37,091 bases of DNA from Akkermansia muciniphila (GTDB lineage: Bacteria > Verrucomicrobiota > Verrucomicrobiia > Verrucomicrobiales > Akkermansiaceae). Both the position numbers and the translations under genes were made by a program. Location: assembly GCA_945890645.1 (NCBI GenBank), contig CAMDCV010000039.1:1-37091 (forward strand). The letters run 5' to 3'. Shown piece by piece: positions 1 to 37,091 of this stretch. The notes below the pieces were generated by a model. It saw nothing but the letters and a program-made list of their open reading frames with translations, searched no databases and was not told the origin of the DNA. Every line of letters starts with the position of its first letter. The stretch's first letter is position 1.

Positions 1-141
1 GGGACTTCACTCGATGATCTGACTCAGAGCACTTGCACGAAAATCGCAAAGAATCTCAATGATCGGCCTCGAAAACGCTTGGGATTCAAAACACCTAGCG
101 AGATATATTATGGCCTACCGGTTGTCGCACTTCAAACTTGA
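1..141 (+). CDS. IS30-family transposase, C-terminal fragment (cut by window edge)
   Basis: The first base lies inside an open frame that runs 46 codons to a TGA at 139-141. The visible residues include NDRPRKRLGFKTPSEIYYG at about residues 20-38. This matches the C-terminal end of IS30-family DDE transposases, where a stretch like LNNRPRKxLGYxTPxE follows the catalytic glutamate. The ending VALQT is also common in that family. The catalytic residues would lie upstream, outside the window. The right terminal repeat of the element should fall between the stop and the acetyltransferase gene that ends at 159, but I cannot fix it without the left end. A window beginning inside an insertion sequence may also be a contig edge at a repeat. 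Confidence 0.75.
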   Translation, partial: GTSLDDLTQSTCTKIAKNLNDRPRKRLGFKTPSEIYYGLPVVALQT

Positions 142-158
142 AACTATTCTCTGTATTT

Positions 159-572
159 TCATTCTAGGGTTTCTCTTGCTGGGATAATCCATGCGGAATC
201 ATGGGGCTTAAATCCGATCCTTGGATAATACTCAGTGGCTTTGGGGGCAGATAGGAGAATGATCTTGGCTCGTTCGCCGAGCTGGGACTGAGTCAGACGA
301 ATCAACTCACGACCGATACCTTGCTTCTGATAGGCAAGGTCAACTGCTAGATCAGACAAATAACAACAGTATACAAAATCTGTAACCGATCTGGCTACCC
401 CAACAAGTGTCTCTCCGTCCCATGCTGTGCAAAGCAGATTGGCGTGCATCAGCATCGCTTCGATGCACGGTGCATCGTCGACCGGTCGTCTCTCCGCGAG
501 TGTCGACCGCCTAAGTAACCCCGTGAATTCATCTCGGCTTATCGCGCGGCTGTGTTCGTATTGGATTGGCAT
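159..572 (-). CDS. GNAT-family N-acetyltransferase
   Basis: A 137-residue protein of the size of a single GNAT domain, which transfers an acetyl group from acetyl-CoA to an amine. The acetyl-CoA binding motif A is visible as YLSDLAVDLAYQKQGIGREL (about residues 71-90), containing the Q-x-x-G-I-G signature. The later segment YYPRIGFKPHD (about residues 114-124) matches the usual motif-B end, a tyrosine followed by a GF turn. The substrate cannot be read from sequence; the family includes aminoglycoside, polyamine and protein acetyltransferases. The gene is single and converges on the IS30 fragment, which ends only 17 bp away, so the insertion landed just downstream of its stop. The start at 572 is the only good methionine before the domain. 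Confidence 0.85.
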   Translation of the reverse strand: MPIQYEHSRAISRDEFTGLLRRSTLAERRPVDDAPCIEAMLMHANLLCTAWDGETLVGVARSVTDFVYCCYLSDLAVDLAYQKQGIGRELIRLTQSQLGERAKIILLSAPKATEYYPRIGFKPHDSAWIIPARETLE

Positions 573-687
573 GTCTTTTCTGCCGAACAGTCTTTATTCG
601 TAGTATCCTGCCGTGATATATCAAGCAGGGTTGACCTTGATACAAAACACGAAAATCCTAGCAATGACAAGGATTTTTTTGCGAATC

Positions 688-751
688 GTGTGTATATCAG
701 CAAGTGAAACAAGGTTTTTTGTTGGGCAACTTTGTTTGCTGATATACACAC
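688..751. repeat. Long inverted repeat (16-bp perfect arms)
   Basis: GTGTGTATATCAGCAA at 688-703 is the exact reverse complement of TTGCTGATATACACAC at 736-751. Beyond the perfect arms, pairing can continue with a bulge: ACAAGGTT (709-716) against AACTTTGT (728-735). The whole 64-bp block could therefore fold into one extended hairpin. No T run follows it, so it is not a simple intrinsic terminator. It may be an operator-rich leader, a structured RNA or a remnant of a miniature mobile element. Confidence 0.8.
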
Positions 752-766
752 TTCGGAGGCAAAAGA

Positions 767-778
767 GGGAGCGCTCCC
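767..778. promoter_or_regulatory. Perfect 12-bp palindrome GGGAGCGCTCCC, possible operator
   Basis: GGGAGCGCTCCC is perfectly self-complementary with a central CG. LacI-family repressors bind operators of this form; the CebR/CelR sites of actinobacteria have the same core. It lies about 195 bp upstream of the chosen murG start. No LacI-type regulator or sugar gene is in the window, so the assignment rests on the palindrome only. Confidence 0.3.
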
Positions 779-973
779 GTGGCCGATGGTTGCGGTCGTT
801 AGTGCGATCACATGAGAACAACGCGCCGGCACGTCTGTGGAATTGCGAAAAATTCCCAGCTGAGTCTGGAGAGACTGGCACGGCGACTGGCACAGCGTAT
901 CGGCGACAGTCAAAAAATCCCCTTTTTCAGGATTGCTAGCCAAGAGCAATCCGCGCATGGTTTGCCCGTTACC

Positions 974-2077
974 ATGGCGAAGAGAGAAAAATCGTTAAAA
1001 GTGGTCATCGCCTGCGGTGGTACGGGCGGACATTTGTTTCCGGGAATCGCCGTGGCAGAGGAGTTGCGGGCGCGCGGCCATCAGCCGCTGCTGCTGATTT
1101 CCCAAAAATCTGTGGATCGCGAGGCCTCGCGCAAGTACGGCGACCTCGAGTTCATCGCAATTCCCGCCATCGCCAAGCCCGCCACGACTTCACCGAAGAT
1201 GCTGCCGTTTTTATGGAAATTGTGGGGCGCTACTCGACAGTGCAAAGCCATACTCCGCGAGCGCGGTGCCGATGCCGTGATCGGCATGGGCGGTTTTACG
1301 TCGCTCGCTCCCGTTTATGCTGGCAAAAAGTTAGGGCTGAAAACTTTCGTTCACGACTCGAATGCCCTTCCCGGAAAGGCGAACCGACTGACAGCGCGAT
1401 GGTGCCATCAGGTCTTCGTTGGCATGAAGGAGGCAACGGCCTATTTTTCTGGTCGATCCGTAGTCGTCACCGGCACGCCTGTGCGCAAGGAAATGTTAGT
1501 GCTGCCCGAGCGTGCTACCGCGGCCCAACGCTTCGGGCTCGATCCCGCGCGTCCTATCTTGGTGGTGATGGGTGGCAGCCAAGGCGCCCGACGGCTCAAC
1601 GCGCTCGTCGCCGAGGCCTTCGATCATTTTCCCGTTGGCACGCAGGTGCTACACGTCGCCGGCAGCACTGATGAAGCCCGCGTGCGCGAGGCGGCCAATG
1701 GTCGCGCTGGTTACGTGGTGCTCGGCTTTTGTGATGACATGGCCGCCGTTTATGCCGTGGCTGATCTGGCATTGTGCCGTTCGGGAGCCTCCAGCCTCAC
1801 CGAACTCGCCCATGCGGCATTGCCCTCGATCCTGATCCCCTTTCCCTACGCGGCCGATGACCATCAAACCAAAAACGCCGAGGTTTTTGCCTCCGCGAGA
1901 GCTGCGACTCTGGTGCAAGAGGCCGTTCTCGATGGCCCAAAACTAGCGCAACTTGTCAGCGAAATCATTGATCATCCTGAACGCAAACGAGCCATGCAAG
2001 AAGCCGCGCGTGCGCTCGATGTGCCCGATGCGGCGTCGCGGGTGTGTGCTGCCATCGAAGCGAGCGCAGGTAAATAA
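974..2077 (+). CDS. murG: UDP-GlcNAc:lipid I N-acetylglucosaminyltransferase (MurG)
   Basis: MurG adds N-acetylglucosamine to lipid I on the inner face of the membrane, giving lipid II for peptidoglycan. The product is 367 residues (E. coli about 355) with the two Rossmann-like halves of GT-B enzymes. The N-terminal glycine loop GGTGGH is at residues 15-20. The second glycine loop GGSQGA is at 200-205 in the nucleotide-sugar half. A segment FPYAADDHQTKNAEVF near residue 293 matches the acceptor-proximal C-terminal motif. The frame is open back to 812, but those 54 extra residues look unlike protein and the family normally begins just before the first glycine loop, so I chose ATG 974. No mra, fts or other mur gene is adjacent, unlike the usual dcw cluster arrangement. 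Confidence 0.95.
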   Translation: MAKREKSLKVVIACGGTGGHLFPGIAVAEELRARGHQPLLLISQKSVDREASRKYGDLEFIAIPAIAKPATTSPKMLPFLWKLWGATRQCKAILRERGADAVIGMGGFTSLAPVYAGKKLGLKTFVHDSNALPGKANRLTARWCHQVFVGMKEATAYFSGRSVVVTGTPVRKEMLVLPERATAAQRFGLDPARPILVVMGGSQGARRLNALVAEAFDHFPVGTQVLHVAGSTDEARVREAANGRAGYVVLGFCDDMAAVYAVADLALCRSGASSLTELAHAALPSILIPFPYAADDHQTKNAEVFASARAATLVQEAVLDGPKLAQLVSEIIDHPERKRAMQEAARALDVPDAASRVCAAIEASAGK

Positions 2078-2096
2078 GTTATTTAATAGTTGCCAT

Positions 2097-2115
2097 TTTA
2101 GCGATTAAAGCTAAA
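2097..2115. promoter_or_regulatory. Inverted repeat TTTAGC-N7-GCTAAA upstream of hipB, possible operator
   Basis: TTTAGC (2097-2102) and GCTAAA (2110-2115) form a perfect 6-bp inverted repeat ending 10 bp before the ATG of the HipB-like gene. HipB-type repressors bind inverted repeats at their own promoter and autoregulate the operon. The position fits, but the site is short and single, so this is a weak inference. Confidence 0.3.
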
Positions 2116-2125
2116 TTGAGCCTAT

Positions 2126-2467
2126 ATGGACAAAATAACAGCTTTTATCCAGCGAAATCCATCGAGCATTGCGCGGGAGATTGGGCGACGGCTGCGAAGT
2201 CATCGATTGGCAAAAGGATGGACGCAAGAGGAATTGGCCAGCCGTGCGGGGGTTTCTCTTTCTACTTTGAAATTACTTGAAGCCAAAGGACAAGTTTCGT
2301 TTAGCAGGCTCATTCGGGTGGCTGTGATGCTCGATGTAGACGGTGAATTGCGCGAATTATTTTCACGACCGCTGGTGATGGAATCAATCGAGGCCATCAA
2401 GCGCAGCGAACGCCAACGAGCACCGCGTCGGGCCGCCAAACAGAAGAATACTCCCCCCAAAGAATAA
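2126..2467 (+). CDS. hipB: HipB-like Xre-family DNA-binding protein (antitoxin)
   Basis: A 113-residue protein with a helix-turn-helix of the Cro/C1 (Xre) type at about residues 17-75. The recognition region is GWTQEELASRAGVSLSTLK, a standard Xre pattern. In HipBA systems this protein dimerises, binds operators upstream of the operon and holds the HipA kinase inactive. The C-terminal 20 or so residues are rich in Arg, Lys and Gln and look disordered. The stop is followed 7 bp later by the start of the HipA-like gene on the same strand, the usual antitoxin-toxin order. Assignment as antitoxin rests mainly on this pairing, because Xre domains alone are very common. Confidence 0.8.
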   Translation: MDKITAFIQRNPSSIAREIGRRLRSHRLAKGWTQEELASRAGVSLSTLKLLEAKGQVSFSRLIRVAVMLDVDGELRELFSRPLVMESIEAIKRSERQRAPRRAAKQKNTPPKE

Positions 2468-2474
2468 TTGCCGT

Positions 2475-3689
2475 ATGGAACTCGAAATTCACTGGGCGGG
2501 CAGCGGACTGGAGCGCATCGGGCGGCTTTACCAAGACGCAAGCGGCGCGATCTACTTTGAGTACGATCCCGAGTGGCAAACGGGACAACGGGAGCTATCG
2601 CCGCTTTACTTGCCGCTATCGCTGACCGGAGCTGTGCGCAGTAGCACTCCGCACTTCGGCGAATTGCATGGCTTGTTTCAAGATGCCTTGCCCGATTGGT
2701 GGGGCGAGCGATTGATGCAAAAGTTTTTCGAAGAACGCGGCATTCCGTGGAATCGTGTGAGCACCTTGCGAAAGCTGGCTTGTCAGGGCACACGGAAAAT
2801 GGGCGCATTGCAGTTTTTACCTAGCCTGGACGATGACGTATACGCCGAACAGATGTTTCTGGAAATCACCGCACTCGTAGAGGCTGCTCGTGCGATTCTG
2901 CGCGGCGATTCTTCCACCGTGCTCAGTGAACTCATGCGCACGGGCATGTCGCCAGGTGGAGCTCAGCCGAAAGTATTGCTCGCGATCTCTCCCGACTTCC
3001 GTGAGATCTCACTCGATGACGCAGCACCCGCAGACTACGGTCACTGGCTAGTCAAATTTGAGATGGAACCTGTGCTGCAAGAAGGCCGGATTGAGGCGGC
3101 ATACGCAGCAATGGCGCGGGCGGCGGGCATCACGATGGCGGAAACGCGCTTGCTGGAACCGGAAGGAGTCGCTCACTTTGCCAGCCGTCGATTTGATCGC
3201 AATAAACAACAAGGCAGACTTCATCTTCACTCCTACTCGGGACTGACGCACACGCCACTGCGCGATGGTCTTGAGTATGGTGAACTCATCGCGGTTGCTC
3301 GCAGCCTCACCCAACAGCAACACGCAGCGGAAGAAATTTTTCGTCGAGCGGTATTTCATGTTCTCGCCGCCAATGATGATGACCATGGTCGCAACCATGC
3401 GTTTTTAATGGATGAAAAAGGGGTGTGGAGTGTTGCGCCAGCTTTTGATGTCACGCTCGCAAGTTATCCTTTAGCCACGGGTTTCCGTGCGGCACGGGTG
3501 ATGGGCAAAGCCGCTGAGATCAGCAAGAAAGACATACTTCGACTCGCGTTAGAAAATGATATCCGCAAACCAGAGGAAATCATCGAGCAAGTCCAATCAG
3601 CCATAGCCGAGTGGCCGCGCTTCGCCAATGAAGTGGAGTTGAGTAAAAGCAACGCCGTCCTGGTGCAGGCGCAGCACAGGAGGTGGTAA
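2475..3689 (+). CDS. hipA: HipA-like serine/threonine kinase (toxin)
   Basis: A 404-residue protein with the HipA N-terminal domain followed by the HipA-C kinase fold. E. coli HipA has 440 residues and phosphorylates glutamyl-tRNA synthetase, causing persistence. The glycine-rich loop GGAQPK is at residues 161-166, equivalent to GAQEK in E. coli HipA. The catalytic-loop motif DDHGRN is at 302-307, and the metal-binding motif APAFDV follows at about 322. The serine next to the glycine loop (MSPGGAQPK) may correspond to the autophosphorylated serine. All key kinase residues seem present, so the protein should be active. The target cannot be read from sequence; HipA-family kinases include HipT and other variants with different tRNA-synthetase targets. 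The convergent gene ends 16 bp away. Confidence 0.88.
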   Translation: MELEIHWAGSGLERIGRLYQDASGAIYFEYDPEWQTGQRELSPLYLPLSLTGAVRSSTPHFGELHGLFQDALPDWWGERLMQKFFEERGIPWNRVSTLRKLACQGTRKMGALQFLPSLDDDVYAEQMFLEITALVEAARAILRGDSSTVLSELMRTGMSPGGAQPKVLLAISPDFREISLDDAAPADYGHWLVKFEMEPVLQEGRIEAAYAAMARAAGITMAETRLLEPEGVAHFASRRFDRNKQQGRLHLHSYSGLTHTPLRDGLEYGELIAVARSLTQQQHAAEEIFRRAVFHVLAANDDDHGRNHAFLMDEKGVWSVAPAFDVTLASYPLATGFRAARVMGKAAEISKKDILRLALENDIRKPEEIIEQVQSAIAEWPRFANEVELSKSNAVLVQAQHRRW

Positions 3690-3705
3690 GGTGTTTACTC
3701 TGGTC

Positions 3706-6700
3706 TCAAAGACTCTTCAGATACGCGGTGATGTCGGCGATGGACTGAGGTGTTAGGCCGAGGGTGGATGGCTCGTACATGAGTGATTGTTTCATGGGCT
3801 TCTTCGATTTGATGCGCGACTGGGCGATCACTTGAGTTTGGCCGCCGAAACATTTGACCATCATGGTATCACCGGCACTCAGAACGATGCCAACGATGGT
3901 AATGCCATCTTTGGTGACGATCTCGGTGCCTTCGAAACCATGCGAAAGATCGGCACTGGGTTCAGCGATGGCTTTGATGATGACATCGGTGGGTTGCTGG
4001 CGACCGAAGCTGGTGAGGTCGGGGCCGTAGTCGATGCCTTGGTCGCCGACTTTGTGGCACATGTAGCAGGAAGCCATGGCTGCTTTGCCGCGCACTTTAT
4101 CGCCAGTGAGCTTGGCGATTTCGGCGACGGCGGGAAGTTTTACGGCATTGGCGGGCACTGGCGGCAAGACAACGGGAGTGAGTTTTACCGTGTCGGGATT
4201 TTTGCCCATGGTCGTCAATGCAGCATCGAGGTTGTGCGCTTTCCACAAGTTGCCTTTGCGATTGTTGAGCCACCAGAGAGCCATGTTTTTTTGCGAAAAG
4301 GCATCGGCGCCTGCGAGCTCTACCATGGCGGCAGATGCGGCGGCTGAGGGATTGAAGGCGATGGCAGTGAGCATGAGCTTGGCTTGCTCCGCATCGGTGG
4401 TGACGAGGGCGCGGGCTTTGCAATCGGCGATGGCTTGATCCGGATGCAAGCGCCAAGCGATCCAAGCGAAGGCGTCGCTCCATTTGTCGCCGCTGCTTTG
4501 TTTCATGAGAGTGCGCGTGGCCTCATAGACGGCGGCCTCTTTTTTCGAGGAGCCGAGGCCGAGTGCTTCGAGATAGGCGCGGTCTTTCCCATCGAACTGC
4601 GCGGCGATTTTTGCGAGAAACGGCACGCTTTTTTCCGCAGGGACATCGCGTAAGCTGAGGGCAATTTCACGACGCACCATTGGCGCGGAATCGCTGACCA
4701 TGAGTTCGGCGAGTTTCAGAGTATCGAATCCAGCAGAACGTAACGCGCGAGTGGCGACGAGGCGTTGGCGTGGCTCGGTTGCTTTGAGTAAGTCGATGAC
4801 AATTTTTTGTCCGGCATCTCCCATTTGTGCGAGAAGCCAGACAGCGCGCGCAGCGATGTAGGGGTTTTTATCTTTGAGGAGTTCGGCTACGGCGGGCACG
4901 GCGGCAGTGCCTTGCGCTTTGAGGCGCGTGAAGCCGCTGTTGCGGACATTCGCGGCGGGACTTTTCAGTGCGGCGATTTGACCAGCGGTGTTGCTGAGAT
5001 CGATTTTCGGCACGACGGATTTAAAACCTTTCGGTGCGATGCGATAGATGGTGCCAGAAAGAGTTTTGTCCCCGGTGCCGTGGCCGCCGACGCGTGGGTC
5101 GAACCAATCAGCAACGTAGAGCGCGCCATCGGGACCGACAGTTACATCGCTGGGGCGGAAGCGGGTGTGGAGTTCATTGTTCGCACCGCCTATGAAGTCG
5201 GAGCCAGCGAATTTTTTCTCGGGGTTGGAATCCATGAAGTCGATGCGCTTCAAGGTGAAGCCGGCACCATCGGGGACGGGCAAGTATCCGAACACGACAT
5301 TTTTTCCCGCTTCGCAAGCGAGCAAAAGACCCTGCCACTGATCACCGAGTGCGCCGTTTTCATAAAAGGCGACACCCGTTGGCGAACCACCGCCATAGAT
5401 ATCTCCGGCGGGCATGGTGCCGGGGTCTTCCTGACGCCATTCGGCGATCGGCGTGCTTTGACCAGGTCGTTGGTCGGCTTTCCAGGAACGCTGGCCATCG
5501 GCAGAGGAAAATCCCGCATTGCCGCCCTCGATGATCTCGGCGACGCGGCAGGCTGGGGGGTCGTCGTTGTCGCTCTGAAATAGATCACCGAATGAGGTCA
5601 GCGCTTGCTCATAGGAGTTGCGATAGTTGTGACCGACGATGCGCACATTCGTACCATCGGGATTCATGCGTACAGAAAAACCACCGACCCAGACGTTGCC
5701 ATCGTCGCTGGGCTGACCAGCGATGGCGCGGGTGTCTGAATACCAGGTGCCGCCACCGCTTTGGTAGTAGCTGCTGCCGATGCGAAAGGTTTTGCCCGAT
5801 TGATCCGTGAAAATACCGCCGCAGTTGCCGTTGTTGAAATTCCACAAACCATCCGGACCCGCAGTCACACTGTGGAGACTGTGGTCGTGTTGGCGGGCGT
5901 TAAATCCTGTTAGGAGAACTTTTTTTTTGTCCACAGCGGGATCGTATTTGCGATCGCCATTGACGTCGGTGTAAACGATCAAGTCGGGCGGCTGTGAGAC
6001 AACGATTTGATTATCAAGCACGGCCACGCCAAGCGGAGATTCGAGATTTTTATCCTGCGTGAAGACACTGGTGAGATCGGCGCGACCATCACCATCGCTG
6101 TCTTCTAAAATCACGATGCGATCGCCTTGGGGACGAGCGGCTTGGCGCCGGTAGTTGACGCCTTCGGCGACATAAAGGCGGCCCTCTTTATCGAAGTCGA
6201 TGTTGGTGGGATTGTTGAGCATCGGTGTGGTGGCCCAGACAGTGACTTCGAGTTTGTCATCGGACAGGTGGAATTGTTGCGTTGGCACGAGTGTGGGCTC
6301 GTTCGTTGGCGCAGTTTGGCTTGTCTTTTCCTCCTTCTTAGGGGCTTCCTCCGCTTTGATGAATTTGCTCTCGCGCTCGGTTTGGATCGGTGCGGCGGGG
6401 AGTTTTTTGAACTCACCTGGCTCGACGAGTTTCAGGTGTTTCACTTTTCCTTTATCATCGAGGTTGGCATTGAGCTCTTCTTCCGTGAGTGGCTTCGAGG
6501 GCACACCATCTTTCGGCACTTCGAGCCCAGCGGTCCAGACGATGGCATTCAACACGATCTTGCGAAAGTTATCAATCGACCAATTGCGGTGATAGTGACC
6601 ACCCGTGAAGCCGACACCACGACCACCGTCGCGTCGCTCGATGCCCCACATGAGGGTTTGCGTTTTACCCAAGCCATCGACGCCATTTTTATTCCACAAA

Positions 6701-7317
6701 TTGATGTAGGCTTTCATGCGCTCGCGGTCCGGCGTAGCGGTGACGAGGTCGAGCACTTTTTCGCGCTCGGGGATGAAACGCATGTGGTAGTAAAATTCAT
6801 CGAACGCTTCCACTAAGGAGCCGACACCATTCGAGACCGCGTGATTGGGCATCGCCTTCAGATCGGCAACCCAATGCGGATTGACCGAGTAGTCCGTCTC
6901 AAACGCACCACCGATCCACGGACGATAGTATTTTTCGCCATTCGCAGGATCGGGGTGCACGGCATAGTGCATGAACATGATGCCAACGCCGCTCTTCGCA
7001 AGTTGATCGACTTTTTCCCATCCCTTACCGACGACGCTGGTGCCATCGGCGTAAATGACAAGGCACTTGATGCCATCGAGCACGGATTCATCCTTGGGCC
7101 AGCCTTGGATGACGGTCGCTTCAATGTCGAGCTTGCTCTCATTAAGCGCCTTCGCGAGGATGAGACAGCCGGCATTGAACTCGTGCTCGCCCGGACCGTG
7201 GCTACGACCACCAGCGAGGAAAACGATTTTGCGCGCGGCCCAAGCATCGGACGTAAATAGCGTGACGAGCAGGAACGCAACGATGCGGAACAGTGGGATG
7301 GTGTGAGAGCGGAACAT
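3706..7317 (-). CDS. ThuA domain / PVC-type membrane-bound dehydrogenase / cytochrome c fusion
   Basis: A 1203-residue exported protein with several domains. Residues 1-27 are a signal peptide ending near AWA. Residues about 28-270 are a ThuA-like (trehalose-utilisation) domain, beginning RKIVFLAGGRSHGPGEHEF. A Pro/Lys/Glu-rich linker follows. Residues about 345-760 match the PVC-type dehydrogenase beta-propeller, with acidic calcium-like turns such as DSDGDGRADL. Residues about 780-1000 are helical HEAT-like repeats. The C-terminus has a haem c motif CYMCH (Cys1084, Cys1087, His1088) and a distal segment resembling other PVC-type haem-binding proteins. The family is expanded in Planctomycetes and Verrucomicrobia and is thought to oxidise sugars or related compounds in the periplasm, with electrons passed to the haem. 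The true substrate is unknown. The gene stands alone between convergent hipA and a divergent yoaK-type gene. Confidence 0.9.
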   Translation of the reverse strand: MFRSHTIPLFRIVAFLLVTLFTSDAWAARKIVFLAGGRSHGPGEHEFNAGCLILAKALNESKLDIEATVIQGWPKDESVLDGIKCLVIYADGTSVVGKGWEKVDQLAKSGVGIMFMHYAVHPDPANGEKYYRPWIGGAFETDYSVNPHWVADLKAMPNHAVSNGVGSLVEAFDEFYYHMRFIPEREKVLDLVTATPDRERMKAYINLWNKNGVDGLGKTQTLMWGIERRDGGRGVGFTGGHYHRNWSIDNFRKIVLNAIVWTAGLEVPKDGVPSKPLTEEELNANLDDKGKVKHLKLVEPGEFKKLPAAPIQTERESKFIKAEEAPKKEEKTSQTAPTNEPTLVPTQQFHLSDDKLEVTVWATTPMLNNPTNIDFDKEGRLYVAEGVNYRRQAARPQGDRIVILEDSDGDGRADLTSVFTQDKNLESPLGVAVLDNQIVVSQPPDLIVYTDVNGDRKYDPAVDKKKVLLTGFNARQHDHSLHSVTAGPDGLWNFNNGNCGGIFTDQSGKTFRIGSSYYQSGGGTWYSDTRAIAGQPSDDGNVWVGGFSVRMNPDGTNVRIVGHNYRNSYEQALTSFGDLFQSDNDDPPACRVAEIIEGGNAGFSSADGQRSWKADQRPGQSTPIAEWRQEDPGTMPAGDIYGGGSPTGVAFYENGALGDQWQGLLLACEAGKNVVFGYLPVPDGAGFTLKRIDFMDSNPEKKFAGSDFIGGANNELHTRFRPSDVTVGPDGALYVADWFDPRVGGHGTGDKTLSGTIYRIAPKGFKSVVPKIDLSNTAGQIAALKSPAANVRNSGFTRLKAQGTAAVPAVAELLKDKNPYIAARAVWLLAQMGDAGQKIVIDLLKATEPRQRLVATRALRSAGFDTLKLAELMVSDSAPMVRREIALSLRDVPAEKSVPFLAKIAAQFDGKDRAYLEALGLGSSKKEAAVYEATRTLMKQSSGDKWSDAFAWIAWRLHPDQAIADCKARALVTTDAEQAKLMLTAIAFNPSAAASAAMVELAGADAFSQKNMALWWLNNRKGNLWKAHNLDAALTTMGKNPDTVKLTPVVLPPVPANAVKLPAVAEIAKLTGDKVRGKAAMASCYMCHKVGDQGIDYGPDLTSFGRQQPTDVIIKAIAEPSADLSHGFEGTEIVTKDGITIVGIVLSAGDTMMVKCFGGQTQVIAQSRIKSKKPMKQSLMYEPSTLGLTPQSIADITAYLKSL

Positions 7318-7431
7318 AAGCGTGAATGTTTACTGAGTTTCGCAGGTGTTTTATCAATGGCACGGGAGATTACGAGGAAAAACATCGACCATGGCTTGCG
7401 GCCGCATCTCGTTTCCTTTACAAATTTCCTT

Positions 7432-8133
7432 ATGCAAACAGACGCCCCCGTTGGCCGATCATCGCACTCGATGGAGTCATGGGTGATCGCGGGGGGTTGC
7501 GTGCTGACTTTTTTGAGTGCCACGGCGAATGCGGGATTTCTCATCAAGCTGGGAACTTCCGTGAGTCACCTCACTGGTGATGTGACACGTGTGGCGGTTG
7601 AGTTGACACAAGACACCCATCACGTCACGCAGATGGCCAATCACTTATTGCTAGCGATGGGCGGATTTTTGTTAGGTGCCATGACGGCTGGTTTTGCCAT
7701 TCATCATCCGAGTTTGGAAATATCACGTCCGTATGGTCGTGCGGTGATGGCGATTGGGGTCTGTTTGTTATTGGCGCACTTTGCTTTGAAGGATCACCCC
7801 TTGGTCGCGATCGCGTTAGCGAGTTTTGGCTGTGGTTTTCAAAACGCGTTAGCCACGCACTATCGCGGCATGATTCTGCGCACCACGCACATTACGGGGT
7901 TGCTCACTGACCTCGGCACGAATCTTGGCATGCGTATCCGCGGGCATTCGATCGCCTCTTGGAAAATGCTCGTGCCACTGCTGCTCGTGGGAAGTTTCTT
8001 TCTCGGATCCGGTATGGGTGCAATTCTGGTGCTCCAAGGCGACTGGCCATTTCTCGTTATCACGGCATGCCTCTACTTGATCGTAGGCGCTGGTTGGACG
8101 TTATATAAGCACTGGTGGCGTCAGATAACATAA
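7432..8133 (+). CDS. YoaK/DUF1275-family membrane protein
   Basis: A 233-residue integral membrane protein of the DUF1275 (YoaK) family. The hallmark is the N-terminal segment NAGFLIKLGTSVSHLTGDVTR, equivalent to the family pattern of AGG or NAG, then VSHxTGN. A later GCGFQNALATHY matches the conserved GxQNA motif. About six hydrophobic stretches can be seen. The biochemical role of the family is not established. The frame is open upstream to 7303, overlapping the divergent PVC-type gene. I chose ATG 7432 because the upstream residues do not look membrane-associated and lie over the other gene's promoter region. Confidence 0.8.
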   Translation: MQTDAPVGRSSHSMESWVIAGGCVLTFLSATANAGFLIKLGTSVSHLTGDVTRVAVELTQDTHHVTQMANHLLLAMGGFLLGAMTAGFAIHHPSLEISRPYGRAVMAIGVCLLLAHFALKDHPLVAIALASFGCGFQNALATHYRGMILRTTHITGLLTDLGTNLGMRIRGHSIASWKMLVPLLLVGSFFLGSGMGAILVLQGDWPFLVITACLYLIVGAGWTLYKHWWRQIT

Positions 8134-8198
8134 GTGGGGAAAGAAAGTTTCCCTTGCGTGTGAGAGAAATAAGTCTAGTTTGCGCCACCTTTTCCACT

Positions 8199-9272
8199 AT
8201 GAAAACATTGTTTGATCCTCTGCAATTGGGTGCTGCCACCGCCAAAAATCGCGTTTTTATGGCTCCCCTCACACGTTGCCGCGCGGAGGACGAACACGTG
8301 CCCGGCGACTTGATGGTCAAGCACTACGCGCAACGAGCGTCGGGCGGATTGCTCATCGCTGAAGCCACGATGGTGATGGAAGGAAACTCCGCATTTTGGC
8401 GTGAGCCGGGCATTTATTCGACCGCGCAAGTCGAAGGCTGGAAAAAAGTAACCGACGCTGTTCACGCCAAAGGAGGTCTCATTTTCCTACAAATTTGGCA
8501 CGGTGGACGCGCCTGTCATCCGCTACTCAACAAGGGCGCACAGCCTATAGCGCCGAGTGCACTGGCGATCGAGAACGATGAAGTGCATACGCCCGAAGGA
8601 AAAAAACCCTACGTGATGCCACGTGTTCTTGAGGACGCAGAAATACCGACCATTGTCGAGGGTTTTCGCCTCGCAGCACTCAACGCCAAAGAGGCTGGCT
8701 TCGATGGTGTGGAAGTTCATGGCGCGAATGGCTACCTGATAGATGAATTCCTGCGCGATAGCGCCAACCAACGCAGTGGCCCTTACGGTGGCTCACGAGA
8801 AAATCGTGCGCGTTTATTGTTCGAAATACTCACTGCTGTTAGCAGCGTCTGGGGCAGTGACCGCGTCGGCCTGCGCCTCTCGCCCTTGAACAGCTTCAAT
8901 TCCATGCGCGATAGTGATCCGATCGGTCTCTACACTTGGCTAGCAGAACAGCTTAATGATTTTAATTTAGCCTATCTGCACATCATGCGTGGTGATCTCT
9001 ATAAAATCCAGCACGGCGATGTGCTCACTCCGATCCGCAAGGCCTATCGCGGCGTGTTAGTGTCGAACATGTTCTACACGCCGCAAGAAGCGAAACAGGC
9101 CGTAGCGGAAGGCTACATCGATGCGGTGGCTTTTGGTACAAGCTACCTCGCCAATCCCGATCTGCCGGAACGCCTCAAAGCCGGGGCTCCACTCAATCAA
9201 CCGGATCCCGATACCTTCTATGCGCCCGGTCCAAAAGGCTACAACGACTATCCGACGATGGAAGAAAGTTGA
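8199..9272 (+). CDS. Old Yellow Enzyme-family NADH:flavin oxidoreductase (NemA-like)
   Basis: A 357-residue FMN-dependent ene-reductase of the Old Yellow Enzyme family; E. coli NemA has 365 residues. These TIM-barrel enzymes reduce activated C=C bonds, N-ethylmaleimide or nitro-esters with NAD(P)H. The visible motifs are FMAPLTRCRA near the N-terminus, LQIWHGGRACHP at about residues 101-112 (the strand that contacts FMN), and VHGANGYLIDEFLRDSANQ at about residues 175-195, carrying the His-x-x-Asn substrate-binding pair. The phosphate-binding end AVAFGTSYLANPDLPER is near residue 310. Its frame is open to 8115 upstream, overlapping the end of yoaK, but family alignment places the start at MKTLFDPL, ATG 8199. 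The natural substrate is unknown. Confidence 0.92.
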   Translation: MKTLFDPLQLGAATAKNRVFMAPLTRCRAEDEHVPGDLMVKHYAQRASGGLLIAEATMVMEGNSAFWREPGIYSTAQVEGWKKVTDAVHAKGGLIFLQIWHGGRACHPLLNKGAQPIAPSALAIENDEVHTPEGKKPYVMPRVLEDAEIPTIVEGFRLAALNAKEAGFDGVEVHGANGYLIDEFLRDSANQRSGPYGGSRENRARLLFEILTAVSSVWGSDRVGLRLSPLNSFNSMRDSDPIGLYTWLAEQLNDFNLAYLHIMRGDLYKIQHGDVLTPIRKAYRGVLVSNMFYTPQEAKQAVAEGYIDAVAFGTSYLANPDLPERLKAGAPLNQPDPDTFYAPGPKGYNDYPTMEES

Positions 9273-9293
9273 GTGATCTTTTCTAACGAAAGC

Positions 9294-9914
9294 TCACCTG
9301 TGAATTTCCAAGCATAACATGCACGTCTTGCCGTTGCAGCCGCGGGCGGTGCAGTATTCCCGACCCGCGAAGATGATTTGCAAGTGCAGCTTATTCCATT
9401 TCTCGCGCGGAAAGAGTTTTTTCAAATCTGCTTCCGTTTGTTCCACGGATTTTCCTGACGACAACTTCCATCGCTTCGCAAGTCGATGAATGTGGGTATC
9501 CACGGGAAAAGCCGGCACACCAAAGGCCTGCGCCATCACCACCGAAGCGGTCTTGTGTCCCACACCCGGCAGGGCCTCTAACGCGGCGAAGTCCTGCGGC
9601 ACGATGCCTCCGTGATGCTCTACCAACAAACGCGAGAGCTCAACAATCGCGGCACTTTTGCGTGGCGAAAGACCACAGGGGCGGATGATGTCCTTGACTT
9701 GTTCGACCGGCACTCGGCTCATTTCATGCGGATTATCGGCTAACGCAAACAAGGCTGGTGTGACAGTATTCACGCGGGCATCGGTGCATTGAGCCGAAAG
9801 CAGCACGGCGATCAACAAGGTATAAGGGTCCTTGTGATCAAGTGGGATCGGCGTTTCTGGATAAAGTTGTTCCAGCCGATCTAACAGATACGCCGCACGT
9901 TCTTTTTTGGTCAT
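9294..9914 (-). CDS. nth: Endonuclease III (DNA glycosylase/AP lyase)
   Basis: A 206-residue base-excision repair enzyme that removes oxidised pyrimidines and cuts at the abasic site. The helix-hairpin-helix is LEALPGVGHKTASVV (about residues 105-119), whose lysine is the catalytic Schiff-base residue. The aspartate follows in FPVDTHIHRLAKR (about residues 131-143). The C-terminal cysteines are unusual: in CTARGCNGKTCMLC they stand at relative positions 0, 5, 10 and 13, not at the classical C-x6-C-x2-C-x5-C spacing of the 4Fe-4S cluster. The start ATG at 9914 overlaps the TGA of cstA by four bases (ATGA), so translation of the two genes is probably coupled. Confidence 0.93.
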   Translation of the reverse strand: MTKKERAAYLLDRLEQLYPETPIPLDHKDPYTLLIAVLLSAQCTDARVNTVTPALFALADNPHEMSRVPVEQVKDIIRPCGLSPRKSAAIVELSRLLVEHHGGIVPQDFAALEALPGVGHKTASVVMAQAFGVPAFPVDTHIHRLAKRWKLSSGKSVEQTEADLKKLFPREKWNKLHLQIIFAGREYCTARGCNGKTCMLCLEIHR

Positions 9915-11953
9915 GAAGGATGAGTTTGGTATTTGCTCTCTTGCAGATGAGCCACTTTGCGACCTGTTAACAGCAACCACCACTCACGCGCGCAACCGAT
10001 GATGATCGCGGCTACCAGTACTAAGAATAAACCCGTAATGCCAATATCGACCCAGGCATTCGTAATTGCTTGTTCGCTCAACTCACGTTTTTTATCAGTC
10101 AATTCTGTGCCTAACAAAGCCTTATGTTTTTCAATCGCTGGCAAAAATCCCGCAGCCTTGGCGGAGAAAATTTTCATATAACCCGCCATGAAAGTGACAC
10201 AAGTGAGAAAGACCATCGGGATTACAGTCACGAGACAATATTTTGCCTTACCCATTTTGATGAGAATCGTAGTGCCGAGACAGAAGGCGATCACTGCGAG
10301 CAATTGATTCGAGATACCAAAGATCGGCCATAGGCTATTCGCAATGCCTGCGGGGTCTTTGGCTCCTTGGTAGAGAAAATATCCCCAGCCGCTGACCAAC
10401 AGAAATGTTGCCGTGACATTTGCACCCCACGAAGCGGTGTCCTTTAATTTAGGCACAAAGGTACCAAGAAAGTCCTGTAAAATAAATCGACCCACCCTTG
10501 TCCCAGCATCGAGCGTTGTGAGAATAAACAAAGCCTCAAACATAATCGCGAAGTGATACCACAGCGCGAGCGCATCCTTACCCTTGAAGACTTTTTGAAA
10601 CATCACCGCCATACCGACGGCAAAGGTTGGTGCACCACCAGACTTACCAATCATCGTCTTCTCTTGTAATTCCTCTGCGAGATTGTCCATATCCTCAAGG
10701 GTCACTGCGTAAGTAGGTCCGTATGAATTGATCTTCGCGATTTGTAATTCTACCGCTACGGGATCAAGTGGATCAATGGGTGAGTTGATCGCGAAATACT
10801 GACCCGGCGGTAGGGTGGAGGCCGCGATGATCGCCATCAGTGCGACAAGCATTTCCACAATCATCGCACCATAGCCGACGAGCTTGATTTCCTTCTCGCG
10901 CGCTAACAACTTCGGTGTCGTACCCGATGAAATCAACGCATGGAAACCACTGACCGCACCACAAGCAATGGTTATACAGACAAAGGGAAATACCGGCCCC
11001 GGTACGACAAAACCCGAGCCATCAATAAAGGGCGTCACCGCTGGCATCTGTAAAGGCGGTGCAATGATCACAATGAAAATCGCCAGCACTGCGACCGTGC
11101 CTAACTTCATGAATGTGCTCAGGTAGTCGCGCGGCGCCAGCAGTAACCACACGGGCAACACTGCCGCCGCGAAGCCGTAAATCATGATGGCCCATGCCAA
11201 CGAAGTCGCCTCTAATGTTAGCGCCTCATTCCACGAAGGTGGCAAAAATTTTCCGCCTACCACCGATAGCAACAGGCCAAAGACACCAGCGACTGATACT
11301 GCGGTGACACTAAATTTTCCGGACTTGATCGCCAACCCCATCATCATGGCAAGCGGAATCGTGCAAGCAATCGTAAACAAACCCCATGGGGAGTGAGCCA
11401 GCGCTTTCACCACCACCAAGCCTAGCACCGCGAGCAAGATCGTGATGATGGCCAGCAGACTAAACATCGCGATCAGCCCGACTACGGGATTGATTTCTTC
11501 TTTAAGCATTTGCCCGAGCGATTTGCCATCGCGGCGCATTGAAGCGAACAACACAATTGCATCATGCACACCACCGCCGAGAGCCGCACCAATGAGAATC
11601 CAGATAGTCCCTGGCAAGTAACCAAACTGCGCTGCTAACACCGGCCCCACCAAGGGTCCTGGTCCCGCAATTGCCGCGAAGTGGTGACCGAATACCACCC
11701 ACTTCGGCGTCGGCACAAAGTCTTTGCCGTCTGCTCGAGTCACGGCCGCAGGAGCGCGAAGGTCATCGACGGTTAATACCTTGGCTATCAACCACGAGGC
11801 GTAAAATCGATAAGAGACTGCAAAAGTACAGACACCCGCGATCACCAGCCACAGTGAATTGATCGGTTCACCGCGCGACAATGCCGCCACGGCAACGGCT
11901 CCCGCACCTAATAAAGAAATACAGATCCACAGCAAAAATTTCCAAAGCCGCAT
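9911..11953 (-). CDS. cstA: Carbon starvation protein CstA (peptide/pyruvate transporter)
   Basis: A 680-residue polytopic membrane protein; E. coli CstA has 701 residues. The family mediates uptake of peptides or pyruvate, and is induced on carbon starvation in enterics. The N-terminal region contains the diagnostic segments FVPTPKWVVFGHHFAAIAGP and GPVLAAQFGYLPGTIWILIG, followed by many hydrophobic helices. A later GFHALISSGTTPK and GTRVGRFILQDFLG are also typical. No btsSR- or yjiY-type regulator is adjacent, and there is no small yjiX-like gene after it. Instead nth overlaps its stop. Substrate preference between peptides and pyruvate cannot be decided from the sequence. Confidence 0.93.
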   Translation of the reverse strand: MRLWKFLLWICISLLGAGAVAVAALSRGEPINSLWLVIAGVCTFAVSYRFYASWLIAKVLTVDDLRAPAAVTRADGKDFVPTPKWVVFGHHFAAIAGPGPLVGPVLAAQFGYLPGTIWILIGAALGGGVHDAIVLFASMRRDGKSLGQMLKEEINPVVGLIAMFSLLAIITILLAVLGLVVVKALAHSPWGLFTIACTIPLAMMMGLAIKSGKFSVTAVSVAGVFGLLLSVVGGKFLPPSWNEALTLEATSLAWAIMIYGFAAAVLPVWLLLAPRDYLSTFMKLGTVAVLAIFIVIIAPPLQMPAVTPFIDGSGFVVPGPVFPFVCITIACGAVSGFHALISSGTTPKLLAREKEIKLVGYGAMIVEMLVALMAIIAASTLPPGQYFAINSPIDPLDPVAVELQIAKINSYGPTYAVTLEDMDNLAEELQEKTMIGKSGGAPTFAVGMAVMFQKVFKGKDALALWYHFAIMFEALFILTTLDAGTRVGRFILQDFLGTFVPKLKDTASWGANVTATFLLVSGWGYFLYQGAKDPAGIANSLWPIFGISNQLLAVIAFCLGTTILIKMGKAKYCLVTVIPMVFLTCVTFMAGYMKIFSAKAAGFLPAIEKHKALLGTELTDKKRELSEQAITNAWVDIGITGLFLVLVAAIIIGCAREWWLLLTGRKVAHLQESKYQTHPS

Positions 11954-12100
11954 GGCGCAACGTAGAAAAATGACTCAGATTCATCAAGAACGAAACAAGC
12001 CATCAGTAGTTATTAGCTGCAGTAATTTTAGTAAGCATCCGTAATGATACTTTCGCACGAAGATAACTTCGTCTTATACCATGTAGTGCACTACGATGAT

Positions 12101-13327
12101 TTACACTGGCTCTTTATCGAGTTGAAAAGCGTCGTGAACAGCACGGGCGGCATCTTCGATAAAGCGTTCATCGACGGTGACCGCGATTTTAATTTCGGAA
12201 GTGGAAATCATGCCAATGTTAATACCGGCATCGCCTAGGGCTTTGAACATAGTGGCGGCTACACCGGAGTGGGAACGCATGCCGATGCCGACGGCGGAAA
12301 GTTTCGCAATACCGCCTTCGGTTTCGACCTTGGCATTGGTGCCGAGTTTTTCGAGAACGGGTTTGAGCGCTGCTTGCGCTTTGCCGAGATCATTTGAATG
12401 CATGGTGAAGGAATGACGCGCAAAACCATCGCTGGCGATGTTCGAAATGATCATGTCCAAATTAATTTCAGCATCGCCGAGGGCACCGAGGATGGCGCCG
12501 GACATGCCGGGCTCATCAGGGATGCCGGTGACGGTGACACGAGCTTGGGAGCGTTCGATACTGATTCCACGAATGACGACGTTTTCCATAGCGGGATGTT
12601 CTTCTAAGACTAGGGTTCCTGGATTTTGATTGAGACTGGAGCGAACTTCAAAGACGACGCCATATTTTTTGGCGAATTCTACAGAGCGCGATTGCATGAC
12701 CTTGGATCCTGACGATGCCATTTCTAACATTTCATCGTAGGAAATTTCAGGGAGCTTGCGAGCTTTGGGCACGATGCGAGGATCGCAGGTATAAACGCCA
12801 TCTACATCGGTGAGGATCTGACAGACATCCGCTTTGATTGCCGCGGCAATCGCAATGGCGGTGAGGTCCGAACCACCGCGACCAAGTGTGTGAATCATTC
12901 CTTCTGGTGTGACACCTTGGAATCCAGCGACAACAAGAGTTTTTCCCTCGGCGAGCAATTGATTCATCAAGGTGGGATCGATCTCGAGAATACGGCCACG
13001 AGTATGAGAGCCTGTGGTAAAAATACCTGCTTGTCTCCCAGTGATAGAAGCTGCCGAGACTCCTTGATCTTGCAACGCCATAGAGACGAGTGCAATCGAC
13101 TGTTGTTCCCCTGTAGAGACGAGGACATCGAGTTCACGCTCTGATGGTTGTGCGGTTAACTCATGAGCCATCTTTAGCAAGCCATCCGTAACCCCTGACA
13201 TAGCAGAAACTACGGCTACGACCTGATTACCAGCATCGCGCGTTTGTTTCAGTCGCGATGCAACATTGCGAATGCGATCCAAGGAGCCGACTGAGGTGCC
13301 GCCATATTTTTGAACAATGAGTGCCAT
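12101..13327 (-). CDS. lysC: Aspartate kinase
   Basis: Aspartokinase phosphorylates aspartate, the first step toward lysine, threonine, methionine and diaminopimelate. The protein has 408 residues, the length of monofunctional class enzymes. The N-terminal nucleotide-binding motif is VQKYGGTSVGS. A second conserved block is GRGGSDLTAIAIAAA, near residue 153. Two ACT domains fill the last 145 residues, beginning with ISIERSQARVTVTGIPDEPG and containing GDAGINIGMISTSEIKI, where feedback inhibitors bind. ATG 13327 was chosen over the in-frame ATG at 13345 because MALIVQKYGGTSVG is the common family start. No asd or dap gene is adjacent. The region beyond its stop has a hairpin ACGAAG-ATAA-CTTCGT at 12057-12072, too poor in T to call a terminator. 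Confidence 0.95.
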   Translation of the reverse strand: MALIVQKYGGTSVGSLDRIRNVASRLKQTRDAGNQVVAVVSAMSGVTDGLLKMAHELTAQPSERELDVLVSTGEQQSIALVSMALQDQGVSAASITGRQAGIFTTGSHTRGRILEIDPTLMNQLLAEGKTLVVAGFQGVTPEGMIHTLGRGGSDLTAIAIAAAIKADVCQILTDVDGVYTCDPRIVPKARKLPEISYDEMLEMASSGSKVMQSRSVEFAKKYGVVFEVRSSLNQNPGTLVLEEHPAMENVVIRGISIERSQARVTVTGIPDEPGMSGAILGALGDAEINLDMIISNIASDGFARHSFTMHSNDLGKAQAALKPVLEKLGTNAKVETEGGIAKLSAVGIGMRSHSGVAATMFKALGDAGINIGMISTSEIKIAVTVDERFIEDAARAVHDAFQLDKEPV

Positions 13328-13443
13328 GGTAAGAGCGGCGGTCAATTAAGAGCAAAGCAAGCTCCTTGGCAAGCGGAGAAACTAAGTCGGCGAGCGCTGA
13401 TCTGAATCGATTAGGGAGCGATCTGCTTTAAATATACGTCGAA

Positions 13444-13824
13444 TCATGCCTCCTCGAACCAATCGCCTGAAAGCATGGGGTATAAGTTTTTGACAGGTTC
13501 AAGATATTCCCAAGCCCACGCATGTGTGTGCTGTGCTTCTGAAATGATGGGAATTTTAATACGACGATATTCAGCACCTTCAAAGATATCGAGCGTCTGA
13601 AGCTGATCTAGGCTTAGGCTGTAAAGTTCACCGATGATGTTTTTTGCTGCTGAGTTATCAAAAATCGCGGCTGGATACCAATCGACGCGGTAGAGGTGGC
13701 CTTTTGCCGTAGCTGTAGACAAAAATGTAGCTCCGTTCATTCGCCACGCATTACTTCCTGAATGTCGTAGAGTTCCATAGACAAATACATATTCTAGCGG
13801 CGGAGATGTCGTTTCCGATTTCAT
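13444..13824 (-). CDS. Gamma-glutamylcyclotransferase-like (AIG2/GGCT fold) protein
   Basis: A 126-residue single-domain protein. The signature VFVYGTLR is at about residues 13-20 and forms the substrate-binding loop of the GGCT fold. Glu82, in DIFEGAEYRR, occupies the place of the catalytic glutamate of these enzymes, which cyclise gamma-glutamyl groups to 5-oxoproline. A typical middle segment is KGHLYRVDWYPAAIFD, corresponding to the family pattern GxLYxxxxYPA. The exact substrate is uncertain: the same fold occurs in gamma-glutamylamine cyclotransferases and in many uncharacterised bacterial proteins. The gene is single, about 115 bp upstream of lysC in the direction of transcription. Confidence 0.85.
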   Translation of the reverse strand: MKSETTSPPLEYVFVYGTLRHSGSNAWRMNGATFLSTATAKGHLYRVDWYPAAIFDNSAAKNIIGELYSLSLDQLQTLDIFEGAEYRRIKIPIISEAQHTHAWAWEYLEPVKNLYPMLSGDWFEEA

Positions 13825-14252
13825 TGTTGTAATGCCATTGAGAATAACGTGGATTTTACTGCGAACAACTTGGGAGTTTTACAGGGATAAGTTTGTAAAA
13901 TCCTAGGAAGCAATTGGCATTCGGATTTTTTGCGCGGTAGATTCACAAGTTATTTTTCTTGTGGAACCTCTACGCTTATCAGGTGGAACAGCATTTTTAG
14001 AGACTTATTCACACGTAGAAGAAGATGAATTTATTCGTTTATTTTAAAAAGTATTCTTAGACTATGTGAATGGTTTAGGGTTTCTCTGTTACAGTTTGAT
14101 TTCTGCACGACCCATAGATCAGAGCTTGTCGTTCAACAATAGCGAACTTGACCATCACAATGGAGACTTGCGGAGAACCGACCCTGTTTATAGAAAAACC
14201 GCCTGCTTCCTGAGAAGAGGCGGTTGATTCAGAAAGCGCTTGTGAAGCTTCC
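13825..14252. other. AT-rich non-coding stretch between rpmA and the GGCT-like gene
   Basis: No gene could be supported in these 428 bp. The left part should hold the promoter of the minus-strand GGCT-like gene. TTCACAAG and CTTGTGGAA around 13950-13975 form an imperfect inverted repeat. One TTATTCACA at 14005-14013 fits the DnaA-box consensus TTATNCACA, followed by an AT-rich tract, but a single box is not evidence of an origin. The right end carries the rpmA terminator at 14194-14225. Confidence 0.55.
14194..14225 (-). terminator. Rho-independent terminator after rplU-rpmA
   Basis: Read on the minus strand, AACCGCCT and AGGCGGTT form an 8-bp stem. The stem is extended inside, after a one-base bulge, by CTTC/GAAG around a CTGA-type tetraloop. 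The stem runs directly into a T run. It begins 28 bp after the rpmA stop, as expected for the end of the ribosomal-protein transcript. Confidence 0.9.
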
Positions 14253-14507
14253 TTAGTTGGCTGCTACAGCCACCACGTTAACGCGTGTGCCATCTTTGTC
14301 GAAGAGCACGCGTCCGTCGCTGAGAGCGAAGAGGGTGTGGTCTTTGCCCATCCCTACGTTTGTGCCAGCGGTCCAGCGTGTGCCGCGTTGGCGAATGATG
14401 ATGTTGCCGGCAATGACAGCCTGGCTACCGAATTTTTTCACGCCAAGGCGTTTGCTGCGTGAGTCGCGTCCGTTTTTAACAGATCCTTGTCCTTTTTTAT
14501 GGGCCAT
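14253..14507 (-). CDS. rpmA: 50S ribosomal protein L27
   Basis: L27 sits at the peptidyl-transferase centre of the large subunit, where its N-terminal tail reaches the tRNA ends. The 84-residue product starts [20 protein letters not shown], the standard bacterial N-terminus, without the cleavable extension seen in Firmicutes. The conserved core [20 protein letters not shown] follows. It is 30 bp downstream of rplU on the same strand, the near-universal rplU-rpmA order, and is followed by a clear terminator. The usual next gene, obgE, is absent here. Confidence 0.98.
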
Positions 14508-14537
14508 AACGAGTGAGTGGTTGAGGGTTAAAAGAGA

Positions 14538-14849
14538 TTAGGCGATGATGCCTGTGATTTCGAGTTTGGTCAGGTGACGACGGAAACCGATTTTCTTATG
14601 GAAACCTTTCCGGCGCTTGAATTTAAAGGCGACTCCTTTTTCGCCGCGGAATTGCTCGACGACTTTTGCAGTCACGGAAGCACCAGCAACGGTGGGTTTG
14701 CCGACGGTCACGGAAGCGCCTTCGCCTACCAAGAGAACGTCGAACGTAATTTCACTATCGACATCGAGTGCGAGTTTTTCCACATCGATTTTGTCGCCTT
14801 GTTGAACGCGGTATTGTTTACCGCCTGTTTTGATGACTGCGTAGCCCAT
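14538..14849 (-). CDS. rplU: 50S ribosomal protein L21
   Basis: L21 binds 23S rRNA in the large subunit. The product has 103 residues, the same as E. coli L21. It starts [19 protein letters not shown] and ends with the typical [20 protein letters not shown] segment. The frame is open to 15101 upstream, but those extra residues overlap tsaE and have no counterpart in the family, so the start is ATG 14849. The 142 bp between this start and tsaE are AT-rich and must contain two divergent promoters. On the rplU side a TTGCCA hexamer lies at a suitable distance, but its -10 partner is weak. Confidence 0.97.
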
Positions 14850-14991
14850 GATCGTTAGAAGGTTGTGCTCTTGCGAGCGGGGCGCGAACTTCACCATAAA
14901 AGAAACTTTGTGGCAAGTTTTTTTTGAAAAAATATTTACTGCTTTTTCTCGTAATTTTGATTTATTGCGTGCTATGATTTTTTGACTAATT

Positions 14992-15411
14992 ATGGCACCA
15001 CAAGAATGGCTACTGGATGATGCGCAGGCAACGGAAAATTGCGCTTTTGCCCTGGCACAACAATTTGTTGAGCCAGTCATGATCGCATTGATAGGACCCA
15101 TGGGAGCTGGAAAAACTCATTTTGCCAAAGGTTTTGCTCGCGGTATTGGATATACGGGAGAGGTGACCAGTCCGACGTTTTCTATTGTGCAGGAGTATCA
15201 TGGTGGTCGACTTCCTCTTTTTCATTTTGATCTTTATCGCATGAAAAGTGCTGCCGAAGTGATTGCGCTTGGTTGGGACGAATATTTTGAGCAAAATGCG
15301 ATACTTTTAGTCGAATGGGCCGATTTGTATCCGGAGCTCTGGCCAAAAAATGTCCAGAAAGTTTCCATTCAATTGACTTCTACGGGGCGAAAAATTCTGT
15401 ATCAAAAATAG
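14992..15411 (+). CDS. tsaE: tRNA threonylcarbamoyladenosine biosynthesis ATPase TsaE
   Basis: TsaE is the ATPase that works with TsaB and TsaD to place threonylcarbamoyl on A37 of ANN-decoding tRNAs. The 139-residue product has the Walker A motif GPMGAGKT at residues 35-42. It is followed by TSPTFSIVQEYHGGRLPLFHFDLYR, a family signature that contains the switch threonine and the HFDLYR block. The segment LLVEWAD near residue 103 matches the conserved Glu-Trp motif. A TATGAT hexamer ends 13 bp before the ATG, so the leader may be very short. tsaB and tsaD are not in the window. Confidence 0.95.
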   Translation: MAPQEWLLDDAQATENCAFALAQQFVEPVMIALIGPMGAGKTHFAKGFARGIGYTGEVTSPTFSIVQEYHGGRLPLFHFDLYRMKSAAEVIALGWDEYFEQNAILLVEWADLYPELWPKNVQKVSIQLTSTGRKILYQK

Positions 15412-15413
15412 TA

Positions 15414-15545
15414 TCAGAAAACAGTGCGTCCGACACTTTGCATGGTACGCTGTGCCGTTTGGCCAAGCCCCTGAGCCAATCCGCAGGAGGATGACGCAAT
15501 GGCTAAAAGCACAACGATAACCGTGTAAATTAGAGATTTTCTCAT
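15414..15545 (-). CDS. Small lipoprotein, entericidin-like (43 residues)
   Basis: A short frame of 43 codons in the gap between tsaE and the SDR gene. The product starts MRKSLIYTVIVVLLAIASSS and then has Cys21. That gives a basic start, a hydrophobic core of about 12 residues and a lipobox ending in SSC, so the protein should be a lipoprotein. The mature part is only about 23 residues, beginning CGLAQGLGQTAQ, and resembles the small mature parts of entericidins. It begins 13 bp after the SDR stop on the same strand and ends just after the convergent tsaE. No good ribosome-binding site is visible, so it may depend on read-through from the SDR gene. Function is unknown. Confidence 0.65.
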   Translation of the reverse strand: MRKSLIYTVIVVLLAIASSSCGLAQGLGQTAQRTMQSVGRTVF

Positions 15546-15558
15546 GCGCGGATGTTAT

Positions 15559-16215
15559 TTACGAGATGATGCGACTGTCGAGATTAAAAATTTGTCCTGA
15601 GGTATGGATGAGTTCGGTGTGAAGACAGTAAATGAATGTGGCAACGGCTTCTTCTGTGTTGAATCGACCAAGAGTATGGGACTGAAGAACTTGCTTTTTG
15701 CGCGACTCGGCCACAGCGCTTGTCATGCGATTATCTAAAAATCCCGGCATGATTGCATTCACGCGAATATTGGCACGACCCCATTCCTGTGCAAGGGATT
15801 TTGTGAGTCCAATGAGTCCTGCTTTGGCACTGGCGTAGGCAATTTGTCCGACGGGTGGTTGCACAGCGGAGTAGCTCGTCAGAAAAATGATATGACCTTG
15901 ACGCTTTTTTAGCATCGACTTGCTGGCGAGCTTTGCGGCAAATGCTGCTCCGCGCAGATTGCTCTGCAGAAGTTGGTCCCAGGTTTGCGATGATATTTTG
16001 GCCAAGGGCTGATCGGCAATTTCTCCCGCAGCGGCAATGAGTAGATCGCATGGATGATCAATAAAATACTCTTGCAATGAGCTCAATTGCGTCACATCCA
16101 GTTCTTGACGTGAGGGACAAGAAATCGTCCATGACGGTTCCTTTTCCTGCAAAATTGCAGCGATGGTCTGTGCCAGAGAACCTTGTCCTCCAGTTATCAC
16201 GACATATTGTTCCAT
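15559..16215 (-). CDS. Short-chain dehydrogenase/reductase (FabG-like)
   Basis: A 218-residue classical SDR, slightly shorter than FabG (about 244). The cofactor loop TGGQGSLA is at residues 8-15. The catalytic set is Asn86 (in NLRGA), Ser114 or Ser116 (in TSYSA), Tyr127 and Lys131 (in YASAK). The PG motif that follows is RVNAIMPGFLDNRMT. The N-terminal loop TGGxGxLA differs slightly from the usual TGxxxGIG. The substrate is not predictable; FabG itself reduces 3-oxoacyl-ACP, but no other fatty-acid gene is adjacent. It starts 8 bp after the next upstream gene (16224-16760) and probably shares its transcript. Confidence 0.88.
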   Translation of the reverse strand: MEQYVVITGGQGSLAQTIAAILQEKEPSWTISCPSRQELDVTQLSSLQEYFIDHPCDLLIAAAGEIADQPLAKISSQTWDQLLQSNLRGAAFAAKLASKSMLKKRQGHIIFLTSYSAVQPPVGQIAYASAKAGLIGLTKSLAQEWGRANIRVNAIMPGFLDNRMTSAVAESRKKQVLQSHTLGRFNTEEAVATFIYCLHTELIHTSGQIFNLDSRIIS

Positions 16216-16223
16216 CCGCTCGG

Positions 16224-16760
16224 TTATTTCGCCTCAATTACGATGGCATGCTCTTCGTAGTCAATTCGGCAATTGGTCGAGGAAGCTATGTATTCTAAAA
16301 CCTTCGCTGCGGGAATATTGGCAAGCTTCAGTGTGACGGATTTTTCCTTCAATTTCCCTTGGGGGTCCCTCAGGATAAAATTCGGGGTGAATTTTTGTTT
16401 TGTGGCGTTTTGCACTTGGACGGTGAGGGTGTCTAAGCATTCTGAGACGGTGGCGTCGGAGTAGTCGACTTGAGGAAGCATGGTGCTCTTCATGGTGATT
16501 TGCCGTTGTGTGGCGGCAATTTTCGTGCGATTCAGCATTAACTGACTCAGTTGATAGCGCGCATGAGGGTTCTGTGGCTCCAGTTGGAGTACAGCACGAA
16601 ATTCTTTTTCGGCCGTTGTGACATCGCCGCGATTCACAGCGAGCACGCCGCGAGTGTAGTGGCTTTGGACCGTGCTTTTTACGTCGCTGACGGGTTGACC
16701 TTGTTGGGCCATGAGCGAAGAAATACTCAATAACAAGAAGCTGGCGAGGATGGTTTTCAT
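16224..16760 (-). CDS. Exported protein with TPR and STN-like (secretin/TonB short N-terminal) region
   Basis: A 178-residue protein with a signal peptide (MKTILASFLLLSISSLMAQQ). Residues about 32-68 look like one TPR unit: a short helical pair with GVLAVNRGDVTTAEKEFRAVLQLEPQN. The last 85 residues contain VSECLDTL and a pattern ending VLEYIASSTNCRIDYEEHAIVI. That pattern matches the STN-like fold common in Verrucomicrobia, with a strand, then xVLxxIA, then a strand. Such proteins are periplasmic and of unknown role. The frame is open to 16934, but the upstream part lacks a signal peptide at the right place, so ATG 16760 was chosen. Confidence 0.6.
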   Translation of the reverse strand: MKTILASFLLLSISSLMAQQGQPVSDVKSTVQSHYTRGVLAVNRGDVTTAEKEFRAVLQLEPQNPHARYQLSQLMLNRTKIAATQRQITMKSTMLPQVDYSDATVSECLDTLTVQVQNATKQKFTPNFILRDPQGKLKEKSVTLKLANIPAAKVLEYIASSTNCRIDYEEHAIVIEAK

Positions 16761-16866
16761 GAGTTTGGGTTCACGTTTTTTCGTGTATAGGTTACAGTGC
16801 CAGAACTGCAGAAAATGACAAGTGGAAAAATCGAAAGGGATGCTCAAAATTTGACTTGAGAGAAAA

Positions 16867-18753
16867 TTACGTTGGATGTGTTTGAGATGATTGTCGATCC
16901 TGTCCTTTTTCCATCCAAATCGCCAGCAGGGCAAGGTCAGCGGGGGTGATGCCGCTGATTCGCCCGGCTTGTCCCAGTGTGCGGGGCTGGATTTGTTGCA
17001 AGCGCGACTTGGCCTCGGTTTTCATGCCGTGGATGACTTGGTAGTCGATCCAGGCGGGGATGAGTTTTTCTTCCTGACGTGCCATGCGATCAATCTGAAC
17101 TTGTTGGCGGTCGAGATGTCCAGCGTATTTGACTTCGGTTTCAATGAGCGGCCAGAGAGAGTCTGGGTAGCGTGCGAGCATCTCGGCCGGGAGGTCGGTC
17201 CAGGTGTTTTCCATGCGACGGAACCATAGGTCGAGCTTGATGCCCTCGTGGTTGGTTTTGGGGACCCATTGATGAGCGTCATCGAGGAGGTTGATTTTCT
17301 CTGCGGTGCGGCGGCTGCGTTCTGGTGTGGAGAGACCGATTTCCGTGGCAAGGGGCGTGAGGCGAATGTCTGCATTGTCCTGGCGGAGTAGCAATCGATA
17401 CTCGGCGCGGCTGGTAAACATGCGGTACGGCTCGGTGCAACCGCGGGTGACGAGGTCATCGATCATTACGCCGAGGTAGGCCTGATCTCGTCCGAGAACC
17501 AATGGCGGTCGTCCGAGAACTTTGAGCGCGGCATTGGCTCCAGCTAAAAGCCCCTGCCCTGCTGCTTCCTCGTAACCAGAAGTGCCGTTGATTTGTCCGG
17601 CGAAATAGAGGCCGCCGACGGTTTTTGTTTCGAGAGTTGGGTGGAGTTGGGTGGGTGGGCAATAGTCGTATTCCACTGCGTAACCGGGTCGCACGATTTC
17701 GCAGCGCTCTAAACCGACGATGGTGCGTAGGAAAGCTAACTGGACTTCGTAGGGCAAAGAAGTTGAAACGCCGTTGACATAGAATTCTCCGGTGTGGCGA
17801 CCTTCGGGTTCGAGGAAGATCTGGTGGCGCTCCTTTTCCGCGAAACGGACGACTTTGTCTTCGATGGACGGGCAGTAGCGCGGTCCGACGCCTTCGATGA
17901 TGCCGCAATACATCGGTGATTGGTCCAGGTTATTGCGGATGATTTCATGAGTAGCGGGGTTCGTGTAGGTCATGAAACACGGCATTTGTTCCACGTGGAA
18001 CATTTTATCCGACCAAGGGTTCAGGGTGAAGATGTCGTTATCACCGCGTGTTATGGTGTCGTAGAGGTAACTGAAATGGGGAATGGGAGTATCTCCGCCT
18101 TGGATTTCGCAGCGGTCGAGACCGAGAGAGCGGCCATTGAGACGGCAGGGCGTGCCGGTTTTGAAGCGTTCGACGGTGAAGCCGAGATCCTTGAGGCTGT
18201 CGCTGACCGTGGAACTGGCATCGCCCATGCGCCCGCCCTTTTCGTTGCGGAGTCCAACGTGCATGAGGCCACGCATAAAAGTGCCCGCACTGAGCACGAC
18301 TGACTTCGCCCGGAACTGCATGCCGAGGCTGGTGGTGATGCCGGTGATTTGATCGTTCTCTACCAATAAAGAGCCAACGTTGCCTTGCTGCAGGTCGAGG
18401 CCAGGGGTGTTTTCCAGAATCCACTTCATACGGAACTGGTAGGCCTTTTTGTCGCACTGGGCACGCGGGGCACGGGCGCTGGGTCCCTTGCTGGCATTGA
18501 GCATGCGCCATTGGATCGCCGTGGCATCGGTGTTGAGTGCCATGGCTCCGCCGAGGGCATCGATCTCCCGCACCATGTGGCCTTTGGCTAGTCCGCCAAT
18601 GGCGGGGTTGCAGCTCATCTGACCAATCGTGTCGAGATTTTGTGTCAGCATCGCGACCGAGCAACCGAGTCGGGCGGCAGCGAGTGCAGCCTCGATTCCA
18701 GCGTGGCCGGCACCGATGACGAGCACGTCATAGTCTTTTGGATAAACAAACAT
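16867..18753 (-). CDS. mnmG: tRNA uridine-5-carboxymethylaminomethyl modification enzyme MnmG (GidA)
   Basis: With MnmE, MnmG modifies the wobble uridine of several tRNAs (cmnm5U34), using FAD and a folate. The product has 628 residues (E. coli 629). The FAD-binding glycine motif [12 protein letters not shown] is at about residues 12-23. Conserved blocks [25 protein letters not shown] and [21 protein letters not shown] follow. The second glycine-rich motif is [21 protein letters not shown]. The C-terminal helical domain that binds MnmE and tRNA ends near [15 protein letters not shown] chose ATG 18753 over the frame's ATG at 18780. Residues 251-256, MFHVEQ, are encoded by a perfect parS palindrome. 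rsmG, parA and parB, frequent neighbours, are not here. Confidence 0.97.
17987..18002. promoter_or_regulatory. parS: parS site (ParB-binding palindrome) inside mnmG
   Basis: TGTTCCACGTGGAACA is a perfect 16-bp palindrome and equals the parS sequence used by ParB in Pseudomonas and many other bacteria. It lies within the mnmG coding sequence, where it specifies MFHVEQ on the minus strand. ParB loads on such sites as a CTP-dependent clamp and organises the origin region for segregation. Confidence 0.9.
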
Positions 18754-18822
18754 GGGCAAAGTGGAGGCGAATCTTAGCACGAGTCCGCACGTGCGACCAC
18801 TGAATTTTTGAAATCGGTCAAT

Positions 18823-18838
18823 TGTTCCACGTGGAACA
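18823..18838. promoter_or_regulatory. parS: parS site between cdd and mnmG
   Basis: A second perfect TGTTCCACGTGGAACA, extended by AT/AT to a 20-bp palindrome at 18821-18840. It lies 70 bp upstream of the mnmG start and 4 bp beyond the cdd stop codon. It is 836 bp from the copy inside mnmG. A ParB complex here could also influence mnmG transcription. Confidence 0.9.
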
Positions 18839-18841
18839 ATT

Positions 18842-19228
18842 TCAGCGATTCAGTATCCCCTCACTACTGCGTGGCAGGAGTTGCTCGAGGGTGAAAATCA
18901 GTTGTTCGTTGCGATTGCAGAGAATGATCTCCGAAATACCAAATTCTGCCATAACCTGTCGGCATGCGCCGCAGGGTGACACGGGAGTATCGGTATCGGC
19001 GACTACCACGATCCGAATTAGTTCTCGGGAACCCGCAGCAATGGCGGAAGCGATGGCGACGCGCTCTGCGCAGATGGTAAGGCCGAAGGAGAGGTTTTCG
19101 ACATTGCAGCCCGTGAAAATGTTTCCTTGGGCGTCTAGGACGGCCGCGCCGACGTGGAAAGTGGAATACGGGGCATAGGCGCGGTCGCGAGTTTGCCAGG
19201 CGAGGTCGATGAGCGGTGTCCAGTCCAT
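18842..19228 (-). CDS. cdd: Cytidine deaminase
   Basis: Cytidine deaminase converts cytidine and deoxycytidine to uridine forms in pyrimidine salvage. The 128-residue protein has the size of the small homotetrameric class. The zinc site is complete: Cys53-Ala-Glu55 (in TICAERVAI) with the catalytic glutamate, and Cys86-Gly-Ala-Cys89 (in SPCGACRQV). The substrate-binding region [13 protein letters not shown] lies near residue 18. The frame is open upstream to 19408, but this would run into the end of the IS630 element, and the family starts near [10 protein letters not shown], so I chose ATG 19228. The insertion sequence lies 96 bp upstream of the start and may have displaced the original promoter. 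Confidence 0.94.
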
Positions 19229-19323
19229 GGGACGAGGGTAGCGGATAATGGGTATGAAGGGAAATAGAAAAACAGGGAGAGTGTCACTCTCGGAGCCTGT
19301 TATGGTAGCACTATTTATCATTC

Positions 19324-20471
19324 TAGACTGTTTGCCAAAAATAATTGCCGAAATGCGAAAATAAAAATTGTACAAGCGTTTGAATTGCTTCAACATGAGG
19401 CATCTCACGTCCGCGCATTACTCCTGATCTTGATTCCTGCACACTCCCTGAGTTTGTAGTAGCCAAGCATGCGTGCGCGAACGAGAAGGCGCGCAAGCGC
19501 CTTGATGCCATTCACTTATTACTGCTTGGTGTTGATTACCAACAGGTGCTGCTTTTTTCTTGTGTCAAAGAAAGAACCCTCCGTCTTTGGGTCAGTCGCT
19601 ACAACGAATTAGGAGTCGACGGTCTCATCTACCGCCCACAAGCGGGTCGCCCACGTAAAATGAAGCCGCCTCAAGTTACCAGTGAGATTATCCCCTTGCT
19701 GGAAGACCCATCGCTCGCTGAGCAAACTCACTGGACGCTCACCAAATTGCATGGATATCTCAAAGAGCAAAAAGACATCGATGTCTCCTACCGCACGCTT
19801 CATCGTTACATCAAGGAGCAAAATTACGTTCGTCGTATTCCGCGCCCCATGCCCGAACCGCCAAACAAAATTGCCTGGCAGCAAAGCCGTGAAGAATGCG
19901 CCCAGCAGTTGATCGAGGCCATCAACGATCCACAAAAAGTTGTTTATTTTTCAGATGAAGCGGGATTTGAGGGTGATCCACGACCGCGACAAAAATGGGT
20001 CAAGCGCGGCAGTAGTCCGACACAACCTTACTTCGGCGCACACGTTCGCAAAAACATCGTCGCAGCGGTTCATCCTGAGAGTGGAGACTTTGTCAGCCTC
20101 ATCGTTCCCCATAATGACAAGGAAGTCTTTCAAGCCTTTCTCGATACCTTTGCCCAGGAAGTGCCGCAGCAAGAAGGAAAGGAAATTGTTCTCGTGCTCG
20201 ACAACGCCAGCTGGCACAAGGCAAAAAGTTTGAATTGGCATCACATCAAACCATTTTATTTGTCGGCCTATAGCCCCGATTTTAATCCTATCGAGAGGCT
20301 GTGGCAACACATCAAAAGCCAGCACCTAGCGGGCTATATCACCAACAAAGGCAGTGAGCTGGAGCAAAAGCTCTTCGACATATTACAATCACTCTTGCGA
20401 ACTCCCGACAACGTCCAATCCATCTGCGCTAATCGATCCTTTAACGGCACGTAATTTTGGCAAACAGTCTA
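19324..20471 (+). mobile_element. Complete IS630-family insertion sequence
   Basis: The ends are perfect 15-bp inverted repeats: GACTGTTTGCCAAAA at 19326-19340 and TTTTGGCAAACAGTC at 20455-20469. Each end is flanked by the dinucleotide TA (19324-19325 and 20470-20471), the target duplicated by IS630/Tc1 elements. The element proper is 1144 bp, a normal size. The transposase stop codon directly abuts the right repeat. The intact ends suggest recent arrival, while the transposase reading frame is interrupted near its start. Confidence 0.95.
19546..20454 (+). CDS. IS630-family transposase (N-terminus in another frame)
   Basis: A DDE transposase. The listed frame begins at a GTG, but homology continues upstream in the same frame to about 19426, through KHACANEKARKRLDAIHLL, the start of the usual helix-turn-helix. 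That stretch has no start codon. ATG 19395 opens another frame, giving MRHLTSAHYS then TGA at 19425-19427. A +1 shift there joins both into a 352-residue protein of normal family length. The catalytic core is intact: first Asp in YFSDEAGFEG, second Asp in VLVLDNASWH, Glu in SPDFNPIERLW. The recognition helix (VKERTLRLWVSRYNELG) is within the listed frame. Without the shift, a product starting at GTG would lack part of its DNA-binding domain and may be inactive. Confidence 0.85.
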   Translation: MLLFSCVKERTLRLWVSRYNELGVDGLIYRPQAGRPRKMKPPQVTSEIIPLLEDPSLAEQTHWTLTKLHGYLKEQKDIDVSYRTLHRYIKEQNYVRRIPRPMPEPPNKIAWQQSREECAQQLIEAINDPQKVVYFSDEAGFEGDPRPRQKWVKRGSSPTQPYFGAHVRKNIVAAVHPESGDFVSLIVPHNDKEVFQAFLDTFAQEVPQQEGKEIVLVLDNASWHKAKSLNWHHIKPFYLSAYSPDFNPIERLWQHIKSQHLAGYITNKGSELEQKLFDILQSLLRTPDNVQSICANRSFNGT

Positions 20472-20511
20472 ACCGTACAACCATTAAAAGCACGGATTTT
20501 ACAAGCTTTTG

Positions 20512-20592
20512 GAACCGCGAAATACACAAAATACACGAAAGCAGGGGTTGTTATGACTGGTTTAGAGATAGGCTGGGAGGCGAGACGCCTCC
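20512..20592. repeat. Short degenerate repeat and 7-bp hairpin between IS630 and the DUF6580-like gene
   Basis: At about 20515-20541 a unit like GAAATACAC is repeated imperfectly (CGCGAAATACAC, AAAATACAC, GAAAG). Such runs occur between genes in many PVC-group genomes. At 20576-20592 GGAGGCG-AGA-CGCCTCC forms a tight 7-bp hairpin with no T run. The 207 bp from the insertion sequence to the next gene contain no supported gene. Confidence 0.5.
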
Positions 20593-20678
20593 GCCAAATG
20601 TGTCGTTTTATTTGATGCATTTTTGATAGGAACAAATTTCGCTGGCATGGGGCTTGGTTTTGTGGCACATGAGGTTCC

Positions 20679-21248
20679 ATGCATCGTTGGTTTTCGTTTG
20701 TGGCACTGCTGGTTTTGTTGATTGCTTTCCGTTTGGTGGGCGCTTGGCAGGGCTGGATGAATGTTTCTCCCCTGCCCGCGCTGTTTCTGCTGTGTATGGT
20801 TTGTTTCAAGGGTCATGATCGCTGGCTGCTACCGCTGGGCGCTTGGGTCATTTCGGATCCGTTGTTGAATTTGTTTTATGGGCAAGAGTTGCTGGTTTGG
20901 GATCAGCTTGGATTGCTGCTGGGTCTTGGCGCATCGGTATCATTGGTGCCTTGGGTGAAGGCTTCGTTTTCGTTTGGCAGAGCTTGTTTGGGTTCAGTGC
21001 TGGCGGCGGTAGTGTTTTATTTGGTGACGAATACGATATCGTTTTTTGCCTTGCCCGAATTTTATGAGCGCAGTTGGCAGGGCTTCGTGCGAGCGCAGTG
21101 GACGGGGCCTGTAGGCTTTGGTCCGACTTGGGTCTTTTTGCGCAATGCGTGTGCGGCCAATCTGCTGTTTACGACTCTTTTTCTGCTTGCGCTCCGCCCG
21201 CTTTCCTCGTATCTCCCTGCGCCTCTTGCAGGTTCGCCTTCCCGCTGA
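20679..21248 (+). CDS. DUF6580-like integral membrane protein
   Basis: A 189-residue membrane protein with about five hydrophobic helices. Near the N-terminus it has NVSPLPALFLLCMVCF, and a charged loop GHDRWLLPLGAWVISDPLLNLFYG. These match the pattern NFSPxxAxALFxG, then a loop, then PLxxMxxSDxxLxxxYG, of the DUF6580 family. Its role is not known; some members resemble the substrate-binding components of vitamin transporters. The stop is 23 bp before pdhA on the same strand, so it is probably cotranscribed with the E1 genes. Confidence 0.65.
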   Translation: MHRWFSFVALLVLLIAFRLVGAWQGWMNVSPLPALFLLCMVCFKGHDRWLLPLGAWVISDPLLNLFYGQELLVWDQLGLLLGLGASVSLVPWVKASFSFGRACLGSVLAAVVFYLVTNTISFFALPEFYERSWQGFVRAQWTGPVGFGPTWVFLRNACAANLLFTTLFLLALRPLSSYLPAPLAGSPSR

Positions 21249-21271
21249 TTCATCTTATTGCACCATCGCTT

Positions 21272-22354
21272 ATGTCCTTTCCCGCAGCTTCTTCGCATCG
21301 TCTGGATTTTGCTTCATCGTCGATCAATCGCGCGCTGACCGCTGAACAAAAAGTGCAATTGCTTCGCACGATGATTCGCATCCGCCGCTTTGAGCAAGCT
21401 GCACTAAAATATTACAATGCGGGTCGTATCGGTGGTTTCTTGCATTTGTATATTGGCCAAGAATCAGTTGCTGTCGGCACGATTTCCCTTTGCGGCGAAA
21501 ACGATCACAACATCACCGCCTATCGCTGCCACGGGCACGCCATCGCCAGTGGGATGAATATGAATGAGTGCATGGCGGAGCTTTTCGGCAAGGCCACAGG
21601 ATCCGCCAAGGGCAAAGGTGGTTCGATGCACTTGTTTGCACCGGACAAAAATTTCTGGGGCGGTCACGGCATTGTCGGTGGTCAAACTCCGCTCGGTCTG
21701 GGTCTTGCTTACGGCTTGAAATACAAAGGTTTGCAGGGATCTGCGCTTTGCTACATGGGCGATGGCGCGGTCAATCAGGGAGCGTTTCACGAATCGCTGA
21801 ACCTCGCTGCTTTGTTTGAATTGCCCGTCGTTTATATTATCGAAAACAACGGCTACTCGATGGGCACTTCGCAGAAGCGTTCTTCGGCGTATCGCGGATG
21901 CTTGGCCCAGCGCGCTGAGGCTTACGATATGGAGTGGGATCTCATCGATGGCTCCGACATTTACGAAGTGCGTGCCAAAACTCAGATCGCCATGGAGCGC
22001 GCGCGCAAGGAATCGCGTCCGACCGTTTTGGAAATCTCGACCTATCGCTACTACGGCCACAGCGTTGCCGATGCGAATGCGAAAAAATATCGTTCGCCTG
22101 AAGAGATTGAGAATTACAAAAACAATCACGATCCGATCAACACTTTCCGCACTCGCTTGATTCAAGAAGGCGTCATCACGCAGGAACAAGCCGACGCGAT
22201 CAATAAAGAAGCCGCCGATGAAGCCGCCGCCTCTGTGGCTTTTGCCGATGCCTCACCTGCTCCGACAATCGAATCGATCATGGATGATGTCTATTGGGAA
22301 GTCGATGAAAAGACCGTCGCCGGCCAAACAGGTCGCCATTTCTTTAACGACTAA
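21272..22354 (+). CDS. pdhA: Pyruvate dehydrogenase E1 component, alpha subunit
   Basis: E1-alpha and E1-beta decarboxylate pyruvate on thiamine diphosphate and reductively acetylate the E2 lipoyl group. The 360-residue product has the thiamine-diphosphate motif from GDGAVNQGAFHE at about residue 163 to ENN at 191-193. The loop with the phosphorylatable-type segment YRYYGHSVADANAKKYRSPEE is also typical of E1-alpha. An N-terminal block RRFEQAALKYYNAGRIGGF agrees with the family. The frame is open to 21074 upstream, overlapping the DUF6580-like gene in another frame; the family start is near MSFPAAS, ATG 21272. Pyruvate rather than branched-chain 2-oxoacid specificity is the best reading but is not proven. 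pdhB follows 62 bp later. Confidence 0.93.
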   Translation: MSFPAASSHRLDFASSSINRALTAEQKVQLLRTMIRIRRFEQAALKYYNAGRIGGFLHLYIGQESVAVGTISLCGENDHNITAYRCHGHAIASGMNMNECMAELFGKATGSAKGKGGSMHLFAPDKNFWGGHGIVGGQTPLGLGLAYGLKYKGLQGSALCYMGDGAVNQGAFHESLNLAALFELPVVYIIENNGYSMGTSQKRSSAYRGCLAQRAEAYDMEWDLIDGSDIYEVRAKTQIAMERARKESRPTVLEISTYRYYGHSVADANAKKYRSPEEIENYKNNHDPINTFRTRLIQEGVITQEQADAINKEAADEAAASVAFADASPAPTIESIMDDVYWEVDEKTVAGQTGRHFFND

Positions 22355-22416
22355 ACGAAGTACGATACCCTTAGTAGTTCCGATCAAATCACTCAATACC
22401 CTTTAGCAACTGGAAT

Positions 22417-23400
22417 ATGCGCACACTGACCTACAGAGAAGCCCTTCGCGAAGGCATGGATGAAGAACTGGCCCGCGATGAAAATGTCGTGTTGATGGGC
22501 GAGGAAGTTGCCCAGTATAACGGTGCTTACAAAGTCACCGAAGGCTTGTGGAAAAAGTGGGGCGACAAACGCATTGTCGATACACCGATTTCCGAAGCGG
22601 GTTTCATTGGCATGGGCATTGGTGCATCGATGCTCGGCGTCCGTCCCGTCATGGAGCTGATGTTTTGGTCATTTCACTCCGTTGCCTTTGACCAACTCGT
22701 GAGCAACGCTGCCTGCGTTCGCTACATGTCAGGTGGCTTGATCAATTGCCCCATCGTGGTGCGTGGTCCGGCGAACGGCGGCACAGCCGTGGGCGCGACG
22801 CACTCGCACATTCCCGAGGGGATGTTCGCAGCATTTCCTGGCTTGAAAGTCGTGGCACCAGCAACTCCTGCCGACGTCAAGGGTCTAATCAAAGCGGCGA
22901 TCCGCGACAACGACCCAGTGTTTTTCATGGAAAATACCTTGCTCTACGGAACTTCTGGTCCCGTACCTGATCCGGCAGATGGTGATTTTGTGATTCCGTT
23001 AGGTGTCGCTGATTTGAAACGCGAGGGTTCCGATCTGTCGTTGATCGCTCATGGTCGTTCGGTCATTCATTGTTTAGAGGCCGCGGAAACGTTGCAACGC
23101 GATCACGGGATTTCCTGCGATGTGCTCGATCTGCGCACCATTCGCCCGCTCGATCAAGAAGCGATTTTTAAGACCGTGCGCAAGACGCATCGTGTGGTGT
23201 TAGTCGATGAATCAAAAGCGTTCGGCGGTGTTTCCGCGATGGTTGCGACATTGATCCAAGACCATTGCTTCGATGATCTCGATGCCCCGATCAAGCGTGT
23301 CACCTCGCTCGATGCCCCGGCGATCTACTCACCATACGTCGAGAACGAACAATTGCCGAATCCACGCCGTATTGTCGAAAAAGTTCTCACGATTGCATGA
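22417..23400 (+). CDS. pdhB: Pyruvate dehydrogenase E1 component, beta subunit
   Basis: The 327-residue product matches the length and motifs of E1-beta (325-330). The N-terminal block TYREALREGMDEELARDENV is followed by VVLMGEEVAQYNGAYKVTEG, the E1-beta signature in which a glutamate activates thiamine diphosphate. RIVDTPISEAGFIGMGIGASM and the C-terminal half (RTIRPLDQEAIFKTVRKTHR, VTSLDAPAIYSPYVENEQLPN) are all conserved. It forms the heterotetramer with the product of the gene upstream. The E2 gene lies about 6.4 kb away on the opposite strand, and no E3 gene is in the window. Confidence 0.94.
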   Translation: MRTLTYREALREGMDEELARDENVVLMGEEVAQYNGAYKVTEGLWKKWGDKRIVDTPISEAGFIGMGIGASMLGVRPVMELMFWSFHSVAFDQLVSNAACVRYMSGGLINCPIVVRGPANGGTAVGATHSHIPEGMFAAFPGLKVVAPATPADVKGLIKAAIRDNDPVFFMENTLLYGTSGPVPDPADGDFVIPLGVADLKREGSDLSLIAHGRSVIHCLEAAETLQRDHGISCDVLDLRTIRPLDQEAIFKTVRKTHRVVLVDESKAFGGVSAMVATLIQDHCFDDLDAPIKRVTSLDAPAIYSPYVENEQLPNPRRIVEKVLTIA

Positions 23401-23474
23401 ACGCAAGATTCTTTATCCCAGCAGCATTTTCTGTTTGACCCAACCCCTTCTCCTTCCTTAGTATTACGCCCGTC

Positions 23475-23849
23475 ATGAAAAACCTTTTTCTGTCCTCTCT
23501 CTGCGCTGTGACCGCCCTCGGTCTTTCTTCCTGCTGCTGCTTGTTCGGTAGCAACAATAGCTACAAATCCAAAGAAACCGTCTTGGCTGGTCATAAGACC
23601 GTGACCAAAGAGGTAACCGTGTCAACTGGTTCGAAAGGTGGAATCGAAACCCGCACCGTAACGGAAAAAGTTCCAGTTTACAAAGAGAAAACCAAGACCC
23701 ACCACGTTCGCTGCGTGCGCTCGTACTGCCCAAAGCGTGGCGTATGCGGCACAACCAGTGATACCATCGTCAAAATGTCCACGGGTCAAGGTGGTGTAGG
23801 CAGTCCGCACATGGGCCTTATTCCGACCATGAAGCCCTTGGCTCCTTGA
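23475..23849 (+). CDS. Small lipoprotein of unknown function
   Basis: A 124-residue protein with a type II signal peptide: MKNLFLSSLCAVTALGLSSC, with the lipobox LSSC and a cluster of four cysteines or near-cysteines (CCCLFG). The mature part is rich in Lys, Thr and Val, with alternating polar and hydrophobic residues (KTVTKEVTVSTG, RTVTEKVPVYKEKTKTHH), which suggests beta structure. Another cysteine pair, in VRCVRSYCPKRGVC, could form disulfides. I do not recognise the family. It follows pdhB by 74 bp on the same strand and has a strong terminator 26 bp after its stop. Confidence 0.75.
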   Translation: MKNLFLSSLCAVTALGLSSCCCLFGSNNSYKSKETVLAGHKTVTKEVTVSTGSKGGIETRTVTEKVPVYKEKTKTHHVRCVRSYCPKRGVCGTTSDTIVKMSTGQGGVGSPHMGLIPTMKPLAP

Positions 23850-23874
23850 TCGCTTTACTCATGAAATTTTCCCT

Positions 23875-23905
23875 ACGCACGGAGATAACTCCGTGCGTTT
23901 TTTTT
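23875..23905 (+). terminator. Rho-independent terminator after the pdhAB region
   Basis: ACGCACGGAG (23875-23884) pairs perfectly with CTCCGTGCGT (23889-23898) around an ATAA loop, followed directly by a run of eight T residues. It ends the plus-strand transcript that carries the lipoprotein and perhaps pdhAB. No T run is present for the opposite strand. Confidence 0.95.
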
Positions 23906-23929
23906 GCCAAAAGGAAATTCGTTGCTGAA

Positions 23930-24895
23930 TCACAAATCCATTTCTTCCAACTGCCGTAAATAAGCAAAACGTTCTTCATCGCTAGGCTCACCGCCGAGTA
24001 GTTCGAGCACTTGTTGCCACTCGTTCTCATACCCTGAACTCTCGCGAGAAACATTTTTCGCGGTTCCAATCAACCAAGACAGCGCGAGAAAATCACTCAA
24101 CCACAAATGTGCGCACGCATACATTACGGCGATTGCTTCAGCCGGACTCCCGAGTTGTGACTCTTGTGGGCAATCCAATTGAAATGCTTGCGGATGTGCC
24201 ATCAACTGCGCGACATACGGATTTTGATGAAGCGCCTTCGATAGTAAGACATTCGCTGTTTCATCTTGCCATGACGAAGCAGCATCGACATCACCCGTTT
24301 GTTGATAACGCTGCTCCGCTTCATCCGCCGCTTCGAGAAATCGCAACAGAGCTCGATGATAACAAAGAATCGTGCTTTCCTCCGTTACCAGTCGATCGAG
24401 CCAAGTGCGTGCTTCGGCAAGTCGACCATCGATCACGCACAATGAAAATAATTTTTCCGCGCACCCTAACGAATCGAGTGGATCTGCTTCCCAGACATTG
24501 AGATAAAATTGCTCCGCATCGCTCAGGTTTCCTAGCATTTCTGCCGTGGCAGCACGACCGAACAATGATAGCAGGTAAGGATGAACGATGCTGTCGGCCC
24601 AGGATGACGGGCTATGTCTGGCCTCGGCAATCTCTGCCGCGACCTCTTTTTCCGCATGTTGAATCGCAGCGTTGTAGAGCTTTTGAGCTTCTTCTGGATC
24701 GTTTGCTTGTTCGGCTCGCTGCCATAACATGGTAAGTCGAAGGGCGGGAGTTGCACATTGCTCAAAAAATTCATCAATACTGCGATTTTCCGATTGCTCA
24801 CGCAACCATGTCTCTGCTTCTTCGGCGCTTTCAAACTGGTGCTGCTCCAGAATGGCATCGAGGTGCTTGAGCCATTGTTCGATCGGTTGCGACAT
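23930..24895 (-). CDS. Helical-repeat protein, ST7-like (TPR)
   Basis: A 321-residue soluble protein without signal peptide, mostly helical and rich in Ala, Glu and Leu. A TPR-like unit at about residues 112-145 includes LFGRAATAEMLGNLSDAEQFYLNVWEADPLD. The later block KALHQNPYVAQLMAHPQAF, then GSPAEAIAVMYACAHLWLSDFLALSWLIG, resembles the C-terminal pattern of bacterial ST7-like proteins: NPYVPxYLLG, then a Glu-Ala helix, then ALxWL. The mammalian ST7 protein is a membrane protein of unclear function, so no role is implied. The C-terminal tail is strongly acidic (GGEPSDEERF). Nothing around it gives a functional hint. Confidence 0.55.
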   Translation of the reverse strand: MSQPIEQWLKHLDAILEQHQFESAEEAETWLREQSENRSIDEFFEQCATPALRLTMLWQRAEQANDPEEAQKLYNAAIQHAEKEVAAEIAEARHSPSSWADSIVHPYLLSLFGRAATAEMLGNLSDAEQFYLNVWEADPLDSLGCAEKLFSLCVIDGRLAEARTWLDRLVTEESTILCYHRALLRFLEAADEAEQRYQQTGDVDAASSWQDETANVLLSKALHQNPYVAQLMAHPQAFQLDCPQESQLGSPAEAIAVMYACAHLWLSDFLALSWLIGTAKNVSRESSGYENEWQQVLELLGGEPSDEERFAYLRQLEEMDL

Positions 24896-25021
24896 GCGCG
24901 AGAGTCACTTGTCTACCGCTCAAGTGTCAAGGCGGCATCGCGAAGGAGGGCCGACGACCACAAACAAATCTTGGCAATACAGATCGAGTTGCTAGACTAC
25001 ATATAACAAAAAACAGAAAAT

Positions 25022-26170
25022 ATGAGCACAGATCGTTTCACAGAAGTTACCAATACTGGCTGGTTCTCTCGGCTTGGCAAATCGATCGTAGGAGTCTTGT
25101 TAGGCATCGTGCTGACGGTTGGCGCTTTTCCGCTGCTGTGGTGGAATGAAGGTCGCAGTGTCAAAACGTATCAAGGGCTACTCGAAGGCGAAAAAGTTAC
25201 GGTCGAGGTTAATGCAGAGGCCGTGGATTCTGCGAACGACGGCAAACTCGTACATACCATCGGCAAAGCTGAGGCAAAAGATGCGGTCCGTGATGATTTA
25301 TTCAATGTAGCTAGCCCTGGCATGATCAAGCTGCAACGAGAGGTGGAACTCTATCAGTGGGTCGAGAAAAAACAGACACGCCAGAAAACCAAGATGGGTG
25401 GTGGCGAGGAAACGGTGACGGAATACACGTATGAGAAAAAATGGGATGCCGAAATCAATAAGTCCGACGAGTTCAAAATTAAGGAAGGCCACGTGAATCC
25501 ACCACCCGCGTATCAATCGAGCACCTTTATTTCGAATCAAGCCACGCTTGGAGCCTTTCGTTTGCCTGAATTTCTGATCAACACATGGAACGACTACAAG
25601 TCACATGATCTACCGACTATTGAGAGTTTGCCTGAGCCGCTGCGGGCCAAAGCACAGTTGCGCGAGGGTTGGCTTTACCTCTCAGCCAATCCTAGCTCAC
25701 CGGAACTCGGCGATGCGCGTGTGAAATTCGAGTCGATCCCCGCAGGCGAAGCGAGCGTGCTGGCGAGTCAGCTCAAAGACACCTTCGAACCTTACACGAC
25801 CCAAACGAATACGCAGATCGCCCGTATTGCATCGGGTGCACAATCCAAAGAAGCGATGTTCGCTGCTGCAAAATCAGAAAACAAGATGATGACTTGGATA
25901 TTCCGAGGGCTCGGATTTTTCCTCATGTTCCTCGGGCTGGTCATGGTCTTTACACCATTCAAAGTATTGGCAAGTGTGCTTCCGATCGCCGGACGCATTG
26001 TGGGTGCCGGTGTTGGCTTCATTGCCTTTTTGCTCAGTGCCATGGGATCTACCCTTACGATTTCACTGGCGTGGTTGTGGTATCGCCCGGTGCTTGGGGT
26101 AAGTTTGTTGTGTCTTACCGTTATTAGCGTAGTGTTTCTCGCTAAGGCACTTCGCAAGAAAGCGGCTTGA
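25022..26170 (+). CDS. TMEM43-family membrane protein
   Basis: A 382-residue protein with an N-terminal membrane segment at about residues 22-42 (VGVLLGIVLTVGAFPLLWWNEG). A large soluble middle region follows, and three or four hydrophobic segments close the C-terminus (from about residue 288). The segment WWNEGRSVKTYQGLLEGE just after the first helix is the strongest family mark. TMEM43/LUMA proteins of eukaryotes sit in the nuclear envelope or ER; bacterial homologues exist but have no defined role. The middle region carries several Lys/Glu-rich stretches. The stop is 2 bp from the stop of the convergent phosphatase gene. A weakly AT-rich leader precedes the ATG. Confidence 0.75.
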   Translation: MSTDRFTEVTNTGWFSRLGKSIVGVLLGIVLTVGAFPLLWWNEGRSVKTYQGLLEGEKVTVEVNAEAVDSANDGKLVHTIGKAEAKDAVRDDLFNVASPGMIKLQREVELYQWVEKKQTRQKTKMGGGEETVTEYTYEKKWDAEINKSDEFKIKEGHVNPPPAYQSSTFISNQATLGAFRLPEFLINTWNDYKSHDLPTIESLPEPLRAKAQLREGWLYLSANPSSPELGDARVKFESIPAGEASVLASQLKDTFEPYTTQTNTQIARIASGAQSKEAMFAAAKSENKMMTWIFRGLGFFLMFLGLVMVFTPFKVLASVLPIAGRIVGAGVGFIAFLLSAMGSTLTISLAWLWYRPVLGVSLLCLTVISVVFLAKALRKKAA

Positions 26171-26172
26171 TA

Positions 26173-26826
26173 TTAGGGAGTGGAAACAAATAGCAAGTCG
26201 CACAGTTCACTTACATCTTCGATTAAATGAGTCGGCTTCGCGTCGAGTAGCACATTGCGGTTGTGATAACCCCAAGTCACTGCGATCGATTCAATCCCAG
26301 CCGCTTGTGCTGTGTGCAAATCCATCACGCTATCGCCTATCAATACCGCGTTCTTGGCCGACCAGGAGGGCGCATGAAGAATTTCCCACAGTCCGGTAGG
26401 GTCCGGCTTGTGTGGAATACCCCGGCGCTGTCCGACTACCCAGCCAAATGTATTGGGAAAAAGTACTTCTACTATGGTCGTCGTAAATGGATGCGGTTTG
26501 TTCGACAGCACCGCCAAGCAATCGCCGCTTGCGCGCAGTTTTCCCAACAATTCTTGGATGCCGACGTAAGGCTCGGTGCCCTCTTGCCAATGCGCCGCGT
26601 AGTGCTCGCGGAATTTTTGCAGCACGGCGGCAAACGTATGCTCGTCCGCATTCTTTAATGCCCGGCGCACCAGCATTTCCGCACCGTCACCAATAAATGT
26701 ACGAACTTGCGCGGGTTCGTGGGTGTCTTGGCCCTGCGAAGCTAGGGCAGCATTCAAGCTGGCGCCGATACCAGGCAATGAATCGACGAGTGTACCATCC
26801 AAATCGAAAATCCATCCTCTGCTCAC
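26173..26826 (-). CDS. HAD-superfamily phosphatase (phosphoglycolate phosphatase type)
   Basis: A 217-residue HAD hydrolase with all four motifs. Motif I is FDLDGTLVDS near the N-terminus, where the first Asp is the nucleophile. Motif II is LAVLSNKP (about residues 104-111) and motif III the lysine in PHKPDPTG. Motif IV is VLIGDSVMDLHTAQAAG near residue 165. Helical cap insertions between motifs I and II indicate the C1 cap, as in Gph and PGMB. Gph hydrolyses 2-phosphoglycolate formed during DNA 3'-end repair, which would suit a position beside lexA, but related HADs act on other sugar phosphates. It is 12 bp downstream of the one-TM protein gene, likely in the same transcript. Confidence 0.88.
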   Translation of the reverse strand: MSRGWIFDLDGTLVDSLPGIGASLNAALASQGQDTHEPAQVRTFIGDGAEMLVRRALKNADEHTFAAVLQKFREHYAAHWQEGTEPYVGIQELLGKLRASGDCLAVLSNKPHPFTTTIVEVLFPNTFGWVVGQRRGIPHKPDPTGLWEILHAPSWSAKNAVLIGDSVMDLHTAQAAGIESIAVTWGYHNRNVLLDAKPTHLIEDVSELCDLLFVSTP

Positions 26827-26838
26827 GCGCCGAATTTA

Positions 26839-27237
26839 TCAGAAACCGATCAAGGTCACCAGCTCGGTATCGGAAAATTCGCCCAAATGATCCGTGGCTG
26901 CCAGCAGTACTTCCTGATGAGCAACCTCATCGAGAGTGGCGAAAGCATCCACGGGTTCTGCCGGTTGTGCGACGATCGTTTCCGTTGGCTCTGGCAAGAA
27001 GATCATCACTGCCGCAATTGTGAGGGCGGCGGCCATAGCTCCGACTGCCGTGACAACCCTGTACGAGCGAGCCCAGAAGGAAGAGGGTCGTTCCGCCGTG
27101 CGGGTCGCTTGAATGACGCGATCCGCGAAATCAGGCGAAACCTTGGCCGCAGGCGACTGACGCAACAAATCCCACACGGGATCGTGCGATACGTCTTGAT
27201 TGGAATGATTTTTGTCGTTTTGTTGCGGTGCTGTCAT
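26839..27237 (-). CDS. One-TM protein of the kind often encoded beside sigma factors in PVC bacteria
   Basis: A 132-residue protein with a cytoplasmic N-terminal part (residues 1-60), one membrane helix at about 61-81, and an outer part of 50 residues. The N-terminal segment DPVWDLLRQSPAAKVSPDFADRV and the C-terminal HLGEFSDTELVTLIGF are patterns I recall from small membrane proteins paired with RNA polymerase sigma factors. That would imply an anti-sigma-like role, but no sigma gene is adjacent, so this is tentative. A clear ribosome-binding site, AGGAGG, lies just upstream of ATG 27237, which fixes the start; several neighbours (mnmG, cdd, rpmA) show none. lexA ends 62 bp upstream. Confidence 0.6.
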   Translation of the reverse strand: MTAPQQNDKNHSNQDVSHDPVWDLLRQSPAAKVSPDFADRVIQATRTAERPSSFWARSYRVVTAVGAMAAALTIAAVMIFLPEPTETIVAQPAEPVDAFATLDEVAHQEVLLAATDHLGEFSDTELVTLIGF

Positions 27238-27299
27238 CGGAACCTCCTGACCGATCCAACAAGCAAGAGTCGAAAAAGTCGCGCAAAAATTGTAAATAT

Positions 27300-27917
27300 T
27301 TATGCTGCCTGGCGCAACAGTGCCACTAATACGCCCTGCACGATCAATTCGCGAGCGGGAATGAGGTCGGGGAAATTCTTGTTTTCGGCGTGGAGGAAGG
27401 GCTTGCCGTTTTCGACGACGTAGCGTTTCAGCGTGGTTTCGCCGTCGATCAATGCGGCAACAACATCGCCATTGCGCGGCTCGCGGAATTCCATGATCAC
27501 GACGTCGCCATCGCAAATGTGGGCATCGACCATCGATTCGCCACGAACTTTCAGTGCGAAGGTGCGTGCGGACCGCTGGATGCCGAGCGAACGAACATCA
27601 ATCGATAAACAGCCTTCTTTCTCCGGCGTGGTGTAATCGCCAAATCCAGCGGCAATGCGACCGTAGATGGGGATATCCACAATTTCTTCGCGATCCAATT
27701 CATCGGGAAATGCGACGGCTCTGGCTTTGCCGGGTAGTCGCTGAATGGCGCCCTTTTTTTCGAGGGCACGCAAATGACTCATGGCCGCCGTTTGACTGGC
27801 AAAGCCAAAGTAATGCTGAAGCTCGCGCGTAGATGGCATGATGCCGGTCTTGCGCTGCGACGATTTGAGATAATCGAGGATCTCCTGCTGACGTGTTGTT
27901 AGGTTGGTTAAGCTCAT
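27300..27917 (-). CDS. lexA: LexA SOS-response repressor
   Basis: LexA represses DNA-damage genes and cleaves itself when RecA is activated. The 205-residue protein begins with a winged helix (LTTRQQEILDYLKSSQRKTG, then PSTRELQHYFGFASQTAAMSHL). The C-terminal S24 peptidase domain has the cleavage site Ala90-Gly91 in GRIAAGFG. The catalytic pair is Ser128 (in GESMVD) and Lys164 (in TTLKRY), so it should be self-cleaving. A palindrome TGTTCGACAGAACA lies 12-25 bp upstream of the start codon, which suggests autoregulation. No recA, imuB or dnaE2 is adjacent. The stop is 62 bp before the one-TM protein gene, and both may be read from the same promoter. Confidence 0.95.
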   Translation of the reverse strand: MSLTNLTTRQQEILDYLKSSQRKTGIMPSTRELQHYFGFASQTAAMSHLRALEKKGAIQRLPGKARAVAFPDELDREEIVDIPIYGRIAAGFGDYTTPEKEGCLSIDVRSLGIQRSARTFALKVRGESMVDAHICDGDVVIMEFREPRNGDVVAALIDGETTLKRYVVENGKPFLHAENKNFPDLIPARELIVQGVLVALLRQAA

Positions 27918-27928
27918 CTGATGAACAG

Positions 27929-27942
27929 TGTTCGACAGAACA
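27929..27942. promoter_or_regulatory. LexA operator (SOS box) TGTTC-N4-GAACA upstream of lexA
   Basis: TGTTCGACAGAACA is a palindrome with 5-bp arms around a 4-bp spacer, ending 12 bp before the lexA start. From memory, the LexA of Verrucomicrobia recognises TGTTC-N4-GAACA, which is neither the E. coli CTG-N10-CAG nor the Bacillus GAAC-N4-GTTC form exactly. The position fits autoregulation. Confidence 0.8.
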
Positions 27943-28012
27943 AACCAAGAAATTTACTCCGTGACAAGAAAAAAGGTGAGGAAAATTTTCATGCTCCACC
28001 GTAAGCTTAACT

Positions 28013-28441
28013 ATGATTACTGATTTTAAATCGTGGCTTCAAGAAGTGCTGGCTGAATTTTCCTGTCAAACTGGCACCATCCATCGCAGCACTGCCGAGG
28101 GCACACACCTCACACTAGTGACACAGATCGGCGTGCCCGAAGCTTTGTTGGATAAAATTTCGCTCATTCCCTTCGGTAAAGGAATCGCGGGAGCGGCCGC
28201 CGAACGTCGTGCACCGGTGGAACTGTGCAATCTGCAGCAAGACCTTGGTGGTGTTGCTCGTCCTGATGCGCGTCAGACGAACGTGTCAGGTTCACTGGCG
28301 GTGCCTATTTTTTCCACCGATGGCGAAAAAGTGTTAGGAGTGCTCGGTATAGGCATGATGGCGCCGCATGATTTTACTTGCGAGGAACAACAAGCCCTAG
28401 CGGAGAAAACCATGCCGTTGCGAGAAGAATTCGAACGCTGA
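28013..28441 (+). CDS. GAF-domain protein
   Basis: A 142-residue protein that is essentially one GAF domain. It shows the pattern of bacterial stand-alone GAF proteins: TGTIHRSTAEGTHLTLVTQIG, PFGKGIAGAAAERRAPVELCNLQ (the helix-turn region of the fold), GSLAVPIFSTDGEKVLGVLGIG. GAF domains bind small molecules such as cyclic nucleotides or sense redox state; the ligand here is unknown. The protein has no effector domain, so it may work as a subunit or redox sensor; methionine-(R)-sulfoxide reductase-type GAF proteins are also small, but their active-site cysteines are not apparent. It is the first of four same-strand genes spaced by 38, 4 and 26 bp, probably one operon, and it is divergent from lexA. 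Confidence 0.8.
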   Translation: MITDFKSWLQEVLAEFSCQTGTIHRSTAEGTHLTLVTQIGVPEALLDKISLIPFGKGIAGAAAERRAPVELCNLQQDLGGVARPDARQTNVSGSLAVPIFSTDGEKVLGVLGIGMMAPHDFTCEEQQALAEKTMPLREEFER

Positions 28442-28479
28442 TAGTTGACCCCCTGTGCGAAGGCTGCTAGTGTCACTTT

Positions 28480-28935
28480 ATGAAACCTGAAGATGCCGCA
28501 AAAAAAGTGCTCGATACGATGCTCGGACACCTTGGTTTCACTGCAACCATTGAACTCGAGCACGACGAGGAAGGGCCATGTTTGCAAATTTCCACGGCAC
28601 AGCCCGAGCTACTGATTGGGGATGAAGGTGATCGCCTCGATGACTTGCAGTACTTGGTAAATCGACTATTGCGCAAGCACTATGAGGAAGCCCCGCGTAT
28701 CAAAGTGGACTGCTCGCATTTCCGTCGCATTCAAGAAGACAAATTACGCACGGAGGTGAAGCAGCTCGCCGAGAAAGTCAAAGGCAGCGGGAAGCCCTTT
28801 CAAATGCGTCCGCTCAATGCGTATTACCGTCGTCTGGTCTATCAAGCCGTGCTCGATGATCCGCAAATCGAGGCTCACTCTCCCGATGGCACTAGCCGAT
28901 TAAAACGAATCACGCTTAGTCTAAAATCGAACTAA
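28480..28935 (+). CDS. Jag/KhpB-like KH-R3H protein with altered signature motifs
   Basis: A 151-residue protein with the order of Jag/KhpB (KH then R3H) but no Jag-N domain. The KH part spans about residues 20-95 and contains LLIGDEGDRLDDLQYLVNRLL, which matches the Jag pattern LIGxxGxTLDALQYL. The GxxG loop is Gly47-Asp-Glu-Gly50, with two acidic residues where RNA-binding KH domains normally have basic or small ones. The R3H part contains NAYYRRLVYQAVLDDP, where the expected R-x3-H is Arg117-x3-Tyr121. The fold is clear, but RNA binding in the usual way is doubtful. KhpB normally acts with KhpA in RNA regulation. Typical neighbours rpmH, rnpA and yidC are absent here. Confidence 0.8.
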   Translation: MKPEDAAKKVLDTMLGHLGFTATIELEHDEEGPCLQISTAQPELLIGDEGDRLDDLQYLVNRLLRKHYEEAPRIKVDCSHFRRIQEDKLRTEVKQLAEKVKGSGKPFQMRPLNAYYRRLVYQAVLDDPQIEAHSPDGTSRLKRITLSLKSN

Positions 28936-28939
28936 ATCT

Positions 28940-29392
28940 ATGAAAAAATGGCTCTTTAGTAATGCTACGATAGACCCCATGATTTCGGTCGCTTTACTGA
29001 TTCTTCGTGTCAGTATTGGGGCGATGATGATTGGGCTACACGGGTGGGAGAAATACCAAAATTTCGCGCAGAAAAAGGATTCCTTTCCTGTGCCGAGCAC
29101 TTTCCTTCTCAACTCATGGATGAACTCCACGACCAGTTTAGTCTGCACAATTTTTGCGGAAGTCGTTTGTAGCGCGCTGTTGATTGTAGGTTTTGCGACT
29201 CGCCCTGCTGCCGCGGTGTTGGCTTTTACAATGGGAATCGCTGCTTTTGTTGTGCTCAAAACGCAGCCGATGGCAGGCAAGGAATTGGCGCTGATGTACC
29301 TCACGGCCGCAGTCGTATTACTCTTTACAGGAGCAGGTGCCTATTCATTTGATGCGCGATTTTCCATCGTCAAAAAGCGCATGTTCAGTTAA
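28940..29392 (+). CDS. DoxX-family membrane protein
   Basis: A 150-residue membrane protein with four hydrophobic helices: about residues 17-38, 68-90, 95-115 and 120-138. The motif in the first helix region, LILRVSIGAMMIGLHGWEKYQNF, matches the DoxX pattern of a GxxFxxHGxxK loop after the first membrane segment. The middle PAAAVLAFTMGIAAFVVLK also fits. DoxX proteins are implicated in thiosulfate:quinone oxidoreductases and in oxidative-stress complexes, but most members are uncharacterised. It starts 4 bp after the preceding stop, so translation is probably coupled to the Jag-like gene. Confidence 0.85.
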   Translation: MKKWLFSNATIDPMISVALLILRVSIGAMMIGLHGWEKYQNFAQKKDSFPVPSTFLLNSWMNSTTSLVCTIFAEVVCSALLIVGFATRPAAAVLAFTMGIAAFVVLKTQPMAGKELALMYLTAAVVLLFTGAGAYSFDARFSIVKKRMFS

Positions 29393-29418
29393 CGCGCGGC
29401 GCAACGAATTGATACGCC

Positions 29419-29787
29419 ATGCAAACGCAACGTCTTGTCCTCCCCGCAGATCTGAATCAATACGGTTTTCTTTTCGGGGGTCGTTTGCTGGCTTGGGTCG
29501 ATGAAGCTTCGTGGATTGCGGCAAGTTTGGAGTTTCCGCAGTGTCGCTTTGTCACGATCGCTATGGATGATGTACAATTTCACCACAGTGTACGCGAAGG
29601 CACCATTCTCACGATTGATTCGCGGTTGCAAAAAACGGGCAATACTTCCGTGACTTACACCGTGCAAGTCATCGATACACGGCGCAGTCTGGAAGAAGTT
29701 CTCTTTGCTACTACGGTGACCTTTGTCAATGTGGACGAACAAGGGAAGAAACAAGCCATCGCGCCACTTTCCAAGTGCCAAGCCTGA
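29419..29787 (+). CDS. Acyl-CoA thioesterase (hotdog fold, YciA-like)
   Basis: A 122-residue single hotdog domain. The N-terminal signature LNQYGFLFGGRLLAWVDEAS (about residues 12-31) corresponds to NxxGxLFGGxLxxWMDEAA of the YciA/BFIT thioesterases. Asn13 and Asp28 are in the catalytic positions. The following FVTIAMDDVQFHHSVREGTIL matches the conserved substrate-site strand. The enzymes hydrolyse acyl-CoA to free acid and CoA; chain-length preference cannot be read here. It is the last gene of the probable GAF-jag-doxX-thioesterase operon. The convergent E2 gene ends 45 bp away. Confidence 0.9.
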   Translation: MQTQRLVLPADLNQYGFLFGGRLLAWVDEASWIAASLEFPQCRFVTIAMDDVQFHHSVREGTILTIDSRLQKTGNTSVTYTVQVIDTRRSLEEVLFATTVTFVNVDEQGKKQAIAPLSKCQA

Positions 29788-29809
29788 GGTTGAAAATATT
29801 AGATGGCCT

Positions 29810-29826
29810 GATGCTTGAAAAGCATC
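29810..29826. terminator. Weak hairpin between convergent thioesterase and E2 genes
   Basis: GATGCTT and AAGCATC form a perfect 7-bp stem with a three-base loop in the 45-bp gap between two convergent genes. The T-rich tail (GTCATTTT) on the plus side is poor, so this is only a possible terminator. Confidence 0.35.
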
Positions 29827-29832
29827 GTCATT

Positions 29833-31143
29833 TTAGACCAACATCAGCGCTGGACTTTCGATCAATTTCTTCACTTCGCTGAGGAACGCAGCGGCGATGG
29901 CTCCATCGACCACGCGGTGATCGCAGGAGAGCCCGAGATTGATGCGTTGGCCGACGACGATTTGACCGTTTTTCACCACGGGTTTTTCGATCACAGCACC
30001 GACCGAGAGAATGGCGGCTTGTGGTGGATTGACAATCGCATCGAAGGACTCGATGCCCCAGGCACCAAGGTTCGAGATTGTGATCGTGCCACCATCGAAC
30101 TCATCCGGACGGAGTTTGCGATCCTTGGCGCGCACGGCGAAATCCTTTACTTCGCGAGAAATTTGCAGCAGCGATTTGGTTTCGGCGTTTTTCACGACGG
30201 GAGTCACCAGACCATCCTCGATGGCGATGGCGACCGAGAGTCCGACCGAACCGAAGCGCACGATGTGATCACCGCCAAAAGAGGCATTGATCGCAGGCAC
30301 TGCCATGGTGGCATTGATGAGCGCCTTCATGATGAAATCGTTCACCGAATATTTGTTACCGGTGGTGCCTGCGGCTTGATCGTTGATTTGCTTGCGCAAG
30401 CTCATCAGCGAGGAGGCATCGGCTTCGACGTGCAGATAGAAATGGGGTATCGTCTGTTTGGAAGTCAGCAGACGACTGGCAATAATCTTGCGCAGGGAGG
30501 AGAGTTCGATGATTTGATCTTCCGCTTTCGCGACTGGGAGAATCGCCGTGGGTGCGGGCGCGGCCGGTGTGGGCGAAGTGGCGCGTGCCTTGGAGGCAGC
30601 CGCAAGGGCAGAAGCAGCAGCGGCGAGTGGGCTCGCGGTTGAGGGAGCGGGGGCACTTGCGGGCTTGCCTGCGGCGGCTTCCACGTCCTTGCGAACGATG
30701 CGTCCGCCAGGTCCGCTACCGGTAAGGGTCGCGAGGTTTACACTGAGAGAAGCGGCAACCTTGCGGGCCAGAGGAGAAGATTTGATGCGATCGCCAGAGG
30801 CTGCGGGAGCTGCTACGGGTGCCGTAGCAGTCGAGGGTGTCGAAGCGGCAGGAGCGGCGGCGGTTGCTGTTGGGGCTGCTGCAGGAGCGGCAGCGGGCGC
30901 GGCATCATTGCCATCGAGCACGCCAAGAACAGTTCCAATAGCAGCTTTTCCACCAGCAGGAACGTGGATGGCAGTGAGCACACCCTCATCGAAGGCTTCC
31001 ATTTCCATCGTTGCTTTGTCGGTTTCGACCTCCGCAATGATGTCGCCGATTTCCACGCGGTCACCGACATTTTTGTGCCATTTGAGCAAAGTGCCTTCGG
31101 TCATCGTGTCCGAAAGCTTGGGCATTTCAATATTTACAGCCAT
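29833..31143 (-). CDS. pdhC: Dihydrolipoamide acetyltransferase (E2 of pyruvate dehydrogenase)
   Basis: E2 forms the core of the 2-oxoacid dehydrogenase complex and transfers the acetyl group from lipoyl to CoA. The 436-residue product has one N-terminal lipoyl domain with Lys43 in TDKATMEME. Next come a long Ala/Pro linker (about residues 80-115) and an E3/E1-binding domain around IKSSPLARKVAASLSVNLA and GSGPGGRIVRKDVE. A second Ala/Pro linker leads to the catalytic domain, which ends with CDHRVVDGA (His409, Asp413). MPKLSDTMTEG at the start favours the pyruvate class. The gene is separate from pdhAB and oppositely oriented. No E3 (lpd) gene is near. The low-complexity linkers explain the long open frames on the other strand. 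Confidence 0.93.
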   Translation of the reverse strand: MAVNIEMPKLSDTMTEGTLLKWHKNVGDRVEIGDIIAEVETDKATMEMEAFDEGVLTAIHVPAGGKAAIGTVLGVLDGNDAAPAAAPAAAPTATAAAPAASTPSTATAPVAAPAASGDRIKSSPLARKVAASLSVNLATLTGSGPGGRIVRKDVEAAAGKPASAPAPSTASPLAAAASALAAASKARATSPTPAAPAPTAILPVAKAEDQIIELSSLRKIIASRLLTSKQTIPHFYLHVEADASSLMSLRKQINDQAAGTTGNKYSVNDFIMKALINATMAVPAINASFGGDHIVRFGSVGLSVAIAIEDGLVTPVVKNAETKSLLQISREVKDFAVRAKDRKLRPDEFDGGTITISNLGAWGIESFDAIVNPPQAAILSVGAVIEKPVVKNGQIVVGQRINLGLSCDHRVVDGAIAAAFLSEVKKLIESPALMLV

Positions 31144-31258
31144 GGTTTTGAAAAAATCTGTTGGAAGCGGGCGGAATCGTAGGCGAAGCCTTGCGAATAT
31201 GCCAGTTTTTTCTGTGGCAATTCATCAAGTCACCAAGCCGCGACGAGGCATCCTGTTA

Positions 31259-31903
31259 TCAAAACGTGCGCGAAAAAGCAATGCCGAGACTGTTCACGCC
31301 CCCTTTGTCAAAAAACTCAAATCCACCCGACTGATGTGCAAGGTAGAAACTCACCCGCTCATTGTGTTTTCCGGGCAGGTGAAAGCTTAATTCGATGGGT
31401 AAATTGAATTTCAAATGTGAGCGATCCTCGCCCGGATGCCGCTGCAAATCCATGGCATAAATTTTAGATGAATAGGATAAGCCCAAACCGACGGCAAAAC
31501 TCGTTTGCACTTTAGAATTCCACGGAAAATCAACCCAGCGCAATTGCACCGAAGCATTGTAATCGAGAAATGGATCGCGCCCATTTTCATCGACCATTTC
31601 CAAGCAAAGCGGCAGTTCCACATGGGGACGGAAAGTTTTTCCTGCCATGTTCCATGTGAGAATATCCAGGGTTTTGGTAGCTTTGAATTGATAAATCTCA
31701 CCCCCGGCAGGGCCGTCACCGCGGGTGATGTTACCGCTAAAAATTTCCCCAATGTCGTTTTTCGTGATTACTGCAACCCCGAGCTCAAAGGCCCAATTGT
31801 CGAGCTCTCTCGGTGAGTCGAAGTCGACCAAGGCTTCCGCTTCTGCCGCCGCCATGAAGCATGAGGCAAAGCAACAAAGCGCTGAATAAACATAGCATTT
31901 CAT
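31259..31903 (-). CDS. Outer-membrane beta-barrel protein, PagL-like (possible lipid A deacylase fold)
   Basis: A 214-residue protein with an N-terminal signal peptide (MKCYVYSALCCFASCFMAAAEAEA). Alternating hydrophobic and polar residues suggest beta strands, for example SVQLRWVDF, TSFAVGLGLSYSSKIYAM and IELSFHLPG. The end, FYLAHQSGGFEFFDKGGVNSLGIAFSRTF, has the general shape of the C-terminal region of PagL acyloxyacyl hydrolases: a strand with His-x-Ser, a GGx turn and a final strand ending in Phe. In PagL the catalytic residues include His and Ser in this place; His191-Gln-Ser193 here may correspond. A plain OM barrel without enzyme activity is also possible. It is single between pdhC and the DUF1080 gene. 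Confidence 0.5.
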   Translation of the reverse strand: MKCYVYSALCCFASCFMAAAEAEALVDFDSPRELDNWAFELGVAVITKNDIGEIFSGNITRGDGPAGGEIYQFKATKTLDILTWNMAGKTFRPHVELPLCLEMVDENGRDPFLDYNASVQLRWVDFPWNSKVQTSFAVGLGLSYSSKIYAMDLQRHPGEDRSHLKFNLPIELSFHLPGKHNERVSFYLAHQSGGFEFFDKGGVNSLGIAFSRTF

Positions 31904-31984
31904 GAGTCAAAAAGCCTTATTGGGAGCGAATGTTCTGTCAAGAGGAGAAGCCGAATCGTGGAAAAAATTCAATTGCTTTTTATG

Positions 31985-32641
31985 TCATAAGCGACGGATA
32001 CGGATGCCCTTATACCATACAGGATCGAGGTGATCGGTGAGCATGACGCGTCCCTTGCCGGGGGCAAAACCGGGTTTGTTGCGAAACTTACTTTTTGCAA
32101 TGAGCTGCGCCCAATCGGCGGCTTTTGTGTCTGCCTCAACTACCATTTTACCATTGAGAAAGTGTTGGATTTTTCCGTCCTTGATCACAATCCGGCTGGT
32201 ATTCCACTCACCCGCAGGCAACAATGGCTTATCGGCGGCGGCGGCTTTGATATCATAAATACTGGCGGTCGCGCGGTTGCTGCCGGGTTTTCCATCTGCA
32301 TGGACGCCATCGTCGATCATCTGGTATTCAATGCCGAGCCATTCCTTACCCGCCACCTTGGTCACCCAATACTTGATGCCGTTGTTGCCCTTGCGATCAA
32401 TTTTCCATTGCCACTCCAATTCAAATGATTCGTATTCTTCCGCTGTGACAATGTTTCCCCCTTTGCCATTCAAATGGAGAATGCCATCGACAACCTTCCA
32501 ACCATCACCCGGGGCTTTTCCCTCCGGCGTTGTCCAACCCGCGAGTGATTTGCCATCAAACAACGTTTGCCATTCCGGTTCCGCCGCTGACAGTAGTTTC
32601 ATACTAGCGATTGCGATTATCATGCAGAGCAGTGATTTCAT
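31985..32641 (-). CDS. Secreted DUF1080 (3-keto-disaccharide hydrolase family) protein
   Basis: A 218-residue exported protein. The signal peptide ends near SAAEPEW. The concanavalin-like domain starts with WQTLFDGKSLAGWTTPEG, the diagnostic start of DUF1080, followed by WKVVDGILHLNGKGGNIVT and FELEWQWKIDRKGNNGIKYWV. DUF1080 proteins are abundant in Planctomycetes and Verrucomicrobia; some have been shown to act on 3-keto-glycosides. The gene is single with no sugar-oxidation neighbours, although the ThuA/PVC dehydrogenase gene is in the same window. The start ATG 32641 was chosen because MKSLLCMIIAIASMK begins the signal peptide; the in-frame upstream ATG would add a charged piece. Confidence 0.85.
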   Translation of the reverse strand: MKSLLCMIIAIASMKLLSAAEPEWQTLFDGKSLAGWTTPEGKAPGDGWKVVDGILHLNGKGGNIVTAEEYESFELEWQWKIDRKGNNGIKYWVTKVAGKEWLGIEYQMIDDGVHADGKPGSNRATASIYDIKAAAADKPLLPAGEWNTSRIVIKDGKIQHFLNGKMVVEADTKAADWAQLIAKSKFRNKPGFAPGKGRVMLTDHLDPVWYKGIRIRRL

Positions 32642-32738
32642 CGGTCTATCATAGCAAAGCTCGTATCGCCTGTCGAGCATTACACCCAGGGGAACGATTT
32701 GCCAAAAATAGAATCTGTGTCATAGGTGGGATTGCACT

Positions 32739-33152
32739 ATGACTGATACATCCGCAAGTTCTTCGCGCGCCTTTATGCCCTATCCGGTTTCAACGCTCAG
32801 TCCGCCCATCGTGCCGAATGATTTGAGCAGCTTCAAATCTCGTGGCATCAGTGAAGTGCAGCGCGATCTGCAACAAAAACTCCGCGAACTGCGTGAACAA
32901 TACTTGCGTGCCATCGATCACTTCAATTGGAACAAACTCGTTTACGAAGCATCGATCCAGTTCGAGCCAGTGGTCGGACAAACCTATCACCTCTATGCCA
33001 TGAGTCGCGGCAATGTGCTATCGATGATTTCACCGGAAGAGTGGCCGATGAAACACCTCGCCACCGTGCGGTTAAATGTCGATCGCCAATGGCAAGTCGA
33101 ATCCCTGGGTGGCGACGTCGACCCGAAAGACATCTTCGGGCAAGAGACCTAA
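32739..33152 (+). CDS. DUF2452-family protein
   Basis: A 137-residue soluble protein. The helix IQRDLQQKLRELREQYLRAIDHFNWNKLVYEA in the middle is followed by FEPVVGQTYHLYAMSRGNVLSMISPEEW (about residues 77-104). That second pattern matches the DUF2452 signature PxxGxxYHLYxxxxGxxxLSLIxPxEW, which is widely found but of unknown function. The first 35 residues are Ser/Pro-rich and probably disordered. The gene is divergent from the DUF1080 gene and 97 bp upstream of the two-component regulator gene. Confidence 0.7.
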   Translation: MTDTSASSSRAFMPYPVSTLSPPIVPNDLSSFKSRGISEVQRDLQQKLRELREQYLRAIDHFNWNKLVYEASIQFEPVVGQTYHLYAMSRGNVLSMISPEEWPMKHLATVRLNVDRQWQVESLGGDVDPKDIFGQET

Positions 33153-33249
33153 CGTGGCAGAGGTGTCTCGCGTCCATGCCATTCACCAGGCTCCGCGTGC
33201 GCTAATGATATTTCTGGCAATCCTGCGGCACATACGGCAATATGCGGGC

Positions 33250-33945
33250 ATGACGCGCGTGCTGTTGGTGGAAGATGAACCGGCGATTGCCGATACACTG
33301 GTTTATGCGCTGGAGACGGATCGTTTTGTGGTGGCACATGCACTCACGGGCGGCGATGCTCTGGAGATTTTCGCACAACAGGCATTCGATTTTGTGATTC
33401 TTGATGTTGGACTGCCCGATATGACGGGATTTGATGTCTGCCGCAAGCTGCGCGAAAATTCGCAGGTTCCCGTGCTTTTTTTGACAGCTCGCGCGGGGGA
33501 AATTGATCGTATTCTCGGTTTGGAAATCGGGGGCGATGATTATGTTACGAAGCCGTTTTCACCCCGCGAAATCACCGCACGCGTCCGAGCGATTTTGCGT
33601 CGCAGTGGCGCAGTCGCGGAATTTTCTTCTTCAGCAGGATCCCCGAAATCGACACGAGCTCTCCAACACGATTCTGTGGCGATGCGCATTCATTGCCATG
33701 GTGTTTGTCTCGATCTTACCGCGCATGAATATAAGCTCCTGCTCGTTCTGTTAGAAAATCAAGGCCGTGTGTTCACACGCGATCAGTTGTTAGAAAAAGC
33801 GTGGTACGATCCCGGCGCGGTGACCGATCGCACGGTGGATGCGCACATCAAAACCGTGCGCGCAAAAATGCGTCATGCCGCACCGGGGGCTGAGGATCTC
33901 ATCCAGACGCGGCGTGGCTTAGGGTACGTATTAGTTATGGAATAA
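33250..33945 (+). CDS. creB: Response regulator, OmpR/CreB type
   Basis: A 231-residue OmpR-family regulator. The receiver domain (about residues 3-115) has the acidic pair Glu8-Asp9, phospho-acceptor Asp52 in VILDVGLPD, and Lys101 in VTKPFSP. The winged-helix DNA-binding domain follows (about residues 140-228), with LTAHEYKLLLVLLENQGRVFTRDQLLEKAW and TDRTVDAHIKTVRAKM. The partner kinase gene starts 12 bp downstream and matches CreC, so CreB is the best name. The frame is open to 33076, but MTRVLLVEDEP is the normal start, ATG 33250. The targets are unknown; in enterics CreBC responds to carbon source and also to cell-wall stress. Confidence 0.85.
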   Translation: MTRVLLVEDEPAIADTLVYALETDRFVVAHALTGGDALEIFAQQAFDFVILDVGLPDMTGFDVCRKLRENSQVPVLFLTARAGEIDRILGLEIGGDDYVTKPFSPREITARVRAILRRSGAVAEFSSSAGSPKSTRALQHDSVAMRIHCHGVCLDLTAHEYKLLLVLLENQGRVFTRDQLLEKAWYDPGAVTDRTVDAHIKTVRAKMRHAAPGAEDLIQTRRGLGYVLVME

Positions 33946-33957
33946 CTTTCATTTCTC

Positions 33958-35400
33958 ATGAGGCTCACTCGCATCACTCTTTTGCTCATCACTGTGGTGA
34001 TCGCCGTGGGGTTTTATCAACTAAACAAGGTTTTGTTAGATGACGTCGAGCCACAAATTCTACAAGCCACGGAAGAAGTCATGGTCGATGTAGCACATGT
34101 GTTTTCCGAAATGGTTTGGCAGGAAACGAAGGGCGGCGAACTCGATAAAGACCGCTTGCGTGGCATCTTCGAAAGAGCTCGTGAGCACGAGTTTGAGGCA
34201 CAAATTTTCGCTTTGCAGAAACAACAAGTCGGATTGAATTTGTATGTTACCGATTTTAAAGGCGTGGTAATTTTCGATAGTGACGGCGGGCGTCGCGAAG
34301 GGCTTGATTACGCGAATAAGCGTGATGTAAAACTAACGCTGAATGGTCAATACGGGGCTCGCAGCACCCGCGAAGATGAAGGTGATGCGACTACCTCGAT
34401 CATGTATGTCGGCGCCCCTTTGGGGCCGCGTGCGTTACCTTACGGAGTTGTAACGGTGTATAAAAAACAAGCGGATGCGCTGCCTATGATCGCTGAGCGA
34501 CGTGCAGTGATCTTGCGAGCCATTCTCAGCATTGGCGTGGGTATTTTGTTGTTGATTGTAGCGGTTTTTCTTTGGGTGTATCAGCCCATCGGTGTTCTAA
34601 CGGATTACGCCCGCGCGATCGAAAAAGGCCATCGCCCGCCAAAACCCAAGCTAGGCGCGGGCCGCGAGGTGAATACGCTTTATCATGCGCTCGAAACCAT
34701 GCGCGAAGCGCTGGAGGGACGTCGCTACGTGGAGCACTACACGCAGACTTTGACGCATGAAATGAAAAGCCCGCTGGCAGCGATCCGCGGCGCGGCGGAG
34801 TTGTTGCAAGAGGACCTCCCCGCCCCGCAACGGCAACGGTTTTTGGAAAATATCCGCGCAGAGAGCGGTCGTGCGGAACGTTTGATTTCGCGTCTGTTGG
34901 AATTGGCTGCGGTCGAAAGCCGCTCGCATCTCGATGCCACCGAGTCCATTGACTTCGTAGCACTGGTGCATGCGGCAATCGAAGAAGCGCGACCGACAGC
35001 GGAAAACGCTCGCGTGCAATTGCAAGTACAGGCACCCGAGACGCCCGTGCGCGTGCGGGGTGACCGCTTTATTTTAAGTGCTGCAGTGGCGAATCTGTTA
35101 GAAAATGCGCTCGAATTTTCGCCACAGGGAAGCGAATTGCAAATTAGTATTTTGTTAGAAAATCAAATTGTTGTATTGCACATTGATGACCAAGGCCCCG
35201 GCGTCCCCGAGTATGCCTTGGAAAAGGTTTTCGAACGATTTTATTCCCTGCGCCATCATCAGACCGGTCGTAAAGGCACAGGGTTGGGGCTGAACCTTGT
35301 GAAAGAGGCCGCAGAACTTCACCACGGCGGTATCTCCCTGATCAATCGGGAGGAGGGCGGTGCGCGCGCGACCTTGCGCTTGCCTTGTGAGGGGAGTTGA
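33958..35400 (+). CDS. creC: Sensor histidine kinase, CreC type
   Basis: A 480-residue membrane kinase. Helix 1 is at about residues 4-22 and helix 2 at about 183-207 (ILRAILSIGVGILLLIVAVFLW). Between them is a periplasmic sensor region of about 160 residues with NLYVTDFKGVVIFDSDGG, a sensing pattern typical of CreC. A HAMP-like linker follows helix 2. The H-box is THEMKSPLAAIRGAAELL with His267. The ATP-binding N, G1 and G2 boxes are NLLENALEFSP, DDQGPGVPE and GTGLGLNLVKE. It is the last gene before the convergent gdhA, and shares a transcript with creB. The signal is unknown. Confidence 0.85.
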   Translation: MRLTRITLLLITVVIAVGFYQLNKVLLDDVEPQILQATEEVMVDVAHVFSEMVWQETKGGELDKDRLRGIFERAREHEFEAQIFALQKQQVGLNLYVTDFKGVVIFDSDGGRREGLDYANKRDVKLTLNGQYGARSTREDEGDATTSIMYVGAPLGPRALPYGVVTVYKKQADALPMIAERRAVILRAILSIGVGILLLIVAVFLWVYQPIGVLTDYARAIEKGHRPPKPKLGAGREVNTLYHALETMREALEGRRYVEHYTQTLTHEMKSPLAAIRGAAELLQEDLPAPQRQRFLENIRAESGRAERLISRLLELAAVESRSHLDATESIDFVALVHAAIEEARPTAENARVQLQVQAPETPVRVRGDRFILSAAVANLLENALEFSPQGSELQISILLENQIVVLHIDDQGPGVPEYALEKVFERFYSLRHHQTGRKGTGLGLNLVKEAAELHHGGISLINREEGGARATLRLPCEGS

Positions 35401-35429
35401 ATCTCTGGCGCTATGAAGGAGTAAAAATC

Positions 35430-36692
35430 TCACGGAAACATGCCGCGCAATGCTTTGGCATCGGCGACGGTTTTGATCGCAATCGCTTGGGCGGCCATGC
35501 GTTGGGACACCTTGTTTCGTTCGGCGAAACCGGTTACCTTTTCAAAGGCCCGCTGCATCATTGTCTCGAGCTTGGTGATGACCTCGCGCTCGTTCCATTG
35601 GAAGCGTTGGAAATTCTGCACCCACTCGAAGTAGGAAACCGTTACGCCGCCAGCGTTGCATAAAATATCAGGAATCACGAAAATGTCGCCGCGCTCGTTG
35701 AGGATGCGATCCGCTTCGGGTGTGGTCGGGCCATTCGCACCTTCGGCGAGGATGCGGCATTGCAGTCGTCCGGCATTTTCTCCGGTGATCACGCGGTCGA
35801 GCGCTGCCGGGGCGAGGATGTCACAGGGCTGACACAGCATCTCTTCCGGATCGATCGCATCGGCACCGGGGAAGTCTCGCACCACGCCGTGTTCCGCCAC
35901 ATAGACACGCAAGTTTGCGATATCGATGCCGCCCGGATTCCACAGCGCACCCGAGGCATCGCTGATGCCGATGACTTTCACGCCGTATGCCGCCAGTGTC
36001 ATCGCGGTGTGCGAACCAACATTACCGAATCCTTGTACGATGGCCGTAGTATTTTCCGGTGAGACGCCGAGCTTGTGGAGAGCGTTTGTCGCAAGAAATG
36101 CCACGCCGTGACCCGTCGCCTGCGTGCGGCCTGCAGAGCCCTGCATGCCTAACGGTTTACCGGTAACGATGGACGGCACCAAATACCCTGTGTGGCTCGC
36201 ATAGGTATCGGTGATCCATGCCATGGTTTGTTCATTGGTGCCCATGTCCGGCGCCATCACGTCGATCTCTGGACCGATGAAGGGCAGGATCTCCATGGTG
36301 AATCGACGAGTGAGGCGCTCGAGTTCGCCGCGACTCATATGGCGTGGGTCGCAAGCGATGCCGCCTTTCCCGCCGCCATACGGCAAGTCCATCAGTGCGC
36401 ATTTCCAATTCATCCACATCGCCAGAGCGGCTACTTCGCCCAGATCTACGGCAGGGTGGTAGCGTAGGCCGCCTTTCACCGGGCCGCGTGTGAGATGATG
36501 TTGCACGCGGTGGCCGTAAAAGACTTGCGTGGTGCCGTCATCGCGTTGAATCGGAACTGCTACGCTGATCAGACGCTTCGGCCACTTGCAGCGCTCGCGC
36601 AAGTCAGCGGGCAGCGCTAAAAATTCCGCGACAAGATCAAATTGCTCCGCCGCCATGGCGAAGACTGGATTGGCAAGGAGCTCCTTTTGCAT
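35430..36692 (-). CDS. gdhA: Glutamate dehydrogenase (NAD(P)-dependent)
   Basis: The enzyme interconverts glutamate and 2-oxoglutarate plus ammonia. The 420-residue product has the length of hexameric GDHs of the type found in Bacillus and archaea. The conserved lysines are Lys73 in GPVKGGLRYHP, Lys97 in NWKCALM and Lys109 in YGGGKGGI, the last being the catalytic one. The Rossmann motif is GFGNVGS (about residues 220-226). The segment LCNAGGVTVSYFEWVQNFQ, near residue 355, is strongly conserved. No glutamate synthase gene is adjacent. The gene converges on creC with a 29-bp gap, and is 120 bp from the upstream tRNA gene, same strand. Cofactor preference was not determined. Confidence 0.94.
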   Translation of the reverse strand: MQKELLANPVFAMAAEQFDLVAEFLALPADLRERCKWPKRLISVAVPIQRDDGTTQVFYGHRVQHHLTRGPVKGGLRYHPAVDLGEVAALAMWMNWKCALMDLPYGGGKGGIACDPRHMSRGELERLTRRFTMEILPFIGPEIDVMAPDMGTNEQTMAWITDTYASHTGYLVPSIVTGKPLGMQGSAGRTQATGHGVAFLATNALHKLGVSPENTTAIVQGFGNVGSHTAMTLAAYGVKVIGISDASGALWNPGGIDIANLRVYVAEHGVVRDFPGADAIDPEEMLCQPCDILAPAALDRVITGENAGRLQCRILAEGANGPTTPEADRILNERGDIFVIPDILCNAGGVTVSYFEWVQNFQRFQWNEREVITKLETMMQRAFEKVTGFAERNKVSQRMAAQAIAIKTVADAKALRGMFP

Positions 36693-36812
36693 GCCATTAC
36701 TCTATCCACAAATCCAGAAAAGCAAAGGACAAGAGAGACACAAGACTGTCAGACCTAAGACTTGAGTGAAAACCCACGGATTTGAGCTGATCAGCAATTT
36801 TCCCTTCACAAG

Positions 36813-36884
36813 TGGGCCCGACAGGAATCGAACCTGTACCTACGGCTTCGGAGACCATCGTCCTATCCATTGGACTACGGGCCC
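36813..36884 (-). tRNA. tRNA-Arg (anticodon CCG)
   Basis: A 72-nt cloverleaf on the minus strand. The 7-bp acceptor is GGGCCCG/CGGGCCC with discriminator A. The D stem is GTCC/GGAC, and the anticodon stem is ATGGT/GCCGT with loop CTCCGAA. The T stem is ACAGG/CCTGT with loop TTCGATT. The loop gives anticodon CCG, decoding CGG as arginine. The 3' CCA is not encoded. Frames reported across it on both strands are not genes. Confidence 0.97.
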
Positions 36885-36907
36885 ATGTGTGACATGGTTG
36901 GAGACAC

Positions 36908-36937
36908 AAAGTAGCTCGTGTGCTCTAGTTCTGGCAA
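36908..36937 (-). promoter_or_regulatory. Possible sigma-70-type promoter of tRNA-Arg
   Basis: On the minus strand TTGCCA (36937-36932) and TACTTT (36913-36908) are separated by 18 bp. The -10 box ends 23 bp before the mature tRNA, which would give a leader of about 16 nt. The -35 matches four of six and the -10 four of six, so it is only suggestive. Confidence 0.4.
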
Positions 36938-37091
36938 GCGAAATAAGGCTTGCTGAAAAAGTTTAAAACCGATTTCAGCATAGTGAGCAATTTAGATTTT
37001 TCTGGCTCTGCGGCCTGGGTGACGTTGATGGAAATGATTCGTGTGCATACTCTTTCTTTGCTTGGGCGCTGGGTGGCATCGCCCAGCTGAG

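Follow-up and report, generated by a model that had tools for sequence, protein, structure and literature searches.

A clade-wide acidic KH loop in the KhpB protein of Akkermansia and a possible asymmetric KhpA-KhpB pair

In Streptococcus pneumoniae, KhpA pairs with EloR by contacting its KH domain, third helix against third helix, with I61 of KhpA lying against L239 of the EloR KH domain; when KhpA is docked as a homodimer, the two GxxG loops face opposite directions (PMC6403258). According to the same report, a GDDG change abolishes RNA binding and pneumococcal elongation control requires each of the pair's three RNA-binding domains, the KhpB KH domain included; its authors leave open whether all three bind the same RNA strand (PMC6403258). 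Acidity of the loop does not necessarily eliminate binding: in the IMP1 KH1-KH2 tandem, GDDG in KH2 reduced affinity by a factor of only about two for the RNAs examined (PMC11997328). An N-terminal Jag_N domain has also been named as a characteristic of KhpB (PMC10117718). Here we analyse a khpB gene of Akkermansia muciniphila in a stretch of 37,091 nucleotides (the window), which is contig C39 of a 3.82 Mb assembly of 66 contigs with an estimated completeness of 97.55%.

The khpB reading frame (Table 1) is open from ATG to stop, and translation of its 151 codons confirms the two features that the original prediction had singled out, namely a Gly-Asp-Glu-Gly sequence in the KH loop (LLIGDEGDRLDDLQYLVNRLL; G47 D48 E49 G50) and a tyrosine in place of the R3H histidine (NAYYRRLVYQAV; R117, R118 and Tyr121 in the segment R117-R118-L-V-Y121). 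Both GxxG glycines are present, and GDEG has none of the basic residues of which a canonical RNA-binding KH loop carries at least one; the R3H signature likewise reads R117-x3-Y121 in place of R-x3-H. At the profile level, the R3H domain is recognized above the Pfam cut-off (E 1.1e-6, 28.9 bits against 26.8), and the KH domain falls below that of KH_KhpA-B (PF13083; 19.1 bits against 32.1), a threshold also missed, with 28.3 and 30.4 bits, by two homologues that carry both the histidine and a basic loop (G147 and G191). The NCBIfam Jag_EloR family (NF041568) is matched at E 3.5e-21 with 76.1 bits, below a cut-off of 145 bits that is exceeded by just 3 of 14 well-known control genomes. Pfam searches up to E 1 returned no Jag_N match in the protein, which begins at the KH domain.

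Table 1. Coordinates of khpB, its domains and signature residues, and the neighbouring genes in the window
Feature	Position	Strand	Basis and remarks
khpB (short Jag/EloR type: KH type II + R3H)	28480..28935	+	151 aa; ORF, domain and fold matches
KH domain, ~residues 3-76	28486..28707	+	predicted secondary structure; weak PF13083 match at residues 9-75
GxxG loop (GDEG), residues 47-50	28618..28629	+	translation; variability in 139 family homologues
Arg52	28633..28635	+	R/K in 139/139 alignable family homologues; candidate to take the place of the basic loop residue
R3H domain, residues 91-135 of Pfam match	28750..28884	+	Pfam
R3H signature R117-x3-Y121	28828..28842	+	His in 118/140 homologues
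GAF-domain gene, directly upstream of khpB	28013..28441	+	Pfam; neighbour survey
DoxX-family gene, directly downstream of khpB	28940..29392	+	near khpB only in g1, g7 and g13 among family loci
4HBT thioesterase gene	29419..29787	+	neighbour retained with khpB from the yidC-linked arrangement

Despite the sub-cut-off Pfam score, the AlphaFold2 model of KhpB, computed from six sequences (mean pLDDT 83.9, pTM 0.67), is predicted to adopt the KH type II fold, with a first helix (residues 3-17), two strands (22-29 and 32-39), a short helix (42-45), the loop and a further helix (52-67) in the helix-strand-strand-helix-loop-helix order of that class, followed by the R3H domain. Its top match among solved structures is the RNA-bound Thermus KhpB/EloR (9lri; Z 13.4, 149 residues at rmsd 6.8), with further matches to 9lrg (Z 12.8) and 3gku (Z 12.5, 145 residues at rmsd 9.5). 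Taken by itself, the R3H half resembles PARN (Z 8.5) and, more weakly, the R3H domain of Smubp-2 (Z 6.7). As the two-domain superposition on solved KhpB structures is loose (rmsd 6.8-9.5), the arrangement of the domains is only provisional. The earlier expectation of an intact scaffold is borne out. Among own-genus pairs, the 23 of 45 with usable dS give a median dN/dS of 0.066 for khpB, at a median dS (1.85) that is near saturation.

To place the loop in its family context, we used 147 matched KhpB loci, which after removal of six repeats (L004, L007-L011) yielded 141 proteins from 140 genomes, G122 contributing two. The tree has 140 rows, as the protein of G060, truncated by a contig end, was omitted; loop counts refer to 139 homologues, two proteins of genus g5 without an alignable GxxG being excluded there and kept in the tree counts (genera are numbered with g, the own genus being g1, and families outside with f). 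G47 and G50 are invariant in all 139, and the first variable residue is K in 62, R in 26, D in 15, N in 12, G in 8, E in 7, H in 6, Q in 2 and A in 1, that is, basic (K/R) in 88. Loops without any basic residue number 49, of which 41 contain an acid and 16 two acids, and seven loops read GDEG. Two genera are fixed for the acidic, non-basic type: all ten own-genus loops are non-basic with an acid (GDDG in four, GDEG in two, and GEEG, GEDG, GNEG and GHEG in one each), as are all 19 of g3 (at least one acid), while g7 carries GKDG (13), GRDG (3), GKEG (1) and GRNG (1), the first variable residue is basic in 19/19 g9 proteins, g13 is mixed and most other genera read G[KR]xG. The acidic, non-basic loop is found together with Tyr121 in 10/10 own-genus genomes and is therefore not a slip of a single genome. 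The refuting outcome foreseen at the outset, namely close homologues with a canonical loop and histidine, is half borne out: most of the other genera have predominantly G[KR]xG with His, and the own genus does not.

On the tree, which was built from 148 columns and has poor support at 53 of its 134 inner branches, a net-negative loop requires at least nine changes and g3 falls outside the clade of g1, g7 and g13 (SH-aLRT 96); repeated origins of loop acidity are therefore most likely. The 14 changes inferred at the two loop sites within g1 and g3 include none that restores a basic residue. Over the 140 rows, sites 48 and 49 have undergone 38 and 32 inferred changes, and by genus-weighted variability they stand 44th and 10th among the 151 sites; judged from the alignment, the x residues of GxxG are a fast-changing site. 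Among 33 sequences from outside the family, read where the locus was given, 10 of 12 f4 proteins have a G[RK]RG loop, and the loop is variable in f2, f3 and f6; a basic residue is lacking in six of the 33, and two acids occur together in none. We also observed KhpB proteins that depart from GxxG itself: in two g5 genomes of 1.5-1.6 Mb (L151 in G017 and L152 in G004), KhpB has no alignable GxxG and carries Tyr at 121, and a search of both genomes gave no KhpA match; outside the family, the second loop glycine is missing in L244, L245, L247 and L249 (f32), L216 (f3) and L237 (f15), with loops reading GRTA, GRTS, GEHA or GRRE.

At site 121 of the R3H domain, 118 of the 140 homologues have His and the other 22 have Tyr, with eight inferred changes on the tree. 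A change from His to Tyr is one of several single-base changes open to a His codon. That Tyr is the sole alternative although other single-base changes are possible suggests that Tyr121 is a conservative swap and that the tyrosine does the same job as the histidine. Among the basic residues, R117, R118, R140 and K142 are invariant in 140/140 homologues, and R73 and R82 in 141/141. The two alterations are also separable: proteins with Tyr121 occur with basic loops (GKHG, GRNG, GKKG), and all 19 g3 proteins combine an acidic loop with His. In raw counts, Tyr is more frequent in acidic-loop proteins (13 of 41) than in the remainder that can be scored at site 121 (9 of 99), and 10 of those 13 belong to the own genus. 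A coupled loss of the loop's basic character and the histidine was considered and set aside, since only four independent pairs are available on the tree, too few to show a link; over these pairs (starred branches) Tyr changes in the same direction and in the opposite direction averaged 0.1 and 0.4, respectively. Neither did charge elsewhere in the protein follow the acidic loop in any clear pattern when compared by genus only: the net charge of the KH domain outside the loop is -4.4 in g1, -5.2 in g3, -8.1 in g16, -6.2 in g9 and -1.3 in g7, and that of the R3H domain is +5.1 in g1, +3.7 in g3, +5.0 in g14, +4.1 in g10 and +3.4 in g12, yet in the last three genera the loops are mostly basic or neutral. 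The proposal that the two altered RNA-contact signatures mean a loss of the usual RNA binding is not supported, given the restriction of site 121 to His and Tyr, the invariant R117, R118, R140 and K142, and the separability of the two changes. A functionally altered KhpB KH loop is plausible, which does not imply that the protein as a whole has ceased to bind RNA.

As originally noted, khpB lies away from rnpA and yidC, and no jag is seen in the rpmH-rnpA-yidD-yidC-secA run of the own genome (yidC identified by Pfam, the other genes by eye). Protein and family-model searches of the 97.55% complete assembly returned no second KhpB/Jag; a KH match on another contig (G000:C7) was considered as one and rejected, as it corresponds to KhpA. 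KhpB is found in 140 of 145 family genomes, in single copy in 139 and in two copies only in G122 (8% contamination), and is absent from the matches in G018, G102, G126, G139 and G142; 53 of 57 order-level and 78 of 145 phylum-level genomes also matched, both samples including family members. We then surveyed the neighbours of khpB over approximately 1.5 or 3 kb on each side, less at contig ends. The yidC gene is nearby in 15 of 16 g16 loci (15 genomes) and one of two g8 loci, with both rnpA and yidD near khpB in 13/16 g16 and 1/2 g8 loci, and the order rnpA-yidD-yidC-khpB-4HBT is seen in L065 and L060; outside the family, yidC is near khpB in 24 of 33 loci. The 4HBT thioesterase gene accompanies khpB in the absence of yidC from the stretch in g9 (19/19), g10 (11/11), g12 (13/14), g14 (1/1) and g15 (1/1), a thioesterase gene is near khpB in one of four g11 loci, and it is again nearby in the own genus (10/10), g7 (18/18) and g13 (19/20). 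These last three genera share a DoxX gene near khpB in 48/48 loci, placed between khpB and 4HBT in the displayed loci that have both, and a GAF gene upstream (10/10 in g1, 18/18 in g7 and 13/20 in g13). In g2, g3, g4, g5 and g6, none of the yidC-side, 4HBT, DoxX or GAF neighbours occurs in the stretch around khpB. The stepwise gene order from g16 and g8 through g9, g10 and g12 to g1, g7 and g13, together with the sequence tree, points to the window gene being, most simply, the yidC-linked jag/khpB of its relatives, which would have moved along with the thioesterase gene, and thus accounts for its location away from yidC.

The same region holds a perfect TGTTC-N4-GAACA palindrome at 27929-27942, between the divergent lexA and GAF-khpB-DoxX-4HBT genes. 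It is the single match in the window, against 0.03 expected, and the motif recurs in the khpB loci of four other own-genus genomes (G010, G051, G059 and G088). We presume that it may be a LexA box, in which case the khpB run could be under SOS control in those genomes.

The KhpA protein of the same genome comprises 97 residues, with a GRNG loop and a PF13083 score of 49.4 bits. KhpA was found in 130 of 145 family genomes, 104 of the 109 of good quality included, and was not found in the other 15, five of them of good quality. Its sequence was read in 69 of the 130 and is G[RK]xG throughout, with a basic first residue in 69/69 (GRNG in 55, GKNG in 7, GRGG in 3, GRQG in 2, GRAG in 1 and GRSG in 1). 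Where both proteins were read, the KhpB loop carries no basic residue in 38 of 68 genomes. Two further observations concern KhpA-like sequences. In 13 g7 and g13 genomes (G061, locus L204 on G061:C13, and G013, G039, G048, G053, G064, G107, G113, G116, G119, G124, G128 and G134), a second KhpA-like match lies inside an open frame of greater length. The one from G061, which alone was read, is a C-terminal KH domain with a GREG loop in a protein of approximately 200 residues, whose N-terminal part has no Pfam match up to E 1. Two g3 KhpA matches (G028:C1:2860191-2860463 and G084:C16:6863-7117) each contain one TGA inside the aligned stretch.

We propose, at a probability of roughly 0.4, that KhpB works as a heterodimer with KhpA in which the two subunits contribute unequally, RNA being held by the KhpA KH domain and the KhpB R3H domain. 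The KhpB KH domain would then serve mainly as a dimer partner, packed on KhpA via the helix that follows the loop, while the intact GRNG loop of KhpA would hold the RNA backbone and the R3H face of KhpB (R117, R118, R140 and K142, with Tyr121 replacing the histidine) would provide the second grip. The acidic KhpB loop may weaken or divert the phosphate contact on its own side, resulting in an asymmetric hold on the RNA. In favour of such an asymmetric pair, the KhpA loop is uniformly basic while more than half of the paired KhpB loops are not, and KhpB retains both loop glycines, its R3H basic set and a low dN/dS (all as above). The contact between the two proteins was demonstrated in another phylum, in pneumococcus, and is here presumed. 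The proposal is weakened by the pneumococcal requirement for all three domains (PMC6403258), the KH domain of KhpB among them, and by the invariably basic residue 52, which could replace the loop residue and leave the KhpB KH domain still binding; the merely twofold effect of GDDG on the RNAs examined in IMP1 (PMC11997328), the 15 genomes in which KhpA was not found and the loose two-domain superposition also count against it.

The main rival, rather unlikely in our estimation, builds on that residue: the KhpB KH domain would still bind RNA, the basic side chain having shifted to position 52, two residues past the second glycine, and the loop x residues being free to vary. R or K occupies position 52 in all 139 alignable family homologues; outside the family, a basic residue 52 accompanies 0 of 13 loops with two basic residues, 4 of 14 that have a single one and 4 of the 6 that have none, and Helicobacter pylori HP1451 likewise reads GEKGYR. 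These counts, however, track common descent and could stem from one or two events, and two of the six outside loops without a basic residue also lack a basic 52. Moreover, R52 is equally present with basic loops and is therefore not specific to acidic ones, and the 14 inferred g1 and g3 loop changes never restored a basic residue, where free variation predicts otherwise.

We consider it unlikely, if slightly less so than what follows, that the KhpB loop has been kept acidic by selection in at least two lineages (the own genus and g3) and that the KhpA-KhpB pair would then have turned into a one-sided RNA clamp, in which the acidic loop would either exclude RNA from one face or dock a protein partner. 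Relaxed constraint on loop residues that are unneeded in the family and drifting would fit the high variability and numerous inferred changes of sites 48 and 49; it appears quite unlikely in view of the steady loop character (29/29 acidic and non-basic loops in g1 and g3 taken together, 19/19 with a basic first residue in g9), g13 being mixed, and of the invariance of both glycines. Of similarly low probability, and placed last among the readings that retain some weight, the acidic KH surface could be a docking site for a protein, by analogy with HP1451 on the VirB11 ATPase HP0525. The model does match the HP1451-HP0525 complex (2pt7; Foldseek E 2.1e-5, profile E 0.0028; superposition Z 8.0), and all 29 loops of g1 and g3 have stayed acid-bearing and free of basic residues through their turnover, as if the charge were retained; on the other hand, the R3H basic set is invariant, and HP1451, a distant match, itself carries a Glu and a Lys in the loop. 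Finally, the reading as a paralogue, whether regulatory, as suggested earlier, or decaying, with a canonical Jag encoded at another place in the genome, to which the altered signatures and unusual location had lent some appeal, is rejected as highly improbable, as no second copy was seen at the yidC run or elsewhere in the 97.55% complete genome, the family is single-copy in 139 of 145 genomes and the gene order of relatives points to the yidC-linked orthologue.

Our literature search returned no paper that joins Akkermansia and KhpB and none on 9lri, and the Jag, R3H and KH-domain papers it covered made no mention of Verrucomicrobia. What remains, as read from the sequences, is the clade-wide occurrence of an acidic-loop KhpB alongside a KhpA with a non-acidic loop. 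Own-genus KhpB thus offers a natural experiment on which domains of the KhpA-KhpB pair grip RNA: a GDDG-type loop occurs naturally in one of the three domains with the other two kept, which provides ready-made test variants. It also cautions that loop sequence alone is insufficient for calling KH proteins 'dead'.

Compared with the Firmicutes KhpB/Jag/EloR proteins (NF041568; 3gku), the window protein shares the fold, a type II KH domain followed by R3H, the presence of KhpA in the genome and, in many relatives, adjacency to yidC; it differs in having no detected Jag_N and a Jag_EloR score well short of the family cut-off, and where 3gku has GKRG and His, it has GDEG and Tyr and is encoded away from yidC. 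The Thermus thermophilus KhpB/EloR (9lrg, and 9lri with RNA) provides, in 9lri, the best structural match, at 18% sequence identity and with a GKEG loop and the R3H histidine. HP1451 (2pt7), an inhibitor of the Cag VirB11 ATPase HP0525, aligns across its two domains in Foldseek as well as VIA-align and is, by its entry title, a protein of the same fold that acts on a protein; identity is, however, 21%, the rmsd is 9.7 over 141 residues, and nothing ties the window protein to a VirB11-type ATPase. Last, KH1 of KHNYN, which has lost RNA contact, resembles the KhpB domain in keeping the KH fold with a non-canonical GxxG loop, but there the motif itself has been lost (PMC11997328), whereas the window KhpB keeps both of its glycines.
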